Of a stretch of DNA of 64,000 nucleotides, positions 1 through 64,000 are shown in pieces (within the stretch, counting starts at the first letter, position 1; each line of letters begins with the position of its first letter). The notes under the pieces are model-generated. The model searched no databases. It had not been told where the DNA came from and saw nothing but the letters and a program-made list of their open reading frames with translations. Location of the stretch: NCBI GenBank assembly GCA_018697035.1, contig JABHSE010000004.1:195300-259299 (forward strand), written 5' to 3'. This DNA comes from an archaeon (GTDB lineage Archaea > Nanobdellota > Nanobdellia > Pacearchaeales > GW2011-AR1). The position numbers were made by a program, and so were the translations under genes.

Positions 1-243
1 AGGACTAAGCCCCTCAATCGCATCAACATCAGGCTTATTCATAACACCCAAAAACTGCCGAGCATAAGCACTCAAGGATTCAACATAGCGTCGCTGCCCC
101 TCGGCATAAAGCGTATCAAAAGCCAAAGTCGACTTCCCCGAACCAGACAGCCCAGTAATAACTACAAACTTCTCCCGCGGCAAATCAATGCTCACGTCCT
201 TCAGGTTATGTTCCCTAGCGCCCTTAATACTAATCTTTTTCAT
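1..243 (-). CDS. uvrA: UvrA excinuclease ABC subunit A, N-terminal part
   Basis: This is the first 81 residues of UvrA, the ATPase that scans DNA for damage and loads UvrB in nucleotide excision repair; the rest lies beyond the window edge. The translation starts [18 protein letters not shown] and reaches the first Walker A motif ([10 protein letters not shown], about residues 31-40), followed by the [13 protein letters not shown] segment that is nearly invariant in UvrA. An AT-rich octamer at 265-272 sits about 25 nt before the ATG, so it probably has its own leaderless promoter although iscU lies only 53 bp upstream. UvrABC is bacterial in origin but common in mesophilic archaea. Confidence 0.93.
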
Positions 244-295
244 AATAAAACTTCTAAAATTTCCTTTAAATGGTTTTTGCTAATATCATTATCCA

Positions 296-676
296 TTAGG
301 CAGTTTTCTTCCGATAAACTTCAATCGCCTTCCGCAAAGCATCTGCTGCCAAGTTACTACAATGCTCCTTAATCGGAGGCAACTCACCCAAAGCCAAACT
401 CACATCCTTATTACTAATCTTCTCAGCCTCCTCCAAAGTCTTACTCTTAGCCAACTCAGTCGCCATAGAACTAGTAGCAATAGCAGCAGCACAACCCATC
501 GTCTGAAATTTTATATCAACAATCACATCATCTTTGACCTTAATCATAATCTTCATAACATCCCCACAACTAGGATTCCCAACCGTCGCCTCAGCATCAG
601 CATCCTCAAGCTCCCCCATATTCCGCGGATTCCGAAAATGCTCCATTACATTCTTATTATAATCAACATTTCCCAT
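296..676 (-). CDS. iscU: IscU-type Fe-S cluster scaffold protein
   Basis: IscU/NifU N-terminal scaffold on which IscS-derived sulfur and iron are assembled into clusters. It has the family start [13 protein letters not shown] and the three cluster cysteines in the usual contexts (GNPSCGD, TMGCAAA, KEHCSNL) plus the conserved Asp after GNPSCG. About 126 aa, normal for a stand-alone scaffold. An ATG at 676 (MGNVDYNKN) is preferred over 712 because it cuts the overlap with the upstream methyltransferase from 50 to 14 bp. Last gene of the iscS - DUF1858 - methyltransferase - iscU operon. Confidence 0.93.
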
Positions 677-1466
677 CACAACAGCATCCATATTTAACCT
701 CTTCAACTCCAACTCTCTTAACCAGTTTTAACTTCAAACTTTCCAAATCAACCCCATCATACTGCCTCTTACTAATATCCTTATCCTCACCCAAAATCTC
801 AACATCAAACCCAGCACCTTTGGCAATATCAATATAATCATCCCTCAATAAAGCGCCACCGACACACCCACAAAGCATCTTGTCATCATTTTTCTTTTCC
901 GCACTCAAGTCACTGAGCAATACAATATCAGAAACATACATACTCCCATCATCTTTCAAAACTCGATAAGCCTCATCGAAAACCTTCCTCTTATTCGGAG
1001 CCAGATTAATCACACAGTTACTAATAATAACATCCAATGATTTAGTACTCACAGGTAAATTTTCAATATCCCCAAATCGAAACTCAACATTATTATAACC
1101 ATTTTTCTCAGCAATTCCCCGAGCCTTGTATATCATCTCTTCAGTAAAATCAACCCCTATAACCTTTCCAGATTCACCAACCTTTCGCCTAGCGATAAAA
1201 GCATCAAACCCAGCACCACTTCCCAAATCCAAAACAACATCCCCCTCAGTAATCGCAGCCATCGCAACAGGATTCCCACAACCAAGCCCAAGATTAGAAT
1301 CACTAAAACTTCCCATCTCCTCGTCGCTATATCCAATAGATTTACTTATAACTTCATTGCTAGAGCCAGCATCACAAGCACACTCACTACCACAACATCC
1401 GTCACCAGCTATCTTAGAATAATTCTCCCGAACTATTTCCTTAACATCCTCACTTTTTCTCATCAT
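663..1466 (-). CDS. ArsM-like SAM-dependent methyltransferase
   Basis: Class I SAM methyltransferase resembling arsenite methyltransferases. The SAM-binding loop [13 protein letters not shown] lies near residue 80 and is preceded by [10 protein letters not shown], the segment typical of the ArsM family. Cysteines include a [11 protein letters not shown] cluster near residue 22, the NCVINL and CGCVGGAL motifs, and a CCCDGKC tail, which fits thiol-bound metalloid or metal chemistry. It overlaps the DUF1858 gene by 17 bp and iscU by 14 bp, inside the Fe-S assembly operon, so a role linked to Fe-S or thiol metabolism rather than arsenic detoxification is possible. Substrate unproven; no arsR or arsenic pump is seen nearby. 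Confidence 0.8.
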
Positions 1467-1650
1467 TCAATTCCTCCAATAACTCGTCAACATCAACACC
1501 GTGCGCCTTCGCTCCATTCTCAAGTGTTTCAAAAGCAGCCATAGGACATCCCCCACAAAACAATCCCTTATCTGCCAATTTCTCAGCAGCATCCTTGTCC
1601 TTGTCCATAACGTCTCTAAAAGTCATATCTTTAGTAATCTTTTTACTCAT
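1450..1650 (-). CDS. DUF1858 redox-disulfide domain protein
   Basis: 66-aa helical protein of the DUF1858 family (often annotated hybrid-cluster-protein-associated redox disulfide domain). It has [20 protein letters not shown] followed by the paired cysteines of [15 protein letters not shown], a possible dithiol or metal site. The ATG at 1650 is chosen because the upstream alternative at 1656 would be TTG; it overlaps the end of iscS by 8 bp, indicating translational coupling. Position between the sulfur donor and the scaffold suggests it handles sulfur or redox chemistry for cluster assembly; this is inference. Confidence 0.82.
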
Positions 1651-2851
1651 CTTCAACCTCCCTTGCTACTCCCTTAATCTTCCCCTCTCCCAACTCCGAA
1701 CCCCCAACACCCAACTCTTCAAGCGGCAGCTTGAAGGGACTCATCTCCCGAAGTTTCTCCACAGCCTCACTAACTTTCCCCACAATATAATCTTCCTTCC
1801 CAATCACATCCACCCCAAGCGACAGCCTAATGCTCCCATGAATATACATCTCATCAACATCCAACGCCTTCAAAACATAACTTTCCTTAAGCTTAGTCGA
1901 AGCACATGCACTACCAGTCGAAACAAAAATACCCATCTCATTAAGCATCAACATCAAAGCCTCTCCCTCGATTCCATAAAATGACACGTTAATGTTATTA
2001 TACACCCTATGAGTCAACGACCCATTTATCCGAGTCCCAGAAATCTTCATCAACCCCTCAATAATTTTATCACGACTATAACGAACTTCGTCAATCTTAA
2101 AATCCACATCTATAGCAGCAGCTAACCCAACAGCTCCAGGCACATTCTCAGTCCCACTTCTCAAATTATTTTCCTGTCCACCTCCAGTAAGAATAGGTTT
2201 AATCTTAACGCCGTTACGAATATACAAAATTCCAACACCCTTAGGAGCTTGGACTTTATGCCCAGAAATACTCATCAGATCAATCGAAGCCAATGCCAAA
2301 TCCTCCTTCAAAAATCCTTGCACATTGTCCGTATGAAAATAAACCCCCTTCTTCCGACAAATAATCCCAATCTCCTCAACAGGCTGCAGCGTCCCAATCT
2401 CATTATTAACATGCATAACAGAAACAACCAAAGTATCATCCCGAACTTTCTCCCGAACCTCATCCAAACTAACTATTCCCTGCTCATCCACCTTCAAATA
2501 GTCAACCTCATAACCTTCACTTTCCAAATCCTTACACGTATCCAAAACACAAGGATGCTCAATCACACTCGTAACAATATGCTTCTTCTCAGGATTAGCT
2601 TTAGCCAAACCTCGAATCGCCAAGTTATTAGATTCAGTCCCACCACTTGTAAAAGTAATTTCTTTAGGTTCACATCCAAAATAAGCAGCAATCTTCTCAC
2701 GCGAGCCCTCAAGATGTCTTTTAGCCTCCTGCCCAACATCATGCAAACTAGAAGCGTTCCCATAACTCTCCAAAAAAACTTCATTCACAGCTAAAGCAAC
2801 CGCATCATCAACACGAGTCGTAGCCGCATTATCCAAATAAATCATTTCCAT
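1643..2851 (-). CDS. iscS: cysteine desulfurase (IscS/NifS family)
   Basis: PLP-dependent desulfurase that strips sulfur from cysteine for Fe-S clusters and tRNA thiolation. The N-terminus is MEMIYLDNAATTRVDD; the PLP lysine is in ISGHKVQAPKG, and the catalytic cysteine is in the loop STGSACAS. About 402 aa. A start 18 nt upstream (2869) is possible, but it would place the operator at 2852-2867 inside the coding region; ATG 2851 lies exactly 25.5 nt from the centre of the TATA box at 2873-2880, matching the leaderless pattern of this genome. First gene of the Fe-S assembly operon. Confidence 0.95.
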   Translation of the reverse strand: MEMIYLDNAATTRVDDAVALAVNEVFLESYGNASSLHDVGQEAKRHLEGSREKIAAYFGCEPKEITFTSGGTESNNLAIRGLAKANPEKKHIVTSVIEHPCVLDTCKDLESEGYEVDYLKVDEQGIVSLDEVREKVRDDTLVVSVMHVNNEIGTLQPVEEIGIICRKKGVYFHTDNVQGFLKEDLALASIDLMSISGHKVQAPKGVGILYIRNGVKIKPILTGGGQENNLRSGTENVPGAVGLAAAIDVDFKIDEVRYSRDKIIEGLMKISGTRINGSLTHRVYNNINVSFYGIEGEALMLMLNEMGIFVSTGSACASTKLKESYVLKALDVDEMYIHGSIRLSLGVDVIGKEDYIVGKVSEAVEKLREMSPFKLPLEELGVGGSELGEGKIKGVAREVEDE

Positions 2852-2880
2852 GTTCACAATAGTTAACATTACTTTATAAA
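2852..2880 (-). promoter_or_regulatory. iscS promoter with palindromic operator
   Basis: On the - strand TTTATAAA (2873-2880) is the TATA box, and GTTAACTATTGTGAAC (2852-2867), a near-palindrome, fills the space up to the ATG. The same 16-mer with one change stands at the same place before the HTH gene (3272-3287). A repressor bound here would cover the transcription start. Confidence 0.78.
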
Positions 2881-2905
2881 AATATCGGAAACACCCTTAA
2901 CAAAA

Positions 2906-3271
2906 TCAATACTTAGGCGAACAATTGCAATACTTAATCACATCCTTATTATACTGCTTACAAACATTACAAGAACAATGATTATCCTTCATAAACTTCA
3001 AAATCCTCTGCATCTCAACCATCGCAACCTTAGGATTCTCAAAAATCAAAGCAGCCGACTTCTTAACTTCCCTTTTCGTTTTAGCATCCAAACAAACCTT
3101 ATTCGCCCTCTTATTCGACAAATACTGACTAACCGCAGCCTTACTAACTCCCAAAGCAGCCCCAGCCTTCTCATAACTAAGCCCATGCTCTTTAGTCAAC
3201 AACCTAGCCAACTCCTTCCGAACAGCCGGGATGATATACCAAACTTCGATTTCTTGCGGTAATAAATACAT
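2906..3271 (-). CDS. HTH regulator with C-terminal Cys cluster (COG2522-like), probable Fe-S sensor
   Basis: About 121 aa. An XRE-type helix-turn-helix occupies roughly residues 30-58 (YEKAGAALGVSKAAVSQYLS); the C-terminus holds NHCSCNVCKQYNKDVIKYCNCSPKY, five cysteines arranged as CxCxxC and CxC that could hold an Fe-S cluster. It stands directly upstream of iscS, and both promoters have the same palindrome, so the simplest model is an autoregulated repressor of Fe-S assembly, an archaeal analogue of IscR. Start: ATG 3271 rather than GTG 3277, because it lies 25.5 nt from the TATA centre and leaves the operator outside the gene. Cluster binding is inferred from the cysteine spacing only. Confidence 0.82.
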   Translation of the reverse strand: MYLLPQEIEVWYIIPAVRKELARLLTKEHGLSYEKAGAALGVSKAAVSQYLSNKRANKVCLDAKTKREVKKSAALIFENPKVAMVEMQRILKFMKDNHCSCNVCKQYNKDVIKYCNCSPKY

Positions 3272-3300
3272 GTTCACTATAGTTAACTTTCCTTTATAAA
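3272..3300 (-). promoter_or_regulatory. promoter and palindromic operator of the HTH regulator
   Basis: TTTATAAA at 3293-3300 and GTTAACTATAGTGAAC at 3272-3287 (both read on the - strand). The inner ten bases ACTATAGT flanked by GTT/AAC are symmetric except at one position per half-site. Same geometry as the iscS promoter, so a shared repressor is likely. Confidence 0.78.
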
Positions 3301-3323
3301 TTTTACCCTAACACTAAATAATT

Positions 3324-3509
3324 CTACTTAACATTTATTGCCTCAACCGGACATCCAGCTTCAGCCGCTTTTTCACAACTCAACTCCTCAACCTCACTCT
3401 TAACTGCATGAGCCTTACCATCCTTCATTTCAAAACTATCACTACAAGGAGCTGCACAAGCACCGCAGCCAATACACTTATTCTGGTCGACTGTTATCCG
3501 ATGCCCCAT
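3324..3509 (-). CDS. 4Fe-4S ferredoxin
   Basis: 61-aa soluble ferredoxin: MGHRITVDQNKCIGCGACAA, with cluster ligands in CIGCGAC near the N-terminus and the distal GCPVEAINVK cysteine-proline near the end. One full [4Fe-4S] set, with two further cysteines (AAPC and LSCEK) that could form a disulfide as in Pyrococcus-type ferredoxins. ATG 3509 is preferred over 3521 because GAGGTG lies 4 nt before it. Overlaps the upstream membrane-protein gene by 32 bp. It is the likely general electron carrier, for example for the NiFe hydrogenase further along. Confidence 0.9.
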   Translation of the reverse strand: MGHRITVDQNKCIGCGACAAPCSDSFEMKDGKAHAVKSEVEELSCEKAAEAGCPVEAINVK

Positions 3510-3687
3510 CTTCCACCTCATTTAGTCTACTACCAAAATCACTAATTCTATAATATTCTTCCTCAATAACTTTATCACTAACAATCGACCCCATAATCAC
3601 ATTTCCAATAGTCGTCGACATAAACATAAGACCCAAACCAACAAGAACCAAAATACCAATTCCAATCGCAACATTCCGCTTTATCAT
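3478..3687 (-). CDS. small single-pass membrane protein
   Basis: 69 aa; a positively charged start (MIKRN), one hydrophobic helix at about residues 5-32 and a charged acidic tail. No family recognised. It is the first gene of a two-gene unit with the ferredoxin and shares a bidirectional promoter with LemA. The coupling to ferredoxin is the only hint of function. Confidence 0.6.
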   Translation of the reverse strand: MIKRNVAIGIGILVLVGLGLMFMSTTIGNVIMGSIVSDKVIEEEYYRISDFGSRLNEVEDGASDNSRPE

Positions 3688-3708
3688 AACAAAAATAACA
3701 CAAGAACA

Positions 3709-3716
3709 TTTATAAA
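3709..3716. promoter_or_regulatory. palindromic TATA box serving two divergent genes
   Basis: TTTATAAA is self-complementary. Its centre (3712.5) is 25.5 nt from the ATG at 3687 (-) and 25.5 nt from the ATG at 3738 (+), so one box can drive both leaderless transcripts. Confidence 0.72.
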
Positions 3717-3737
3717 TTTAATCAAACTAGGCAAACC

Positions 3738-4286
3738 ATGATAATCTGGATCTCCGCAACTTTAGCAATAATCATAGCTATAACTTTCCTAATCTACTAC
3801 AACCGCTTCGTCACACTCTCACACCAAATCGACAATGCCTTGTCCCAAATAGATGTCCAGCTCAGAAAAAGAGCAGATCTAATACCAAACCTACTATCTG
3901 CAGTAAAAGGCTACATGAAACACGAAAGAGCAGCGATCAAAGAAGTAACCGACGCACGAAAAGCAATGATGTCAGCGAAGGGAACAGAAAAGAAAATGAA
4001 AGCTGGAAACCAAATGCAAGAAGCACTAAAATCAATATTCGCAATCGCAGAAGGCTACCCAGACCTAAAGGCAAACACAAACTTCTTACAGTTACAACAA
4101 GAGCTATCAGCTATAGAAGACAAAGTCGCATACGCACGACAATTCTACAACGACGGAATCATGACATACAACGTAATGACACACAAAGTCCCAGGAATCT
4201 GGTTTGCCTCAATCTACGGATTCAAACCAAAAGAATACCTAAAAATACCAGAAGCAGCAAAAGCAGTTCCAAAAGTAGAATTCTAA
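3738..4286 (+). CDS. lemA: LemA family protein
   Basis: 182 aa. One N-terminal membrane helix (residues 2-20) followed by the LemA coiled domain: YNRFVTLSHQIDNALSQIDV, LRKRADLIPNLLSAVKGYM, and the C-terminal YNVMTHKVPGIWFASIYGFK. The protein is anchored with a short outside tail. It stands 1 bp before the HtpX protease, the usual LemA partner in envelope quality control. Start fixed by the TATA box 25.5 nt upstream. Confidence 0.93.
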   Translation: MIIWISATLAIIIAITFLIYYNRFVTLSHQIDNALSQIDVQLRKRADLIPNLLSAVKGYMKHERAAIKEVTDARKAMMSAKGTEKKMKAGNQMQEALKSIFAIAEGYPDLKANTNFLQLQQELSAIEDKVAYARQFYNDGIMTYNVMTHKVPGIWFASIYGFKPKEYLKIPEAAKAVPKVEF

Positions 4287-4287
4287 T

Positions 4288-5178
4288 ATGCAACCAACAC
4301 GCCTATCCTTCCATGACGAAATCAAAAAAAACATCTTCTCAACCTACCTACTCATAGGAATAATCCTAGTCACCCTTCTAGCCCTAACATATGCAATAGC
4401 ATTCACAATCGGCGGCGACTACTTCTTCATAATCCTAATCATCGGAATACCAATTTCGATTGCATACATAGTCTTCGGATTCTACAACTCTCACAAAATC
4501 GCAATCAAATCCGCCAACGCAAAACCAGCAACAGGCCCACAATACCGACAATATCACAACACAGTCGAAGGATTATGCCTAGCTTCAGGATTACCAAAAC
4601 CGCGTCTCTATATCATGAACAACCAACAAATAAACGCCTTCGCATCAGGTCGAGACCCACAACATGCAGTCATAGCAGTCACACAAGGTGCCCTAGATAA
4701 ACTTTCCAAGCAAGAACTAGAAGGAGTCCTCGCACACGAACTTTCTCACATCGCAAACTACGACATCCGCTTCATGACCTTAACCGCAGTCTTAGTCGGA
4801 ATGATCGCGATAATCTCAGAAATATTCCTAAGAAGTTTATTCTTCTCATCAATAACAGGGAGTCGAGACAGAGAAAGTAGCAATGGAGTCATGATGATAA
4901 TCGGAATAGCCCTCGCAATCCTAGCCCCAATAATCGTCGCACTAGTCCAACTCGCAATATCAAGAAAAAGAGAGTATGCAGCAGATTCAAGTGCAGTAAA
5001 ATTCATGCGAACTCCAACAGGATTAATAGGCGCCTTAAAGAAAATAAACGGCAACTCTGAAATGAAAATGTCAGGAGCAGTAGCACCTTTATTTATAGCA
5101 AAACCAAACAGAAAAAAAGAATGGTTCTCAACTCATCCGCCTTTAGCTGAAAGAATCAAACGATTAGAAAAAATGTAA
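4288..5178 (+). CDS. htpX: HtpX-type M48 membrane zinc protease
   Basis: 296 aa. Two N-terminal membrane helices (about 18-70), the zinc motif HELSH (about 151-155) with the third ligand in the RKREYAADSSA segment, further membrane helices around 165-225, and a C-terminal STHPPLAERIKRLE. Degrades misfolded membrane proteins. Follows lemA by one base, so it is in the same transcript. Confidence 0.95.
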   Translation: MQPTRLSFHDEIKKNIFSTYLLIGIILVTLLALTYAIAFTIGGDYFFIILIIGIPISIAYIVFGFYNSHKIAIKSANAKPATGPQYRQYHNTVEGLCLASGLPKPRLYIMNNQQINAFASGRDPQHAVIAVTQGALDKLSKQELEGVLAHELSHIANYDIRFMTLTAVLVGMIAIISEIFLRSLFFSSITGSRDRESSNGVMMIIGIALAILAPIIVALVQLAISRKREYAADSSAVKFMRTPTGLIGALKKINGNSEMKMSGAVAPLFIAKPNRKKEWFSTHPPLAERIKRLEKM

Positions 5179-5210
5179 AAAAATAAATATATACTAGATG
5201 TCAACGTTAG

Positions 5211-5714
5211 TTAATTCCTTGAAATTAATCTTGAAAGCTCTACGGATTCTTCAAGCGATAAATTTCTTTCCAAAATAACCTTTCCATTATTATCTCTAGT
5301 TATAGTAGTTGCAGAGTATGCCTGAAAACGGGAACAGTAATCGTTTACTTTTCCAATCATACCAGGAATAATTACAGGGAATTTCTCATTTTCGGTTATC
5401 TTTGAAATTTCTATTGCTATTTCCCCTAGAGAACTTGCTACTATTTTCCCCTTTTCATAATCTTCAAAAGGATTAGTACTGTAATGAAAATTAACTCTAG
5501 CTCTTTCTTCATTGCTCCTATAACCAGCGCCTCTTTTATGTTCTTCGTCATATGTTTTTTTGTCAATTATACGCGTTGTCAACTGATCCTTTTGTGAATC
5601 CATTCTTGACACATCATTACATCTTGATGCCAAATATTTTGTATCAATTTTTTCTCCTTCTTTGAAAAAATCATAACAAGTTACTTCGATTGCTTCTCTA
5701 TTTTTACATATCAT
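5211..5714 (-). CDS. hypothetical protein, probably acquired
   Basis: 167 aa, soluble, mixed alpha/beta; no family recognised. Visible features: an N-terminal region with two cysteines (MICKNREAIEVTCYDFF), a basic/acidic middle, and a hydrophobic strand FPVIIPGMIGKV. It differs from its neighbours in two ways: the DNA lacks the A/C-rich + strand skew, and it has a textbook ribosome-binding site (AGGGAGGT about 9 nt before the ATG) instead of a leaderless promoter. Both suggest recent arrival. Confidence 0.6.
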   Translation of the reverse strand: MICKNREAIEVTCYDFFKEGEKIDTKYLASRCNDVSRMDSQKDQLTTRIIDKKTYDEEHKRGAGYRSNEERARVNFHYSTNPFEDYEKGKIVASSLGEIAIEISKITENEKFPVIIPGMIGKVNDYCSRFQAYSATTITRDNNGKVILERNLSLEESVELSRLISRN

Positions 5715-5838
5715 TTTATTTTACCTCCCTGAATTTAGTTATATCAAACCAATTTTTGTTTGACCATGACCTTTCCATTTTTCTACTTGTTATTACCATA
5801 CAATGGTCACACATTACATATACTTAAACACTCACACC

Positions 5839-5871
5839 CCCCTAAGGGGTTGAACTGGAAAGATTTATATA
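5839..5871 (+). promoter_or_regulatory. trmB promoter with upstream inverted repeat
   Basis: TTTATATA at 5864-5871 is centred 25.5 nt before the trmB ATG. CCCCTAAGGGG at 5839-5849 is an 11-bp inverted repeat just upstream of the box, a candidate regulator site. Confidence 0.55.
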
Positions 5872-5892
5872 TCTCCAAAACCATAATTAAGC

Positions 5893-6639
5893 ATGGAAGA
5901 TACAATACTACAAGATGCAGGTCTAACAAAAGGAGAAACAAAAGTTTATCTCGCACTCTTAACCATGAACGAAAGCACCGTAGGACCAATAGCTAAAAAA
6001 GCAAGCGTCTCATTGTCAAAAATATATGAGATATTAAACAATTTAGCAAAAAAAGGATTAGTAACCTCAATAATAAAAAGCAACATCAACCATTTCGTAG
6101 CATCAGATCCAGAAAGAATTCTAGAATATATGGAAAAAAGAAAAAAGAAAATCTCTCTCTCAGAGGAAAAAATAAAGCAAATTCTACCTAGTTTAAAGCT
6201 AAGAAAAAAAGAAGAGAAAGAAAGTTTAGCAAAACTATATGAAGGAACTAAAGGAATAAAAACATTCTATGAAGAAATGCTAAGAGGTCTCAAGAAAGAA
6301 GATGTCATTTATGGCATGGGAATACCAAAATATGCAGCTGAAGAACACGAAGGATATTTCTTAGATTTTAATAAAAGAAGATCAAAAAAAGAAGTTCAAT
6401 TAAAGGCTATATACAACTATGACGCTAAAGAAGCAGGTAAAAAAAGGGAGAAAATACCTTTCACAAAAATAAAATACCTTCCAAAAAAATTCACCTCTCC
6501 TTCCTGGATAATAATTTTCAAAGACACAGTCGCAACAATTCACATGATTGGTAAACCTATTTGTGTAGTAATTCAAGACCAAAACGTATCAGAAAGTTAT
6601 TTAAATTTTTTCAATTCCTTTTGGAATCTATCAAAATAG
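5893..6639 (+). CDS. TrmB family transcriptional regulator
   Basis: 248 aa. N-terminal winged helix typical of TrmB (AGLTKGETKVYLALL, then VGPIAKKASVSLSKIYEIL and LAKKGLV, residues about 7-60), a coiled linker (about 80-115), and a C-terminal effector-like domain (YEGTKGIKTFYEEMLRGLKK onward). TrmB proteins usually regulate sugar uptake or central carbon genes; no such target is adjacent, so its regulon is unknown. The DNA is richer in AGA/AAA codons and less skewed than the neighbours, suggesting a later acquisition. Confidence 0.86.
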   Translation: MEDTILQDAGLTKGETKVYLALLTMNESTVGPIAKKASVSLSKIYEILNNLAKKGLVTSIIKSNINHFVASDPERILEYMEKRKKKISLSEEKIKQILPSLKLRKKEEKESLAKLYEGTKGIKTFYEEMLRGLKKEDVIYGMGIPKYAAEEHEGYFLDFNKRRSKKEVQLKAIYNYDAKEAGKKREKIPFTKIKYLPKKFTSPSWIIIFKDTVATIHMIGKPICVVIQDQNVSESYLNFFNSFWNLSK

Positions 6640-6651
6640 TTTTTCATTGTA

Positions 6652-6739
6652 AACCGCCAAGTCGGCGAAATATTTATTTCGCCTTACAAATTGAAAACGA
6701 CGGAATTTATTTCCGTAGGCTTTTCAGAATCTAAAATTC
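6652..6739. repeat. hairpin cluster between convergent genes
   Basis: Between trmB and trxB: an AACCGCC heptamer (6652-6658), then GGCGAAAT-ATTT-ATTTCGCC (6664-6683), ACGGAA-TTTAT-TTCCGT (6700-6716) and a weak third stem (6727-6739). The hairpins differ in sequence. AAACCGCCAAG recurs at 36405-36415 in another hairpin array. Probably a bidirectional terminator. Confidence 0.6.
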
Positions 6740-6759
6740 CTGCAAATTTTCCCAACGAT

Positions 6760-7692
6760 TTACGCACCAGCGGAAATGTTGAGTAAGTACTCATGCGCAC
6801 CTTTAGCAGCAATAGCCCCTTCTCCGGCCGCCGTAATCATCTGCCTCATAGCAACATTTGTAACATCACCAGCAGCAAACACACCATCAACATTCGTCTT
6901 ACAATCCTTACCAGTAATAACATAATTCTTTTCCATAGTCAAATCCAAATCCTTCAAAACTTCAGTCGCAGGAACAGCTCCAGCCTCGATAAAAACCCCA
7001 CTAACATCTAAAGTTTCTTCGAGAACCTTCTTCTCTGGCTCTTCCCTTAAAACTCGTAACCCTTTCACAACCCCATCTCCAACAACCTCAAGAGGTTTAG
7101 CAAAATACTTAATCTCAATATTAGAAGTCGAACAAATCTTAGAAAGCGAAATAGGCTCACAGGTCATCTCATGCTTCCGATAAACAACCGTCACCTTATT
7201 ACAAATATCAGCCAAATACAAAGCAGCCTTAGCAGCCGAATTAGCTCCACCAATCACAACCACATCCTTCCCCTTAAAAAAATTCCCATCACAGGTCGCA
7301 CAATAACTAACTCCCTTCCCTAAAAACTCTTTCTCTCCCGGAATATTCAACTGCCGATGCTCCGTCCCCAGGGCAATAATCAAGCTCTTCCCTTTAACAA
7401 CTTTATCTCCATAATTCAAAACAAACAAATCACCATCTTTCTTCACACCTTCAAAACCACTTTCCAAAAACTCCGCACCAAACTTCTCAGCCTGTCCCTT
7501 AATATTATTCATTAATTCTTGTCCAGACCCAATAAATCCAGGCCAATTCTCAACCTCTCCAGCTAAATTAGCCGTCCCCCCAAAATTTTGCGAAACAACC
7601 AATGTTTTCAAGTTATAACGCCCACAATAAATCGCAGCAGTAAGACCAGCCGGACCACCACCTAAAATTAAAACATCATATATTTCTTCCAT
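6760..7692 (-). CDS. trxB: thioredoxin-disulfide reductase
   Basis: 310-aa low-molecular-weight flavoprotein that passes NAD(P)H electrons to thioredoxin. FAD motif GGGPAGLTAAIYCGR (about residues 11-25), active disulfide in CATCDG (about 133-138), NAD(P)H motif VIGGANSAAKAAL (about 147-159) and the second FAD motif GVFAAGDVTNV (about 270). The first glycine-rich loop is normal; the second reads GGANSA, with Asn replacing the usual Asp/Gly, as in several archaeal homologues. TATA-like sequence at 7714-7721 supports the start. Confidence 0.95.
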   Translation of the reverse strand: MEEIYDVLILGGGPAGLTAAIYCGRYNLKTLVVSQNFGGTANLAGEVENWPGFIGSGQELMNNIKGQAEKFGAEFLESGFEGVKKDGDLFVLNYGDKVVKGKSLIIALGTEHRQLNIPGEKEFLGKGVSYCATCDGNFFKGKDVVVIGGANSAAKAALYLADICNKVTVVYRKHEMTCEPISLSKICSTSNIEIKYFAKPLEVVGDGVVKGLRVLREEPEKKVLEETLDVSGVFIEAGAVPATEVLKDLDLTMEKNYVITGKDCKTNVDGVFAAGDVTNVAMRQMITAAGEGAIAAKGAHEYLLNISAGA

Positions 7693-7742
7693 ATTAAGTC
7701 TCAGAATAAAATCTTTTTATATCTTTGTCAACAGCGAAAACT

Positions 7743-8831
7743 TCACCGCGTAACAACAAACCCTTCAACCTGCTCCTTCAACCCCTTCGCTCTCTCATCC
7801 TTCTCAAAATACTCCCTCACAGGAACCAACAACTCATCAATATATCCAGCACAGCAATTCTTTAAGTCCAAGGGATGAACATCTCCACTGACAAAAGCCT
7901 TCTCCAAATCATCATAACTATCATAAGTCAAATCCCCACCAAACTTCTCATCCCTCTCAATCTTAATGGAATCAAACTTCCCAAAAACAATATACTTCAT
8001 ATATTCCAAAACCGGATTATCTTCAACTTTTCCAGCAGGACAAAAGGCCTTCTTAAATTTACGAACAACGTCATCCTTACTGTCCGTCATAAAAATAGCA
8101 GTATCAGGCTTCGACTTACTCATCTTAATATCAATCTTCCTATCCACAGAATTTTCAGCATCACTTTTCGGCTCACTAAGTCCCATTAACATATGATGGC
8201 TAACAACCACAGGAGCAACAAACCCCATCTTCGGAAAAACATCCCGAGCCAACATATTCACTTTCCTCTGATCCATCCCCAACTGAGCAATATCCGCACC
8301 TAAATGATGAATATCAGCAGCCTGCATCAAAGGATACATAATCTGAGAAGCCGGATTCGAAGTCGAATCCTCACGTCCCATAATCTGCCCACATCTCAAA
8401 ACCCGATTAACAGTAGTATTCATAGAAAGTTTCAAAACAGTCTCCCAATACTCAGGATGGTCTCGAACAAACTCACTAGTCCAAACAAATTCAACATTCT
8501 TCAAATCCATGCCACACGCCTTCCAAACCTCAATAAAATACTCCCCGACAATCTTGATCTTCGCCAAATCTCCACCCATCTTATTATTCAGCAACCCAAA
8601 CCAATCAGCAACCCAAAACCTAAACTTAATCCCAGTCGAAGTCAACTTGTTAACATTAATAGCCCGCAATAATCCCTGAGCAATATGAATATTTCCAGAC
8701 GGCTCAAACCCATCATATGCAATAGGATGTTTCTTTTTCTCAAATAACTCTCGTAACTCTTTCTCGTTAATAATCTCCTCACCAACTTCCTTCACAAGCG
8801 ATATCTTTTCATCTATAGACAATTTCTTCAT
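7743..8831 (-). CDS. tyrS: tyrosyl-tRNA synthetase, archaeal type
   Basis: 362 aa. Class Ic synthetase with SGNIHIAQG (HIGH motif, about residues 48-56), the tyrosine pocket segment QAADIHHLGADIAQLGMDQRKVN, and the KMSKS motif in IKMSKSKPD. ATG 8831 (MKKLSIDEK) is chosen over 8846 because it lies 25.5 nt from the centre of the octamer at 8853-8860. Confidence 0.95.
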   Translation of the reverse strand: MKKLSIDEKISLVKEVGEEIINEKELRELFEKKKHPIAYDGFEPSGNIHIAQGLLRAINVNKLTSTGIKFRFWVADWFGLLNNKMGGDLAKIKIVGEYFIEVWKACGMDLKNVEFVWTSEFVRDHPEYWETVLKLSMNTTVNRVLRCGQIMGREDSTSNPASQIMYPLMQAADIHHLGADIAQLGMDQRKVNMLARDVFPKMGFVAPVVVSHHMLMGLSEPKSDAENSVDRKIDIKMSKSKPDTAIFMTDSKDDVVRKFKKAFCPAGKVEDNPVLEYMKYIVFGKFDSIKIERDEKFGGDLTYDSYDDLEKAFVSGDVHPLDLKNCCAGYIDELLVPVREYFEKDERAKGLKEQVEGFVVTR

Positions 8832-8909
8832 CCCAAAACCAACCAATAAGCTTTTATTAATTTAATGCCTACCCCAAATATATATAAACTTCCCCATCCT
8901 ATTCTAACC

Positions 8910-8990
8910 ATGCAATCAAAGAGGATGAATCATAAAAATTCTGTCACCCTCCTAGTCTGCACTGGGTTCTCCATTATTAACTTCTATTAA
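8910..8990 (+). CDS. 26-codon leader ORF
   Basis: MQSKRMNHKNSVTLLVCTGF then six residues and TAA. TATATAAA at 8881-8888 is centred exactly 25.5 nt before this ATG, as in real genes of this window, and no comparable box lies before the next gene at 9007. So the transcript of the zinc-ribbon gene appears to begin at this mini-ORF, which ends 16 nt before it. Either a leader peptide or a small hydrophobic protein; translation not proven. Confidence 0.4.
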   Translation: MQSKRMNHKNSVTLLVCTGFSIINFY

Positions 8991-9006
8991 CCTCGCGACA
9001 TCTCTT

Positions 9007-9411
9007 ATGAAAAATAAAAGAAATGTCGCTAAACAGACATACTATTTTGAAAAAGAAATTCACAACGATTGCCTCTCCTGCGGGCAAGACATAAAACACC
9101 CACTCTGCCCAAATTGCATATCGAAAGCCTTCAACCTCTGGACAAAGAAATTCCCAGAACACAAAATGCTAAAGGCAAAACTAAATCCTCTAATGAAGCA
9201 TCACAACCATACAAATGCAAAGTCAAAACCTTGCGTCGCATGTCAAAAACCCGTCCACATCTGCCCCCTCTGCTTCACCGAACATCTCCACAGTTTAGTA
9301 AAAGAAGCCGGTCTAGGAATCCGAGCAACAACACAATTCCTTTTCATATTTAATTTCGATTTTGAACACACCGGCTACTCGAAAGAACTAGAGTTCTACG
9401 GCGGATATTAA
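9007..9411 (+). CDS. double zinc-ribbon protein of unknown function
   Basis: 134 aa with four CxxC knuckles (DCLSCG, PLCPNC, PCVACQ, HICPLC) forming two probable zinc ribbons. The C-terminal part is more hydrophobic (TTQFLFIFNFDFEHTGYSKE). It ends 38 bp before the next gene. No catalytic motif; probably a nucleic-acid or protein binding module. Confidence 0.65.
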   Translation: MKNKRNVAKQTYYFEKEIHNDCLSCGQDIKHPLCPNCISKAFNLWTKKFPEHKMLKAKLNPLMKHHNHTNAKSKPCVACQKPVHICPLCFTEHLHSLVKEAGLGIRATTQFLFIFNFDFEHTGYSKELEFYGGY

Positions 9412-9448
9412 TCAAAACCTTTAAATAAAAACATATCTTTAACCAATC

Positions 9449-9922
9449 ATGAAAGAGGATGAAACATTTTGTTGCAAAAGATTCGATGTAAAAAAATGGG
9501 ATAAAAAAAAGGTAACATGGAAAAACAAGTTGTTTGTCAAGGATACAGTATTGGCATTCTTCCACATACCACTCAACTTCGGAAGCGTCGTAAAAAGTAA
9601 TATGAAGAAACTAAAGGACGCGAACGCAATTCCAAAAGATTCGATGATTCTATCCGACGAGAAATCCATGTTCTACTCTAACTTATACATTACCACAAAA
9701 AAGGCAATTCCAAAAGCCAAAGATGTAAGAGTATCTGGAACATTCCTGACAAAAGTATTCGAAGGTCCATATAAAAATATAGGTAAATGGATTAAAGAAA
9801 TGGAAGAATATGTAAAATTAGAAAAAAAGGAACTTAAACAAATGTATTTTTACTATCCATATTGCCCGAAGTGTGCAAAAAAATATGGAAACAATTACAT
9901 CGTAATTTTCGCCGAAATCTAA
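9449..9922 (+). CDS. GyrI-like/SRPBCC-like domain protein
   Basis: 157 aa beginning MKEDETFCCKRFDVKKWDKK. The segment TFLTKVFEGPYKNIGKWIKEM strongly resembles the FEGPY helix of GyrI-like (AraC effector-binding) folds, and a CPKC pair lies near the C-terminus. Homologues of this layout are annotated only as small hydrolase-like or GyrI-like proteins. TTTAAATA at 9420-9427 fixes the start (25.5 nt). Confidence 0.55.
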   Translation: MKEDETFCCKRFDVKKWDKKKVTWKNKLFVKDTVLAFFHIPLNFGSVVKSNMKKLKDANAIPKDSMILSDEKSMFYSNLYITTKKAIPKAKDVRVSGTFLTKVFEGPYKNIGKWIKEMEEYVKLEKKELKQMYFYYPYCPKCAKKYGNNYIVIFAEI

Positions 9923-9954
9923 AACTTCTTAAATTCCCTTAATCTCCTTGATAT

Positions 9955-10902
9955 ATGCAACGTAAACCGACAACCGACAACCGACAACCGACAACCGAAC
10001 CAAAGCAAGCTTTGGTTCTCTATTCCGGCGGCCTCGACTCTCGACTAGTGATTCGCCTCCTCCAAGACCAAGATTTCCAAATCACTGCACTCTATTTCGC
10101 ACTCCCATTCGGCTGTGGCTGCTGCAATATAAATTGCAACTTCAACTTTACTCAAAAAGAAAAAGTAAGATTAGAAATCATGGACGTCAACAAAGAGCCA
10201 CTTCTTTCAGAATATCTAGACATTCTAAAAAACCCAAAACACGGAACAGGAGCAGGCATCAATCCATGCAAAGACTGCAAAATCTTCATGTTCAAAAAAG
10301 CCAAAGAATACGCAGACAAACACAATATCGAACTCATAGCAACAGGCGAAGTAATCGGCCAAAGACCAATGTCCCAAATTCCCTCAGCCATGAAAACAAT
10401 CGACGAACAACTAGACTTTGAAATTCTCCGGCCACTTTCAGCAAAAAAATTAAAAGAAACCCATGTGGAAAAATCAGGATTAGTAAATAGAGAGAAGTTC
10501 CTAAGTATAAGGGGACGAGGAAGAAAAGAACAAATGGCATTAGCAGAAAAATATAAAATAAAATATCCAACACCAGGAGGCGGATGCTTCCTATGTGAAA
10601 AATCTCCAGCATCAAGGTTAAAACATCTATTAGAAAAAAATCTCATCACTGAAAAAACATTACCACTTACGATGATTGGCAGACACTTCTATATCAACAA
10701 CACATGGCTCGTAGTAGCACGAGACGCAAAAGAATCCAAAACAATCAACTCATTTGAAAATCGCATCCCAGACGAAAAAGGAAAACCTTCAGTATACTAC
10801 TCAAACCCAAAAGAAAAAGAAACAGTACTAAGTCTCCAACAGGCATATTCAACAGGAGACAACGAAAAAGAAAGAGATAAATTCAAAAAATACAAATTAT
10901 GA
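9955..10902 (+). CDS. PP-loop ATPase, tRNA thiouridylase-like
   Basis: 315 aa. The PP-loop LVLYSGGLDSRL (about residues 20-31) adenylates a substrate, and the enzyme has CxCC/NCNF cysteines after the loop, the NPCKDCK pair (about 100-106) and GGGCFLCEKS (about 210-219), which fits Cys-dependent thiolation of tRNA in the MnmA/ThiI-like group. Exact target base unknown. Its first 12-15 residues are encoded by tandem ACCGACA heptamers plus a hairpin (see 9966-10018) and look like a low-complexity addition. The stop overlaps the next gene by ATGA. Confidence 0.78.
   Translation: MQRKPTTDNRQPTTEPKQALVLYSGGLDSRLVIRLLQDQDFQITALYFALPFGCGCCNINCNFNFTQKEKVRLEIMDVNKEPLLSEYLDILKNPKHGTGAGINPCKDCKIFMFKKAKEYADKHNIELIATGEVIGQRPMSQIPSAMKTIDEQLDFEILRPLSAKKLKETHVEKSGLVNREKFLSIRGRGRKEQMALAEKYKIKYPTPGGGCFLCEKSPASRLKHLLEKNLITEKTLPLTMIGRHFYINNTWLVVARDAKESKTINSFENRIPDEKGKPSVYYSNPKEKETVLSLQQAYSTGDNEKERDKFKKYKL
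9966..10018. repeat. tandem heptamers followed by a 10-bp-stem hairpin, inside a gene
   Basis: Four ACCGACA units (9966-9993) plus ACC, then GAACCAAAGC-AA-GCTTTGGTTC (9997-10018), a perfect 10-bp stem. It lies in the 5' coding region of the PP-loop gene. Same plan as 31532-31561 and 38683-38728. Confidence 0.75.
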
Positions 10903-11420
10903 AAACCGTCTGGACATTCACCAATAAAAAAGAACTAGACAAAAACCAATTCATAGATTACTTCGAACGAAAAGTTTTCCGAACAATCCGAAAACATCAA
11001 CTCTTGCCAAAAAACAAAATTTTCACCCTAAAAAAAAGCCAAGATATAAACACAGCAGTCCTAAAACAAATCCTAGAAACAAAATTCCAAGTCAAACTAT
11101 TGCCTTCCAGAGAAGGTACTTACCGCAGTGCAACAAAGCCAAACACCTCAACAACTAACCTTTCAAGTGAAGCAGAAAACATATTCAAAAAAATAATCAA
11201 AGGAAACTTCGGCCACAAAACAAAACCCTCCCCACTCCTAAACTTATCAGACAAAGAAATAGAACTCTACGCCAAGCTAAAAAACATTAAAGGAACGAAA
11301 AGAAAAGAAAATAAAAAAATTCAAAATCTCTTTAAAAAGTTCTTAACAAAAAATCAAGACCTAGAAGTCAATATCCTTAATGCACAAAATCAAATTATAC
11401 CACAGAATTATTTATCTTAG
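10899..11420 (+). CDS. hypothetical basic protein, coupled to the PP-loop ATPase
   Basis: 173 aa, lysine-rich, no recognised domain. It starts in the ATGA overlap with the PP-loop gene, so it is cotranslated with it and may help bind its RNA substrate (inference). The 3' end overlaps the convergent HAD gene by 26 bp. Confidence 0.6.
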   Translation: MKTVWTFTNKKELDKNQFIDYFERKVFRTIRKHQLLPKNKIFTLKKSQDINTAVLKQILETKFQVKLLPSREGTYRSATKPNTSTTNLSSEAENIFKKIIKGNFGHKTKPSPLLNLSDKEIELYAKLKNIKGTKRKENKKIQNLFKKFLTKNQDLEVNILNAQNQIIPQNYLS

Positions 11421-12048
11421 AAACAACCTTCCGCAACCCATAAAAATCCCTCACAACATAATCAGGCCCAGCCTTCCTAATCCTCTCCAGCGTCGACCAA
11501 GAACACTTATTATGAACAGCCACTGAAACACATCCAGCCTTCTTAGCAAACTCAACATCCGAGAACCTATCCCCAACATAAACAGCCTCACTAGATTTAA
11601 TCTTCATGCGCCTAAACAATCTTCGCAACATTCTATCTTTACTGACAAACTTTTCCGCACCATAAATTCTATCAAATAAACCTTCGATACCCAAGCTCTT
11701 GATTGAAGCCAATAGAAACGAAGTCCGAGAATTACTAACAACAATCAACGATATCCCATCTTCCTTCATCTTCCAAAGCGGCTTCAAAGAAACACACGTC
11801 TTAATCTCACCAGCTGCAGCTGCACCAGTAAACCTCCGATAAAACCTATCACGAATCTCCCGAACCTTCCCGACACCAATTCCCAATTTCCGCAACATCC
11901 TTCCCATCTTAATACCTAACAAACCAAGCAACCTTCTCTCACTGAACTTATATCCAAATTCTTCAAATGTCCGAACTAAAGACAAAAAAGCAATTCCCTT
12001 ACTGTCTGAAATAGTCCCATCAAAATCCAAAAACACTGCCTTAATCAT
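11395..12048 (-). CDS. HAD superfamily phosphatase
   Basis: 217 aa. Nucleophile motif FLDFDGTIS near residue 10, motif II Ser/Thr in VVSNSRTS (about 103), motif III lysine near FVSKDRML, and motif IV VGDRFSDVEFAKKAG (about 157-171). The helical cap after motif I places it in the phosphoglycolate phosphatase-like subfamily; the substrate cannot be told from sequence. Confidence 0.85.
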   Translation of the reverse strand: MIKAVFLDFDGTISDSKGIAFLSLVRTFEEFGYKFSERRLLGLLGIKMGRMLRKLGIGVGKVREIRDRFYRRFTGAAAAGEIKTCVSLKPLWKMKEDGISLIVVSNSRTSFLLASIKSLGIEGLFDRIYGAEKFVSKDRMLRRLFRRMKIKSSEAVYVGDRFSDVEFAKKAGCVSVAVHNKCSWSTLERIRKAGPDYVVRDFYGLRKVVSKINNSVV

Positions 12049-12139
12049 TTTTCCTCTCCCAAGAATGAATGGTTTCGTGAAACATTTTCAACGTTACTCT
12101 AATCACCATACATGACTAATCAAAATATTCTTTATATAA

Positions 12140-13927
12140 TTACTTAATATACCCGCCTCTCTGCAACTTCCAAAGCCGGTAATACTCACCCTTCCTCCGA
12201 AGTAAGGCTCCATGCGTCCCCATCTCAACAATCTTACCTCGCTTCATAACAACAATCAAATCCGCATGCATAATCGTAGACAACCGATGCGCAATAATAA
12301 TCGAAGTCCGACCCTTCATCAACTTAGCTAAACTCCTCTGAATCTCAAACTCAGTCTCACTATCCAGTGCACTCGTAGCTTCATCCAAAACCAAAATCTT
12401 CTTGTCCGCCAAAATAGCCCTAGCTATCGAAACCCTCTGCTTCTCCCCACCGCTAAGTTTAACCCCGCGCTCTCCAACAATAGTCCGCTCCTTCTCGGGC
12501 ATCTCACGAATAATCTTATCAAGTTGAGCAAATCTAATAGCGTTCTTTACTTCTTCAGGGCTAGCACTAGGCCTAGAAAATTTAATATTATTCCAAATAG
12601 TATCGTCGAACAAAACACATTCCTGAGGAACAATACTCATAGCCCCTCTCAAAGACTCCTGTTTAAAGTCCCGAACATCCTCGCCATCAATCATAACCGC
12701 ACCCTTATCAACATCATAAAACCGATACAACAAGTTAACAAGAGTCGACTTCCCACAGCCCGAATGCCCAACAAACGCAACCTTACTCTTCGCCGGAATA
12801 TTCAAATTAAAATCCTTGAAAATCTTCCGCTTAGTATATCCAAAATCGACATCCCGAAACTCAATTTCACCATTCCCGACCTTCATACTCCGAGCTCCCT
12901 CAGCATCCCGAATATTATTCTCAACCTTCCCATAACTAAACAAATCCTGAAAATCAATAACCGATCTATGAAAACCCTGCAATCCCTCAATGAAACCCCA
13001 AATCGGTCCCATCAAACTCCTAAAAGTAGTATAGATAAAAACAATCTCTCCGACACTAAGAGCACCCTTCAAAAATCTCAAAATAGGAAACGTCAACAAA
13101 ATCACAGTCCCAATAATAATAATCGCAACCTGTCCACTCGTCAACCAAGAATAACTTCTCCAAAATTTATAATTAGTAGTCTCCGATTTCATAGCTAACT
13201 TACTAAACATCTTCGAAATCCAATTCTCCCTTCCAAAATATTTAATAGAATCTATATTAGTAAAAACATCACTAACTCCTGCCTTCTCATTATCATCAGC
13301 CACATTGGAAGCTATCTTAAGCGGTTCCTGCGTCCTCTGATAAAGAATACTAAACAAAACAAAAGACGTCATAATTCCAACTACAACAACAGCAGAAACG
13401 ATATCAAAATAAGCGATAGAGACACCAACAATCATCATCTGCAAAAATGGACCTACGAAACTATAGATAATCGCATCACTAATTCTCTCAACAGAAGCAA
13501 TTCCCCGATTCATTCTCGAAATAAGCGAACCCGTCTTATGCGTAGCATGAAACCCCTGATCCAATTTAACAATATGCCTAAAATATTTCATCTTTAAATA
13601 AGTCATAATCCTAACTTCAATCAAAGAAGAATAGAGATTCCTAAACCAAAGAGCAATTATTTCAACCACAGCATTCAAGATATATAATCCAAGAACAATC
13701 AGCAAAATAAAATAAAACTCCTCCAACCCAAGACTCCCCTCTGCAAAAAGTGCTCCCTTATCTATAATCTCCTTAAACAAAAAATTCGGCACAATATTAG
13801 TCAATCCTACAACAAAAATAGTCAACAGTAGCAGCCACATCAACCCCTTATGCCTTCTCAAAGCGCCCCAGTATTCACTAAGATTATACTTCCAGTCTAT
13901 CTTTCTACTTTCTTCATTTTTTACCAT
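12140..13927 (-). CDS. ABC exporter, fused permease and ATPase
   Basis: About 595 aa. Six membrane helices in the first 320 residues, then an ATPase domain with Walker A GHSGCGKST, signature LSGGEKQR, Walker B ILVLDEATSALD and the switch histidine in IIAHRLST. A MdlB/MsbA-type half-transporter that works as a homodimer; no second half-gene is adjacent. No C39 peptidase domain. ATG 13927 (MVKNEES) is preferred over the TTG at 13942. It is divergent from the Cys-tailed peptide gene at 14110, a possible cargo. Confidence 0.9.
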   Translation of the reverse strand: MVKNEESRKIDWKYNLSEYWGALRRHKGLMWLLLLTIFVVGLTNIVPNFLFKEIIDKGALFAEGSLGLEEFYFILLIVLGLYILNAVVEIIALWFRNLYSSLIEVRIMTYLKMKYFRHIVKLDQGFHATHKTGSLISRMNRGIASVERISDAIIYSFVGPFLQMMIVGVSIAYFDIVSAVVVVGIMTSFVLFSILYQRTQEPLKIASNVADDNEKAGVSDVFTNIDSIKYFGRENWISKMFSKLAMKSETTNYKFWRSYSWLTSGQVAIIIIGTVILLTFPILRFLKGALSVGEIVFIYTTFRSLMGPIWGFIEGLQGFHRSVIDFQDLFSYGKVENNIRDAEGARSMKVGNGEIEFRDVDFGYTKRKIFKDFNLNIPAKSKVAFVGHSGCGKSTLVNLLYRFYDVDKGAVMIDGEDVRDFKQESLRGAMSIVPQECVLFDDTIWNNIKFSRPSASPEEVKNAIRFAQLDKIIREMPEKERTIVGERGVKLSGGEKQRVSIARAILADKKILVLDEATSALDSETEFEIQRSLAKLMKGRTSIIIAHRLSTIMHADLIVVMKRGKIVEMGTHGALLRRKGEYYRLWKLQRGGYIK

Positions 13928-14109
13928 TTTACATAAATTCAACCATCGATAAATAAAACATTATAAAATATCTATAAAAAACATACTCACGCCAACTCAG
14001 TTGCCGCATATCTTATCCAGTTGAGGCCGAACAAACAAAATCCGTTAACACCGTTTATAAGTTTTTCCCTAGTAGAAAATTTTAAATACAAGGTTACCTT
14101 AAAATAATT

Positions 14110-14289
14110 ATGAAGGGGAAATATGACATAACACCATTAGGAGAGATACATAATTTTACAGCCAAAAAAGAATATGTAGCTCCAGAATATAAACTAGAAA
14201 CAACAATGACTTTCCAGTACGACGCATTAAAAAACCAAGATACAAAATATACCTGCAGACAATGTTCAAGTTGTCATGGATGCAGATAA
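14110..14289 (+). CDS. 59-aa peptide with Cys-rich tail (precursor-like)
   Basis: Small gene: it opens MKGKYDITPLGEIHNFTAKK, has an acidic middle, and ends in TCRQCSSCHGCR, four cysteines spaced CxxCxxCxxC. A TTTAAATA box at 14081-14088 lies exactly 25.5 nt before the ATG, the rule for expressed genes here. The form (plain leader, Cys-dense tail at the very end) resembles ribosomally made modified peptides, and a divergent ABC exporter is adjacent; but no radical SAM or other maturase is beside it. A simple zinc-binding peptide is the alternative. Confidence 0.62.
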   Translation: MKGKYDITPLGEIHNFTAKKEYVAPEYKLETTMTFQYDALKNQDTKYTCRQCSSCHGCR

Positions 14290-14334
14290 GTAATAAAATT
14301 CTACCTAATCAATACTCGAAATTTCAATTTAAAA

Positions 14335-16458
14335 TTAAGAATTAGCCCTCTTCAACAACTCCTTCAACCTAGCCGCATCCGCACCCTTGCTCTTAACTTC
14401 ACTAACAACATAAGTCATCTTCTCTCCAATATCCTTACCCTTAACAACCTTCAAGTCCCGCAACAACTTCTTCCTAACAACATCCGAAACAACCAGCACT
14501 CCACTATCAGAATCCGACATACGCTTAGCAAAAGAAACCGTATTCCCGATACTCGTATACTTCAACTTACCTCCACCCTTCGAGGCCACCAGATCCCCAC
14601 TATGCACTCCAATCCCAAACTCAACCTTATCCTTAAACTTCTTATTATAATCATTCAACTTCTCAATAACCGCCATACCACACTTAACAGCCAAACCTTC
14701 ATTATCATAAGTCCTAGTCATAAGCGGATTAAATACAACAAAAACAAAATCCCCTCTCCAGTCAACTAAACCCTTTTCCTTCGACTCATCGACAATCTTA
14801 TGTAAAGCATCTTTTCCAGCATCCCCCAACCCCTCATGATTCTTAACTGCAATCGCAACCACACTAGACACCTGCTTCTCTCCCTTCATGACCAAAGCAG
14901 ACTCTGCCGTCATCTTATTCCCCTTCGTCAAATCAACCATCGTCTTATCCGTTCCACTATAATTCTTAACATCAAGCCCCTGAACAGCAGGAGATTTATT
15001 AGTAAAATTCAAGCTATCATCCATATGCGCTTTAACTTTATCAGGCACCTTCTCTTTAATCTTATCTCCAATTTGTGTCCCAACATTATGCAATTGAGCA
15101 ACTTTCTTCTTACCTGGCATCTTTCCCCAAAGTTTAGAAAAAAAACCATCACCAACGACCTTAGTCTTTCGGTACCTCATCAATAACATAATACCAACTC
15201 CACCCAAAATCAAAATCAAAAAAATCCAAAACAAACCATATCCACTAAAAAACCCCTTCTCTCTAATATCATCAATAGAAACTGCATTCCCCGTCAATAG
15301 AACCCGTTTACTTAGGGAAGTTTCACCATCATTTACCAAAACTTCATACTCACCATTAGGAGCATCAACATTAAACTTCCGAACCTCGTCAACACCGATA
15401 TTCAACTCCAAAGACATGATATCATCACCAATAGTAACATCAATAGTTCTATTATACAAAACATTTCCAATATTTTTAATGGTCAACACCGAATCCTCCA
15501 AGTCAAATTCAATCTTCTGCAAGCCTATCATCTCAAACTCTCGAACATCACTCAAAGAATCAAACGAACTAAAAATTTTCCAAGTCCCAGCACTAGAATT
15601 CAAAACAAAATCAATATCACTAAATTCTCCAGCCTGAACATTAGCCTCAATAAATTCATCATTCGGAGAAACAATCCTCAAAAGAACATTGCCTTCCATT
15701 CTAACACCCGATTGATCAAAAAGCTCAACACCAATTCTAAACTTCTCTCCAGGTGTAGCAACAACATCAGCCAAACTCATAACTAAAGAAGATGCAACTT
15801 GATTAATCTTATAAGAAACACTTCCCAAACCCTCATTCAAAATACCATTAGAGTCAACATCATAGGCACGAATATCCAAAGAATAGAAACCACTCTCAAT
15901 AGTTTCAGGCATAGAAAAAGTCTCAATAGCAATACCACCCTCAACGGCCTTACTAAAAATACTAGCACCAGTCGCATCAATAAATCCTTCCAACAACTCA
16001 CCATTTGCTTTAACGGCTTCGACATTAACACTAATTACCTCACCAGGATTATATGCAACCTTATCTAAAGAAACACTAACATCAACATCTCTAGTAACTG
16101 AAAACACTTTTGTCGACGCGGCACTCGTGCCAATAGAAATAACAACCTGGCAATTTCCAACAATATCACTAAGATTCAGAATCTCTAAATCATCCAAACG
16201 CAAGTTCTTATAAAAACTCCAAGAAGATTCGTCATCTAAAGAAAAAGAACTAGCAGGAAGCCTAACCAAATTCGTTGTCTTATTTCCGCACGCCAAATTA
16301 AAGTTCAAATTCCCACTCCCAGCTCCAACCAAACCGTCAACCGAAACATCCAACCTATCTCCCAAATTATAAACATCAAACGGCTCTGAAATAGAAATCT
16401 CAGCCAAAACACCAGAACTCATTAAAACAAAAATTAATAATAACACGAGCTTTTTCAT
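14335..16458 (-). CDS. membrane sensor-like protein with degenerate class III cyclase domain
   Basis: 707 aa. Signal peptide (MKKLVLLLIFVLMSSGVLA), about 390 residues of predicted beta-sandwich exterior, one membrane helix (about residues 405-425, GLFWIFLILILGGVGIMLLM), a basic linker, and a cytoplasmic C-terminal domain with FGIGVHSGDLVASKGGGKLK and YTSIGNTVSFAKRM, hallmarks of the adenylate/guanylate cyclase fold. The first metal Asp seems absent (VVAIAVKNHEG at the expected place) while GD in WRGDFVFVVF remains. Likely a signalling or scaffold domain rather than an active cyclase. TATATAAA at 16480-16487 fixes the start. Confidence 0.78.
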   Translation of the reverse strand: MKKLVLLLIFVLMSSGVLAEISISEPFDVYNLGDRLDVSVDGLVGAGSGNLNFNLACGNKTTNLVRLPASSFSLDDESSWSFYKNLRLDDLEILNLSDIVGNCQVVISIGTSAASTKVFSVTRDVDVSVSLDKVAYNPGEVISVNVEAVKANGELLEGFIDATGASIFSKAVEGGIAIETFSMPETIESGFYSLDIRAYDVDSNGILNEGLGSVSYKINQVASSLVMSLADVVATPGEKFRIGVELFDQSGVRMEGNVLLRIVSPNDEFIEANVQAGEFSDIDFVLNSSAGTWKIFSSFDSLSDVREFEMIGLQKIEFDLEDSVLTIKNIGNVLYNRTIDVTIGDDIMSLELNIGVDEVRKFNVDAPNGEYEVLVNDGETSLSKRVLLTGNAVSIDDIREKGFFSGYGLFWIFLILILGGVGIMLLMRYRKTKVVGDGFFSKLWGKMPGKKKVAQLHNVGTQIGDKIKEKVPDKVKAHMDDSLNFTNKSPAVQGLDVKNYSGTDKTMVDLTKGNKMTAESALVMKGEKQVSSVVAIAVKNHEGLGDAGKDALHKIVDESKEKGLVDWRGDFVFVVFNPLMTRTYDNEGLAVKCGMAVIEKLNDYNKKFKDKVEFGIGVHSGDLVASKGGGKLKYTSIGNTVSFAKRMSDSDSGVLVVSDVVRKKLLRDLKVVKGKDIGEKMTYVVSEVKSKGADAARLKELLKRANS

Positions 16459-16508
16459 ATTAAAAATAAACTATCTTACTATATAAATATTATGAACAAC
16501 TTAGAAAT

Positions 16509-16859
16509 CTAAAACTCAAATTCATCCGCAATCTTAGACAACCCATCCATCCAATCTTCATGTTTCTGCCAAGCAATTTCCTGTCTAGTCTTCTCCATAA
16601 TCACCGGAGCATCCATAGGTCGCAAATATGAAGGCAGTTCAGCTCTCTCAGCCATAATCTCATCAGTTCTAGGTGTATCATACTTCAATCGCTGATAACA
16701 ATGCCCACACAAATTATCCTTCTCATTAGCATCTCTATGCTTTTTATCACAATCATTATACCTCTCCTTAAGAATAGGTGAAGCCTTGTCAATCCGCTCA
16801 CCCCAACGTTTTATCTTACTCTTTATTTCAACATAATCCTCATCACTGATAGCACTCAT
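16509..16859 (-). CDS. hypothetical protein with one CxxC
   Basis: 116 aa, highly charged and helical, with LCGHCYQRLKYD near residue 50. Three or more Trp residues cluster near the C-terminus (QEIAWQKHEDWMDGL). No family recognised. Divergent from trpS. Confidence 0.55.
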   Translation of the reverse strand: MSAISDEDYVEIKSKIKRWGERIDKASPILKERYNDCDKKHRDANEKDNLCGHCYQRLKYDTPRTDEIMAERAELPSYLRPMDAPVIMEKTRQEIAWQKHEDWMDGLSKIADEFEF

Positions 16860-16934
16860 ATATCCTTAAAATATAACATATACTTAAACTTTATCATACT
16901 AAAAATATAAAAACAACTTAAACAATATATCTTT

Positions 16935-18041
16935 ATGAAAACAAAGGTGAACCCCTACGAAGTCCAAGGCGAAGTAGACTACGACCGCCTAATCAAAGAA
17001 TTCGGAATAAAAAAAATCGACAAAAAACTTCTAGATAGAATTGAAAAAATAACAGGTGAAATCCATCCATACCTAAAACGAGAAATCTTCTTCGCACATC
17101 GAGACCTAGAAAAATTACTAGACGCTCACGACCAAGGCAAAAAATTCTTCCTCTATACAGGCTGCGGACCATCAGGCCCAATCCATCTAGGACACTACTC
17201 AGTCTGGTCTTTCATAAAATGGCTCCAAGATAAATTCGACGTAGAACTATGGTTCCAATTCACAGACGACGAAAAATTCCTCTACAAAAATAAAACATAC
17301 GAAGAGATACAAGAATGGACAAATCAAAACATGTTAGACGTAGCAGCAATAGGATTCAATCCAAACAAAACACACTTCCTAATCGACACAAAACACGCCG
17401 GCATAATGTACCCCGAAGCAATCAAAGTCGCAAAAAAAATAACCTTCTCAACAATCAAAGCCTCCTTCGGCTTCACAGACTCAAACAACATCGGCTCAAT
17501 ATTCTACACAGCAATGCAAACAGTTCCATGCTTTCTACCAAACGTCCTGAACAACAAAGACGAATACTGCCTAATTCCACTAGCCGTAGACCAAGATCCA
17601 CACTTCAGAATTTCCAGAGACGTAATCCAAAAACTAGGCCACAAAAAACCTGCAATCATACACGCAAAATTTATGTGCCCATTAACAGGGATAGAAGGAA
17701 AGCAAGGAAGCTCAACCGACGCAAAAGCAATCCTAATGACAGATACACCTCAACAGGTAAAGAAAAAAATCAACAAATACGCATTCTCAGGAGGACAAGA
17801 TACAGTAGAAGAACACCGTAAGAAAGGCGGAAACGTAGATGTAGACGTTGCATGCCAATGGCTAAAATACTTCGAACACGACGACAAAAAGCTAGCAGCA
17901 ATATATAAAGATTACTCAAAAGGAAAACTATTATCAGGCGAAGTCAAAACAATCCTAATAGAAAAAATCAATAAGATATTATCAGAGCATCAAAAAACAA
18001 AAAACAAAATAGATGTAGATAAGTTCATTTACAAAGAATAA
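16935..18041 (+). CDS. trpS: tryptophanyl-tRNA synthetase
   Basis: 368 aa, archaeal/eukaryal-type TrpRS. Motifs: GPSGPIHLGHYSVWSFIK (HIGH, about residues 77-94), FQFTDDEKFLYK, the tryptophan-pocket region QTVPCFLPNVL and AVDQDPHFRISRD, and GKQGSSTDAKAI as the KMSKS equivalent. TATAAAAA at 16906-16913 fixes the start. Confidence 0.95.
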   Translation: MKTKVNPYEVQGEVDYDRLIKEFGIKKIDKKLLDRIEKITGEIHPYLKREIFFAHRDLEKLLDAHDQGKKFFLYTGCGPSGPIHLGHYSVWSFIKWLQDKFDVELWFQFTDDEKFLYKNKTYEEIQEWTNQNMLDVAAIGFNPNKTHFLIDTKHAGIMYPEAIKVAKKITFSTIKASFGFTDSNNIGSIFYTAMQTVPCFLPNVLNNKDEYCLIPLAVDQDPHFRISRDVIQKLGHKKPAIIHAKFMCPLTGIEGKQGSSTDAKAILMTDTPQQVKKKINKYAFSGGQDTVEEHRKKGGNVDVDVACQWLKYFEHDDKKLAAIYKDYSKGKLLSGEVKTILIEKINKILSEHQKTKNKIDVDKFIYKE

Positions 18042-18042
18042 T

Positions 18043-18429
18043 CTAAAGTTTCAATAAATCTTTAACTTTACCAGATTTTCCTAATCCTCGAATCTTTTCC
18101 GCAATATCTCCTAAGGGCTTTCTTACAAATTCCCTTCCAGTATTAGATAAATTAGTCTTACACTCAAAAACACGACAATCTTTTGGTCTATCATTATAGG
18201 CATCACAAGAAGTTACTTTAGCATCAGCATCGTAACGCAGATATTCACAAGCCTCCCATCCCGGACTAATCACCTTCATTACAGGTTTAACCGAAACTAA
18301 AGGCAAATTCTCTCTATCAACATCTTCAATCCTAAAATAAACACAACAAGCCCCACATCTATCACAGCCCTGATTATCAACATCGTTAGTACGGTCAATA
18401 CGAGTAAAATAATCCAACAACTTACCCAT
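18043..18429 (-). CDS. YkgJ-family zinc/iron-chelating cysteine-cluster protein
   Basis: 128 aa. CDRCGACCVYFRI near residue 22 (CxxCxxCC), further ligands in WEACEYLRYD and SCDAYNDRPKDCRVFEC: the YkgJ/DUF3785-like cluster pattern. Many homologues are annotated Fe-S oxidoreductase without a known reaction. Start ATG 18429 overlaps the upstream gene by 8 bp; the upstream start at 18498 would overlap it by 77. Confidence 0.8.
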   Translation of the reverse strand: MGKLLDYFTRIDRTNDVDNQGCDRCGACCVYFRIEDVDRENLPLVSVKPVMKVISPGWEACEYLRYDADAKVTSCDAYNDRPKDCRVFECKTNLSNTGREFVRKPLGDIAEKIRGLGKSGKVKDLLKL

Positions 18430-18856
18430 TCTGAACCACCTTCCCTTCAAACGGCAAACCAACGGCATCAACATCAAGCATTCCCAAGAGCCCATCATTC
18501 AAACCACGAACGAACATACTCCTTTTATCCTTTTTATCAATATTCATCTGCGCAACCAAAGCAGCAGCCCAAAAAATACCTTTACCAGAAACTCCCTCAA
18601 AATCAACAATATACTCATCTTTGTTCTTAGCAAAATCCATTAACTTATAACCAAGATTAGGAACCTTATTACTATAATCAGACGCGTTACTAGAATCAAT
18701 CATATCACTCCCAAGCTCACTAGAAACGTAAAACACATCCCCAGATTTCACTTTTCCAGAATAAAACAAAGGATTCTCTATACTTGCCCCCTCATGTCTC
18801 GTTTCGTTCCCATGAACAGCATCTGCCAAGTTCTCAAAATGATAAATCTCTTTCAT
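18422..18856 (-). CDS. hypothetical protein
   Basis: 144 aa, acidic, no recognised domain. TATATAAA at 18878-18885 is 25.5 nt before ATG 18856, so the start is MKEIYHFENLADAV. Followed by the YkgJ-family gene with 8 bp overlap. Confidence 0.55.
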   Translation of the reverse strand: MKEIYHFENLADAVHGNETRHEGASIENPLFYSGKVKSGDVFYVSSELGSDMIDSSNASDYSNKVPNLGYKLMDFAKNKDEYIVDFEGVSGKGIFWAAALVAQMNIDKKDKRSMFVRGLNDGLLGMLDVDAVGLPFEGKVVQNG

Positions 18857-18900
18857 AATAACCCAACACATCAAAACTATATAAACCTTTCGTTTTGTAA

Positions 18901-19665
18901 CTATTGTTTGGTAACAACAGAATTAACTTCTGGAGCAGCCCTTTTAACGACTTCAACCCTGGCAACATCATCTCCGATATTAACTCCCTTATTCCCGATC
19001 TCCATCACAACAGCCTTCCTCTCGTGCGCCGTCCTTCTCATCTTCGCAATCCGAACAGCCCTATCACCTCGCCCAGCAATCCCAGATTCATAAAAAATAC
19101 TAACCGAATCACTAAGAAACCGCAAGATATCAGTCTTCGTCCACTCATCTCCACTAGTCCAATTCATATCACCCTCCAAGCTCTCATCTGCAAAAACCGT
19201 TGTCACCTTCAACCTCTTCATCAAACTCGACAACTCAAAAATCGTCTCACGAATCTTCCCTTGATCACTCAAATTCAAAGCCAAAACAGAAATAGGATCA
19301 AAACAAATCCTCCGCACATCACCCTTAGAAATCATCTTAGTTAACTCCTTCTTCAGCTCATCAATCCCAGTCTGTGGCGAAAACCTCATAAACGTAATCT
19401 TACCCTCCTCGCTAGCCCTAGAAAAATCCCAACCATAAGCCATAGCATCATTCATAATCCCAACGATATCCGGCTCAAAACTACAATACAACCCATTCTC
19501 ATTAAACTTCGTCGCACCATTCCAAAGAAACTGCAACAAAAAAGTACTCTTCCCTGAACCTGGCCCACCAACAATCAAATTATCACTATTCCGAACGAAA
19601 CCCCCGTCACATAATTTATCAAACCCTACAATCCCCGTCGGACACCTATCAATCACCCCACTCAT
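18901..19665 (-). CDS. KaiC-like RecA-superfamily ATPase
   Basis: 254 aa. Single RecA-like domain: CPTGIVGFDKLCDGGFVRNS, Walker A VGGPGSGKSTFLLQF (about residues 32-46), catalytic Glu region LYCSFEPD and Walker B ICFDPISVLAL. Single-domain KaiC homologues are numerous in archaea, often with phosphoenzyme or switch activity. Shares a bidirectional promoter with thrS. Confidence 0.88.
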   Translation of the reverse strand: MSGVIDRCPTGIVGFDKLCDGGFVRNSDNLIVGGPGSGKSTFLLQFLWNGATKFNENGLYCSFEPDIVGIMNDAMAYGWDFSRASEEGKITFMRFSPQTGIDELKKELTKMISKGDVRRICFDPISVLALNLSDQGKIRETIFELSSLMKRLKVTTVFADESLEGDMNWTSGDEWTKTDILRFLSDSVSIFYESGIAGRGDRAVRIAKMRRTAHERKAVVMEIGNKGVNIGDDVARVEVVKRAAPEVNSVVTKQ

Positions 19666-19694
19666 ACTTCAACTAAAGTATAAATCTTTATAAA
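19664..19694. promoter_or_regulatory. bidirectional TATA box plus inverted repeat
   Basis: TTTATAAA (19687-19694, centre 19690.5) lies 25.5 nt from both the KaiC-like start (19665, -) and the thrS start (19716, +). On the KaiC side only, ATACTT-CAACTA-AAGTAT (19664-19681) is a perfect 6-bp inverted repeat covering the transcription start, a candidate operator acting on one direction. Confidence 0.72.
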
Positions 19695-19715
19695 TTCTCC
19701 TTTTCTTAATTTCAC

Positions 19716-21014
19716 ATGGAAAAAGAATTATCCCCAGAAGAAGGGTCTCAAATTTTAAGAAAGATGACAAAGATAAAAATGCAGGCTACTCGAGGAAAAG
19801 ATGATCTAAAAAGCAATGTAGAACTAGGAAGAGACTTAGATCTATACATAGTAAGCGATGTAGTAGGAAAGGGATTGCCTCTCCTAACACCAAAGGGGGC
19901 AACAATAAAAAGAGAACTTGAAAGATTCATAACAGATGAAGAATTAAAGAGAGGTTATGAGTATACATCAACTCCAATAATGGCGAAAAGCGATCTTTAC
20001 AAAATATCTGGACACTGGCAACACTACAAGGACGACATGTTCACACTAAATGTACATGGAGAAGATTACGCATTAAGACCAATGACATGCCCATTTCAAT
20101 TCGTTCTCTTCAAAAGAAAACCAAGAACATACAAAGATCTCCCAAAAAAATACGCCGAACTTGCAACGCTATTCAGAAAGGAAAAATCAGGAGAACTAAG
20201 GGGATTAACGAGATTAAGCCAATTCACATTAGCAGATGCACATGTCTTATGCACACCAGAACAAATAGAAGAAGAATTCATTAAAGTCATGGATCTAATA
20301 AAATACACAATGAAGATCCTAGGAATTGAAGTTTGGTATAGGTTTTCGAAATGGGACCCAGAAAACAAGAAGGGTAAATATGTGGATAACCCAAAAGCAT
20401 GGGAACACACACAAAAATTTATGAAAAAAATTCTAGATAAAATGGAAGTAAAATATATAGAAGCAGAAGATGAAGCTGCATTCTATGGGCCAAAACTGGA
20501 CCTGCAATATAAAGATGTATATGGAAAAGAGGATAGCTTAATTACTCTCCAAATAGATTTCGCGTTACCAGAAAAATTCGATCTAAAATATACAGATAAA
20601 GACGGAAAAGAAAAATTAGCAATGGTCATTCATAGATCTTCAACGGGCTGCACAGAAAGAACAATTTCCTATATATTAGAAAAAACACAAGGAAATCTTC
20701 CACTATGGCTAAGTCCAATACAAACCAAAGTAATGAGTATGAATGAAGATGTGAAAGATTATGCATTACAAATAAACAAAAAACTATTAGATACAGGGAT
20801 TAGATCAGAATTAGATAACAGAAACGAATCAATAGGCAAAAAAGTAAAAGGCGCTATAACAGAAAAGGCATTTTACTTAATAACAGTCGGAGAACAAGAA
20901 ATGAAAGAAAACAAAATCGCTGTAAGAAAAAGAGACTCAAAAGAAATAATAACAATGACACTAGAAGAATTCAGGGAAAAAATAAATACCGAAATTTTCA
21001 AGAAAACCTTATAA
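19716..21014 (+). CDS. thrS: threonyl-tRNA synthetase without editing domain
   Basis: 432 aa. Begins almost directly with the class II catalytic core: motif 2 region ELRGLTRLSQFTLADAHVLC, zinc ligands in MTCPFQF, the ADAH histidine and VIHRSSTGCTER (motif 3), then the anticodon-binding domain (SPIQTKVMSM onward). The TGS and editing domains (roughly 200 or more residues in usual ThrRS) are absent. The DNA lacks the host A/C skew, so it may be acquired. Either editing is done by a separate protein or the cell tolerates mischarging. Confidence 0.92.
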   Translation: MEKELSPEEGSQILRKMTKIKMQATRGKDDLKSNVELGRDLDLYIVSDVVGKGLPLLTPKGATIKRELERFITDEELKRGYEYTSTPIMAKSDLYKISGHWQHYKDDMFTLNVHGEDYALRPMTCPFQFVLFKRKPRTYKDLPKKYAELATLFRKEKSGELRGLTRLSQFTLADAHVLCTPEQIEEEFIKVMDLIKYTMKILGIEVWYRFSKWDPENKKGKYVDNPKAWEHTQKFMKKILDKMEVKYIEAEDEAAFYGPKLDLQYKDVYGKEDSLITLQIDFALPEKFDLKYTDKDGKEKLAMVIHRSSTGCTERTISYILEKTQGNLPLWLSPIQTKVMSMNEDVKDYALQINKKLLDTGIRSELDNRNESIGKKVKGAITEKAFYLITVGEQEMKENKIAVRKRDSKEIITMTLEEFREKINTEIFKKTL

Positions 21015-21036
21015 ACAACGACATCGTTAATCAAGC

Positions 21037-21294
21037 ATGAGGTGGGGCAAAATAGTACTAGTTTTTCAAGCAGTCATGGTATTGATAATAGGAATTATTT
21101 TCTTTTCTCAATTCACTATCATAGAAAATTCCGAAATTCTAGATTTAAGGGAAGAGTTCAAAAGTGAAAGTTATATCGAAAATGAACTCCCCCCAACAAT
21201 TCAAGAAATAAAAGACAGATTCAAACTCTCAGCTTACATCCTGATTGTAGTCTCATTAACCGAATTGGCAATAATCTCAAGATTAATAAACTAA
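21037..21294 (+). CDS. small two-helix membrane protein
   Basis: 85 aa. Helices at about residues 5-25 and 62-80 with a charged exterior loop. Its TATA-like TTATAAAC overlaps the thrS stop codon. No family recognised. Confidence 0.5.
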   Translation: MRWGKIVLVFQAVMVLIIGIIFFSQFTIIENSEILDLREEFKSESYIENELPPTIQEIKDRFKLSAYILIVVSLTELAIISRLIN

Positions 21295-21313
21295 ATTCTC
21301 GACCAAATTAGCA

Positions 21314-21829
21314 ATGAAAATAATCAACCTCATAGAAGAGTTACAAGAAACACAACACTACAAAATGTTCCAACAACAAAATACAGATTCCTATTTTTCG
21401 GCAGCATTTTTAATTTTAAATCTAGAAGATAAGACAGAACAAATCCAATTAGACTATTTCTTACCACAAACAAAACAAATCGCAGCATTCGCACATCCAT
21501 GGACAGAACCAAAAATCCACGACGATATAATCTCAGTTAAAGAAGGAAAAACCGAACCTAAAAAAATAGAACAAATGAAACATCAAACTACAGAAATCAA
21601 AATAGATATAGACAGCTTAGAATCAGAATGCAAAAAACTAATCAAAGAAAATAACTCTTCAATAGCCCCAACAAAAATAATAACGATACTAAAGGACGAT
21701 ATCTGGAACCTAACATGTATGGACAACATGCTAGGAATCGTCAGAATAAAAATCAACGCAATATCAGAGGAACTTATAGATTTCAATAAGGGTGGCCTAA
21801 TGGACTTTATGGGAATCAAAAAGCAATAA
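21314..21829 (+). CDS. hypothetical protein
   Basis: 171 aa soluble protein rich in Ile/Glu/Lys, no cysteine motif apart from isolated residues. The N-terminal half (QHYKMFQQQNTDSYFSAAFL, LDYFLPQTKQIAAFAHPW) looks alpha/beta. No family recognised; short spacing suggests an operon with the flanking membrane genes. Confidence 0.55.
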   Translation: MKIINLIEELQETQHYKMFQQQNTDSYFSAAFLILNLEDKTEQIQLDYFLPQTKQIAAFAHPWTEPKIHDDIISVKEGKTEPKKIEQMKHQTTEIKIDIDSLESECKKLIKENNSSIAPTKIITILKDDIWNLTCMDNMLGIVRIKINAISEELIDFNKGGLMDFMGIKKQ

Positions 21830-21863
21830 TAACTTTTATATAACATCAAACATTTAAGAAAAT

Positions 21864-22136
21864 ATGAAATTATTAGACTTCATAAAGCCCTCAATAACAA
21901 AAATCATCTTGACAATAATTGGATTATTTTTGATCCCGGCAATGGGATATCAAAATCGGTGCCTAATAGAACCCTGTGGAAAAACACTTAGGCCACTAAT
22001 AGTACATTTAGTCAAAGGCATAAACATCGATAGTATCAACTTCCCAAGTTTAATCATCGGAATAATCTTAATCTATATCCTATCCAGCCTAATAGTCGCA
22101 GGCAGCAATGTCCTAATTAGACGGCACAAACGTTAA
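21864..22136 (+). CDS. small two-helix membrane protein
   Basis: 90 aa. Helix about 10-30, an exterior loop with two cysteines (YQNRCLIEPCGKTL), helix about 55-80, basic C-terminus. TTTATATA at 21835-21842 fixes the start. No family recognised. Confidence 0.5.
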   Translation: MKLLDFIKPSITKIILTIIGLFLIPAMGYQNRCLIEPCGKTLRPLIVHLVKGINIDSINFPSLIIGIILIYILSSLIVAGSNVLIRRHKR

Positions 22137-22137
22137 A

Positions 22138-22725
22138 CTACTCCTTCCTCACAACAAAAACAATATTTCTCCCCTCTTCAACCTTCAAAATCTCGAACCC
22201 AACACTCTCCAACTCGCTTCTCAACTCATCCACATCATAAATATAAGTATACCTCTCAACCTTCTTACTCCCAACACTCCAAGGCACAAACCCCTCTTTC
22301 GCCCTATTCTTCAACCTCTTCTGCCCCCGTCCCCAAACCGAAACCAAAGCTTCGCCTCCATTTTTAAGAACCCGAAAAACCTCCTCTAAAGCCTTCCGCC
22401 TCTTCTCCGCCGAATCAACACAATGCAAAACCGCACTAAAAATAACACAATCAAAAAACCCATCATCATAAGGAACCGCATCGACACCAGCCTTCTTCAC
22501 CTCAACATAACCTCGAGCTCCAGCCAACTCAACCATCTTCTCAGAAAAATCAACTCCATAAAAATCCAAACCCTCAATATCATAAAAATTCCTTCCACTT
22601 CCACATCCCAAATCCAAAACACGACCCTTCTTATTTTTCAAAAATTCAACAACATCCGAAACATCATACTGCCGAAACTCCTTCCACGGCCTAGCAATCG
22701 CATCCCAAACTTCTTCCTGCTTCAT
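22138..22725 (-). CDS. class I SAM methyltransferase (Trm9/UbiE-like)
   Basis: 195 aa. WDAIARPWKEFRQYD at the start, SAM motif VLDLGCGSGRNFYDI (about residues 37-51), acidic VDFSEKM, and post-I CVIFSAVLHCVDS (about 92). The WxxIA..W and the VHHV/LHC-like motif resemble the tRNA-modifying Trm9/ABH8 methyltransferases, which act on the wobble uridine product of Elp3; elp3 is the next-but-one gene. Function is inferred. Confidence 0.78.
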   Translation of the reverse strand: MKQEEVWDAIARPWKEFRQYDVSDVVEFLKNKKGRVLDLGCGSGRNFYDIEGLDFYGVDFSEKMVELAGARGYVEVKKAGVDAVPYDDGFFDCVIFSAVLHCVDSAEKRRKALEEVFRVLKNGGEALVSVWGRGQKRLKNRAKEGFVPWSVGSKKVERYTYIYDVDELRSELESVGFEILKVEEGRNIVFVVRKE

Positions 22726-22767
22726 AGTACATAAATATATTTAAACAATAAAAACCTTCCTAATATC

Positions 22768-22959
22768 ATGTTCCCTAGATTAGAAGAATTAACACAGCAA
22801 CAAATAAAAAATTTCAACATAACAATAGTAAAGAACCCCGAAGATCCCTGTAACTTCTGCGATAGAAAAATCCAAACAGGACTCGAGTGCAACGATTCAA
22901 AAAATCCCTACTGTTCAATGGACTGCTATTATTCTGCACTCATAAAAGATAAAAATTAA
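22768..22959 (+). CDS. small zinc-finger protein (TRASH/FCS-like)
   Basis: 63 aa with DPCNFCDRKIQ, then YCSMDCYYSA near the C-terminus: four cysteines arranged like a TRASH/FCS treble-clef finger. Probably metal-binding; no partner apparent. Confidence 0.6.
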   Translation: MFPRLEELTQQQIKNFNITIVKNPEDPCNFCDRKIQTGLECNDSKNPYCSMDCYYSALIKDKN

Positions 22960-23038
22960 TAATCATAAAAATATTACTTATCTTCTTTTCGCCTTGTCTT
23001 CCCTCAACACATTTAAACCATGAAAGCTTTTTCCCTCA

Positions 23039-24430
23039 ATGAAAACAAGAAGCCTCACAAAACCAGGAGCAAAACGAAAGCCCACCAAAACAATATCAGG
23101 AGTAGCACCTCTAGCCGTAATGCTCCCACCAAGAAAATGCGACCACGGAACATGCTTATACTGCCCATCATTCGACGCCCCACAATCCTACACCCCAGAA
23201 TCTCCAGCCGTAATAAGAGCGCGAGAATGCGGTTACGATCCCATAAAACAAATCAACGCAAGACTAAAGGCATTCGAACATATGCGACACCCAACAGAAA
23301 AAATCGAACTCATAATAATGGGAGGCACCTTTCTTTCATACTCAAAAGAATTTCAAAGAGACTTCATAAAAAAATGCTATGACGCGCTAAATCAACAAAA
23401 AGCGGAAAGCCTAGAGCAAGCAAAAAAAATAAACGAAACATCATACCATCGCTGCATCGCACTCTGCATAGAAACAAGGCCAGACGTTTGTACTGAAAGT
23501 CAAATCAAGGATATTCTAAGCTACGGAGCGACACGAGTAGAACTAGGAGTCCAGGCCATAGACGACAAAATATACAAAAAAGTAAACAGGGGTCACACAG
23601 TTCAAGATGTTATTGATGCGACCCAAAGACTAAAACAGGCTGGTTTCAAGGTCGGCTATCATTTAATGCCAGGTATACCTGGGTCTACTTCAAAAAAAGA
23701 CATCGAAATGTTCAAAGAAATATTCACCTCACCAACTTTTAAACCAGATCAAATCAAGATATATCCATGCCAAGTTCTAAAGGGAGCAGCAATTGAAAAT
23801 CTTTACTACGGTGGTGAATACATCCCTTATTCAAAAGAGCAAGCAACAGAATTAATAATCGAAATGCTAAAACTAACTCCACGCTATTGCAGAATCATGC
23901 GAATCATGCGAGAAATTCCACCTCACTATCTAGTTGCCGGAATAAAAAATATAGACATGCGCCACGACATAGAAAAAAATATACGTCCGAATAATATAAA
24001 AATAAATGAAATAAGATTTCGAGAGATAGGGTTTGCAGTTAGAGACAAAAGGAAAATCAATACAAAACTAAAACTCAAAACAACAAAATATAAAGCCTCA
24101 GGTGGAACGGAATATTTTCTAGAAATTATAAACTCCGACAACATATTATTCGGACTCCTAAGATTAAGGTTAGATAAAAAATTGCCAGCAATGATTCGCG
24201 AAATTCATGTGTATGGCCAAGCTCTAAATATAACAAAAACGCAAATCAACAACAAAGCCTCTCAGCATACAGGATTAGGAAAACAACTAATGCAAGAAGC
24301 AGAAAAAATAGCAAAGAAAAAACGGTTCAAAGATATAAGAGTGATTTCAGGAATAGGAGTAAGAGAATACTACAAAAAGTTGGGATATAAATTAGATAAA
24401 CAAAAAATTTATATGGGAAAAAGTCTATAA
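23039..24430 (+). CDS. elp3: Elp3-type tRNA wobble-uridine acetyltransferase/radical SAM enzyme
   Basis: 463 aa. Radical SAM cluster in RKCDHGTCLYCPSF (about residues 32-45, CxxxxCxxC), GGTFLSYSKEFQRDF, ETRPDVCTE, and HLMPGIPGSTSKKDIEMF; a C-terminal GNAT acetyltransferase begins near 380 (QHTGLGKQLMQEAEKIA, YYKKLGYKLD). Forms the carboxymethyl side chain on U34 of tRNA using acetyl-CoA. The N-terminal RNA-binding extension of longer homologues is missing, as is common in reduced archaea. Confidence 0.94.
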   Translation: MKTRSLTKPGAKRKPTKTISGVAPLAVMLPPRKCDHGTCLYCPSFDAPQSYTPESPAVIRARECGYDPIKQINARLKAFEHMRHPTEKIELIIMGGTFLSYSKEFQRDFIKKCYDALNQQKAESLEQAKKINETSYHRCIALCIETRPDVCTESQIKDILSYGATRVELGVQAIDDKIYKKVNRGHTVQDVIDATQRLKQAGFKVGYHLMPGIPGSTSKKDIEMFKEIFTSPTFKPDQIKIYPCQVLKGAAIENLYYGGEYIPYSKEQATELIIEMLKLTPRYCRIMRIMREIPPHYLVAGIKNIDMRHDIEKNIRPNNIKINEIRFREIGFAVRDKRKINTKLKLKTTKYKASGGTEYFLEIINSDNILFGLLRLRLDKKLPAMIREIHVYGQALNITKTQINNKASQHTGLGKQLMQEAEKIAKKKRFKDIRVISGIGVREYYKKLGYKLDKQKIYMGKSL

Positions 24431-24506
24431 TCCAAAACCAACCCATTCTCCAATATATACGTAAGGGCACAATAATCTTTAAATCCCCAACTAACCAACT
24501 ATTTCT

Positions 24507-24971
24507 ATGTCACAAATATCCAACCTAAAAAAACTAACAAAAAAGAAACTCAAAGTCTTCGACACTAAACTCAAAACCTCCTTTATCCTAATCCGCCAAG
24601 ACCTAGACGACATGCAAATCATAGTAGACGCCATGCGGAAATACCTCAAGAAAAAAGATCGCGAGTATGAAAGACAAAACAAACACATAATCAAATCCCA
24701 AGTAAAAATTCAAGAAGATATAGACGAATTCACACAAAAAATCTCCCAACTAAACCTCGCACTCTCTCAAGTCAGCACCATCAAACAAGAACTCATCCTA
24801 AGGAAAGACCTCGCACAAATCGAAGACCGAATCAAAACCTCCTTCAAAAACGAAATCGAAAAATACAAATCCGAAACAATATCTCTAAAAGAGCAATTGA
24901 AAGAATCAGAAAAAAGAATCAAAGCACTAGAAAAAGGAACAGTCCACAAAAGGAAATTCTGGTTCAAATAA
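24507..24971 (+). CDS. coiled-coil protein
   Basis: 154 aa, almost entirely helical, with heptad spacing over about residues 30-145 (IKKYLKKKDREYERQNK-type segments). No enzymatic motif; a structural or tethering protein. It ends directly against the convergent GGDEF gene with no spacer. Confidence 0.6.
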   Translation: MSQISNLKKLTKKKLKVFDTKLKTSFILIRQDLDDMQIIVDAMRKYLKKKDREYERQNKHIIKSQVKIQEDIDEFTQKISQLNLALSQVSTIKQELILRKDLAQIEDRIKTSFKNEIEKYKSETISLKEQLKESEKRIKALEKGTVHKRKFWFK

Positions 24972-25610
24972 TCACAAAGAAACTCTACCCTTACCAGCTT
25001 TCTTAGCCCGATACAAAGCCTTATCCGCTTTATCAAAAGAACTCCTAAAATCATCATCTTTTTTAACTAAGTAAAGTCCAAGACTAACTGTTGGACTAAC
25101 AATAACATCTCCCTGACCATGAACCCTAGAAGTAGAAACCCTCTCAACAGCCTTCTTCGCAGCAGTAACAGCATTCCCATTTGAAACACCAGAATATATA
25201 CCAGCAAACTCATCCCCAGCATAACGATAAACATCATCCCCAGCACGACCACTTCCAAGCCTAAACGCAATTTCCCTCAAAACATCATTCCCGACCAAAT
25301 GCCCATAGCTATCATTAACCGACTTAAAATCATCAACATCTGCAATCATAATCGCAAAAGGAACCTTACTACGATTCAATAAAGAATGAGCTCTACCAAA
25401 ATCCCTCTTAAAACTATCCTTGCCATAACGACCAGTCAAACTATCAAAATCCCCCTCTTCCTTAAGTTTAGCAATAACCAAATCCAAATATCCATGATCC
25501 TTAGTGCCTAAAACGCTAAACAATTTATCAGCAGCTGCTTCCACAATATCATTATTAGAAGCAGACTCACCAAAGCCCAGTTTTTGAACCAATTTACCTA
25601 AATCTTTCAT
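24972..25610 (-). CDS. GGDEF-domain protein (AGDEF variant)
   Basis: About 212 aa. An N-terminal helical part (about 60 residues) and a GGDEF domain: DSLTGRYGKDSFKRDF, metal site IMIADVDDFKSVNDSYGHLVG, signature RYAGDEFAGIYSG and C-terminal ADKALYRAKKAGKGRV. Diguanylate cyclases are rare in archaea; the first Gly of GGDEF is Ala here, a variant still active in some bacterial enzymes. No I-site RxxD is obvious and there is no sensor or EAL partner. ATG 25610 is chosen because TTTATATA (25632-25639) is centred 25.5 nt from it. Confidence 0.85.
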   Translation of the reverse strand: MKDLGKLVQKLGFGESASNNDIVEAAADKLFSVLGTKDHGYLDLVIAKLKEEGDFDSLTGRYGKDSFKRDFGRAHSLLNRSKVPFAIMIADVDDFKSVNDSYGHLVGNDVLREIAFRLGSGRAGDDVYRYAGDEFAGIYSGVSNGNAVTAAKKAVERVSTSRVHGQGDVIVSPTVSLGLYLVKKDDDFRSSFDKADKALYRAKKAGKGRVSL

Positions 25611-25722
25611 ATAATCCATAGTCGAAAAAACTATATAAATCTTTCGATTAGGCGTCACAATATAGTAACAACACCCCAATCACAACAAACTCTATAAACC
25701 GAAATCTCAAACAAGGAATAAA

Positions 25723-27603
25723 ATGTGGTCCCTAAATAAAAAAATATCTAATTCAGACTCAATTCTAGACGACGATAGTGAAGCCCTAAGTCCTCTAACA
25801 TTCTCAAACAACAAAACCCAGGCAGACATAGTCAAAGAAATACTCGACGAAATCGAAAAAGGCAACAAACTAATCTTCATCAAAGGAGTCTGCGGAACCG
25901 GCAAATCAGCAATCGCCCTAAACCTAGCAAGACACTTCAAAAAAACATCCATAGTCGTCCCAATCAAATCCCTCCAAGAACAATACGAAGTAGACTACAC
26001 AAAAAGGAAATTCATCCTAGGTAAAGACGGCGAACCCCTAAATATCGCAATCATAAAAGGCCGAAACAACTTTCGATGCCCATTCAACGGAGAACGAGCA
26101 GATGACAACGACTTACCATGCACAATCGAAATTCGCGAAAAAAACACAGACCAACTCCTCAAATACATTGCACAAAACCCAGCAGTCGAAAAAGAAGACT
26201 TCTCAAAAGCATCCGACATCAAACGTATGAACATCGCACCGGCCTGCCCCTACTGGGCCCCAATTATGCCCACGGAGATAAACCCTAAAGGATTACCTGA
26301 AGTCAAAAAGATAAAATACGAATCAATATGCGGAAAAGAATTTGCACTATTCCACAGAAAAAAAGGGTGCCCATGGACAGACCAATATACAGCATACAAA
26401 AACGCCGACGTTCTAATCTTCAACTCAATGAAATACCAAATCGAAACAATGCTCGGCAGAAAACCAAAAACCGATCTCGATATAATCGACGAATGCGACG
26501 AATTCCTAGACTCCTTCTCCTCCGAACGAAAACTCAACCTAAACCGTCTAGCCTCATCCCTAAACAACCTCATGCCAAAAGACCAAGAAAAACGAACCGC
26601 CGTCAAAAACCTAATCCACCAAATCAACGACATACTATACAACCCACCAATCACTGACATAGAAAGATTAGACAAATCCCCAATCATATCAATACTCGAA
26701 ACAGCACTAGAAAATCCAAACTTAGCAGAAGACGAAGAATTAAACTACTATAACACATTAGTTGAAATCGCAAGATCATTCGAGAACCTCCTCGACGAAA
26801 CATACATATCAATTCAACAGCAGGAAAACTATCAATCCCAAAAAGGCCTATTCAACTCATCCTCAAAATCAAAAGAAGACCCAATCATCGTAACAATCGT
26901 CTCAATCAATCTCGCACAAAAACTCCAAGAACTAATAGATCAAAACAATATCCTCGTCCTAATGTCAGGCACTCTCCACTCAGAAAAAGTGTTGAAAGAA
27001 ATCTTCGGCCTAAAGGAATTCAAAATAATAGAAGCCGAAGCAAAGAACCCAGGAACAATAAACAAAAAGAAAACAGGCGCCGAACTAAACTGCTCATACG
27101 CCAACTTCAAAAACGGGACAATAACAAGAGAAAGATTCCTAAAAACTCTAGATATGCAACTAGCAAGAGCAACACCTCCAACCCTAGTCCATGTCTCCGC
27201 CTTCAACGACCTCCCTTCAGAAGAAGAAAACCAAAAACTCATACTAGACAACATAATAACAAAAGAAAGACTCCGAGAACTCCAAAAACGAGACAACACA
27301 AATATAGACGACTTCACATCGGGAGTACACAACATCCTCTTCACAACAAAATGCGCAAGAGGAGTAGACTTCGCCGGCGACACATGCAACTCAATCATCG
27401 TCACAAAATTCCCCTACCCAAACATTCAAGGCCTCTTCTGGAAAATCCTCAAACAAGAACAGCCAGACAAATTCATGCAGTTCTACATGGATAAAGCAAG
27501 AAGGGAATTAATCCAAAAAGTCTCAAGAGGTGTAAGATTCAAAGGAGACAAAGTAGATTTATGGAGTCCAGATATTCGAGTTTTGAATGCCAAATTAGAT
27601 TAA
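25723..27603 (+). CDS. XPD/DinG-like superfamily 2 helicase
   Basis: 626 aa. Walker A FIKGVCGTGKSAIALNLA (about residues 51-68), DEAH-like box DIIDECDEF (about 252), motif VI-like QKVSRGVRFKGDKV near the C-terminus. Between motifs I and II lie cysteines (FRCPFNG, LPCTIEI, APACPYW, ESICGKE, GCPWTD) in the place where XPD/DinG enzymes hold an Fe-S cluster. DECD instead of DEAH is unusual. Likely a 5'-3' DNA helicase in repair. Confidence 0.85.
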   Translation: MWSLNKKISNSDSILDDDSEALSPLTFSNNKTQADIVKEILDEIEKGNKLIFIKGVCGTGKSAIALNLARHFKKTSIVVPIKSLQEQYEVDYTKRKFILGKDGEPLNIAIIKGRNNFRCPFNGERADDNDLPCTIEIREKNTDQLLKYIAQNPAVEKEDFSKASDIKRMNIAPACPYWAPIMPTEINPKGLPEVKKIKYESICGKEFALFHRKKGCPWTDQYTAYKNADVLIFNSMKYQIETMLGRKPKTDLDIIDECDEFLDSFSSERKLNLNRLASSLNNLMPKDQEKRTAVKNLIHQINDILYNPPITDIERLDKSPIISILETALENPNLAEDEELNYYNTLVEIARSFENLLDETYISIQQQENYQSQKGLFNSSSKSKEDPIIVTIVSINLAQKLQELIDQNNILVLMSGTLHSEKVLKEIFGLKEFKIIEAEAKNPGTINKKKTGAELNCSYANFKNGTITRERFLKTLDMQLARATPPTLVHVSAFNDLPSEEENQKLILDNIITKERLRELQKRDNTNIDDFTSGVHNILFTTKCARGVDFAGDTCNSIIVTKFPYPNIQGLFWKILKQEQPDKFMQFYMDKARRELIQKVSRGVRFKGDKVDLWSPDIRVLNAKLD

Positions 27604-27869
27604 AGATTACCAGGAACTACCATGTCAGGGATTAAAGTATTTTTGTCTGAGTTGTATTCAACCTTCCCTGTAGTAATTTTTCTGAAATTTCTTCCTCTAA
27701 ATTTCACATAATGCTCATAAAGATTATTTATAAGAGAATGATTTAACGAGGTTAATTCCCCTCCATATCCAATCAAATAAGTCATTTCTAAAAGAGAAAC
27801 CTCAGTACCAACAATAAATCTATCCTTTTTACTTAAAATCTCAGTAAGCTGACTCGAATCCTTTGACAT
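27600..27869 (-). CDS. hypothetical small protein
   Basis: 89 aa, no recognised domain; its 3' end overlaps the helicase gene by 4 bp. TTTATAAG at 27891-27898 lies 25.5 nt before the ATG, which supports expression. Composition is less skewed than the neighbours. Confidence 0.5.
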   Translation of the reverse strand: MSKDSSQLTEILSKKDRFIVGTEVSLLEMTYLIGYGGELTSLNHSLINNLYEHYVKFRGRNFRKITTGKVEYNSDKNTLIPDMVVPGNL

Positions 27870-27950
27870 AACAGTTAACCATAAAGACTATTTATAAGAA
27901 TTATTATACTCCACAACCCTTAAAAATCAAAATCAATTCTAAGCAACAAG

Positions 27951-28031
27951 CCCATATCGCGTAATGGTATCGCACACGACTGGAACTCGTGACCCCTCGG
28001 GGTATCCAAGTTCGATTCTTGGTATGGGCGT
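27951..28031 (+). tRNA. tRNA-Ser (GGA)
   Basis: Acceptor GCCCATA/TATGGGC closes a class II cloverleaf with D-stem GCG/CGC, anticodon arm CACGA-CTGGAAC-TCGTG, a long variable arm (ACCCC-TC-GGGGT) and T-arm CCAAG-TTCGATT-CTTGG. Anticodon GGA reads UCU and UCC. Discriminator G. Confidence 0.95.
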
Positions 28032-28068
28032 AAAACCTTAAAAACCAAAACCATCTCAAACAACCAAG

Positions 28069-28147
28069 CCTGTATCGCATAATGGTATTGCACCGGACTA
28101 GAAACCCGGGCCCTTGGGCATCCCCGTTCGATTCGGGGTACAGGCGT
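28069..28147 (+). tRNA. tRNA-Ser-like gene with anticodon AGA
   Basis: Acceptor GCCTGTA/TACAGGC, D-arm like the gene upstream, class II variable arm GCCC-TT-GGGC, T-arm CCCCG-TTCGATT-CGGGG. The anticodon loop is CTAGAAA, giving AGA, with an A-C mismatch closing the anticodon stem (CCGGA/CCCGG). Archaea normally lack A34 tRNAs and the GGA gene next to it already reads these codons, so it may be a diverging duplicate. The last 13 bases are repeated at 28270-28282. Confidence 0.8.
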
Positions 28148-28282
28148 TCTAGAATCGAATGGCTTGCCGTTTAAAGAAAATCTTATGATTTACTTTAGAA
28201 ATCTTCGATTTCGTGTCCGAGTTTTTCTAAAGCGAAGGCGATTTGCCCTTTAGGGTACTTGCGAAGCGTGGGGTACAGGCGT
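28136..28282 (+). repeat. hairpin element flanked by copies of the tRNA 3' end
   Basis: GGGGTACAGGCGT occurs at 28136-28148 (end of tRNA-Ser AGA) and again at 28270-28282. Between them, 28171-28238 is a 68-bp element about 80% identical to one inside a tRNA-Gly gene (61174-61242): stem AAAGAAAATC/GATTTACTTT, a second hairpin AAATC-TTC-GATTT, then CGTGTCCGAG and TTTTCTAAAGCGA. Smaller stems follow (GGC-GATTT-GCC, CCC-TTTA-GGG). Confidence 0.75.
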
Positions 28283-28288
28283 ATAACC

Positions 28289-28912
28289 CTACCTCTCCCC
28301 ATAAACTAAAATAGCACCATATCCAGCAGCCGCCCAAGCATTAACAAAAACCATCCTATCTACCTCTCTATTCTTCACCTGATTATTCGGCCCAGAATCA
28401 TGATAAAAAACCTTATCCCCTTCTCCACCAGTAAAGGTAACACTATGCCCCTGATGACAATCATCTCTACCAATAATCTTATTATGATCAATCCAAACAA
28501 TTGGAATACCTCCCTTATCAACACAAGATTCCAAATCTCTAGAAAACAATCTCTTCCTTTCAAAAATACCATATTCATGCACTCTCTTAATTGAACCAGA
28601 GACAATAGGTATATCCACATGCTTCAAAATTTTCTCCGCATTCTTCCCAAACCGTTCTCTAATATCTCCCTCATTCAAGGAAGGGGACAAATCATCTTTA
28701 GAATACTGCCGAACATCCAAACCTAAATTATAAAGAGCACCCGAAACCTGAGGCATCCAAGTCCAATATCCCTCCTTCCTACCAGTCATCACATCAAGCT
28801 CAGCCAAACTAACATTCCAATCATAAAAATGCTTCAACACATTTCTCATAGCAATCTGCGCGCACTGCTTCCCATCTCCACAGTCCTCAAAAAACGGAAT
28901 ATCCTTTATCAT
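28289..28912 (-). CDS. C39-like papain-fold peptidase
   Basis: 207 aa, no signal peptide. FEDCGDGKQCAQIAMRNVL holds the probable catalytic Cys (about residue 16), QGHSVTFTGG the His, and FYHDSGP the Asp, the order used by peptidase C39-like proteins. Usually linked to peptide processing or envelope work. Start ATG begins MIKDIPFFEDCGDG. It is a stand-alone protease, not fused to the ABC transporter at 12140-13927. Confidence 0.78.
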   Translation of the reverse strand: MIKDIPFFEDCGDGKQCAQIAMRNVLKHFYDWNVSLAELDVMTGRKEGYWTWMPQVSGALYNLGLDVRQYSKDDLSPSLNEGDIRERFGKNAEKILKHVDIPIVSGSIKRVHEYGIFERKRLFSRDLESCVDKGGIPIVWIDHNKIIGRDDCHQGHSVTFTGGEGDKVFYHDSGPNNQVKNREVDRMVFVNAWAAAGYGAILVYGER

Positions 28913-28952
28913 AAAAATACAAAAAACATTCCCATTAAAAACCTACCTAATC

Positions 28953-29807
28953 CTAATAAAACGAAGCACCCAAATCCACAATCCCACCCTCAAAACTCAC
29001 AACAATATTTTCCCCATCCTCATCATACCCTTCACTATACCACTTCCCATCTCTCTTCACAAACCCATCAAAATCCTTATCCAACAACCCACCTTCAACT
29101 TCAATCACAACACCACTACCTTCCGCAAATTCGAAATCAATATCACCAACACCACCTTCAATTTTGGCAACAGTCGGATAGTCCCCAAACACAATTCGAC
29201 TATCACTAACTCCCTGACTAATTTCCAACTTATTAATCTTCAATCCCCTAAGGTCCAAACTAACATCTGCAACACCATACTCCATATCCAAATCATAAAT
29301 AACACTATCACTAAGAAAAATCTTCCAACTTTCATTATCCCCTAAATTAACACCATCTCCTCTAGAAATATCAATAATCTTTTTAGCCTCACTCTCAATC
29401 ATCCTTTCCTCAATCACCGGATCTTCTCCACTAGTAGTCGCCCAAAAAATAATCTCATCAGCATAACCTGATTCACCTAATACGATAGATCCAGCTCCAT
29501 ACTCCAAGTTCAAATCAACATATTCAGATCCATTCAAATCAACATGCCTAGAGAAATCCCTACTCTCTCCAGCACAGCAATCCCAACCACTAGAAAAAAT
29601 CCCAAGGACAATCAATAGTAAAATACCAATAAAAGCCAATCCCTTCTGTCTAACCATAAACAAAACCCCAACAACAATTAACCCAATAGGCCAAACCTGC
29701 CAAGGAAGACTAATCGCAAGAAATCCCCACAAATCAAAAATCCCAATCAAACCAAAGGCCGCAAACAACATCCCAAAAAATAACTTAAAATGACTTCTTA
29801 CTTCCAT
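28953..29807 (-). CDS. LiaF/DUF5668-like membrane protein
   Basis: 284 aa. Three or so short membrane helices in the first 95 residues ([44 protein letters not shown]), then a repetitive beta-rich exterior domain ([39 protein letters not shown]) like the toastrack fold of LiaF/LiaG. Overlaps the PspC gene by 10 bp; together they resemble a PspC-toastrack envelope stress pair. Confidence 0.78.
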
Positions 29808-30400
29808 CTTACACTCCTAAAAATTAAATACAAACCCCAAACCAAAAGTACCCATGGAAAAACAATCTCCGTACTATACAAATTAGCAAACCCAATAAAA
29901 ACCAACAACCCACCAAAAAACAAAGCAAAACCTCCACCTCGCCTCTTCTTCTTAAGCTTCTTAGTCTCCATCTTCTCAAACTTATCCTTTATCCTAGTGT
30001 CAACTCCCTTTCCCGAATCGAGCGGCACAACAACCCAAGCAATCAAATAAGCAACAATTCCAATACCAGTGAAGATAGACAAAACCGCAATCAACCGAAT
30101 AATAGTAGAATCAATCCCAAAATACTTCCCCAAGCCCCCACAAACACCACCAATCATCTTGTCGCTAGAACTTCGATACAATTTCTTATTCTTAATAATA
30201 GAATCCCCAGATTTTAAAGGAACAATTATCCATCCAATTAAATAAGCAAGTGCACCAATACCATGGACAAAAACAAGAGCCACAGTAATCAACCTAACAA
30301 TCACAGGATCAATCTTAAAGTACTCAGCTATCCCACCACAAACTCCAGCAATCATCTTCTCCGAATCACTCCGGTAAAGCCTCTTAGTTTTATCTTTCAT
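29798..30400 (-). CDS. double PspC-domain membrane protein
   Basis: 200 aa with two PspC domains: [20 protein letters not shown] (about residues 6-25) and [20 protein letters not shown] (about 75-95), each with its membrane helix, plus a third pair of helices at the end. Envelope stress sensor family. ATG 30400 (MKDKTKRL) is supported by an AT-rich octamer at 30422-30429, 25.5 nt away; the ORF could open further upstream but not with that promoter. Confidence 0.88.
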
Positions 30401-30455
30401 AAAATAACCACGAACATTTTCTTTAAAAAGATTAGGTAGGATTCCTACATTGTTT

Positions 30456-30797
30456 CTAATCTTGCTGATCAACAAGATAACTTGCATAATCTTCCTTATC
30501 TTTTATTGCAGCCTTCGCCAAAACCCAACCCAATTCTTCTAAAGAAATATTTCTCTTTCTCATTTCATGCCATACTTCTTCCCCAACCATCCTCAAACTA
30601 GATTCAAGTCTCCTAACATCAGCTCTTGCCAATTCATTAAATATTCCCCTACCTAAAAAAGCATAAGAATCATTAACAAGAAGATTATGTTCATCTGTTC
30701 CCATACTACTTACTCCAATCATATACCTCTCATCCTCATACAAAATTCGCGAACTTTCTTTCCTTACACCTTCTCTCATTTGACTTTCGTTTTCCAT
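30456..30797 (-). CDS. hypothetical protein
   Basis: 113 aa, acidic/basic helical protein with no recognised domain. Its DNA is closer to neutral skew than its neighbours. Expression is plausible from an AT-rich box near 30819-30826. Confidence 0.5.
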
Positions 30798-30907
30798 AAT
30801 TTACCCACTTAATTTGTATTTTTAATAATTTGTATAGTCTAGAACAACCCAAGTTATTTAATCTCCCAAACCAAAACCCAATTAAACCCACCCATCTTAA
30901 CAACCCC

Positions 30908-31483
30908 ATGATAACAACCCTCTTCCAAATCCTAGCAATAATCCTAACAACATCAATCTACATCAAAACTCGCAAAATCTCAACCCTCTCATCCCACCAA
31001 GGAATAAACCTAATCAACTCCGCCTTCCTCTTCTTCTCCCTAGCCTACATCACAACATTCCTAATCCAAACAGCATCCCTAAACATAGCAAGACAGTCCA
31101 TCCTCCAAGCCCTAACGTCCCCAATCCAAACCTACCTCTTCACAATAGCAGCCCTCTATCTAGCAGCCTCCCTATTCTGGAAGAATCAAAAGAAAGAAAC
31201 CTCCCCTCTCCATATCATAGCCCTCCTAGTAACAGTCCTCAGCAATTTCACCTCAATCCTAACATTAACCCTAACAACAATCTACGCCATAACGACAATT
31301 CAAGCCTACACAAATTATCAAAAAAAGAAAACGCCATTCTCTCAAATCTATCTAATAGCAATCGCACTCCTACTCATTAGCCAAATCCTAACACTAATAA
31401 ATTTCGCTCCAATAACCCCTCAATCCATGACAATCACAGCGTTCTCAATATTCCTCTACGGAACTCTAAAAATAATAAAATAA
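30908..31483 (+). CDS. polytopic membrane protein
   Basis: 191 aa with about six hydrophobic helices spread over the whole length; no recognised family. Very low Gly and Val, high Ile/Thr/Leu: a clear case of the + strand composition effect. ATG 30908 (MITTLFQIL) is chosen because the upstream segment is hydrophilic and lacks a promoter. The last codons (FLYGTLK) recur at 31569-31605. Confidence 0.6.
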   Translation: MITTLFQILAIILTTSIYIKTRKISTLSSHQGINLINSAFLFFSLAYITTFLIQTASLNIARQSILQALTSPIQTYLFTIAALYLAASLFWKNQKKETSPLHIIALLVTVLSNFTSILTLTLTTIYAITTIQAYTNYQKKKTPFSQIYLIAIALLLISQILTLINFAPITPQSMTITAFSIFLYGTLKIIK

Positions 31484-31531
31484 AAATGATATCTAAACTC
31501 CCCCTATCTAAACTTCAGCTGAACAAGTCAA

Positions 31532-31561
31532 ACCGGCAACCGGCAACCACGCCAAAGGCGT
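31532..31561. repeat. heptamer repeats plus hairpin
   Basis: Two ACCGGCA units (31532-31545), ACC, then ACGCC-AAA-GGCGT (31549-31561). Directly after it, 31569-31605 repeats the 3' end of the membrane-protein gene in changed form (reading FLYGTLKTIPN and stop), so the element lies between two copies of one gene tail. Confidence 0.65.
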
Positions 31562-31606
31562 CCATAGTCTTCCTATACGGAACCCTAAAAACTATTCCCA
31601 ACTAAA

Positions 31607-31861
31607 ATGGCAAAAAGAGAACGATTAGAAGTAATACACGACATCCTAACAACAATAAACAAATCCAAACAAATCCGTCCAACAAAACTACTCCACAAAT
31701 CAAACCTATCCCCACAGATGTTCAAACAATATATAGAAGAACTAACAAAGAAAAAATTCATAATCAAATCAGAAACAGAATTCTCCCTAACAAACAAAGG
31801 AAAAGAATTTCTAACAGAATATAGAACAATTCTAAGCTTCATAGACAACTTCGGACTCTAA
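31607..31861 (+). CDS. archaeal winged-helix protein
   Basis: 84 aa. Winged helix over nearly the whole protein: IHDILTTINKSKQIRPTKLL, SNLSPQMFKQYIEELTKKKF, and the wing with FSLTNKGKEFL. Resembles the small PF14947-type archaeal regulators that bind DNA as dimers. Confidence 0.75.
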   Translation: MAKRERLEVIHDILTTINKSKQIRPTKLLHKSNLSPQMFKQYIEELTKKKFIIKSETEFSLTNKGKEFLTEYRTILSFIDNFGL

Positions 31862-31891
31862 TTAATCAAGCACCCCGCAAAAGCAACTACC

Positions 31892-31984
31892 ATTTTTCGC
31901 AAGAAAAATAACCACCAAATTCAAAGAATTTAACCACCGAACATTGAAAATGTTCAACCACCCGATTAACGCGAAGCGTTAATC
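31892..31984. repeat. array of four hairpins linked by AACCACC
   Basis: Hairpins: ATTTTTC-GCAA-GAAAAAT (31892-31909), AAATTC-AAA-GAATTT (31917-31931), GAACATT-GAA-AATGTTC (31939-31955), GATTAACGC-GAA-GCGTTAATC (31964-31984). Linkers AACCACC at 31910-31916, 31932-31938 and 31956-31962. The last stem contains the rps10 stop codon (31979-31981). Lies between convergent genes; probably a terminator, but the linker conservation is not explained by that. Confidence 0.8.
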
Positions 31985-32287
31985 AACCATCTCAATTTTG
32001 ATCTTAACCGTTCGAGGAATAGAAATCCTCATAACATTATGCAACACCCTATCATTAGCCGGCAAATCAACAATCCGCTTATGAATCCTCATCTCATACC
32101 TATCAAATGTAGCAGTCCCATCACCACAAGGAGATTTCCTCGTCGTAACTTTCAATCTTTTAGTAGGCAAAGGAATTGGCCCAGAAATCGGAATCCCCGC
32201 TCCACTAGCAATAGTCTTTATCCGATCGATAACAGCATTCAACTTATCGATCTCCACGCTCTGCAATTTAATCCGCACGGTTGTCAT
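31979..32287 (-). CDS. rps10: ribosomal protein uS10
   Basis: 102 aa. Contains ISGPIPLPTKRLKVTTRKSP and the conserved SGAGIPISGP, with IHKRIVDLPANDRVLHNVM, matching archaeal/eukaryal uS10. Stands alone rather than in the usual str operon next to EF-1A. AT-rich box at 32309-32316 fixes the start; the stop codon is inside the terminal hairpin of the 3' array. Confidence 0.95.
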   Translation of the reverse strand: MTTVRIKLQSVEIDKLNAVIDRIKTIASGAGIPISGPIPLPTKRLKVTTRKSPCGDGTATFDRYEMRIHKRIVDLPANDRVLHNVMRISIPRTVKIKIEMVD

Positions 32288-32341
32288 AACATCAAGATAA
32301 AAATTAGACTTTTAAACCTTACTACTCATAAAAATAAAATG

Positions 32342-32677
32342 TTAAAATTTAGAGAGATATTTCTCTGCTAACTCCAATGTTCCCTCGACAAACATCCCAG
32401 GTTCCGCTAAGTATAAATAACCTTTTGAATAACTTCCACTGAAAACTTCAAATCCCTTACTGCTATCTAAACTAAATTTCTTAGAAATATCATCCTAGAT
32501 AAGTTCGATACTTCCTCCAATATAATGTCTACGAGGAAGAGCAACATCGTTATAACGAGCAGCTCTGGCAAATCTTCTTTCAGAAATTTTAAATAATGTG
32601 GGATTAATTCGGAACCCCTTAGCGAGAACAATATCTCCTGCCTTATGCTCAAAAAACCAATCCTGAAACGTACCCAT
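32342..32677 (-). pseudogene. small gene interrupted by an in-frame TAG
   Basis: A 60-codon ORF (starts MGTFQDWFFEHKAGDIVLAK) stops at TAG (32495-32497); the same frame continues for about 50 more codons (DDISKKFSLDSSKGFEVF ... YLSKF) to TAA at 32342-32344. The start is real by promoter geometry (shared box at 32699-32706, 25.5 nt). Either a recent nonsense mutation or readthrough of amber. Elsewhere in the window TAG ends normal genes, so recoding of every TAG is unlikely. No family recognised. Confidence 0.55.
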
Positions 32678-32698
32678 ACAAATAAATAAATAAGACGA

Positions 32699-32706
32699 TT
32701 AATAAA
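32699..32706. promoter_or_regulatory. shared TATA box midway between divergent genes
   Basis: TTAATAAA (centre 32702.5) is 25.5 nt from the starts at 32677 (-) and 32728 (+). Near-palindromic. Confidence 0.62.
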
Positions 32707-32727
32707 TATTTAGGTGCCCTAGAAACA

Positions 32728-33414
32728 ATGCAAGCAAAACACGTCCTAATAACAATCTTATTCCTAACCTCCCTAACATTCTACTACAATCTAACCGACC
32801 CAACACCAGACGCAACAACAGCCCAAGTAACAAGAATAATCGACGGCGACACCATAGAACTAAACGACACAACCAAGATAAGATTAATAGGCATCAACAC
32901 TCCAGAATCCAACCAACCATTATATCAAGAAGCAAAAAACTACCTAACCGGTCTAACCCAAAACCAAACAATCCGAATAGAATCCCACGGCCCAGACAAA
33001 TACCAACGAACCCTAGCCCACATCTACCTCCAAAATGAAAACATCAACGCCCAAATATTACAACAAGGCCTAGCAACATTATACTATTACGAACACGACA
33101 CCCACTACCAAGAACTAAAAGCCGCCGAAGAATTCGCAAGACTAAACCAACAAGGCCTCTGGAAAAAATCCCCAAACGCCCACTGCATCAACATAACATC
33201 CTTCCAATATACAGAACCAGAACACCTAATCCTCAAAAACACCTGCCCATTTCAACTCAATATAACATACAAAGACGACGCAACACACATCTATCAAGCA
33301 ACAATAAATCCAAACTCTCAATACACAAATAATTTCTCCCACATCTGGAATACAGACGGCGATTCAATTTACATCTACGACACAAAAGGTTTATTAAAAT
33401 TCTTACGATACTAA
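32728..33414 (+). CDS. secreted thermonuclease (SNase) with lamin-tail-like C-terminus
   Basis: 228 aa. N-terminal signal/anchor (ILFLTSLTF), then the SNase fold: VTRIIDGDTIEL (residues about 36-47), IRLIGINTPES, the Arg-bearing DKYQRTLAHIYL, and AEEFARLNQQGLW. The last about 75 residues (ITSFQYTEPEHLILKNTCPF, DGDSIYIYD) resemble a lamin-tail (LTD) beta domain, seen in other secreted nucleases. Probably extracellular degradation of DNA for nucleotides, useful in a host-dependent cell. Confidence 0.88.
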   Translation: MQAKHVLITILFLTSLTFYYNLTDPTPDATTAQVTRIIDGDTIELNDTTKIRLIGINTPESNQPLYQEAKNYLTGLTQNQTIRIESHGPDKYQRTLAHIYLQNENINAQILQQGLATLYYYEHDTHYQELKAAEEFARLNQQGLWKKSPNAHCINITSFQYTEPEHLILKNTCPFQLNITYKDDATHIYQATINPNSQYTNNFSHIWNTDGDSIYIYDTKGLLKFLRY

Positions 33415-33418
33415 TCAT

Positions 33419-33799
33419 ATGAAAGAAACCCCAGAAAGACACATTTCAAAATACGCAGCACCAGCACTAGGAATCTGCACCAAAATACCCCAAGAAGAAA
33501 AAAGCAAACTTCTAAAAAAAATAGACGAAGGCGGAAGCTTCACAAAAAAACAAATACAAGAATTCTTTCCAAAAGCCTACGAAATGATGAACGCATTATC
33601 AGAAGGAGAAGAAATAACCTTAGAAACCAGCAAAGAATACTGGTACAAATATCACAACACAATCGCAGAGCACGAACTATGCAGGGTATCATTCACAACA
33701 TATCGAGATCAAAACCTAAAAATTCCATCATACTTAAACCTCAAAGAAGGAGATGTTATTGCAACTCATTTAGGAACAATAATAGAAAAACTTCAATGA
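33419..33799 (+). CDS. hydrogenase-linked protein, possibly HypC-like at its C-terminus
   Basis: 126 aa. It overlaps the hydrogenase protease gene by ATGA. N-terminal part is helical (EEKSKLLKKIDEGGSFTKKQ); the end LKEGDVIATHLGTIIEKL resembles the HypC finish (GDYVLVHVG.AIEKL), and HNTIAEHELCRV could hold a Cys like the HypC iron ligand, though the MCL start is absent. May be a reduced cofactor-insertion chaperone (low certainty). Confidence 0.45.
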   Translation: MKETPERHISKYAAPALGICTKIPQEEKSKLLKKIDEGGSFTKKQIQEFFPKAYEMMNALSEGEEITLETSKEYWYKYHNTIAEHELCRVSFTTYRDQNLKIPSYLNLKEGDVIATHLGTIIEKLQ

Positions 33800-34191
33800 A
33801 AATTCTAACCTTCGGCAATCCACTCCTCAAACAAGACTCCCTTCCTCTAAAAATACTCCCAACCCTAATAAAACAATTCCCAAACATAACCTTCCTCCAC
33901 ATCGACCCAACAGAAGACCTCGAACAATACGGCCCACATTTAACAATCCTAGACACCGTCCAAAACATCGACAAAATAACAATCCTCACCTCAATCGAAC
34001 AACTCCATGCCAACAAAGTCTACTCAATGCACGACTTCGACCTAGCCCTCAATTTAAAACTCCTAAGAAAACTAGACAAAATAAAATCCGTCAAAATAAT
34101 AGGTATACCAATGAATACCACAGAAGAGATACTTCCTCAACTCCAGTCTATTCTCAAAAAATGCGCCGCACAAGACATGCAAGGATCATAA
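33796..34191 (+). CDS. NiFe hydrogenase maturation protease (HycI/HyaD family)
   Basis: 131 aa. MKILTFGNPLLKQDSLPLKI gives the GNxLxxDD-like start, with LHIDPTEDLEQY and VYSMHDFDLAL at the metal-binding positions. Such endopeptidases cut the C-terminal tail of the large subunit after nickel insertion. The gene is convergent with the large subunit and overlaps its tail-coding end by 55 bp. Confidence 0.8.
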   Translation: MKILTFGNPLLKQDSLPLKILPTLIKQFPNITFLHIDPTEDLEQYGPHLTILDTVQNIDKITILTSIEQLHANKVYSMHDFDLALNLKLLRKLDKIKSVKIIGIPMNTTEEILPQLQSILKKCAAQDMQGS

Positions 34192-35423
34192 GCCCGAATC
34201 ATCTTCTCAACTTCAAACATAATATCTTTTTTGCCCAATCCCTTTTTCAACAAATTCTCAACATAAGCCCCAATAGTCTTTTCCATACTAATCACATTCT
34301 GCTGCGTCGGAATACATAAATCCGCAAAAGTCACAACTCCCTTGTCATCCAAATCCAACCTATAATAAAGCGTCCCCCTCGGAGCCTCCATAACACCAAC
34401 ACCAGTAGACTTCTTCGGCACAACATCAACCAAACCCTCCTTCCGAATCGGCACACCCAACATCTCAATAGAAGTGTCAACGATATTCAACATCTCAATA
34501 GCCTGCGCCAAATTATTATCAAACACATTGTCCGAAGGAAAAACCCCCAAATACTTTTCAACATCACCACTAGTCTTAACATTCAAACAATCTCGATTAA
34601 CATTCATCCTAGCCAACGCCCCAGTCAAAAATTCCTCACCAGCAAACTCAAAAGCAGCAGCATTAGAATAAGGCAAAATCACCCGCTTCAAATGCTCGCC
34701 AAAATCCGCCTCCGCAATCTCACTCCCATCCGCACCCTTAATCACTCCTTCCAAAAAACTATAATCATCATTCATCAACCCAACATAATTCGTCTTCCTC
34801 TCAAAACAAAACTTCCCCCTATTCTCAAACAACAAATCAATCAAACCCAAAATCTTCCCACGACAACTCTTCAACATCCGGGCAGCCTCAACAATTTCAT
34901 CCTTACTAGCAAAATTCGTAAATCCACCAACAACTCCAAACGGAGGGTGCACAGCACGACCACCAATAATCTTCGACAAAAAATTCCCAGCCGCCTTGAC
35001 ATCAAGACCATCCTGCAACAACTCATGCCTATCCTCACCGAAATCCAAAACCGAATCAACACCAAACAAATCAGGCAAAACAAAAAACCATAAATGCATC
35101 GCATGATCTCGCAAATGATTCGCATTAATTAATAAATTCCGAAGCCTCATGGTCTGCTCACTAGGAATAACACCAAACCCCTTCTCAATCGCCTCAATCG
35201 AACACAAAACATGCGCACTACTACAAGTCCCACAAATTCGCCCCATCACCGACGACACCTTATCAAACGACATCCCCACAAGCGCGTCCGTAAAAAACCT
35301 CTTATTCTCTGAAATCTTCAACTTACAATTCACAACCTTCCCATCCCGGACCTGAATACTCATATTCGTATGCCCCTCAATCTTAGAGATATCCTTCAAC
35401 TCCAAATCCAAATTATTATGCAT
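34137..35423 (-). CDS. NiFe hydrogenase large subunit (group 3-like)
   Basis: About 428 aa. Both Ni-Fe ligand pairs are present: RICGTCSSAH (N-terminal) and DPCMSCAAH (C-terminal), followed by a cleavable seven-residue tail. Also GGRAVHPPFGVVGG and PRGTLYYRLDLDDKGVV. Resembles cytosolic bidirectional or F420-non-reducing/sulfhydrogenase alpha subunits (MvhA-like). Start ATG 35423 (MHNNLDLELKDISKIEGHTN) overlaps the small subunit by 8 bp. Catalyses hydrogen oxidation or evolution with ferredoxin-type partners. Confidence 0.93.
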   Translation of the reverse strand: MHNNLDLELKDISKIEGHTNMSIQVRDGKVVNCKLKISENKRFFTDALVGMSFDKVSSVMGRICGTCSSAHVLCSIEAIEKGFGVIPSEQTMRLRNLLINANHLRDHAMHLWFFVLPDLFGVDSVLDFGEDRHELLQDGLDVKAAGNFLSKIIGGRAVHPPFGVVGGFTNFASKDEIVEAARMLKSCRGKILGLIDLLFENRGKFCFERKTNYVGLMNDDYSFLEGVIKGADGSEIAEADFGEHLKRVILPYSNAAAFEFAGEEFLTGALARMNVNRDCLNVKTSGDVEKYLGVFPSDNVFDNNLAQAIEMLNIVDTSIEMLGVPIRKEGLVDVVPKKSTGVGVMEAPRGTLYYRLDLDDKGVVTFADLCIPTQQNVISMEKTIGAYVENLLKKGLGKKDIMFEVEKMIRAYDPCMSCAAHFLRIDWS

Positions 35424-35883
35424 CGAAAAAACTCTCCATTTTTTTAACAAAATCATCCTCGCTAACCGGACATCCAGCAACCTCATCATCAACATCAACA
35501 ACTTCTTTTACCGGCACAACCTTAGCATTCTGTCCAAATCCAGCAACCAACTCCATCACCTTTTTCTTCTTAGCCCCCTTAAAATCATTCCTCAAATTAC
35601 TCGGCCAACCATTAATCGCCCCACTCCCAAGCGCAACCAAAATCTTAGCATTAGCTCGAATCTCTTGCAGTCTCAAAACCTCATCATCCGTCGAAATCGC
35701 ACCCTCAACAAACGCAACATCCATCTTCCTAATCTTCTTAACTTTCTTCAACGCCCTAAAATTAACAAACTCAATCCTTTTCTTCCAATCAAACAACCTC
35801 GCATTCAAACTCTCAATCACAGAAATACAACAACCCTCACAACACGTAAACGAAAAAACACCAACCCTCAATTTCCTCTTCAT
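35416..35883 (-). CDS. NiFe hydrogenase small subunit
   Basis: 155 aa. FTCCEGCCISVIES (proximal cluster ligands), FVEGAISTDDEVLRL, ILVALGSGAINGWPSNLRND and VAGCPVSEDDF: the short, cytosolic small-subunit form with one [4Fe-4S] cluster. No diaphorase or iron-sulfur partner subunit follows, so the enzyme is a two-subunit core; its electron partner may be the ferredoxin at 3324-3509. Confidence 0.9.
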   Translation of the reverse strand: MKRKLRVGVFSFTCCEGCCISVIESLNARLFDWKKRIEFVNFRALKKVKKIRKMDVAFVEGAISTDDEVLRLQEIRANAKILVALGSGAINGWPSNLRNDFKGAKKKKVMELVAGFGQNAKVVPVKEVVDVDDEVAGCPVSEDDFVKKMESFFDA

Positions 35884-35903
35884 ACAACCTCATAGCAACA
35901 CAC

Positions 35904-35911
35904 TTTTAAAA
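35904..35911. promoter_or_regulatory. palindromic TATA box for hydrogenase and PAP2
   Basis: TTTTAAAA (centre 35907.5) lies 24.5 nt from both the hydrogenase small-subunit start (35883) and the PAP2 start (35932). Fourth example in the window of this layout. Confidence 0.62.
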
Positions 35912-35931
35912 ACACTTCCCCTCATATCTAA

Positions 35932-36393
35932 ATGCTAACCCAAATATCAGAATTCATAGCTACAACAACAGAACCCCTCATCCTCCTAACCCTAGCCATC
36001 ATAATCTCCATAATTCTCTACAGCAAAAATAACTCAAAGGCAATTCTCCTAGCCTCAACATCCCTAATCACAGCTATCGTAATCAAAATCCTAAAGACAA
36101 CAATCCAAGCACCAAGACCAATATCAAACCTAATCCAAGAAACAGGATACTCATTCCCATCAGGTCACACAACATTCGCCGTAATATTCTTCGGACTCCT
36201 AGTCTACATCTTCACAAAAACCAAAAACCAAAAAATCATAGCATCTGTCATCGCAACCCTAACAGTAACAACAATCGCCCTTTCCCGTCTAATTCTAAAA
36301 GTTCACTATCCAATAGACATAATCGGAGGCTTAATAATTGGAACCTCAATCCTAATAATCTCAATTCTAGCCCACAAAAAACTAACATCTTAA
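35932..36393 (+). CDS. PAP2-family membrane phosphatase
   Basis: 153 aa, about five membrane helices. Catalytic motifs KTTIQAPRP, YSFPSGHTTF and SRLILKVHYPIDI are complete. Acts on lipid or isoprenoid phosphates, for instance undecaprenyl- or dolichyl-type phosphates. Confidence 0.9.
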   Translation: MLTQISEFIATTTEPLILLTLAIIISIILYSKNNSKAILLASTSLITAIVIKILKTTIQAPRPISNLIQETGYSFPSGHTTFAVIFFGLLVYIFTKTKNQKIIASVIATLTVTTIALSRLILKVHYPIDIIGGLIIGTSILIISILAHKKLTS

Positions 36394-36398
36394 ACCCA

Positions 36399-36516
36399 GC
36401 TTCAAAACCGCCAAGCCCCGCGAAGCATTGAACCACCCACATTCAAAGAATGTGAACCACCCATCGGAAAAGCCGATGAACCACCCTCAATCTTAAACAT
36501 TAACGTTTAAGATTGA
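36399..36516. repeat. array of hairpins linked by AACCACC
   Basis: AACCGCC (36406-36412) lies inside a GCTTC/GAAGC loop (36399-36426); then CACATTC-AAA-GAATGTG (36438-36454), CATCGG-AAAAG-CCGATG (36462-36478) and TCAATCTTAAAC-ATTAAC-GTTTAAGATTGA (36487-36516). AACCACC linkers at 36431, 36455 and 36479: exactly 24 bp apart. The last hairpin contains the stop codon of the mscS gene (36500-36502). Confidence 0.82.
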
Positions 36517-37534
36517 CGTCCATCTGCGGAAACGGAATCTCAATCCCAGCCTTATTCAAAGCATTATAAATCCGAGTATTAGCATCATCCGTAGCATCAG
36601 CAACATCATCAAAAGAGGTAATATAAAAATACGCCTTAAAATTCAAACTCGAATCCGCCATCTCCATAAACCTAACAACGATATCCTTCTCCTCAAACAA
36701 TCCCTTAACCTTCTTAATCTCCCCCAACGCCAACTTCTTCACCTTCTTAACGTCACTACCATACGCAACACCAAACGGAACAACAACTCTAGTTTCAGGT
36801 CCAGGCAAAGCAACATTCTTAATATTCGATTCACTCAACTTCCCATTCGGAACAATCACTAGCTTATTATTAAAAGTCCTAATCTTAGTACTCCTCAAAT
36901 TAATCTTCGAAATATACCCAGCAGTCCCATCATCCAAATTAACCAAATCACCGACGCTAATAGACCTATCCAATATCATCGAAATCCCACCAAATACATT
37001 CGCAAGAGTAGACTGCAAAGCAAAAGCAATAGCAATACCAGCAACTCCAAGACCAGCCAAAAGCGGTCCAATCGCAATACCCCAGCTAGCTAAAATAACC
37101 AAAAACGCAACAACAATCATAATAACAGCCAACATACTATGGAAAAACTGCAACAAACTCTCATTAACTCGTCCCTTAACCTTCGTCCCAAAATCCTTAT
37201 ACCCAATCGTCACCAAAGCATCCACAATATAATAAACCAAAACAGCCACGAACACAATCATAAAAGTCAAAATAATCCCCTCAATCGTCCCATTCAAACT
37301 CTCCTCGATATTCAACTCCCCAATCGCAAACCTAACACCAGCCAAAAGCGCAAGCAAAGTCAAGGGCATAGAAGACTTCCTCAATATAACATCATCCAAA
37401 TTAGTTTTAGTCTTCCGCGTAAAAACAGGAACAACTCTAGCCAAAAAAAACATCAAAATCCTTATAGCCAAGAACACAATTAAAAAAACAGCCCCAGCCC
37501 TCAAATACGCATTACCAATATATTCTTCTAACAT
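36500..37534 (-). CDS. mscS: MscS-family mechanosensitive channel
   Basis: 344 aa. Membrane helices at about 10-35, 50-75, 85-110 and the pore helix region (GIAIGPLLAGLGVAGIAIAF, followed by ANVFGGISMILDRSISVGD), then the cytosolic beta domain (IRTFNNKLVIVPNGKLSES). The last residues NLKR and stop are encoded by the final hairpin of the repeat array. Releases osmolytes under swelling. Confidence 0.92.
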   Translation of the reverse strand: MLEEYIGNAYLRAGAVFLIVFLAIRILMFFLARVVPVFTRKTKTNLDDVILRKSSMPLTLLALLAGVRFAIGELNIEESLNGTIEGIILTFMIVFVAVLVYYIVDALVTIGYKDFGTKVKGRVNESLLQFFHSMLAVIMIVVAFLVILASWGIAIGPLLAGLGVAGIAIAFALQSTLANVFGGISMILDRSISVGDLVNLDDGTAGYISKINLRSTKIRTFNNKLVIVPNGKLSESNIKNVALPGPETRVVVPFGVAYGSDVKKVKKLALGEIKKVKGLFEEKDIVVRFMEMADSSLNFKAYFYITSFDDVADATDDANTRIYNALNKAGIEIPFPQMDVNLKR

Positions 37535-37535
37535 T

Positions 37536-38051
37536 TTATTTCTCCAACTTCTTATATCCCAACCAAATCAAAACCACCAAAGCAAACCCAAGCATCAAAG
37601 TCCGCCAAACGTCACTCAACTCACCCCAATACCTCATACTCCCATAAACAATCAACATAACAGCTCCACCCATCAAACCACTAGAAACAGCCTCAATCCC
37701 CAAGAAAAAGGCAACAACAAACAAAATAATACCAATTCCCAAATTCGCAAAAAACACATTCCTCTCATACGGTTTCCTTGCCTCTTCATAATATTTTTGA
37801 CACTGAGAATACTGATCACACCAACCAGGAATATCCATATTCAAACTATCCCTCTCAACACCAATCCACTCACCACCCTTACTGACACACTCAGCCTCAT
37901 TACTAACAGCTTTAACGGGTTCTCGCTCCCCACAAAAATCTTCGAACGTTGGTGCCGGATAAAAAGCCTGAACCGCATAAGCAAAAAAGAAAACCGAAAC
38001 GAAAGCCACAGCTACACTAAAAATCACAGCCTTAGATTTACTCACCTTCAT
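37536..38051 (-). CDS. membrane protein with exterior Cys loop
   Basis: 171 aa. N-terminal signal anchor (AVIFSVAVAFVSVFFFAYAV), exterior segment with four or five cysteines (EDFCGEREP, AECVSKGG, GWCDQYSQCQKYYEE), and three more helices. Directly upstream of mscS (1 bp), so the same transcript; no family recognised. Confidence 0.6.
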   Translation of the reverse strand: MKVSKSKAVIFSVAVAFVSVFFFAYAVQAFYPAPTFEDFCGEREPVKAVSNEAECVSKGGEWIGVERDSLNMDIPGWCDQYSQCQKYYEEARKPYERNVFFANLGIGIILFVVAFFLGIEAVSSGLMGGAVMLIVYGSMRYWGELSDVWRTLMLGFALVVLIWLGYKKLEK

Positions 38052-38075
38052 AATAAACTAAGGAACAATTCCTTT

Positions 38076-38585
38076 TTATTTCTTTTGGGTCTTCTTCTCG
38101 GCCAAAACAGCATCATGCAAAACACTATCCGACAAAACAACTCGGCTCAGTGTCTTCATCCCAGAAACAAAATTCGGAGCATTAACCCTAGCAATCTCAT
38201 AATTCAAACCCTCAGATTCATACCCGCCAACACCAAGAGAAACATCAGCAGTATACCTAAATGGATTAGACTTATCATAACTCCTTTCCGCTACTACCCT
38301 AAAAGTTCTCATATCACTCATACCATCAATCCTTTTATTTAAAACATTATCCAAACTACTAAAATGAAGAGGCATGATAAAAGAATCCCAAGAACTAAGC
38401 TTAGAACTAAGTTCAGCCAAAGCACTCCCCACAGAATCAGAAATAGCATTATTTGATAATTTCCAACAACCATTCTCCATAAACCATGCAGCTGCCTCGT
38501 ACCCAGAATTACACATTCCATTAATATCAAGGATGTGTCTTTCACTAGGATCCCCATTATTCAAAAAAATATCAATTCCTACCAT
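38076..38585 (-). CDS. hypothetical protein, possibly ATP-grasp remnant
   Basis: 169 aa. The beginning (MVGIDIFLNNGDPSERHILD then INGMCNSGYEAAAWF) resembles the C-terminal metal-binding strand of ATP-grasp enzymes (vDv ... iLDIN), but the nucleotide-binding part is missing, so it may be a fragment. The rest is unrecognised. Confidence 0.4.
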   Translation of the reverse strand: MVGIDIFLNNGDPSERHILDINGMCNSGYEAAAWFMENGCWKLSNNAISDSVGSALAELSSKLSSWDSFIMPLHFSSLDNVLNKRIDGMSDMRTFRVVAERSYDKSNPFRYTADVSLGVGGYESEGLNYEIARVNAPNFVSGMKTLSRVVLSDSVLHDAVLAEKKTQKK

Positions 38586-38630
38586 ACATCTTAAGTATTC
38601 GGAGTCTATATAAGTTTTACTATTATAGAA

Positions 38631-39851
38631 TTACACTATTTTATTCCGAATCACATAAACCTCAGTCCCACTCCCAATTCTTCCTGCCACCTGCGACCTG
38701 CCACCTGCGACCTCATGGTCAAAGACCACCCCAACATCATCCCCCTTCCGAGCAACCTCAACAGATTTCCCACCCAACTCAATACTCAAAACCTCAGCCC
38801 GCTTAATCCCAATCTCATCACTAATCAAATAAACCTCATCCCCAACCTTCAATTTCCCCGTATTAATCAAAACAGAACAAGCCCCAGCCTTCCGCCAATA
38901 TTTATACACCTTACCCACAAACTCCTTCCTCTCGCTCTGCTCCCCATTCTCACTAAAAGAAAAATCATCTGCAGTCGGCGTGCCCAAATAAAACCCAGAA
39001 CTAAACCCCCGATGGTATACTTGTCTCAAGTTATGTATACCCTCAACAATCTCACCCCTCGTCAACTTCTCATCAACCGCCTTCCGATATTCCGCAACAA
39101 CTCCAGCGACATACTCAGGTCCCCGATTCCTCCCCTCAATCTTAAAACTAACAACCCCAGCGCTCTTCATCTTATCAACAAACGACAAAGCACACAAATC
39201 CTTCGCCGACATAACCCTCGAATTCTCCAACTTCAATTCATTCCCATTATCATCCCTAACATTCCAAGCTCGACGACAAAGCTGCGCACACTTCCCACGA
39301 TTAGCCGACAACCCATGAACATGTTCCGACATAAAACACCTTCCACTAACAGCAACACACATAGCCCCATGAACAAAACACTCTACATCAATCACTTTAG
39401 AAATTTTAGCAATCTGTTTCAACGACAACTCCCTCGCCAAAACAATTCTTTCCGCCCCAAGCTTCTTATAAAACTTAGCAGCTTCAACATTCGAAACCGA
39501 CGCCTGAGTAGAAACATGAAACGGAATCTTATACTTATTACAAAACCCAATCACAGCCAAATCCCAACAAATCACCGCATCAACTCGTCCCCGAACCTTC
39601 TTAACAATCTCCTCAACCCGCTTCAACTCACCATCATAAACCACAACATTCAAAGTCAAATACATCTTAACATTTCGTTCACTAGAATCACAAACCTTCC
39701 GAATCTTATCCAAATCCCTCAAAGAAAAATTCCGAGCCGAATCTCTCATATTAAAACCACGAACCCCAAAATAAACCGCATCAGCTCCCGCTTCAACAGC
39801 AGCCCTAAGATTACGAAAATCCCCGATAGGTGCGAGCAATTCATACTTCAT
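38631..39851 (-). CDS. U32-family peptidase-like protein
   Basis: 406 aa. TIM-barrel start ELLAPIGDFRNLRAAVEAGA and AVYFGVRGFNMRDSARNFSL, ECFVHGAMCVAVSGRC, and NRGKCAQLCRRAW, the signature cysteines that hold the Fe-S cluster in the related RlhA/UbiU/TrhP proteins. Probably RNA or quinone hydroxylation chemistry rather than proteolysis. The C-terminal 15-20 residues (HEVAGGRSQVAGRIGSG) are coded by tandem heptamers and look like a later addition. Confidence 0.88.
   Translation of the reverse strand: MKYELLAPIGDFRNLRAAVEAGADAVYFGVRGFNMRDSARNFSLRDLDKIRKVCDSSERNVKMYLTLNVVVYDGELKRVEEIVKKVRGRVDAVICWDLAVIGFCNKYKIPFHVSTQASVSNVEAAKFYKKLGAERIVLARELSLKQIAKISKVIDVECFVHGAMCVAVSGRCFMSEHVHGLSANRGKCAQLCRRAWNVRDDNGNELKLENSRVMSAKDLCALSFVDKMKSAGVVSFKIEGRNRGPEYVAGVVAEYRKAVDEKLTRGEIVEGIHNLRQVYHRGFSSGFYLGTPTADDFSFSENGEQSERKEFVGKVYKYWRKAGACSVLINTGKLKVGDEVYLISDEIGIKRAEVLSIELGGKSVEVARKGDDVGVVFDHEVAGGRSQVAGRIGSGTEVYVIRNKIV
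38683..38728. repeat. tandem heptamers and hairpin inside a gene
   Basis: Alternating CCTGCCA and CCTGCGA units, four in all (38683-38710), then TGGTC-AAA-GACCA (38716-38728). In the 3' coding part of the U32 gene. Same architecture (about 7-nt unit, then a hairpin with a short A loop) as 9966-10018 and 31532-31561, with a different heptamer. Confidence 0.6.
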
Positions 39852-39966
39852 AGAAACAAAAGAAAAAAGAAAGTTTTAAACCTAATCATCCCAAAAGAAC
39901 ACTATCGTCGTAATTACAAAGTTACAAAACAAGAAAACTTTATAAACACCAAAATCATAAACCAAC

Positions 39967-40554
39967 ATGGAAAACAGCCCAAGACAAATAGAAAAAAATG
40001 TATCAGCATCTTTTGGATACGTAAAAAAGGACATGTTAATGCTAAACGATGCATTCTCAGACATTCACGATAAAGTCCAACACTTATCTCTAAACCACGC
40101 AATGCTTCTAGAACAAATAACAAAACTTCGAACAGAAATATCCAAGGTCTCAGGAAAGAAAGTTACTAAAACAAAAACAGTTACAATAAAAAAATCAACA
40201 AAGAAAAAAGACGACCTAGCAAAAATTGAAGGAATCGGACCAGCTATAAAAAAACTTCTCTGGAAAAATAAGATTAGAACATACAAAGATCTAGCAAACA
40301 CTCCTGTTCAAAATCTTCGAGAGATTCTAGAAAAATCAGGATCAATGTTTAAGATGCATAATCCATCAACATGGGCAAGACAATCCAAACTAGCTTTCGA
40401 GAAAAGATGGGATGAATTAGAAAAGTTACAAGAGAAATTAGATGGCGGAGTAGTAAAGAAAATTGAAACCAAAAATGTCAAAAAAGTAGCTACTAAAAAT
40501 TCAGAAGACAAAGGAATCAAAAAAGTTGTAAAAGAAACTATAACATATGAGTAA
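39967..40554 (+). CDS. helix-hairpin-helix protein
   Basis: 195 aa. N-terminal coiled segment (about residues 1-60), a lysine-rich linker, an HhH-type domain (DDLAKIEGIGPAIKKLLWKN and IRTYKDLANTPVQNLREILE, about 82-118) and a basic tail. Probably DNA- or RNA-binding; resembles HhH modules attached to ribosomal or structural proteins. TATA box 24.5 nt before the ATG. Confidence 0.78.
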   Translation: MENSPRQIEKNVSASFGYVKKDMLMLNDAFSDIHDKVQHLSLNHAMLLEQITKLRTEISKVSGKKVTKTKTVTIKKSTKKKDDLAKIEGIGPAIKKLLWKNKIRTYKDLANTPVQNLREILEKSGSMFKMHNPSTWARQSKLAFEKRWDELEKLQEKLDGGVVKKIETKNVKKVATKNSEDKGIKKVVKETITYE

Positions 40555-40555
40555 A

Positions 40556-40664
40556 CATAATCTTTACATCACCAGATAAACTACAGAATAAAAACTCATT
40601 TTTAATTATTCAATCATAATCTTCACATCACTAGATGTACCTACAGGGTAAAAACCGTTTTTAA
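40556..40664 (+). repeat. imperfect direct repeat before tRNA-Asp
   Basis: Two related units of about 45-50 bp (40556-40602 and 40615-40664): both read ATAATCTT.ACATCA.(C/T)AGAT, then CTACAG and TAAAAAC. Not part of a gene; purpose unknown. Confidence 0.5.
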
Positions 40665-40709
40665 AAACCAACCAAATCTTTAAAAACCAATTCTCCAATA
40701 TTCATTCAT

Positions 40710-40781
40710 GCCTCAATAGTATACTGGTTAGTACACGGCCCTGTCGCGGCCGAGATCCGGGTTCAATCCCCGGTTGGGGCG
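40710..40781 (+). tRNA. tRNA-Asp (GTC), host end of the integrated element
   Basis: Acceptor GCCTCAA/TTGGGGC, D-loop TACTGGTTAGTA, anticodon GTC in CCCTGTCGCGG, T-arm CCGGG-TTCAATC-CCCGG. Its 3' end (40770-40782) is the attachment core, and its sequence is kept intact by the integration. Confidence 0.96.
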
Positions 40782-40782
40782 T
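40770..40782 (+). other. attL core
   Basis: CCGGTTGGGGCGT covers the T-stem end, acceptor 3' strand and discriminator of tRNA-Asp. The promoter of the integrase (TTTTTAAA, 40801-40808) begins 19 bp further in. Confidence 0.9.
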
Positions 40783-40829
40783 AGTTAGGGCGTAGGTGGT
40801 TTTTTAAAGGCATTAGACGTGAGTATATT

Positions 40830-41987
40830 ATGAAACTAGACGTCCATGGGCACGAACAAAGATATAAACGTTGGAAAGAATATGTTCTGAAAGACGGTGA
40901 AGACCGATTATCTAAAAAAAATTCTGACACTTTATTAGCATTCATTTTTGATATGGAAGTTGGGGCCAACGTTTCTAGAAAAGCAAAGAAGGGTGGAAGA
41001 AGTTTTCCAAGGCTGAATAATATAAGACAAAGAATGATTCAAATGATGAGAGTGTTCGAAAAGAATGGATTAAATGATCTAACGAAATTAACGGAGAAAC
41101 AAGCGATGGATTATTTTAATGCACTGAGAACTGGCGAGATTAAAACAGCAAGGGGAGAGGTATACAAATCCGTTCAGGATTATGCAAAAGTTTTCAAATC
41201 CTTTTGGCATTGGTGGATGAAGTCACAAAGAAAAAAGGGAACAGCTATAATAGATATTACTGAGGATATAGATACCTCAAAAGACATGAAGCCTTCATTT
41301 GTTTATATGACTAAGAATCAACTCTACAATCAATATCTACCTTATTTTGAAGAAGATGAGCAGGTAATACTATCATTCGTTTTTGATAGTTTGATAAGAA
41401 GTCCAACCGAACTTCTAAGCCTGGAAGTCGGAGATTTGTTTGAGAAAGAGGGAGACCTTTGGGTTAATGTCCCAGATGAAATATCTAAGGTCAAAGGAAG
41501 GTTATTTAATTTGATGTATTGCGGAGAAGACGTAAAAAAATATATCGAAAGAAAAGGACTCAAGCCAAAAGATAAATTATTTGATTTTTCTCCAGAATAC
41601 TTCAATAGAAAAATGAAGAAAGTTGCCAAACAAATTTGGGGAGATTCAGTTTCTCATCCAAAAGCAGGAGGAAAATTCTCAGAAATTACATTATATTCCT
41701 TAAGACACTCTGGGAGCATTCATCTTAGAATGTTAGCGCAGGAACACCCTGAGGCCCTTAGTCTGGACACTCTGCGAGAGAGGGGCGGATGGAAGGACTT
41801 TAAGATGGTAAATTATTATACCGAGTTTATCGGACTAAGTGGAAAAATAGAGAAAGGGAAACTCTTGTTAAAAGAGGACAAAACAAGATTAGAAAAAGAG
41901 GTTGAAGAGTTAAAGGAAATGTTTGCAAGATTTCAAAGAGGTGAAGTTGTTTATGATACAGAAAAAGAGGAATACATTAAAAATTAA
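40830..41987 (+). CDS. int: tyrosine recombinase (integrase)
   Basis: 385 aa. N-terminal SAM-like DNA-binding domain; catalytic domain with SLIRSPTELLSLEVGDL (Arg I), SLRHSGSIHLRML (His-x-x-Arg region), RERGGWKDFKMVNYYTEF (His/Trp and the nucleophile Tyr), and a C-terminal coiled tail. TTTTTAAA centred 25.5 nt before the ATG. The gene stays intact in the integrated form, unlike SSV-type integrases. Confidence 0.94.
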   Translation: MKLDVHGHEQRYKRWKEYVLKDGEDRLSKKNSDTLLAFIFDMEVGANVSRKAKKGGRSFPRLNNIRQRMIQMMRVFEKNGLNDLTKLTEKQAMDYFNALRTGEIKTARGEVYKSVQDYAKVFKSFWHWWMKSQRKKGTAIIDITEDIDTSKDMKPSFVYMTKNQLYNQYLPYFEEDEQVILSFVFDSLIRSPTELLSLEVGDLFEKEGDLWVNVPDEISKVKGRLFNLMYCGEDVKKYIERKGLKPKDKLFDFSPEYFNRKMKKVAKQIWGDSVSHPKAGGKFSEITLYSLRHSGSIHLRMLAQEHPEALSLDTLRERGGWKDFKMVNYYTEFIGLSGKIEKGKLLLKEDKTRLEKEVEELKEMFARFQRGEVVYDTEKEEYIKN

Positions 41988-42829
41988 TTAGATATAGCTT
42001 CAAGGAATACATTTTTTCTCATCTCCGATTTATTTACATTTAACATATTAACAGTGAACCAAAGACTTTTAAGATCCTTTTTACCCATTTTATTGATAAT
42101 TTTTAAATTTTTATTTGCAATTAAATTTTCAAATTGTCCAAATTTAAAATCTGATAAGGATAGTATTATATTTTGAATTAAAACATCAATTGTACTTATT
42201 TTAAGTCCTTCTTTTTCTAACCCCATATTGTAAGCAAGATAAAACTTTTTTACTAACACTCTACAGAGCGGAAGATTATTTCCAATTCTATGCTCCCAAT
42301 CTTTTTTATCTGTCAATACCAATCCATGAATCATCTCGGAGAATATATACTTGTAGAACTCTTTTTCTTTCAAATAATACTTCTTGGAATCTTTTAATCC
42401 TATTAACCCTTCCCCTTTTAATTGCCTAATTTCATTATTTTTTAAATTTGGTAAAAGATACTTCCTTTTTTTGTATGGAAGTTCAAATATATAATTTCTT
42501 TTACAAATTGTTATTAGTTTATTTTCTTTATCATATTTTAATAGCCTCTTTCCGCAATAAGAACAGCGTAATTCAGGAATTTTACATTCGTTGATTTTAT
42601 ATTTGAGAATACAATCCTTTTTAATATTTTGAGGGATATTTCTCTCTTTGGTAAAATTTTTTAATACCAACCCATAATTTCTGATATTATTCTCCATGCA
42701 ATATCTACACTTTATCAGAGTACAGTTTGTTTCAACTTTGTTTCTTGAATAAATTATCTCAGAAATTTCTAACAAAGTTCTTTCTTTTTCTAGCAATGAT
42801 AATAAAATTATATCTTTATTTTTGGTCAT
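41984..42829 (-). CDS. zinc-ribbon protein, unknown function
   Basis: 281 aa, very lysine-, isoleucine- and asparagine-rich. Cysteine knuckles KCRYCMENN and RCSYCGKRLL (about residues 41 and 88), CTLIKCRYC spacing. Overlaps the integrase end by 4 bp on the other strand. No homology recognised. Confidence 0.55.
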   Translation of the reverse strand: MTKNKDIILLSLLEKERTLLEISEIIYSRNKVETNCTLIKCRYCMENNIRNYGLVLKNFTKERNIPQNIKKDCILKYKINECKIPELRCSYCGKRLLKYDKENKLITICKRNYIFELPYKKRKYLLPNLKNNEIRQLKGEGLIGLKDSKKYYLKEKEFYKYIFSEMIHGLVLTDKKDWEHRIGNNLPLCRVLVKKFYLAYNMGLEKEGLKISTIDVLIQNIILSLSDFKFGQFENLIANKNLKIINKMGKKDLKSLWFTVNMLNVNKSEMRKNVFLEAISN

Positions 42830-42895
42830 TTTAACTTATATTTACAAGCTATTTAAACCAGTAAGCGGTTAAATAACTTTTGGTAATTATTAATA

Positions 42896-43081
42896 ATGGC
42901 AATACTGAGGACTATATCTATAAAAAAAGAATTAGACGAAAAAACGAAAAAACATTGCAGGGATACGGGGAAATCGATAAGTGGACTTATCTCTGTCCTC
43001 TTAATTAAATATTTTTCAGAAAATACCCAAGAAAAAGAATGTATCATAAATAATATTGAAATAAGGGATGAAGATGGTTGA
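42896..43081 (+). CDS. ribbon-helix-helix DNA-binding protein
   Basis: 61 aa. LRTISIKKELDEKTKKHCRD gives the beta strand and helix A of an RHH/CopG fold, then SISGLISVLLIKYF. Likely copy-number or lysogeny-type regulator of the element. Overlaps the next gene by 14 bp. Confidence 0.7.
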   Translation: MAILRTISIKKELDEKTKKHCRDTGKSISGLISVLLIKYFSENTQEKECIINNIEIRDEDG

Positions 43082-44021
43082 CAAGCAAAAAAAGTCAACT
43101 AAAAATGGTTTACATTCCCCCCATATTGATAAGCTTACAAAGACAGAAAAAGAAGTTCTCAGGTCTCTTACAGAAGATTTTTTAACACCAACACAAATAC
43201 GAATTAAGAGGGGCTGTAGTAGGCAAGCTGTCTACAAACACCTTAGATCTCTGAAGAAAAAAGGGGCTTATACCCCTGGTCTACAAAACACAGAAAAACC
43301 CATAGGGAGTCGTCAACCAAATGAGAAAGATGTCAACCAAGTAAGACTCCACGGGCAACAATTTCATATAAAAATAATACAACAGGAACCAAACGACCAG
43401 AAATATCAGAAATTATTGAAAAAATCAAACAAACTCTACATAGATGGACACACAATAAATCTATATCAGGATTCAATAGAAATCTATGCCGGAAGAGGAG
43501 CAAGTTTTTATGGGGCCGATGCGCAAGAGGCAGACAGAAAGGCATCTGAATACTGGCAAAAATTCTTCACAAGAATGGAGCACGAACTAAAGGTTATGCT
43601 AATAAAAGATAGGAGTAGAAATATCAAAGAAGTCAATCATCACTATGCAAGGGGAGAATCAGGGGTATGTGAGAACACATTAGAAAATGAAGGAAAACAT
43701 ATAAGAGTATTTTGCCCAAGAGATGGCAAATTAGCATTCATAACCGATGAGTCCTTCGGAGACAAAGAAGATGAAACAGTACATCCACTAACAGCAAAAC
43801 AAGATAGGGAAGCTATAGACAGGCATTTTAACGACTTGAGGCTGAACAATCCTCCAACAATCTCGGAGGTAATGAACTTGATGAAAGAGCATGTCGAATT
43901 AAACAAAGAGACTGCTGCGGGATTACTGGCAATTACGAACTATTTAACACCGCCCCTAGCCAAATTACAAAACAGAACTAAATCAAGCAATTTTCCTAAC
44001 AAATTAAGCTATATAATGTAG
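43068..44021 (+). CDS. HTH protein with unknown C-terminal domain
   Basis: 317 aa. N-terminal winged helix (LTKTEKEVLRSLTEDF, LTPTQIRIKRGCSRQAVYKH, about residues 17-55). The rest is unrecognised but includes HFKIIQQEPND-type strands and conserved-looking HHYARGESGVCENTLENEG, a segment seen in proteins of archaeal mobile elements. Translationally coupled to the RHH gene; possibly replication or maintenance control. Confidence 0.5.
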   Translation: MKMVDKQKKSTKNGLHSPHIDKLTKTEKEVLRSLTEDFLTPTQIRIKRGCSRQAVYKHLRSLKKKGAYTPGLQNTEKPIGSRQPNEKDVNQVRLHGQQFHIKIIQQEPNDQKYQKLLKKSNKLYIDGHTINLYQDSIEIYAGRGASFYGADAQEADRKASEYWQKFFTRMEHELKVMLIKDRSRNIKEVNHHYARGESGVCENTLENEGKHIRVFCPRDGKLAFITDESFGDKEDETVHPLTAKQDREAIDRHFNDLRLNNPPTISEVMNLMKEHVELNKETAAGLLAITNYLTPPLAKLQNRTKSSNFPNKLSYIM

Positions 44022-44047
44022 TAAAAAATGGAAAACGTAAATACACA

Positions 44048-44284
44048 ATGTTAACTCCGACAAATAAAAGAAATATAAAAAACTTCGAGAATCTTAATGC
44101 AAACCATCAGAGAGTATTCAAGTGCAGATTAATAAAAAAATGTGGTGCATCATTTCAAGAAATAGAATTTGTTTTGAGAAATTATAAAAAATTAGGAATA
44201 AAAATAGAAAAAGTTGTGGACATAGTTCAATTAGCAACATTATTGGAATTATATTCAAAATTAAATTTGTTACAAAATATGTAA
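44048..44284 (+). CDS. hypothetical small protein
   Basis: 78 aa, basic, helical, two cysteines. No family recognised. Lies in a run of element genes. Confidence 0.4.
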   Translation: MLTPTNKRNIKNFENLNANHQRVFKCRLIKKCGASFQEIEFVLRNYKKLGIKIEKVVDIVQLATLLELYSKLNLLQNM

Positions 44285-44324
44285 ATAATTGAAAAACATA
44301 TTTGTAAAAATTACATAAGGGACA

Positions 44325-44945
44325 ATGAATAACTTACAAAAACCTCAAAAAAAAGAAAATGTAAAAGAAGAGAACTTAGATAGAGTATTTAATCCTGCAA
44401 AGTTTAGAACAACTTACTATAATGAATTTCCAGATTGGAAAGAGAAAAAAGATAAAGAGAAAAAAGAAACTGAAGAAAATTTATACAATGAAGTTATAAA
44501 AGGCTTAGAGTCTGATCTTAAAATGTTGGGAATGGAACCAACTTATTCTGCAAAAATAATTATTAGGGAAATTGCTCAAAATATGATTTTACTTGGAAGA
44601 ACCAAAGGACTAATTGTTTGCTCAGGGATATTAGAGACAAAATTTGAATTTAAAAAAACAAATACCTTTTATAGAACAAATTATGAATTTAAGAGAGATT
44701 CAAAAACAGAGATTTATGAGCAATTACATAATGGAAGAGAAGTAGACCCAGTTATTAGGGATTACCTTCCAAGACTACATAAAAATATCAACGAGGGATT
44801 GAAGCAACTTGCATTATTACCGATTCAGCAAATTGAAAGGCAAAAGTTAACAGTTATTAAAAAACTCAAACAAACCTGTGAATCAATTGAAAAAGAATAC
44901 ATTTTAAAAGCTGAAAAGAAAATTAACCAATTCGCCAAAGTTTAG
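44325..44945 (+). CDS. hypothetical protein
   Basis: 206 aa, charged and helical; N-terminal RVFNPAKFRTTYYNEFPDW then KKDKEKKETEE. The middle (YSAKIIIREIAQNMILLGR) may be a DNA-binding or dimerisation helix pair. No family recognised. Confidence 0.5.
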   Translation: MNNLQKPQKKENVKEENLDRVFNPAKFRTTYYNEFPDWKEKKDKEKKETEENLYNEVIKGLESDLKMLGMEPTYSAKIIIREIAQNMILLGRTKGLIVCSGILETKFEFKKTNTFYRTNYEFKRDSKTEIYEQLHNGREVDPVIRDYLPRLHKNINEGLKQLALLPIQQIERQKLTVIKKLKQTCESIEKEYILKAEKKINQFAKV

Positions 44946-45064
44946 ATATGTCTACACCCTTTTCTTTTGAAGTCACTTCTTCCTATTCTTCCATTCTCCG
45001 CACCCATTTTTAATGCCCAATACCTTACAGAATAAAGGAAACATTGCCTAATCAATAATTTTAA

Positions 45065-45622
45065 TTACACTCTCTTAAGCATCATATTCATAAACTTCTT
45101 CCCATCACCCGTATAAGAATAAGAGCTAGAAGTAGATTTCACATAAAGCACAACATTATTTCTGACACAAAATCCTTCTGCATAACCCGACAATGTATTA
45201 TCTCTTTCGATTCCAAAACAACCAATTCCAAGGCTCCATTCTTCAACGCCCCTAATGTCTATTTTAGTTTTTTCTTGCTCATAAAACTTATTAGAATTAT
45301 TAATAGAACTAAAACGGTAAACTCTCGCAACAACGACACTTCCTCCAAAAGTTTCAGATTTACTCATTTGTTTTTCTGATCCATCAAGAAATCCGGTAAA
45401 ATTGGAGTCTATGACTAAATCCTTAATTCTCCATTCTCTATCGACTTCTGAATCCTGAGGCACAATCGAGTGGGATTCTATTGAAATTAATTCTCCGTCC
45501 GAATAATCAGAATTTATATCCGAATCAGAAAGCATGCCTAATATAGTTAAAAATATGAAAAATCCAAGAATGCCCGTTAAGATCCAATGTCTTCTAAACC
45601 AAGATTTCTTCGCAGCTTTCAT
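45065..45622 (-). CDS. membrane-anchored exterior protein
   Basis: 185 aa. Basic start, a membrane helix (WILTGILGFFIFLTILGML, about 13-31), and an exterior domain with three cysteines (GIGCFGIERD, EGFCVRN). No family recognised. Probably facing outside; could be an element surface or exclusion protein (speculation). Confidence 0.5.
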   Translation of the reverse strand: MKAAKKSWFRRHWILTGILGFFIFLTILGMLSDSDINSDYSDGELISIESHSIVPQDSEVDREWRIKDLVIDSNFTGFLDGSEKQMSKSETFGGSVVVARVYRFSSINNSNKFYEQEKTKIDIRGVEEWSLGIGCFGIERDNTLSGYAEGFCVRNNVVLYVKSTSSSYSYTGDGKKFMNMMLKRV

Positions 45623-45705
45623 AAATTTATATGGGTTTCATCTTTTTTAAACATTGTCTATCTGTTGTCAATCTTTCTATTAAATGTCTACTTGCTGTCT
45701 ATCTT

Positions 45706-45990
45706 ATGGAAAATCCAAAATTTTGGAAAACTTATTCTTGGGTAAATCTTGGTAGCCAAAGAAAGGAAGTAATGAAACTGTTGCCCGATAAACCGATTAC
45801 TGCAGAGGAATTAAGAAAGAAAATTAATGAAAAAGGCCCCCTTAATCTAAGCCTCCGGGAAATGTCGAGACACTTAACTTCATTTTTAGAACAAGGTCTC
45901 ACAGAATGCTTAAACCCAGAAGATCCATATAATAGGCTTTATATGATTACAAGTATGGGGAAAAAGATAAGAGATTCTTTCTTTGCATAA
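45706..45990 (+). CDS. winged-helix regulator
   Basis: 94 aa. WVNLGSQRKEVMKLLPDKPI, ITAEELRKKINEKGPLNLSL and LTSFLEQGLTECL make a compact winged helix; probable transcription regulator of the element. Confidence 0.6.
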   Translation: MENPKFWKTYSWVNLGSQRKEVMKLLPDKPITAEELRKKINEKGPLNLSLREMSRHLTSFLEQGLTECLNPEDPYNRLYMITSMGKKIRDSFFA

Positions 45991-46020
45991 TTATAAAAAT
46001 ATAGTTATGAGTCTTTTAGT

Positions 46021-46242
46021 ATGACAAAAATTGGACTTGTAATCTTTGTTTTGTTTGTGGGAATCTTATTGGGGGGTATTTTGCAAGAATACGTTTGCCA
46101 TATAAATGAAACTGGAGAACTCGGAAGCGGAAAGCCAATGGTTGATTTGACATGTAAAATATTATCAATTCCTTTAGAATTGATTTTACTGATTTTCGCT
46201 ATTTCCGGAGCAATTATTTATTATATAAAAACAAAAGAATAA
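46021..46242 (+). CDS. small membrane protein
   Basis: 73 aa, helices at about 5-22 and 48-68, two cysteines in the exterior loop. TATAAAAA at 45992-45999 fixes the start. It precedes the nuclease-like gene by one base, so both are probably one transcript. Confidence 0.5.
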   Translation: MTKIGLVIFVLFVGILLGGILQEYVCHINETGELGSGKPMVDLTCKILSIPLELILLIFAISGAIIYYIKTKE

Positions 46243-46243
46243 A

Positions 46244-47704
46244 ATGAACCAAACAGAAGAAGTAAACAAAATTATAGAAGAAGAACTAAAGAGATTAGGG
46301 AAAGAACCAAAATTTTTAGAGAGATTAGAAGTCAAATCTATTTCAGAAATGGAAACTTATGCTAATGTATTATGGCATTCTTATGTCCAAATAAGTTCTT
46401 TAGAATATCAATATCCTGAACAAATAGAAATAATCAAAGAAAAATCTCTTGGCTTGCTTAATAAATATGCAGAAATAAACCAAAAAATAGGTGAATTGCT
46501 ATTGAAGCTAAAACCTGAATCTTTTAAACAGAATAATTATTTTAAAGATATGGCTGCTCAAAAATTTATAATTGCTGCTGGAAAATTATTTGATTTTTTA
46601 CAAAGTAAGGAAATAAAAAGTGACTGCTTGGTAGAAGAGAAAGATGGAATAAAGAGTTTTTGTTCAACAAAATCAGCATACCATAAGGTAAGGGAGCTTC
46701 TCAATAAGGCTGAATCTATATATGAGGATTTAGCTGTTTATTACACTTCAAAAAATAATTATAATATGGCCCATATTTATTATTACTTGGTTGGAGAATT
46801 ACTAATAAAAGAAATCGCTTATGGGAAAAAGATTAATGATTGGATGATGTATGATGATTTTGAGTTTGGCAACATTTTCTATTGGGCAGGGTTAGCTTTT
46901 ATGAAGTGTTATACATCTTTAAAAGATAAGTATATCTTAACAAGTCACGGTCCCCCTTCGGTATCCTTTATTAATTCTGCAATATCTGAAGTTTTTTCTT
47001 TAGGGAACCGAGGGCTAATGCCAGAACAGTTAGCAATAAAAAGTTTTGAAGCCGCTAAACCCTTTTTATTAAAGTCTGGGGAGAAAATCATTTATGCAAA
47101 GATTCAGGATTATCTATATGAATTAAAATCAGAATTAAACGATTTTGAAAAAAATGTTATAGAACTTTTTATTAAGATCTCAAGAGAATTTCTGAAAAAA
47201 GAAAATATAGTAATTAGGAAGACTGCAGGAAGACTGCAGGAAGAAGATGTTAGAGATTATTTTCTTTCTTGTCTCAATGTCGTTATAGAAGAAATTGCAG
47301 TAGCCGAAAGTCTGAAATGCAGAGGAGAAACAGACCTAATTTTATTTGGTAAGGATAATTTTAGAAATAATTTAGAAGGTATTTCTGAGTTTAAGGTATG
47401 GCCAAGAAATAAGTATAAGGAGATTATAAAACAAATAAAATCTTATCTAACCGATTTTGAATCTTTTGGAATTATAGTTATGATAAATGAGGGGGAAAGC
47501 TCTATCAACGAGAAATATAAAAAAGAAATTATTGATAAAGATGAATTGATAGTTCCAAACTCATTCGAAAAACTTAACTTTGGAGGAACCGGCTTTGAAT
47601 ATTTTAAAACAAAAAGTTTTTTAGATAAAAGTAAGACAAAAGAAATTTCAATCTATCACATTATACTGAATATTTTTTCATCAATTAAAAAAGACAATCC
47701 TTAA
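46244..47704 (+). CDS. probable PD-(D/E)XK nuclease with helical N-terminal part
   Basis: 486 aa. Residues 1-330 are helical repeats (possible TPR-like packing). The C-terminal part has RGETDLILFGKDNFRNNLEG then ISEFKVWPRNKYKEIIKQIK and SFGIIVMINEGE: E-x-D, E-x-K and the following strand fit the PD-(D/E)XK core. Such nuclease plus helical-repeat proteins are common single-gene defence effectors. Not matched to a named system. Confidence 0.55.
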   Translation: MNQTEEVNKIIEEELKRLGKEPKFLERLEVKSISEMETYANVLWHSYVQISSLEYQYPEQIEIIKEKSLGLLNKYAEINQKIGELLLKLKPESFKQNNYFKDMAAQKFIIAAGKLFDFLQSKEIKSDCLVEEKDGIKSFCSTKSAYHKVRELLNKAESIYEDLAVYYTSKNNYNMAHIYYYLVGELLIKEIAYGKKINDWMMYDDFEFGNIFYWAGLAFMKCYTSLKDKYILTSHGPPSVSFINSAISEVFSLGNRGLMPEQLAIKSFEAAKPFLLKSGEKIIYAKIQDYLYELKSELNDFEKNVIELFIKISREFLKKENIVIRKTAGRLQEEDVRDYFLSCLNVVIEEIAVAESLKCRGETDLILFGKDNFRNNLEGISEFKVWPRNKYKEIIKQIKSYLTDFESFGIIVMINEGESSINEKYKKEIIDKDELIVPNSFEKLNFGGTGFEYFKTKSFLDKSKTKEISIYHIILNIFSSIKKDNP

Positions 47705-47818
47705 TTATCATGAGCTCCATTGGTTAGGAGGTTGACAAAAGCAAGTAACAAGGAGTATCTTAAAAATAGTTTACTTAAAAACAATTAATCATAAAAACTT
47801 CCTATTTGTCTTATTTCC

Positions 47819-49288
47819 ATGCTACTAACAAAATCAAATTATCTCCTAGGCCTGCAATGCCCAAAATTACTCTGGGTTGCAAAGAATGATAAGCAAAGAA
47901 TGCCCGAGCCAGATAATTCTGCGAAACATAATTTTATGATGGGAGATATTATTGGAGTTTTAGCCACAAAAGCCTTTCCTGGAGGAATCGACCTTGCAGA
48001 TTTAGGTTTTATGGAAAATATTAGTAAAACGAAAAAGGCGATTAAAGATAGAGAAACGATTTATGAAGCAGGAATTATGGTCAATAACTTATTCTCTAGA
48101 GCAGATGTTTTATTGCCAGTTGGAGAGAATGAATGGGATATTATTGAAGTTAAGAGCGCGACAAAAGTCAAAGACATAAATATTCATGACGTTTCTTTCC
48201 AGAAGTATACCTATGAAAAAGCCGGACTTAAAATTAGAAAATGTTTTTTGATGCATATTAATAATGAGTATATTAAGGACGGGGAGATTGAGCCAGGGGA
48301 GTTGTTTGTACAGACTGATATTACTGAGAAAGTTGATGAGTATACCGAGGGAATTGAGGAGAGAATTGAAAACATGTTTAAGATTATTCGGGCTAAAAAG
48401 GAAAAAGATACACCTATTGGCATACAGTGCTCAGAGCCATATAAGTGTGCCTTGAAAGGTGAATGCTGGAAGAATGTTCCAGAAGGGAGCGTATTCGAGT
48501 TTTATTATATGCTTAAGAATAAATGTTTTGAGCTTTACAATGAAGGAATTATTCGTCTGAAGGATGTTCCAGAAGATGTTAAGCTGAATAGTAATCAGCA
48601 GGTACAAAGAAGGCTTGCATTTGATGGCGGAAAGCATGTAGATAAACTACAAATCAAGAATTTTCTTCGGAACTTGAAATATCCAATTTATTATTTAGAT
48701 TTTGAAACTATTGCGCCTGCGATCCCTAAATTTAATGGGATGAAGCCATATCAGAGGATTCCATTTCAATTCTCATTACATACCCAAAGTAAGACTGGAA
48801 AAATTAAGCATATTTCTTTTTTAGCTGATGGCACGAGCGATCCTCGACCGAAGTTTATGCAGGCTCTTAGAGACAATTTAAAGAAGCGTGGGAGCATTTT
48901 AGTTTACAATCAAGGGTTTGAGAAGGGAATTATGAATGAGTCAGCCGTGGCCTTACCAGAGTTTAAAGGCTGGTATAAAGATAATATTGAGCCGAGAGTA
49001 AAAGACCTCTTAGATGTCTTTAGAGATTTTTCTTATTACGATCCCAAACAAAAAGGTTCCGCTTCGATAAAGGCGGTGTTACCAGTTATGTCTGATTTGA
49101 AATATAGTGATTTAGAAATTAGCGAGGGAATGTTCGCAAGTAATGAATACGAAAGGGTTACTTATGGGGATGTTGAGAACTCGGAAAGATTAAGAGTAAG
49201 GGAAGACTTGGAAAAGTATTGCGAGCTGGATACATTGGCTGAGGTTGAAATTATAAAAAGATTAAAAGAAATAATTACCAATTCTTAA
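47819..49288 (+). CDS. DUF2779 protein: Cas4/RecB-like nuclease fused to DnaQ-like exonuclease
   Basis: 489 aa. N-terminal YLLGLQCPKLLWVAKND and SRADVLLPVGENEWDIIEVK (RecB/Cas4 core: D and EVK), cysteines of an Fe-S cluster in the QCSEPYKCALKGECW segment; the C-terminal part begins YYLDFETIAPAIPKF (DEDD exonuclease motif I) with further acidic residues LLDVFRDFSYYDP and DLEKYCELDTLAEVE. DUF2779 proteins are dual-nuclease proteins in many defence islands and near CRISPR loci; no CRISPR array is here. Confidence 0.82.
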   Translation: MLLTKSNYLLGLQCPKLLWVAKNDKQRMPEPDNSAKHNFMMGDIIGVLATKAFPGGIDLADLGFMENISKTKKAIKDRETIYEAGIMVNNLFSRADVLLPVGENEWDIIEVKSATKVKDINIHDVSFQKYTYEKAGLKIRKCFLMHINNEYIKDGEIEPGELFVQTDITEKVDEYTEGIEERIENMFKIIRAKKEKDTPIGIQCSEPYKCALKGECWKNVPEGSVFEFYYMLKNKCFELYNEGIIRLKDVPEDVKLNSNQQVQRRLAFDGGKHVDKLQIKNFLRNLKYPIYYLDFETIAPAIPKFNGMKPYQRIPFQFSLHTQSKTGKIKHISFLADGTSDPRPKFMQALRDNLKKRGSILVYNQGFEKGIMNESAVALPEFKGWYKDNIEPRVKDLLDVFRDFSYYDPKQKGSASIKAVLPVMSDLKYSDLEISEGMFASNEYERVTYGDVENSERLRVREDLEKYCELDTLAEVEIIKRLKEIITNS

Positions 49289-49378
49289 AACCATATAGAC
49301 TTCTAAGACTTGTCGTAAAAAATTAATGAATTGCCCTTTGACCACTAAATCTATAAAGTTCTTAACTTATTTATAAAA

Positions 49379-50119
49379 ATGGAATATCGTGGATTCGCTG
49401 ACGATTTAAACGAAACAGTAAGTAGTTATAATGGAGAACACAAAGAATTAATCAAACATTTGCCTGCTCTCTTTGACCTTTTATGCAAAATTTTATATGA
49501 TAACAGGTCTAGTTGGAGTACGAGGATAATAGTTTCTTCGGTTTTAGGATATTTTGTACTTCCTGAAGATGTTATTCCTGATTATGAAGAAGAAACCGGC
49601 TATTTGGACGATTTATTTATTGTCACTTTTGCTCTTAAACAAATTGAACTTTCTTCAGACTACGATTTAATAAAAAATAACTGGAATGAAAGTTCGGATA
49701 TAGGCAAAATAATAGAAAAAACCTATAACTCTTGCCAGGATTTATTGGGAGGGCTTTCAGAAGAGGTTTTAGGGATGGTTGGGCTGAGAAGGTATTTATC
49801 AGTAGAAAGAGAATACAATAATTTGAGTCATTCTACCAAAATGAGAAAAATAATGGATGAAAAAATAGAGCTAATAGGACTTTTATCATTTGTCACCGCG
49901 AAACTCTATAATACGCCAAGGACAAGGTCGGTTGAGGAATTGATAGAGTTTATTCAGAAACACGAAGACTACGGAGAAATAGAAAGAATAATTCAATTAG
50001 TTAGAGAAAAAACCATATCCAAGACAATTAACGAATTACCCAAAGACACTCTCTCTCTTGAAAGAAAACTTAGGAGAAAAAGAATTAAAAAATTATTATC
50101 TCAATCCAATGTCACTTAA
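49379..50119 (+). CDS. YkvA/DUF1232-like protein
   Basis: 246 aa. The segment YFVLPEDVIPDYEEETGYLD is the DUF1232 (YkvA) motif (xVxPxDxIPDxxxxxGYxDD), around residues 58-78. The rest is helical. First gene of the defence operon; overlaps the helicase by 11 bp. In other defence loci a YkvA-like gene precedes helicase or ATPase genes without known role. Confidence 0.75.
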   Translation: MEYRGFADDLNETVSSYNGEHKELIKHLPALFDLLCKILYDNRSSWSTRIIVSSVLGYFVLPEDVIPDYEEETGYLDDLFIVTFALKQIELSSDYDLIKNNWNESSDIGKIIEKTYNSCQDLLGGLSEEVLGMVGLRRYLSVEREYNNLSHSTKMRKIMDEKIELIGLLSFVTAKLYNTPRTRSVEELIEFIQKHEDYGEIERIIQLVREKTISKTINELPKDTLSLERKLRRKRIKKLLSQSNVT

Positions 50120-52121
50120 TGATATTAATCTAAAAAACACTTATGACTCTGACGAGGATAATATTCTCAAAGACTTCTATATCCCCACCTTAAAAGAATC
50201 TATCTTATACAAAAGAATAGCATCTTATTACAGCTCCTCAAGCTTAGTAGTTGCCTCTGAAGGAATTACTAGCCTAATCGGCAAAAGAGGAAAAATGAAG
50301 TTGCTAATAAATGTCGGACTTAGTAAAGAGGACTATGAGGCGATAAGGGAGGGGATTGAAAATCCTGAAAAAATAATTTCGGCTTTAATGATAAAAGACA
50401 TAGAGGAACTCAGAGAGCAAATAAAAATAAATCACCTAAAAGTTCTTTCATGGTTAATAGCTATGGGAAAGGTAGAAATAAAAGTTGCTATTATAAAGGA
50501 AAATGCTAAAGGAATTTTGCATCAAAAAGTTGGACTTTTATATGATGAACTAGGAAGCAAAATTTCATTTAGTGGATCTGAAAATGAGACTGCAAATGGA
50601 TTCATTCATAATATAGAAGAATTTAAAGTTTTTAGAGGATGGATTGAAGATGAAAGAAAATATTTAATTGAAGATGAAAGAAAGTTTGAAAAATTTTGGT
50701 CTGGTGAGGGGAATCGAGTTAAAACAATATCGCTTCCAGAAGCTGTTGAAAAAAAACTAATAGAAATTCGGCCAAAAGATAAAATAGAATTGAACAAGAT
50801 TATCGATGAACTAGAAAAGGGCATTTCTAAGAAAAAGCTAAGACCCTACCAAAAGGAAGCTATTGATTGCTGGATGGAAAATGGGAAGACTGGCGTACTA
50901 GAAATGGCAACTGGAAGCGGGAAAACATTTACTTCTATATCAATAATAAAAGAACTTTCAAAAGAAACTAAGCCATTTCTAGTAGTTATTGCTTGCCCCT
51001 TTCAACACTTAGTTACTCAGTGGACCAAGGAACTGGAAGATCAAGGAATAAGTTCTGTCAAAGCATTTGGGAATAGAAAGTCTTGGGTTGACAAAGTTGC
51101 AGATAAGGTCTCCAATTTAAACAGGGGCTATGAAAACTTACTAGTTTTAGTTACAACATACGACACGTCTTCAAAAGGATATTTTCTAGAATTAATAAAA
51201 AAATTTAATCAAAATTCCCTATATATTGGAGATGAAGTACATTATGTAGGGGCAGAATCACGAAGAAAGGGATTGTTGGAAGAATATTCATTTCGCCTTG
51301 GATTAAGTGCAACTCCTTCCAGGTGGATGGATGACGAAGGAACAAAAATAATCAATGATTATTTTGGGAAAACTGTTTTTGAATTTGGTCTAGAAGAAGC
51401 GATAGCAATGAAATTTTTAACTCCCTATAAATATTATCCTCATATAAGTCACCTCTCAGATGAAGAAATGCAAGAATATGAGGCATTTGCGCCAAGGATT
51501 GCCAGATTGATGCAGGGAGACAGTAAAGAGAATAATGAAAGACTCTCTCTCTTATTAATACAGAGACAAAAAATAATAACTAATGCAATTGCAAAATATG
51601 ACATATTAGAAGAAATTATTCAAAAAGAGGAAATGGATAAAACTTTAATCTATTGTTCAGATAAACAAATCATAGAAGTTCCAAAATATCTTTCAAAAAA
51701 GAACACAATTTTTCACAGGTTTACCTCAAAAGAAAAGAATAAAGAAAGAAAGAAAATTTTAGAAAATTTTGAGAAGGGTGTATATCAGGTTTTACTAGCA
51801 ATAAAATGTTTAGATGAAGGAGTAGATGTGCCTTCAACAAAGACCGCAATAATTATGGCAAGTAGTGGAAATCCTAGGGAATATATTCAGCGAAGAGGAA
51901 GGATATTGAGGACACACCCATCAAAAAATTTTTCTGTTATCCATGATATTATAGTCCTACCCCCAAAAGGTTATTTTTATAAATACGCCTCATCTGATAT
52001 GGATAAGAAAATGTTAAAAAAAGAACTTAAAAGATATATGGAATTTTCAAACTCTTCAATGAATCCCATATCTTCAACAAAAAAGGTAATCTCCATAATG
52101 GAAGATTATGGATTAATGTAA
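50109..52121 (+). CDS. DEAD/DEAH helicase with N-terminal PLD-like domain
   Basis: 670 aa. PLD-like domain with HQKVGLLYD (about residue 137) and FSGSENETANG (about 153); helicase core with Walker A MATGSGKTF (about 264), IGDEVHYVG (DEVH, about 375), LSATPSRW (about 400), and motif VI QRRGRILR (about 594). ATG 50109 (MSLNDINLKNTYDSDEDN) is preferred over 50058 as it reduces the overlap. PLD plus SF2 helicase fusions are found in restriction and phosphorothioate-type systems. Likely the motor, perhaps also the nuclease, of this system. Confidence 0.88.
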   Translation: MSLNDINLKNTYDSDEDNILKDFYIPTLKESILYKRIASYYSSSSLVVASEGITSLIGKRGKMKLLINVGLSKEDYEAIREGIENPEKIISALMIKDIEELREQIKINHLKVLSWLIAMGKVEIKVAIIKENAKGILHQKVGLLYDELGSKISFSGSENETANGFIHNIEEFKVFRGWIEDERKYLIEDERKFEKFWSGEGNRVKTISLPEAVEKKLIEIRPKDKIELNKIIDELEKGISKKKLRPYQKEAIDCWMENGKTGVLEMATGSGKTFTSISIIKELSKETKPFLVVIACPFQHLVTQWTKELEDQGISSVKAFGNRKSWVDKVADKVSNLNRGYENLLVLVTTYDTSSKGYFLELIKKFNQNSLYIGDEVHYVGAESRRKGLLEEYSFRLGLSATPSRWMDDEGTKIINDYFGKTVFEFGLEEAIAMKFLTPYKYYPHISHLSDEEMQEYEAFAPRIARLMQGDSKENNERLSLLLIQRQKIITNAIAKYDILEEIIQKEEMDKTLIYCSDKQIIEVPKYLSKKNTIFHRFTSKEKNKERKKILENFEKGVYQVLLAIKCLDEGVDVPSTKTAIIMASSGNPREYIQRRGRILRTHPSKNFSVIHDIIVLPPKGYFYKYASSDMDKKMLKKELKRYMEFSNSSMNPISSTKKVISIMEDYGLM

Positions 52122-52122
52122 A

Positions 52123-52314
52123 ATGGTAAAAAACGAAATTAACAAACTAATTTTAGAAAAGCTAAACAAAGCCAAATGCGAAAACAAAGTAAAGGAATTG
52201 ATAAAAAATTTATTAGAATTTGAGAGAGATTCTTTAAACGAAGATGTTATGCGATACACTGATCAATATAAAAATTTCGTAGAACATTATGCCAGGAGGG
52301 TTGACAAAAAATGA
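52123..52314 (+). CDS. small helical protein in the defence operon
   Basis: 63 aa, charged and helical, no recognised family. It begins one base after the helicase gene and overlaps the ATPase gene by ATGA, so the order and coupling are tight. Perhaps a subunit bridging helicase and ATPase. Confidence 0.6.
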   Translation: MVKNEINKLILEKLNKAKCENKVKELIKNLLEFERDSLNEDVMRYTDQYKNFVEHYARRVDKK

Positions 52315-54287
52315 AATTTATAAGCTTAGAAATGGAAAATTTTAGACAATATTATTCAAAACAGAAAATTGACTTTTCAATAAAACCTAAGAAAAATTTC
52401 ACTATAATCTCTGGAGCAAATGGATGCGGCAAAACGAATCTATTGGGTGCAATAAACTGGTGTTTTTATAACGACGAAGGAGTAGAAAATGGCAAATACA
52501 AAGAGACAAAAAAATTAGAAGTCCTTAATGAAAAAGTTCTGGACGACATGAAGATAGGTGAGAAAAAAAATGTTTCAATTAAAATATTTTTAGGGGAAGG
52601 CCAAACAACTGATTTTGTTATAGAAAGGAAAAAAACATTCAAAAAAACAGACACTGGACGCCTAGCCTTGGTTGATGAAGATTTTAAAATTCTTAAAAAA
52701 ACCTCAGGAGGTTTTGAAGAAGAGGACAATAAGCAAATATTAATTAAACAAATACTCCCAAAAGAAATTAGAAGCTTTTTCTTTTTTGATGGAGAAAAAT
52801 TAGACTCCTTTTTTAAGATTGGTAGTGGAACTAATATCAAAAAAGCAATTTTTGATGTATCCCAAATAGAGTTAATTAATAATACAATAAGTCACACGCA
52901 AAGGGTATCAAGAGAGATAGAAAAGGGTGTTGACGATGTTAATCCAAAGATAAAAGAAAAATCAGAAGAAAAAAGTAGCTTTATGGAGAAAAAAGAAGAT
53001 TTAGAAAAGCAAAAAAAAGAACACGAGGCTTCTATAGAAAATACTGAAAAAGATATTCTACAGATAGATAATTTTTTAAGAAAATTTGGAAGATCGGATG
53101 TAAGTTCTTTACAAAAAGAAAGAGATAGATTAAAGGAAGAGGCAAAAAGTATTCAAGACAGGGAGGGAGAGATAAAATCAAAGATTACAGAAGTAGTTAT
53201 TGACAACTATCCTTCATCTATACTCTCGGGGGTTATAGAAAATACAATTAATGAAGTAGAAAAACTAGACAAACAAAAGAAATTACCTCCAGAGATTGAC
53301 CCAAAATATTTAGAAAAGATATTAAAATTAAACAAATGTATTTGCGGAAGATGCGTAGACAAAAAATCTAAAGAATTTAAATTAATAGATTCTTTAATAG
53401 ATAGAAATAGTTTCGGAGAAAATGCATCTTTATTAATCGAAGGGAGAGGCATATTAAATAGGGATTCGGAAAGAAAAGAAGATGACATCAAGAAATTAGA
53501 TGAACTTAATAAAGAATTTTTGCGACTTGAAGAGAGATATAAGCAAGTCGGAAATCGTAATAAGGAAATTAATTTGGCACTAGAAGGTCTAGACGAAGAA
53601 GAAATATCACAAAAAGAAACAAAAAGAAACATGTTACACATGGCACTGATAAAAGAGGAATCATATTTGGCCGTTTGCAAAAATGATATAAAAAATTTAG
53701 ACGAAGAAATTGGAGATCTTGCAAAAGAACTAGATGACTTATGGAAGAAATCTAATGAGTCAAATGAAGTAGTGAGTCAGATTAGATTATTGAACGAATC
53801 TTCGGATGTCTTAAATAAAATATTAAATGAAATAGTTGAAGAAGTTAGAAACACAATCCAAATAAAAACTGAAGAGTATTTTTTCTCTATGATTTGGAAT
53901 AAAGAGAGTTTTGAAAAAGTTAGAATAGATGACAACTACAATTTATCAGTTATAAATAGCTACGGAAACGAATGCTTACATTCCTTATCGTCAGGACAGA
54001 GACAAGTACTAGCACTTTCATTTATGGCCGCATTAAAAGAAGTCTCTGGATTTGATGCCCCTGTTGTAATAGATACCCCACTAGGAAGAATATCTGGAGA
54101 ACCAAGAGATAATATAGCCAAGAACCTACCAGAATATCTAAAAGGAACACAGGTAACTCTTTTGGTAACTGATACAGAATATACAACTTCATTTAAAGAA
54201 AAAATAAAAGAGCGTACAGAATTAGAATATCAAATTAAACTAAATAAGAAGACAGGCACTTCTAGCATAGAAAAATATGAGAGATGA
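52311..54287 (+). CDS. DndD-like SMC-family ATPase
   Basis: 658 aa. Walker A IISGANGCGKTN (residues about 32-43), FFFFDGEKLDSFFK (about 155-168, typical DndD), a coiled middle with a short LNKCICGRCVD hinge (about 343), signature SLSSGQRQVLALSFM (about 562) and Walker B PVVIDTPLGR (about 588). DndD proteins sense or act on DNA in phosphorothioate-linked and other defence systems. Preceded by AGGAGGG at 52292-52298. Confidence 0.88.
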   Translation: MKFISLEMENFRQYYSKQKIDFSIKPKKNFTIISGANGCGKTNLLGAINWCFYNDEGVENGKYKETKKLEVLNEKVLDDMKIGEKKNVSIKIFLGEGQTTDFVIERKKTFKKTDTGRLALVDEDFKILKKTSGGFEEEDNKQILIKQILPKEIRSFFFFDGEKLDSFFKIGSGTNIKKAIFDVSQIELINNTISHTQRVSREIEKGVDDVNPKIKEKSEEKSSFMEKKEDLEKQKKEHEASIENTEKDILQIDNFLRKFGRSDVSSLQKERDRLKEEAKSIQDREGEIKSKITEVVIDNYPSSILSGVIENTINEVEKLDKQKKLPPEIDPKYLEKILKLNKCICGRCVDKKSKEFKLIDSLIDRNSFGENASLLIEGRGILNRDSERKEDDIKKLDELNKEFLRLEERYKQVGNRNKEINLALEGLDEEEISQKETKRNMLHMALIKEESYLAVCKNDIKNLDEEIGDLAKELDDLWKKSNESNEVVSQIRLLNESSDVLNKILNEIVEEVRNTIQIKTEEYFFSMIWNKESFEKVRIDDNYNLSVINSYGNECLHSLSSGQRQVLALSFMAALKEVSGFDAPVVIDTPLGRISGEPRDNIAKNLPEYLKGTQVTLLVTDTEYTTSFKEKIKERTELEYQIKLNKKTGTSSIEKYER

Positions 54288-54681
54288 ATTAAAAGAAAGA
54301 TTTCCTAGAAATTACAACATAGAGAAAAAATATCAAAAAGATTATAATGACCTTAAGAAGAAAAATATTTTATTTAAAGACAGGACTTTCAATGATATTT
54401 TTATGATTTCTCTTGCTTTGGGATTTAAGAATAAATGTCCAAAAAACCTCAAAAGTCCCTACCCTGTTGTAAATTGCAATGCATTTGATGTCAAATCTAC
54501 ATGGATAATTGCATCTCTTGCCATTAAAGAAAAGGGAATAGGCGTCTTGAGTGACATGGTAGAAATACGTAAAACTGCTGAAAAATATGCGAATGGGGGA
54601 TTCGAAATTTTAAAGAAAAAACTTAGCTCGGACGACCCAGGGAGTATAATAAAAAGATTTGAAGAAGAACTTTTAGATTAA
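54277..54681 (+). CDS. Dnd-associated-like small protein
   Basis: 134 aa. RTFNDIFMISLALGFKNKCP resembles the FMISLxLGF/Y segment of dnd-system-associated small proteins (assoc. 4 type); rest unrecognised. Overlaps the DndD-like gene by 11 bp and ends 1 bp before the convergent methyltransferase. The assignment is tentative; no DndB/C sulfur-modification genes are present. Confidence 0.5.
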   Translation: MRDELKERFPRNYNIEKKYQKDYNDLKKKNILFKDRTFNDIFMISLALGFKNKCPKNLKSPYPVVNCNAFDVKSTWIIASLAIKEKGIGVLSDMVEIRKTAEKYANGGFEILKKKLSSDDPGSIIKRFEEELLD

Positions 54682-54682
54682 A

Positions 54683-56293
54683 CTATTTCATCAAAGACAC
54701 TATAAGACTGCAGGAATATATTGCTGCTCCAATTCTTAATGGCATGGAGCCATTACCTATAGAAAATCCCTTCTTTCGGTGTTTTAAATCCTCAAAATCT
54801 TTTCTTTCAGGATAATGGTTATCTATCAGTTCTTTTAGTTCAGCTAAAAGATTATATGGCCCGACCGATGAGGAGTTTAAAATATAATCATTCTGTAATT
54901 TATGATGAGACAAGCCGAGCTCCTTAGCAAGTTTCCTCAAATCTCTATCAAAACTCCTAAACCCTGGGGCATTATAAAATAATCTCCTGGCATCAGAAAA
55001 ATTTAAAATAATATTTTTTGCATCTTTGCCAGTACCATGATGCAAAACCCCCTTCCATTTAATTATTCCTTTATCAAAATTTGAATCTCTATTATCTATA
55101 CTTACACGATAATTTCTAATTTTCAAATAAGGTATATGGAAATCAAATATGGCATCTCTTTTTCTATTTTTAATTGTTTTTTTCTTTCTTTTGGCGCCAT
55201 TTAAATTAATTTTGGAGATAATCTTATCATTTGACTTTCTTTTTCCATAAATTTTATTTTCCTTTTTTAATATAGCCCTAGCCAAGGCGAAAGAAAGTTT
55301 TGGACAAACTGCATTCCCAACCAAACGATATTTAACAGCTTCACTACCGCCCTCAAATTGATAGGTTATAGGAAATGACATGAAGCATGCGGCTTCCCTT
55401 ACTGTTGGCACCCTGTATCCATTTTTATTTGAATTTGAGTTGAATGAATAAAAGATTAGGGACTCCCTAGTAGAGGCGGACATAGTTGCCATAACAGTCC
55501 TACTCGGATTATCAATATTTTCAGGAAAAGACATTTTCCCCATATATCCATGATCCAACTTTAATCTCTTTGCCTTTTGCCACTCAAAATTCATCACCCT
55601 AGTGTCATAGAAATGGTCAGTCAAATATTTTGACTTAATCTTTACCCCATATAGTGGATCAGTTATGTTTTTATCTTTATATTCTAAGGGATTTCCAAGA
55701 GAAGAAAATATGTTTTTTATAGAAATGTATTTTTTATTATCTATAATTTTTTTTGGTGCTGGAAAATCCCCGCAAATAAATCTCTTTCTAATCTGGGGAG
55801 CACCAAAATCAGCAGAATTTAGTATATCTCTAATTCGGATTTGTAACTCAGGACCCTTTCCAGGGAGACCCAATTCGGTCCAAGAGTAAGAATTTTTCGT
55901 ATATTTATTTGAATTTGGAACATTCTCCATAACCCAATATTTTAACACACCTTTCTTTTTCTTCCATGCAACAATTCTAAGAAAAGCTTTAATCAGCTCC
56001 AGACCCTTTGTTTTATCTGCCTTCCCAGATTTATTCGAATTTGAGAAAGATATACACGGAGGACTTCCAATTATAATTTCCGTATCTGGCACTACTTCAT
56101 CAATTTTTTGAGGAGTATCTAATTCAAGAATATTTATCAATTTAGAATCACAGTTTGGATGATTTAAGTGGTGTGTTTCAATAGCAGGAAGCCAATTGTC
56201 TAATGCAAAGACAACATCAAATCCTTCTTGGCTAAATCCCTCTGAAAAACCCCCGGCACCGCAAAAAAAATCTGCCACTCCCATCCTTTTCAT
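54683..56293 (-). CDS. C5-cytosine DNA methyltransferase with C-terminal extension
   Basis: 536 aa. Motif I DFFCGAGGFSEGF (about 8-20), catalytic IV GSPPCISFS (Cys about 80), VI WVMENVPN, VIII QIRKRF (about 165), and X RLVGNAV (about 345); then 180 residues of unknown extension (FDRDLRKLAKELGLSHHKLQ). Presumably protects host DNA from the convergent helicase/ATPase operon; only 1 bp separates the two genes. The AT-rich box near 56315-56323 suits ATG 56293. Confidence 0.92.
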   Translation of the reverse strand: MKRMGVADFFCGAGGFSEGFSQEGFDVVFALDNWLPAIETHHLNHPNCDSKLINILELDTPQKIDEVVPDTEIIIGSPPCISFSNSNKSGKADKTKGLELIKAFLRIVAWKKKKGVLKYWVMENVPNSNKYTKNSYSWTELGLPGKGPELQIRIRDILNSADFGAPQIRKRFICGDFPAPKKIIDNKKYISIKNIFSSLGNPLEYKDKNITDPLYGVKIKSKYLTDHFYDTRVMNFEWQKAKRLKLDHGYMGKMSFPENIDNPSRTVMATMSASTRESLIFYSFNSNSNKNGYRVPTVREAACFMSFPITYQFEGGSEAVKYRLVGNAVCPKLSFALARAILKKENKIYGKRKSNDKIISKINLNGAKRKKKTIKNRKRDAIFDFHIPYLKIRNYRVSIDNRDSNFDKGIIKWKGVLHHGTGKDAKNIILNFSDARRLFYNAPGFRSFDRDLRKLAKELGLSHHKLQNDYILNSSSVGPYNLLAELKELIDNHYPERKDFEDLKHRKKGFSIGNGSMPLRIGAAIYSCSLIVSLMK

Positions 56294-56489
56294 ATTCTCA
56301 TTAAACAACTCAGGCTTTTAAATCTTATGATCTTTATAATAATAATTTTATTAAATTCATTCAAAATCATTTCCCTGACTTTTAATCTAAAATCTCCAAT
56401 ATAGATGCTCAGAATAAAGATATAATCTACTTCGATTAAGTATTTAGTCTTATGATTTGAAATTCAATGAATACCTATGTAGCATTAAT

Positions 56490-57086
56490 TTATCTTAAAA
56501 ATCTAACTTCGGGACATTTAAATTTTAAATTTTCTATTTTTTCCTTGATTGGTATAATCTTCCAGTCATTTTTATCAAGAGTAAAAGCTATTAATTCATT
56601 TTCTTGATGCTCTTGAATCGCAGAAGAGATTATTTTTGCATCAGCTTTATTTTTATTTTCCTTGGTTATTAAGCTCACAAGAGTTGGATCTATTTTTTCT
56701 ATGGGTATTACTTTTTTTGAAATTCTTGTTTGAATAAATTCATTAATTTTTTTTCTTATAAGCAAAATTTCTCTTTGTTTTTCTATTAATCCATCTTCTG
56801 TTTCAAGTCCACTTGCTATTTGATGCCTTAACTTTTTTAATATAATTTTTTCTTTATCTGTAAATATTGAATAATCAGTAATATGACTTCTATTCTTTGA
56901 GAATTTTATAGCTTCCATAAAAAATCTTTGTTTTCTTAGAAATAATTTTGGTATTTCTTCTTTTTCTTGATATATAGATATTAAGAAATCATCTTGATTC
57001 TCTAAAAAAATACAAACTTCCTCATAATGGGCATCCCTAGTATCAAATGCTGTAAAAAGTATGCAAGTATCTAGAAAATCTTTCAT
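56490..57086 (-). CDS. PIN-like nuclease
   Basis: 198 aa. MKDFLDTCILFTAFDTRDAH gives the first Asp and Thr/Ser of a PIN fold; NKADAKIISSAIQEH and LIAFTLDKNDWKIIP supply the later Asp residues. Between them lies a long helical insert. Probable RNase effector. Pairs with the HTH gene upstream (2 bp). Confidence 0.72.
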   Translation of the reverse strand: MKDFLDTCILFTAFDTRDAHYEEVCIFLENQDDFLISIYQEKEEIPKLFLRKQRFFMEAIKFSKNRSHITDYSIFTDKEKIILKKLRHQIASGLETEDGLIEKQREILLIRKKINEFIQTRISKKVIPIEKIDPTLVSLITKENKNKADAKIISSAIQEHQENELIAFTLDKNDWKIIPIKEKIENLKFKCPEVRFLR

Positions 57087-57087
57087 T

Positions 57088-58098
57088 TTAAGAATTTAAC
57101 AATTCATGTATTAAATCTGAAGTTTCTGAACCTGAATCTATTTTTAGTAAATTTATTTCACTTTCTATATCATCTAAAACCCTTGACACTTGTGTTTTTT
57201 TTGTATTCATATAATTAATTTTTATTTGATTAAACAATTCTATTTTTTCTTCAACAACGGCCTTTTTCGCATCTTGAAAAAAAGCTTCTGTGGTTATTAA
57301 ATCCCAGAAGAGAGAGAATATCTCCTTAAGCCTTGTCAGATATATTTCTGCTTCTTCGGACTGAGAGATTGAGACGGTATTGGCACAATAGACTATCCTA
57401 TCAAAGAGTGTAAAGCTTTCCATTAATTCTGTTGGATAAGATGCCATCATGTTAAATAATTCTCTGGATAGAGTCTCTTTGTCTTTAAGACAAAAATAAT
57501 TCATTACTTCTTCTTTGTCCTTATAAAATTTCATTGAATCTTTTTCATATTGTTTTAATCTTGCTTTATTTGCAGTAAGAGTTTTATATTTGTCAATAAG
57601 TTCGAGTAAATTATTCATTTGTTCCGTATTTACTTTAAACTCATTAGACCCTACCACCTCTTCATATCTCAACAATAAAGTCTGTCCATAATGGAATCTT
57701 GCTATGGGAACTTTATTTTCTAAGTTGTTATTTTCTACAAATTCTACTGCAAGTTTTTGTAAGACGGTTCTTTGAAGGGGTTCATTTACACGTTCTTTCC
57801 ATATTTTATTTATTGTATACAATAGGGAAGTGGTCTCTTCTCTTATCTCTTCTCTCAGTGGTAAATAAAAAAATGATAGATCTTCTTTGCTGGCATAAAT
57901 CTTAGATTTCGTAGCTGATATTAATTCTATAATTTTATCTTCATTGATTAATTCATTTAGAAATTTTTCTATAGTTAGCCAATTAGAATTAATATCTTCA
58001 GAGATTTCATGAGCATTTTTAGGACCGCTATTCAAGTTGTTTAGAATATCTTCTTTTATCTGCTCTGGTGTTTTTTTTACTCTAGTCTTACTATCCAT
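57088..58098 (-). CDS. HTH protein paired with the PIN nuclease
   Basis: 336 aa. N-terminal winged helix (KTPEQIKEDILNNLNSGPKN, EISEDINSNWLTIEKFLNEL), then a long helical domain without a known family. Start ATG 58098 (MDSKTRVKK) follows AGAGGTG by about 9 nt. The pair looks like a sensor or antitoxin with an RNase toxin; the size of the second domain is unusual for a classic antitoxin. Confidence 0.6.
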   Translation of the reverse strand: MDSKTRVKKTPEQIKEDILNNLNSGPKNAHEISEDINSNWLTIEKFLNELINEDKIIELISATKSKIYASKEDLSFFYLPLREEIREETTSLLYTINKIWKERVNEPLQRTVLQKLAVEFVENNNLENKVPIARFHYGQTLLLRYEEVVGSNEFKVNTEQMNNLLELIDKYKTLTANKARLKQYEKDSMKFYKDKEEVMNYFCLKDKETLSRELFNMMASYPTELMESFTLFDRIVYCANTVSISQSEEAEIYLTRLKEIFSLFWDLITTEAFFQDAKKAVVEEKIELFNQIKINYMNTKKTQVSRVLDDIESEINLLKIDSGSETSDLIHELLNS

Positions 58099-58224
58099 TA
58101 TAAAAAACACCTCTCATAATATTATCTTGAAAAACATATTTATAAACTTTTGCTTAAACAATGTAATGAATAGCACATCATCATATAACGAAAGCTTTAT
58201 AAGTTGAGTTCTCGTGAAATAATT

Positions 58225-58515
58225 ATGGTTTTCAAGAAGAAGAAAATAAAAAAATGGGATGATGGCGATAGCGGCATTTTTGCCGATGGCACAAGATTCA
58301 GACTAAATAGAGTTAGGGCACCAGAATCTTATCAGTATGGATCCAGTAGAGCCACTAAGACTGCAGCGGGGATGACTGGAAGGACTAAGGGTACTGTTTC
58401 TGTTCGAAAAGTTGCTAGAGATAAATTTGGCAGAGACTTAGTGGATATGAAAAATAAGGATGGGTCTATCAATGATCGAATGAGAAAAAAGGGGTATAAA
58501 AATAAAGGAAGATGA
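58225..58515 (+). CDS. short SNase-like protein
   Basis: 96 aa. WDDGDSGIFADGTRFRLNRV, APESYQYGSS and KVARDKFGRDLVDM follow the staphylococcal nuclease fold (DGDT, xRLxGIxxPE, DRxGRxL), but the length is well below about 140, and the Arg/Asp set is partly changed (DGDS, no clear last helix). Possibly reduced or inactive. TTTATAAG at 58196-58203 fixes the start. Confidence 0.65.
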   Translation: MVFKKKKIKKWDDGDSGIFADGTRFRLNRVRAPESYQYGSSRATKTAAGMTGRTKGTVSVRKVARDKFGRDLVDMKNKDGSINDRMRKKGYKNKGR

Positions 58516-58712
58516 GGGGCAAGAAAGGACAAACCAGCTCAGAGACTGCAGTTTTGATAGGAATTGGGATAATCTTATTTCTAATTGTCCTAGCATTACC
58601 CGTAACTGGTAATATCTTTGGCCAAGAAGTAAAACTCCCATTGATAGGATGGATTGGGTTTGCAGCATTTGCGGTTGTGGCCTTAGCTTTATTTTTCAAA
58701 CATAGAGCTTAA
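58512..58712 (+). CDS. class III signal-peptide protein (pilin-like)
   Basis: 66 aa. KKGQTSSETAVLIGIGII fits the archaeal class III signal peptide QxSxExxxL, followed by one long hydrophobic stretch; a second helix at the end (WIGFAAFAVVALALFF). Overlaps the SNase-like gene by 4 bp. Perhaps a minor pilin or surface subunit carried by the element. Confidence 0.6.
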   Translation: MRGKKGQTSSETAVLIGIGIILFLIVLALPVTGNIFGQEVKLPLIGWIGFAAFAVVALALFFKHRA

Positions 58713-58791
58713 ATTTATTAAACTTCCCTATTGCTCTCAATTGGAACAGAATTTAACTTTATCAACGACAGAACATACGCACCAATGAACT

Positions 58792-58804
58792 CCGGTTGGG
58801 GCGT
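58792..58804 (+). other. attR core
   Basis: CCGGTTGGGGCGT, identical to 13 bp at the tRNA-Asp 3' end (40770-40782). Marks the right end of the integrated element. Confidence 0.9.
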
Positions 58805-58866
58805 GGTACCATTGTGGCACATTGTATTCTCAACCAAAAAATAATACCAACATCCCTTCTAATGTC

Positions 58867-59769
58867 TCAATTTTTTGGAAATCCATGATCTTCAGCATAC
58901 TTTAAAATGTCCTTTGCTTTTTTCAGAGAAGGTGAATCCTCCATCCCCTCAGAAGATATAATCACTGCAGTTCCATCCTTCAATTCTTTTTTCTTAAATT
59001 CATCGATAATATTCTGTGCATCTAGTATTTGCTCACTAGTGATCTCAAACTCTCGATTTATGATTTCTATCTGACTAGGATGAATCGCAACTTTTCCAAC
59101 AAAACCCATTTTTTTTAAATAGGCACATTCTTCAGCCAACTCCTTAAAATGACTAGGAGTAGAATATCCTCGAGTTATTGGACCGATACTCTGAATCCCA
59201 TACATACGACACTTCATAGAAAATTCTATTAACATATAATTAAGAATTGGATTCTTCCAGATTTCTCCTCGCTCTATTCCCAATTCAGCTACCAAATCCT
59301 CAACACCTAAAATTGCCGCCGTTATTTTTTTAGAGCTACCCAAAATTTCATCCATATTATAAAATGCCGATAGTGACTCTATACCAACAAAAATATCGAT
59401 ATTCTTAATTCCCGCATCAAGCAGGGAACTCTCAAGTTGTTTAATATCCTCTGCTCTCTCAACCTTTGCAAAGGAAATAGTATCAGGCTTTAGATTCTTA
59501 ATCAATTCCACATCTTCCTCATAAAATTTACTTCTGAAATCATTAATTCTTACCATTAACTCCTTTTTACCCGAGTAATCTTTAGGAAATTCTTCACATA
59601 GAACATCTCGCGCAAGGGTTTTCGAAGAAGAAGCAATACTATCTTCCAAGTCTATCTCTAATGAATCCGCTTCACTCTCTAGGGCTACAGAATAATACCT
59701 TTTTTTAATTGCCGGAAAGACAAGAAGACTTTTCCTTTTGAAAGCATGCCCGATTGACTTTTTTGACAT
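58867..59769 (-). CDS. HpcH/HpaI aldolase / CitE-like lyase
   Basis: 300 aa. Barrel motifs SLEIDLEDSIAS (metal or substrate acidic patch), FVGIESLSAFYNMDEILGSS, ITAAILGVEDLVAELG and KVAIHPSQIEIINREF, as in CitE-type C-C bond lyases (citramalyl-CoA, malyl-CoA). No citrate-lyase partners are adjacent. DNA skew is weaker than in its neighbours. Confidence 0.85.
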   Translation of the reverse strand: MSKKSIGHAFKRKSLLVFPAIKKRYYSVALESEADSLEIDLEDSIASSSKTLARDVLCEEFPKDYSGKKELMVRINDFRSKFYEEDVELIKNLKPDTISFAKVERAEDIKQLESSLLDAGIKNIDIFVGIESLSAFYNMDEILGSSKKITAAILGVEDLVAELGIERGEIWKNPILNYMLIEFSMKCRMYGIQSIGPITRGYSTPSHFKELAEECAYLKKMGFVGKVAIHPSQIEIINREFEITSEQILDAQNIIDEFKKKELKDGTAVIISSEGMEDSPSLKKAKDILKYAEDHGFPKN

Positions 59770-59826
59770 GTTATTAACAAAGATAAATCTTATTTAAGAT
59801 TTACTAATTTTAACAGTAAACAAATC

Positions 59827-60936
59827 TTACCTAACAGAAACAAAATTTCCCTGCCCACCTTCCTTAGAAAACATAACCTGCCACAACTGATTCCTCCCAG
59901 CCCGAAAACTCCCCGCACAACTCAACAGATAATACTCCCACATCCGCTTAAACCTCTCATTATACTTCCCGCTCAAACCTTCCCATCCCGCCTGAAAATT
60001 TCCATTCCAAGCCATCAACGTCTTATCATAATCCTTCCCAAACTCATGCCAATCTCTCATCACAAGCCTCCCTTCAGCAGCAGTACCGATCTGTTTCACC
60101 GACGGCAAAACCCCACCCGGAAAAATATACTTATCAATCCATCTCTCGGACCCTCGCCCAGAACCATTACACCCAATCGTCTGCAACAAAAACAACCCAT
60201 CGTCAGCCAAACAATCCCGAACCTTATCAAAATAAACATCATAATTCTTAGGCCCAACATGCTCAAACATCCCCAAAGAAACAACCCTATCAAATTTACC
60301 CTTAACATCACGATAATCCTGCAACCTCAACTCAACCGGCAACCCTTCACACATCTCCCTCCCCAACTTAACCTGCTCCTTCGAAACCGTCACCCCAACA
60401 ACATCAACCCCATACTTCTCCGCCGCATACTTCGCAAAACTTCCAAATCCACATCCAACATCCAAAACCCGCATCCCTGCCTCAAGCCCAAGCTTCCGAC
60501 AACTCAAATCCAACTTCGCCTCCTGCGCCCCATCCAAATTAAAAGCATTTTTCCAATATCCACAAGTATAAACCATCCTATCATCCAACATCTCACGATA
60601 CAAATCATTCCCAATATCATAATGCCTCTCCCCAATTTCAAATGCCTTCGACTTCCTCTGCCGATTAAACAACTTCGACTTCACTCTAGCAATAACAACA
60701 TCCTTCCCCGAAATCCTCTTCTCAAGATTCGCCCCCAAAACTCTATCAAAAAACATATCCACCCTATCGCAATCCCACGACCCATCCATATACGTCTCAC
60801 CCAACCCAAGCGAACCCTCATTCAAAACACGATCATAAAAACGATTATCAGAAACCCTAATATCCCAAGGCTCATTTCCCCCAACCTCAACACCCGCAAG
60901 CCCAGCAATATCACGAACCACACTCTCGGCATTCAT
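59827..60936 (-). CDS. cfa: cyclopropane-fatty-acyl-phospholipid synthase family protein
   Basis: 369 aa. SAM site MRVLDVGCGFGSFAKYAAEK, catalytic region YTCGYWKNA, LGMFEHVGPKNYDVYFDKV and DRVVSLGMF. Adds a methylene or methyl group to unsaturated lipid chains; in archaea the acceptor may be unsaturated isoprenoid or another lipid, so the exact reaction is unsure. ATG 60936 (MNAESVVRDI) fits the AT-rich box at 60958-60965. Confidence 0.88.
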   Translation of the reverse strand: MNAESVVRDIAGLAGVEVGGNEPWDIRVSDNRFYDRVLNEGSLGLGETYMDGSWDCDRVDMFFDRVLGANLEKRISGKDVVIARVKSKLFNRQRKSKAFEIGERHYDIGNDLYREMLDDRMVYTCGYWKNAFNLDGAQEAKLDLSCRKLGLEAGMRVLDVGCGFGSFAKYAAEKYGVDVVGVTVSKEQVKLGREMCEGLPVELRLQDYRDVKGKFDRVVSLGMFEHVGPKNYDVYFDKVRDCLADDGLFLLQTIGCNGSGRGSERWIDKYIFPGGVLPSVKQIGTAAEGRLVMRDWHEFGKDYDKTLMAWNGNFQAGWEGLSGKYNERFKRMWEYYLLSCAGSFRAGRNQLWQVMFSKEGGQGNFVSVR

Positions 60937-61056
60937 ACAAAAACAAAGCATTCCCTATTTATTTAATTTTCTATATAACCAAAACCTACAAGCTCCTAAT
61001 ATATATGATATATACCAAACAAACTTTTTTAAAACCTAAAATCAACAATCTTTTAT

Positions 61057-61128
61057 GCGTGGGTAGTATAGTGGTTATTATTCGACGTTGCCAACGTTGG
61101 GGCCCGGGTTCGATCCCCGGCCCGCGCA
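61057..61128 (+). tRNA. tRNA-Gly (GCC)
   Basis: Acceptor GCGTGGG/CCCGCGC, anticodon arm CGACG-TTGCCAA-CGTTG, T-arm CCGGG/CCCGG, discriminator A; 72 nt. Confidence 0.95.
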
Positions 61129-61163
61129 TTTATTTTTTATACTTCTTTTAATACATGCTTCAT

Positions 61164-61302
61164 GCTTGGGTAGTTTAAAGGAAATCTTTGATTTTCTTTA
61201 GGGAACTTTAGTTCCCGTGTCCGAGCTTTTCTAAAGCGACGGTAGTGGTTAGAATCTGTCGTTGCCAACGATGGGACCGGGGTTCGAGCCCCCGCCCGCG
61301 CA
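61164..61302 (+). pseudogene. tRNA-Gly (GCC) interrupted in its D-loop
   Basis: The 5' part GCTTGGGTAGTTTA and the 3' part starting GTGGTTAGAATC give a 72-nt tRNA-Gly if 61178-61244 is removed, same length as the intact gene 36 bp upstream. T3-C70 mismatch in the acceptor (GCTTGGG against CCCGCGC). Non-functional copy, unless the insert is removed like an intron. Confidence 0.78.
61178..61244 (+). repeat. 67-bp hairpin insert in tRNA-Gly
   Basis: With flanking TTTA it is about 80% identical to 28171-28238. Stem AAAGGAAATC/GATTTTCTTT, hairpin GGGAACT-TTA-GTTCCC in place of AAATC-TTC-GATTT at the other locus, then CGTGTCCGAG and TTTTCTAAAGCGA. TA flanks both ends. Confidence 0.75.
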
Positions 61303-61303
61303 T

Positions 61304-61393
61304 TTATATTTTCCCAATCATCCCCTCAACAAAAGACAAAACTCTACGAAACAACTTCTCGTGCTCTAAAGCATTAGCATGCACCCCATCTCC
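61304..61393 (-). pseudogene. fragment resembling an esterase C-terminus
   Basis: A 29-codon open stretch without a start, beginning GDGVHANALEHEKLF and ending at TAA (61304-61306), like the DGxHPNxxGH end of GDSL-type esterases. It is preceded by a stop in frame. Probably a gene remnant. Confidence 0.35.
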
Positions 61394-61460
61394 TTATCTC
61401 CAGAACCATAAGGTACGTGAGCGTTTTTCCAACGAAGTATAAACCACTAAGAATCAAATT

Positions 61461-61937
61461 TTACCGAGCCCACTTAGCAAAAACCCAGCCAGCAATAAGC
61501 CCATTAGCCGCAAGCATATCTACCCAAGTTCCAATCATCATAATAGGTAAATCAAAACTACCTACATTGATAAAGAATATAGGAATACCAGCGATTACGA
61601 AATAGGCCCATCCAAACTTTAGTCCAGCCCAAAAAGTAGAATCTTTCTTAAAAATTCCCTTCGTATAGCTCCAAATCCAAGCAAGACCAATCCCAAGCAC
61701 TAAAGGATAGATAAAAAACAACATCATCAAAGGATCCCCCATAGAACGAAAAACATCCATACTAGAATACATTTCAGTAATACCAGGAAAAACTTTACTA
61801 TAAATAACATTCAACAACATATTCACAACTATCATTAACACAGCAGCTAAAACACCAGTCCACAAAATCTTTGCCCGCTTAAAATGGGACTTCGAAGAAG
61901 TTCCCAATCTAAAGGGTATACTATTACGTACCTTCAC
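61461..61937 (-). CDS. membrane protein
   Basis: 158 aa, four membrane helices; no family recognised. Starts with GTG at 61937, preceded by AAGGAGGTG at 61942-61950, a rare strong Shine-Dalgarno site for this genome. Confidence 0.6.
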   Translation of the reverse strand: MKVRNSIPFRLGTSSKSHFKRAKILWTGVLAAVLMIVVNMLLNVIYSKVFPGITEMYSSMDVFRSMGDPLMMLFFIYPLVLGIGLAWIWSYTKGIFKKDSTFWAGLKFGWAYFVIAGIPIFFINVGSFDLPIMMIGTWVDMLAANGLIAGWVFAKWAR

Positions 61938-61984
61938 ATCACACCTCCTTCAATATATCAAGAATTAAATCTATTTAAAATCTC

Positions 61985-62941
61985 TCACCAATTAACAGAA
62001 TCAACATCAAACCTGTCCCCACCAATCACCTTAGCAATCTCATCATAAATACGTCCTCGCCAAATACGGTCAGGTTCAGATTCCTTACCCCAGAGATAGT
62101 TCGTGGCCATGTGATTAGCATGAGCAATCCCACCCAAATCCAATAAACAACTCTCCAACCTCCCCGTCTTAAAACCCCGTTCCCTCAAATTCTCAACAGA
62201 CCTCCTAATAATAGCAGCATTCTCATCTATAGAAATAGCCTCCCCATCCAAATCAAAAATTTCCATACCATTTCCCGACCTCAAGTAATCAGGATCAGAA
62301 GCAGCCATCTTTGTTCCATCCAAATCAAAAACACTAGGTTGCGGATAAAGCGTCATATCATCTCCAATAGATTCAAAACCATCATAACCGCCTCTCTCCA
62401 AAGCAATAGTAGGTATATATCGCGGAAGCCCAGAGCTATGATGCCCCTCTACCTTCGTCATCTGATGCCTTATCTCATTCATACAAACAGCCTCCTCACT
62501 TCCCCCATTAGAAAACTTATCAGCAAGAATCCCCGTCGAAATCTTATCCTGCAAAACCCAATACCACAGATACATATATTCCTCCTGCGACCACCTCTGT
62601 TTCTTGGCCTCAAAAACACTAGGCGCAATAACCGTCCTATTAGGATTCTCATCCTGAATCCCCTGAGCAATCCCAGTATACTTCTCAATATTAGGCAAAA
62701 TTATCTCATTATATAAAACCCCATCTGGCAACTTCGCAGAATCCATCACGCCATAAGATTCCAAAACATCATAAAACCTCTCACCAGAAGTTATCGGCAT
62801 ACTCACATATGTAAGATTATTAGCCATCACAGAACGATAGGCACTCCGAACAATATGCATATTATCAATCATCTCAGAAGAACAATTCTGTAAAAGCTCA
62901 GTCTCTCTAAAAGTCGCAACATTTTTTCTAAATTTATTCAT
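61985..62941 (-). CDS. hypothetical protein
   Basis: 318 aa, soluble, no recognised domain. Begins MNKFRKNVATFRETELLQNC; contains QMTKVEGHHSSGLPRYIPTI and GIAHANHMATNYLWG. Its ATG overlaps the thermosome stop by one base (TAATG), so both are cotranscribed. Confidence 0.55.
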   Translation of the reverse strand: MNKFRKNVATFRETELLQNCSSEMIDNMHIVRSAYRSVMANNLTYVSMPITSGERFYDVLESYGVMDSAKLPDGVLYNEIILPNIEKYTGIAQGIQDENPNRTVIAPSVFEAKKQRWSQEEYMYLWYWVLQDKISTGILADKFSNGGSEEAVCMNEIRHQMTKVEGHHSSGLPRYIPTIALERGGYDGFESIGDDMTLYPQPSVFDLDGTKMAASDPDYLRSGNGMEIFDLDGEAISIDENAAIIRRSVENLRERGFKTGRLESCLLDLGGIAHANHMATNYLWGKESEPDRIWRGRIYDEIAKVIGGDRFDVDSVNW

Positions 62942-64000
62942 TAGTCATACCCGCTCATATTACCAACCTTTCCCCCTCTCCCCTCACTCTTCCGCGCCGC
63001 AACAACATCATCAATCCTCAAAATCATAATCGCAACCTCCGTCGCACTCGCAATCGCCTGCGTCTTAACCTTCAATGGCTCAATCACACCACCAACCATA
63101 TTATCCTCAATCCCACCACTAAACAAATTGAGTCCCATATCCCGACCCCCAGAATCATGCGCAGTCCGAAGCTCCGTCAAAACATCAATCGGATCCATAC
63201 CCGCATTCTCTGCCAAAGTCGTAGGAACAAACTCACACGCCGCAGCAAATTCCTCAACAGCCAACCTCTCACGACCACTAAGACCCCGAGCATACTCTCG
63301 CAACCTCCTCGACAACTCAATCTCAACAGCACCACCTCCAGCCACAACCTTAGAATATCTAACAGCAGCACTCACATCTCCAAGCGCATCCTCAACAGCC
63401 CGCTCAACCTCATCAACAACATGCTCAGTCCCACCTCGAATCAAAATCGTAATCGCCTTCGGATTCGAACAACCCATAACATAAGTCATCCCATCCTCAC
63501 CATCCTTCCGCTCCTCAACCAACTCCGCATTCCCCAAATCTCCACTCGCAATCTCACTCAACTTAGAAACAATCTTCCCACCAGTCGCCTTCGCCAAATT
63601 CTGCATATCACTCCTCGGCACCCGACGCACAGCATAAATCCCAGCCTTCGCCAAATAATGCTGCACCAACTCATCAACACCCTTCTGAACAAAAACAACA
63701 TTCGCACCACTCCCTCGAATCAACTCAACCTTCTCCTTCAAAACCAAATCCTCCTGCCCCAAAAAACTAGTCAACTGCTCCGGCGTCGAAACCGAAATTC
63801 GCGCATCCATCTCCGGAGATCGAACCTCCAAAGCCTCTTCAATCAAAGCGATCCGTGCGTTCTCAACCCTAGATGGCATATCCAAATTAATCCGCTCCTT
63901 ATCAATCACAACACCTCGAATCAACTCCGACTCATCAATCGCCCGACCCTTCTGCTTCTCAATCCGAACATCACCTAAATCAACCCTATTCCCTTCAGCA
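62941..64000 (-). CDS. thermosome subunit, C-terminal part
   Basis: Group II chaperonin; about 350 C-terminal residues are in the window, the N-terminal ATP-binding portion lies beyond its end. VVAGGGAVEIELSRRLREYA, AENAGMDPIDVLTELRTAH, and KVKTQAIASATEVAIMILRIDD are standard for archaeal thermosomes. It ends GRGGKVGNMSGYD instead of a long GGM tail. No start is inside the window. Confidence 0.93.
   Translation of the reverse strand, partial: AEGNRVDLGDVRIEKQKGRAIDESELIRGVVIDKERINLDMPSRVENARIALIEEALEVRSPEMDARISVSTPEQLTSFLGQEDLVLKEKVELIRGSGANVVFVQKGVDELVQHYLAKAGIYAVRRVPRSDMQNLAKATGGKIVSKLSEIASGDLGNAELVEERKDGEDGMTYVMGCSNPKAITILIRGGTEHVVDEVERAVEDALGDVSAAVRYSKVVAGGGAVEIELSRRLREYARGLSGRERLAVEEFAAACEFVPTTLAENAGMDPIDVLTELRTAHDSGGRDMGLNLFSGGIEDNMVGGVIEPLKVKTQAIASATEVAIMILRIDDVVAARKSEGRGGKVGNMSGYD

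Follow-up and report, generated by a model that had tools for sequence, protein, structure and literature searches.

Results

The window analysed here is a stretch of 64,000 nucleotides from an archaeon of the order Pacearchaeales, and all features described lie on its reverse strand. A gene for a single-cluster ferredoxin (3324..3521; PF13370) stands just upstream of the gene for a helix-turn-helix (HTH) regulator of 121 aa (2906..3271). Next come iscS, a cysteine desulfurase of the NifS/IscS type (1643..2851; NCBIfam TIGR03402, E=7.7e-136, below the curated cut-off), the gene for a DUF1858 redox-disulfide protein (1450..1656; PF08984 at 56 bits, TIGR03980 at 79.6 bits) and the scaffold gene iscU (296..712; PF01592, E=1.3e-46). 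An ArsM-like methyltransferase gene of the isc operon (663..1466; NF008823 at 290.7 bits, cut-off 263) sits between the DUF1858 gene and iscU.

The earlier note had placed one 16-mer at the same position, between TATA box and ATG, in front of both iscS and the regulator, and this is what we find: operator O1 (GTTAACTATTGTGAAC, 2852..2867) in the iscS promoter and O2 (GTTAACTATAGTGAAC, 3272..3287) in the regulator promoter are exact matches, read as 2867-2852 and 3287-3272, and both are perfect 16-bp palindromes. Each lies 5 nt past its TATA box TTTATAAA (2873..2880 for iscS, 3293..3300 for the regulator), and its 3' end abuts the ATG, which is at 3271 for the regulator and at 2851 for iscS; there the listed 408-aa reading frame opens within the operator, and the ATG after the operator gives a protein of 402 aa. 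Transcription of archaeal promoters starts about 25 nt past the TATA box, so both mRNAs would have almost no leader, and a dimer on the operator would span the DNA from TATA box to start. The ferredoxin gene has no operator of its own, and is a conserved neighbour in relatives.

By its sequence the regulator is a Cro/C1-type (XRE) HTH protein and not one of the Rrf2/IscR family, from which the earlier note had already set it apart. HTH_3 is matched at 23.5 bits, just above the gathering score of 23, and at E<=0.001 in 32 of 67 relatives. Rrf2 (PF02082) has no match in the regulator and is absent among the families listed for the 67 relatives; a genome search with the same model matched 13 of 14 control genomes and nothing in the window's own genome. 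No curated NCBIfam model fits the regulator. We presume COG2522 to be its likely family, on which we found no paper, with most subscription journals lying outside the search. An AlphaFold model based on 67 sequences (mean pLDDT 86.7) predicts an all-helical fold with a long first helix, the HTH and a helical C-terminal part, and is weakest in the Cys tail (pLDDT 60-75). Searches of the PDB by phmmer and by profile gave matches at the level of the HTH only; among solved folds Foldseek returned none at E<=0.001 and VIA-align none at Z>=5, an absence that proves nothing.

The tail, CSCNVC-x10-CNC (2921..2977), is the presumed cofactor or sensor site, judging by the conservation of its Cys in relatives. 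It holds the five Cys that had been counted there (C99, C101, C104, C115 and C117), and the sixth of the protein, C60, lies outside it. Across 29 relatives C101 and C104 are invariant and C115 is kept in at least 90%; across 67 relatives C115 is invariant and C101 is kept in at least 90%. C99 and C117 vary, and the CxC motif is not conserved across the family. The tail takes the form CxCxxC...CxC in the group to which the window's protein belongs; near relatives have CxxC...C, and distant ones CxxH...CxxC. No ThiN domain follows, the regulator ending at 121 aa, and in a protein this small, with no further sensor domain, the tail is left as the sole candidate for a sensor.

The genome as a whole, a draft of 808,832 bp that is 84% complete, was covered by pattern searches. 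The symmetric form GTTMACWATWGTKAAC has five sites against 0.009 expected by base composition (P~6e-13), which excludes chance; there are no sites at one mismatch, and the next-best matches, at two mismatches, are about as many as with the reversed control. The earlier note had proposed looking for the 16-mer in other promoters of the genome, and three further sites came to light, so that three of the five front genes other than those of Fe-S assembly: a copA unit, a cupin gene and nrdR-nrdD. At the copA unit, which encodes a small membrane protein and CopA, the site follows the TATA box after 4 nt; at the cupin gene it follows directly, with the ATG 4 nt further on. Unlike the others, the nrdR-nrdD site precedes its TATA box, by about 35 nt, and may serve activation or a second mode of action. 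Among 15 same-genus genomes this site, about 140 nt before nrdR, is perfect in 5; in about four others it persists at the same position in degraded form (L220 to L235). On contig C1 of the window's genome, a gene (L021:7640-9070) encodes a fusion of HMA, DsbD-like membrane and cupredoxin-like parts with a Cys-rich C-terminus; it adjoins CopA and a small Cys-rich protein, in what is a probable copper handling cluster beside a copy of the 16-bp operator. Neither Rrf2 (PF02082) nor SUFBD genes were found in the 84% complete draft, and ISC is therefore probably the only Fe-S assembly system of this incompletely assembled genome.

Of 200 genomes of the order, 77 encode a homolog of the regulator; within the genus the count is 15 of 16, the window's own included. 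Upstream of nearly all close homologs the palindrome again stands between TATA box and ATG. Matches to the pattern GTTHACNATNGTDAAC number 39 across the 200 genomes, and those to the reversed control 8. The pattern is found in 26 of the 77 genomes with the regulator versus 1 of the 123 without it, and 26 of the 27 site-bearing genomes have the regulator (Fisher P=1.5e-11 over the 200 genomes, with kinship not corrected for). A wider set of 80 named loci was drawn from MAGs of Pacearchaeota, Woesearchaeota, Nanoarchaeota, Aenigmatarchaeota and Nanohaloarchaea. In these the core TTMACNATNGTKAA is present no more than 75 nt from the start of the regulator in 14 of 14 same-genus promoters tested and, at up to one mismatch, in 35 of 49 relatives outside the genus, down to about 33% identity, both counts being uncorrected for relatedness among genomes. 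Controls at up to one mismatch gave 16 of 1018 control upstreams (1.6%) and 7 of 1540 shuffles (0.5%), and most of the matching control upstreams themselves precede Fe-S, iron or SOD genes.

Gene order was compared as well. The regulator is the first gene of isc or suf operons in Pacearchaeota, Woesearchaeota, Aenigmatarchaeota and Nanohaloarchaea (for example regulator-sufB-sufD-sufS-sufU-sufC at L169), and isc or suf genes follow within 5 kb at 27 of 29 loci with the CxxC...C tail and at 17 of 27 with CxxH...CxxC. The iscS operon of genome G110 is unlinked from the regulator, and still the operator lies between TATA and ATG of iscS, which tells a shared regulon apart from mere gene adjacency. 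At three loci (L137, L139, L149) a cupin gene is part of the isc operon, in support of the cupin site in the window's genome. A paralog clade (support 100/99) has lost the isc/suf link (0 of 11 loci) and partly adjoins nrdR-nrdJ or doxX; several of its members show the same half-sites with a different operator centre, GTTAACATGTGTTAAC. It is very improbable, then, that some other transcription factor binds the palindrome and that the linked HTH protein is a passenger: genomes that lack the regulator almost never have the site (1/123), the site accompanies the regulator promoter in ISC and SUF settings alike, even where isc lies elsewhere as in G110, and the half-sites persist in the paralog clade.

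Intein-like insertions were seen in two genes. The iscU-like gene behind the regulator in G111 is a 547-aa reading frame (L095:4715-6358) interrupted right at the conserved '...VGSPAC' cysteine (LSGDTMIAVADG...), and nrdD in G108 is a 1790-aa reading frame (L083:6494-11866) with the insertion after '...LGAYC' (FDDKTKILTENGW...).

The regulon was read from 34 regulator-bearing genomes, in which TTAACNATNGTTAA has 71 sites and the reversed control 3; since many of the genomes are closely related, the counts are not independent, and the gene families were confirmed for example loci. The regulator's own promoters are among the 71 sites, and part of the sites have no clear target gene. The earlier note had made its circuit depend on further promoter sites at Fe-S genes, and the relatives do have them: before sufB (seven times), sufD, an iscS that is unlinked, a fusion of DUF1858 with an A-type carrier (PF01521; three times) and a ferredoxin, which makes Fe-S biogenesis the core target. 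Operators also front iron and oxidative-stress genes, namely the FTR1 iron permease (three times), Fe/Mn-SOD (four), Ni-SOD (two) and a glutaredoxin, and DoxX and an NAD(P)H-quinone-reductase-like protein belong to the relatives' regulon as well.

Several of these targets deserve mention in their own right. The Ni-SOD genes with the operator in their promoter are from Woesearchaeota (L333 and L335; PF09055 at E=1e-42 for L333), and such an enzyme may be unusual in DPANN archaea. At L312, L318 and L322 the operator is present at genes that join DUF1858 to an A-type Fe-S carrier domain (PF01521). This suggests a role in Fe-S transfer or repair for DUF1858, which the window's isc operon encodes too. 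In two genomes (L334, L337) the operator lies in the promoter of a protein of 138-141 aa with the motif 'VCNGCCCGHEEKG'; the L334 protein gave no Pfam match.

Copper genes call for a separate word. The protein could in principle be mainly a sensor of copper(I) or soft metals, with a CopY-like CxC, that induces CopA, with isc induced along with it as copper destroys Fe-S clusters. The operator fronts the copA unit in the window's genome and a cupin-copA unit in G106, the CxCxxC...CxC tail recalls that of CopY, two distant relatives (L187, L188) adjoin a CopA gene and an ArsM-like gene lies within the isc operon. Across most relatives, however, the regulon has suf, iron permease and SOD and no copper genes with the operator, so that copA is not a general target; the cupin is found in only two same-genus genomes, and the CxC motif is not a family trait. 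Having been raised by the window genome's copA site, a copper sensor was set aside as the main reading on the relatives' sites at suf, FTR1, SOD and A-type carriers, and we regard it as improbable.

Discussion

Comparison among genomes supports the circuit well, and it is much wider than the window shows: sequence comparison establishes the operator, where it lies, its tie to the regulator and the regulon. The word small, used of it in the earlier note, was too modest, since the regulon also reaches copper efflux, ribonucleotide reductase (RNR), iron uptake and superoxide dismutases. The regulator appears to be a widespread, autoregulated repressor of Fe-S, iron and oxidative-stress genes in DPANN archaea, with IscR-like logic in another protein family.

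We put at roughly 0.6 the probability of the explanation as a whole, that is, a cluster-responsive autorepressor of Fe-S assembly and of lineage-specific iron, oxidative, copper and RNR genes. The 121-aa protein would bind directly, as a dimer, to GTTAAC-NATN-GTTAAC between the TATA box and the transcription start and would block RNA polymerase; the operator position argues for repression as the sign of control. The one sign of autoregulation is the conserved site in the regulator's own promoter, which points to a negative feedback loop and is in line with the autoregulated circuit, with shared operator, proposed in the earlier note. It would govern Fe-S assembly, through isc in this genome and suf in relatives, to which individual lineages add iron uptake, superoxide dismutases, ferredoxin, glutaredoxin, copper efflux and ribonucleotide reductase. 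Such a regulon suggests that the signal reflects oxidants or the status of Fe-S or iron, and the C-terminal Cys (or Cys3His) site would most likely take an Fe-S cluster from the very machinery that the protein controls. The holo-protein would repress; should clusters run short or be lost to oxidants, metal stress or a lack of iron, the apo-protein would release the operator, switching on genes of repair and supply. By analogy, the RisR model, in which the holo form represses and loss of the cluster derepresses, would be the most economical (PMC9973013).

The ligand of the tail is where another view has to be weighed. With the same repressor and the same regulon, the Cys/His tail might bind structural or labile zinc and sense oxidants or electrophiles by thiol oxidation. 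CxxH...CxxC is frequent among zinc sites and also occurs in haloarchaeal HTH+ThiN proteins; across the wider family it may therefore be a structural zinc site, which is our main caution regarding an Fe-S cluster. The regulon includes SODs, glutaredoxin, DoxX and the NAD(P)H-quinone-reductase-like protein, and archaeal thiol-switch regulators exist, for example MsvR (PMC3729527), SurR being another. Yet the most consistent target in both ISC and SUF lineages is Fe-S assembly, together with the iron permease and the A-type carrier, none of which a general oxidant sensor need control; stand-alone members have no second ligand domain of the ThiN type, so that the tail is their only sensor, and the pacearchaeal tail deviates from the zinc pattern. 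We consider zinc unlikely and prefer an Fe-S cluster as the probable ligand.

Control of Fe-S cluster assembly in archaea seems to be largely undescribed. In a literature search that missed most subscription journals we found no published archaeal counterpart or archaeal isc/suf regulator, and no regulator is mentioned in the papers it returned on the SUF and SMS systems of archaea. In a survey of 553 proteomes the IscR family had only five members from archaea (PMC9973013). On balance we favour a dedicated and ancient archaeal regulator of Fe-S homeostasis, in which a Cro/C1-type HTH carries a Cys/His tail that senses the cluster and the operator TTAACNATNGTTAA is kept across DPANN phyla under ISC and SUF, and hence an independent loop of the IscR/RisR type. 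The result is a named regulator with its operator and a regulon that lends itself to testing, in DPANN archaea that are for the most part uncultured, and with the same control wired onto both ISC and SUF.

Among known systems, CopY, the copper repressor of Firmicutes, has a short Cys tail with CxC motifs, and copA is among the targets here; CopY is, however, a winged-helix protein with a copper-only regulon. SurR and MsvR are likewise small archaeal HTH regulators with functional Cys, and SurR sites contain GTT...AAC and overlap promoters, but both belong to other DNA-binding families and serve other regulons (sulfur/hydrogen and the methanogen oxidant response). DNA binding by MsvR is redox-sensitive (PMC3729527), and we found no homology of either protein to the regulator. 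Haloarchaeal HTH+ThiN proteins are closer: by tblastn they share 28-32% identity at up to 98% coverage with a SUF-type relative, that is, about 30% over nearly the whole regulator, with a homologous HTH part and a CxxH-x12-CxxC segment, the latter being that of the SUF-type relative whereas the window's own protein has CxCxxC...CxC. One of their genes lies beside thiamine genes, and these proteins are probably ThiR, the archaeal thiamine repressors. They differ in carrying a ThiN-like second domain, annotated 'thiamine-phosphate synthase family', and the regulator described here sits in isc/suf operons.

The closest parallel in logic is with the bacterial Rrf2 proteins IscR and RisR. Their genes lead isc or suf operons or are linked to them, and the proteins act at palindromic operators and have three Cys in the C-terminal half, with a His as further ligand in IscR (Cys3His). 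The present regulator, too, stands at the head of isc or suf operons and has the operator in its own promoter. Holo-RisR represses both isc and suf, and iron limitation or oxidative stress lifts this repression (PMC9973013). In contrast, the DNA-binding part is an Rrf2 winged helix there and a Cro/C1-type HTH_3 here, and the RisR core is GAC-N7-GTC (PMC9973013) as against GTTAAC-N4-GTTAAC. If the tail does hold a cluster, a feedback loop of the IscR type arose a second time, on another DNA-binding family; by this analogy the protein would be an Fe-S feedback regulator of the IscR/RisR type in its logic and a member of a different protein family by descent.

Follow-up and report, generated by a model that had tools for sequence, protein, structure and literature searches.

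The window, by which we mean the whole 64,000-nt stretch of DNA analyzed here, belongs to an 809-kb genome of 4 contigs (G000) and carries on its forward strand a short gene for a peptide of 59 amino acids, MKGKYDITPLGEIHNFTAKKEYVAPEYKLETTMTFQYDALKNQDTKYTCRQCSSCHGCR, followed by a stop codon (Table 1). A preliminary description made from the letters had called the gene short and its promoter exact, and this was borne out: the TATA box TTTAAATA is centred 25.5 nt upstream of the ATG, a spacing that would fit a leaderless archaeal mRNA. Counting both strands, the window has 11 copies of this octamer. Between the TATA box and the ATG lies the odd palindrome AAGGTTACCTT, a possible operator, which has a single occurrence in the window. 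A CxxCxxCxxC motif had been placed directly before the stop codon; the motif is indeed at the end of the peptide (CRQCSSCHGCR), but one Arg intervenes before the stop. The divergent ABC exporter gene adjoins the peptide gene as described, and the ORF said to encode a C39-like protease 14 kb away exists as well, although its domain match is sub-threshold.

Table 1. Features of the peptide locus, its neighbourhood and the maturase-like gene of the same genome (window coordinates unless another reference is given)
Feature	Position	Strand	Basis or remark
HAD-family phosphatase	11395-12048	-	neighbour; left edge of a gene-gain site common to members of the genus
ABC exporter, MsbA-like, without C39 domain	12140-13942	-	Pfam PF00664 and PF00005, NCBIfam; judged to lie outside the unit
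Archaeal TATA box TTTAAATA	14081-14088	+	sequence
Odd palindrome AAGGTTACCTT, possible operator	14090-14100		sequence and place
Cys-tailed peptide gene	14110-14289, stop codon included	+	ORF plus homologues
N-terminal docking/leader-like motif Y22-x-x-P25 ... M33-x-F35	14173-14214	+	conserved columns in alignments A2, A4 and A5
C-terminal tail C-x-Q-C-S-x-C-H-x-C-R	14254-14286	+	invariant C, Q, C, S, C, H, C in alignment A5
Protein with cyclase-like domain	14335-16458	-	neighbour; right edge of the HAD-cyclase gene-gain site
C39-peptidase-like protein, marginal match	28289-28912	-	PF11814, Peptidase_C39-like, E = 0.053
Orphan radical-SAM/SPASM maturase-like gene	L351 5601-6911; G000 contig C3, about 164.1-165.4 kb	-	best match TIGR04280

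The 59-aa gene is real and more than a chance frame, since its homologues were found at E values of 1e-29 to 1e-24 (7.7e-16 by single sequence) and a DNA pattern spelling out exactly the tail and its stop codon matched 70 stretches of IMG/VR, versus 0 for a control pattern in which the Gln and His codons were swapped. In a search of 200 genomes from the order, only G000, G008 (where two peptide genes stand in tandem), G012 and G172 gave strong matches, and a match to the tail only was found in G037, giving five related DPANN genomes in total. Weak matches (E above 1e-4) in genomes other than G037 were, where inspected, unrelated frames or larger proteins. In G037 (L010/L017), the tail CRQCSGCHGCG is kept in a frame without an ATG just 3′ of a run of eight A residues, which may reflect a sequence error, decay or slippage. 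A pattern that also required the stop codon matched only G000 and G037 in a class-wide sample of 378 genomes, which left out G008, G012 and G172. The cellular homologues share Y-x-x-P, M-x-F-like residues and the tail C-x-Q-C-S-x-C-H-x-C-R.

Homologues with conserved tails, the search for which had been proposed at the outset, were also found in viral metagenomes: 55 loci of IMG/VR matched a profile of the five cell peptides and 51 loci a 32-row profile. Pooling of the viral loci gave 56 distinct peptides, and Y..P precedes the tail in 52 of them, a count taken before any selection for Y..P (the viral rows of alignment A5 were chosen for Y..[PA]). The family peptides are mostly 38-75 residues long and share one layout, in which a short N-terminal motif (Y-x-x-P ... 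M-x-F) is followed by a variable spacer and, at the C-terminus, by one fixed Cys tail that hardly varies. Of the viral peptides, the one nearest to that of the window (67% across the alignment, 71% in its best segment) is found on two short contigs, L194 and L249, which also carry an LSm-domain protein and a YqaJ recombinase and may be an archaeal virus or the edge of a provirus. The near-invariance of the tail is real, its strictness being partly set by the search pattern C.QC..CH.C with which the rows of A5, an alignment built from DNA references, were found; looser searches also gave CKMCSSCHGCR (L235) and CRQCCSCHGCR (L357). Searches with the leader alone led back to the same tail: 12 of 12 stretches matching the DNA pattern for YEKPxIxKxxxMxFP end in it, as do 20 of 22 matching that for YxKP-x7-MxFMF, the other two being short hydrophobic frames that resemble the family only in pattern. 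Because 32 of these 34 leader-only stretches, which come partly from near-identical contigs and are not all independent, run into this one tail, the two parts of the peptide are coupled.

No model of Pfam, NCBIfam or PHROGs matches the peptide, isolated phages and plasmids gave no credible match, and nothing below E 0.6 was found among PDB sequences. The tail string was likewise not found in the literature searched, outside which most subscription papers lie. Archaeal RiPP loci, some of them in Nanoarchaeota, have been surveyed (PMC12144867) and phage small proteins have been reviewed (PMC11323111), and the family is not mentioned in the passages of these two papers considered here. The peptide family is previously undescribed.

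Across 58 sequences, the codons for Cys, Gln, Ser and His in the tail vary synonymously, showing that selection acts on the amino acids. With four Cys codons near the stop, and with the next gene beginning within the tail in G008 and G037, the peptide might be thought of as an attenuator leader peptide by which the supply of tRNA-Cys controls downstream genes, but Gln, Ser and His are conserved as much as Cys, the distal leader motif is conserved too, TGC and TGT are both freely used, and the next gene in the window (14335-16458) lies on the other strand. Neither conservation restricted to Cys codons nor a regulated gene that always follows was observed, and we find such a role scarcely credible.

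The exporter next to the gene raises another explanation, already hinted at in the preliminary description, namely a secreted, bacteriocin-like peptide whose maturation would depend on the ABC exporter together with the C39-like protease. The divergent adjacency in G000 would agree with it, as would the small ORF that is divergent from the exporter in G003, G005 and G015 too; those ORFs, however, are different ones with an acidic end and no Cys tail, and in G002 no small ORF is evident at that place. The exporter orthologue is absent at E 1e-60 from the peptide bearers G008 and G012, and of the 58 genomes among 181 of the family that have the exporter at E 1e-140, G000 alone has a strong peptide hit, the other 57 having none. 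Moreover, the exporter has no C39 domain and the protease match is marginal (E = 0.053); neither an exporter with a C39 domain nor a separate linked C39 protease was found across the relatives, and a GG/GA cleavage motif is neither present in the window peptide nor conserved in A5. Export-linked maturation is thereby largely refuted and, in our judgement, highly improbable. The acidic-end ORFs themselves (L162, L163 and L164 in G003, G005 and G015, e.g. MNEDTLYAPYVKDKKIITGEPLDDEQE) are alike in G003 and G015.

The gap between the HAD gene and the cyclase-like gene holds different cargo in different genomes: the exporter in G000 and G002 (near the gap in G003 and G015), a TrmB-family gene with two kinase-like genes in G008, receiver-like genes in G009, and little or nothing in G001 and G005. 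The cyclase-like protein at its right edge (707 aa; its C-terminal part matches adenylate/guanylate cyclase, PF00211, E = 3.1e-5) is retained close to the HAD gene across much of the genus. Elsewhere in the window, an ORF at 24972-25679 on the reverse strand encodes a GGDEF diguanylate-cyclase domain (PF00990, E = 9.9e-29), here in a DPANN genome.

In G008, G172 and G037, a TrmB-family gene is transcribed divergently from the peptide gene, and a near-palindromic site resembling GTTGTCATGTTACATGACTAC accompanies the pair. Members of this TrmB subgroup (L052-L057, L082-L087) are 49-53% identical, and the site occurs once per genome, at the regulator's own divergent promoter. The regulator was rejected as an explanation of the peptide: G018, G030 and G032 have both the regulator and the site but no Cys tail, and in G000 and G012 neither the site nor a close orthologue of the regulator was found.

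The viral loci lie mostly in the head and packaging modules of many unrelated, uncultivated tailed phages. For about 41 loci, 133 neighbouring proteins were compared with PHROGs, which assigned up to 8 to one terminase family and 7 to one portal family, besides further terminase, portal, head and morphogenesis families (these families overlap), and Pfam agreed in finding portal, prohead protease, terminase and capsid proteins. At least one gene for a terminase or for a portal, head, protease or tail protein was present within about 3 kb in approximately 32 of the 41 loci, as counted by eye, unscored and with no background rate. A tblastn comparison with isolated phages identified two anchor neighbours as phage terminase and portal. 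The contigs range from 22 to 61% G+C, and Shine-Dalgarno-like sites precede part of the viral starts. In otherwise unrelated phages, the peptide gene stands alone beside differing terminase and portal families and at differing, non-homologous insertion points, just as is expected of a phage moron, and we are confident that it represents an undescribed peptide family of this kind. Among the neighbours themselves, L240:2888-4777 encodes a fusion of a phage portal protein with a class I methyltransferase domain; class I methyltransferases occur in four viral loci, methyltransferase-like genes are also close to the peptide gene in L208, L215 and L231, and a DUF5131 neighbour is present in L198 and L211.

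The Cys tail, the adjacent exporter and the C39-like protease had led to the view that the gene resembles a modified-peptide precursor, and a likeness to RiPP precursors stands, as the gene is short and has an N-terminal recognition sequence, a variable spacer and a C-terminal core; roles for the exporter, the C39 protease and a linked maturase are not supported. Neither of the two outcomes named beforehand as speaking against that view was encountered, for the tail did not turn up within zinc-finger proteins and it is conserved. On the other hand, the linked maturase that had been looked forward to was not seen: no neighbour, modifying enzymes included, is common to the cellular or the viral peptide loci, and no modifying enzyme was found nearby or demonstrably acting in trans. 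Only 1 of 30 long viral contigs, some of which may be fragments, encodes a radical-SAM protein over the cut-off. When the radical-SAM genes of G000, G008, G012 and G172 were read (with two frames left out, in genomes only 80-84% complete), the sole group common to the four was, to judge from its sequence, TYW1-like, a housekeeping group. The set of RRE, transglutaminase-like protease and Asn-synthetase-like cyclase that marks lasso peptides was not found either; no lasso genes were recognised at the cellular loci read, and an Asn-synthetase-like neighbour is present in only one of the viral loci, L239.

Maturation might nevertheless take place in trans, an RRE-bearing host enzyme reading the leader and cross-linking the Cys tail while phages carry the precursor only. 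Besides the leader, variable spacer and fixed Cys core, three observations would suit this. The Y-x-x-P motif is one that RRE domains of lasso-type systems read in leaders (PMC13381572), a parallel drawn from likeness of motif. G000 has, about 44 kb from the peptide gene, an orphan radical-SAM/SPASM gene with the geopeptide maturase TIGR04280 as its best match (244.9 bits; cut-off 400), beside which no small Cys-rich ORF or precursor is evident, and G008 encodes a TIGR04084-family radical-SAM/SPASM protein over the cut-off. Against this stand the lack of a common maturase at the loci, the lack of a counterpart of the G000 SPASM gene in the radical-SAM genes that could be read in G008, G012 and G172 (again with two frames left out), the 29 of 30 long viral contigs without a radical-SAM gene over the cut-off, and the pairing of one leader with one core, with no diversity of cores. 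We therefore regard a precursor matured in trans as possible but doubtful. Its particular form, in which unrelated phage lineages and a few DPANN archaea have only the precursor and a widespread host enzyme turns it into a single fixed product, seems unlikely; if true, phages would be spreading a precursor that lacks a pathway of its own.

Since no neighbour is conserved across the loci and nearly all long viral contigs are without a radical-SAM gene, the likeliest working form of the peptide would be the ribosomal product itself. We tentatively prefer to read the peptide as a mobile phage moron that docks by a motif near its N-terminus and works by a tail rich in thiolates, acting in an unmodified, metal-binding form, an interpretation to which we give slightly less than an even chance. 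The family itself very probably travels mainly as a stand-alone late-region gene of tailed phages and occurs as cargo in a few DPANN genomes. The Y-x-x-P ... M-x-F motif would dock on a partner present in very different hosts, at which the peptide would be aimed, and past the spacer, whose length varies, the work would fall to the fixed tail C-x-Q-C-S-x-C-H-x-C-[RK]-COOH, its four thiolates, perhaps joined by the His, serving as ligands of a metal, for instance Zn, or of an Fe-S cluster. This last part, the unmodified metal- or cluster-binding form, is suggested by the Cys/His pattern, no relative having been solved, and we put it forward with at least the same reserve. AlphaFold2 (51 sequences, without metal or partner) predicted one short helix but no fold (pLDDT 70, about 54 in the tail, pTM 0.24), and with no match in Pfam or the PDB sequences either, the peptide corresponds to no known zinc-binding model or fold. 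We know of no standard zinc-finger spacing with C-x2-C-x2-C-x2-C within ten residues. Gln and Ser next to the Cys residues do not vary, a constancy that exceeds the needs of plain metal ligation and would fit an enzyme-made core; the present data do not separate metal binding from maturation in trans.

With a tail kept almost residue for residue in phages of 22-61% G+C and in archaeal chromosomes, the peptide likely acts on something common to very different cells. Lying outside the protein-family libraries searched and having no credible hit in isolated phages, the peptide would be missed by annotation. At about 40-60 residues it is small enough for whole synthesis, which makes metal binding, modification and target directly testable.

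Compared with known systems, the peptide resembles lasso-type and other RRE-dependent precursors in being short, with a basic N-terminus, a Y-x-x-P motif with a hydrophobic residue two positions further on, a variable spacer and a functional C-terminal end; unlike in those systems, no RRE, protease or cyclase locus was seen at the peptide loci, the leader continues into M-x-F[P/M], and the tail has four Cys residues. With the radical-SAM-matured Cys peptides (SCIFF, geopeptide, Clo7bot, ranthipeptides) it has in common a small precursor with a Cys-rich C-terminal core, and a geopeptide-maturase-like enzyme occurs elsewhere in G000, whereas a linked maturase and a match to an NCBIfam model are lacking here. 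C4-type zinc-binding small proteins likewise have four Cys residues (and His) in pairs, but here C-x2-C-x2-C-x2-C is compressed into ten residues at the very C-terminus, with no Pfam match and no predicted fold. Unlike phage morons and small late-region proteins, the peptide has no PHROGs model and is without a credible match among isolated phages and plasmids. What it shares with phage morons is its nature as a stand-alone small gene with varied insertion points in the head and packaging modules of unrelated phages; what distinguishes it from them is one fixed tail across very different phages and archaeal chromosomes.
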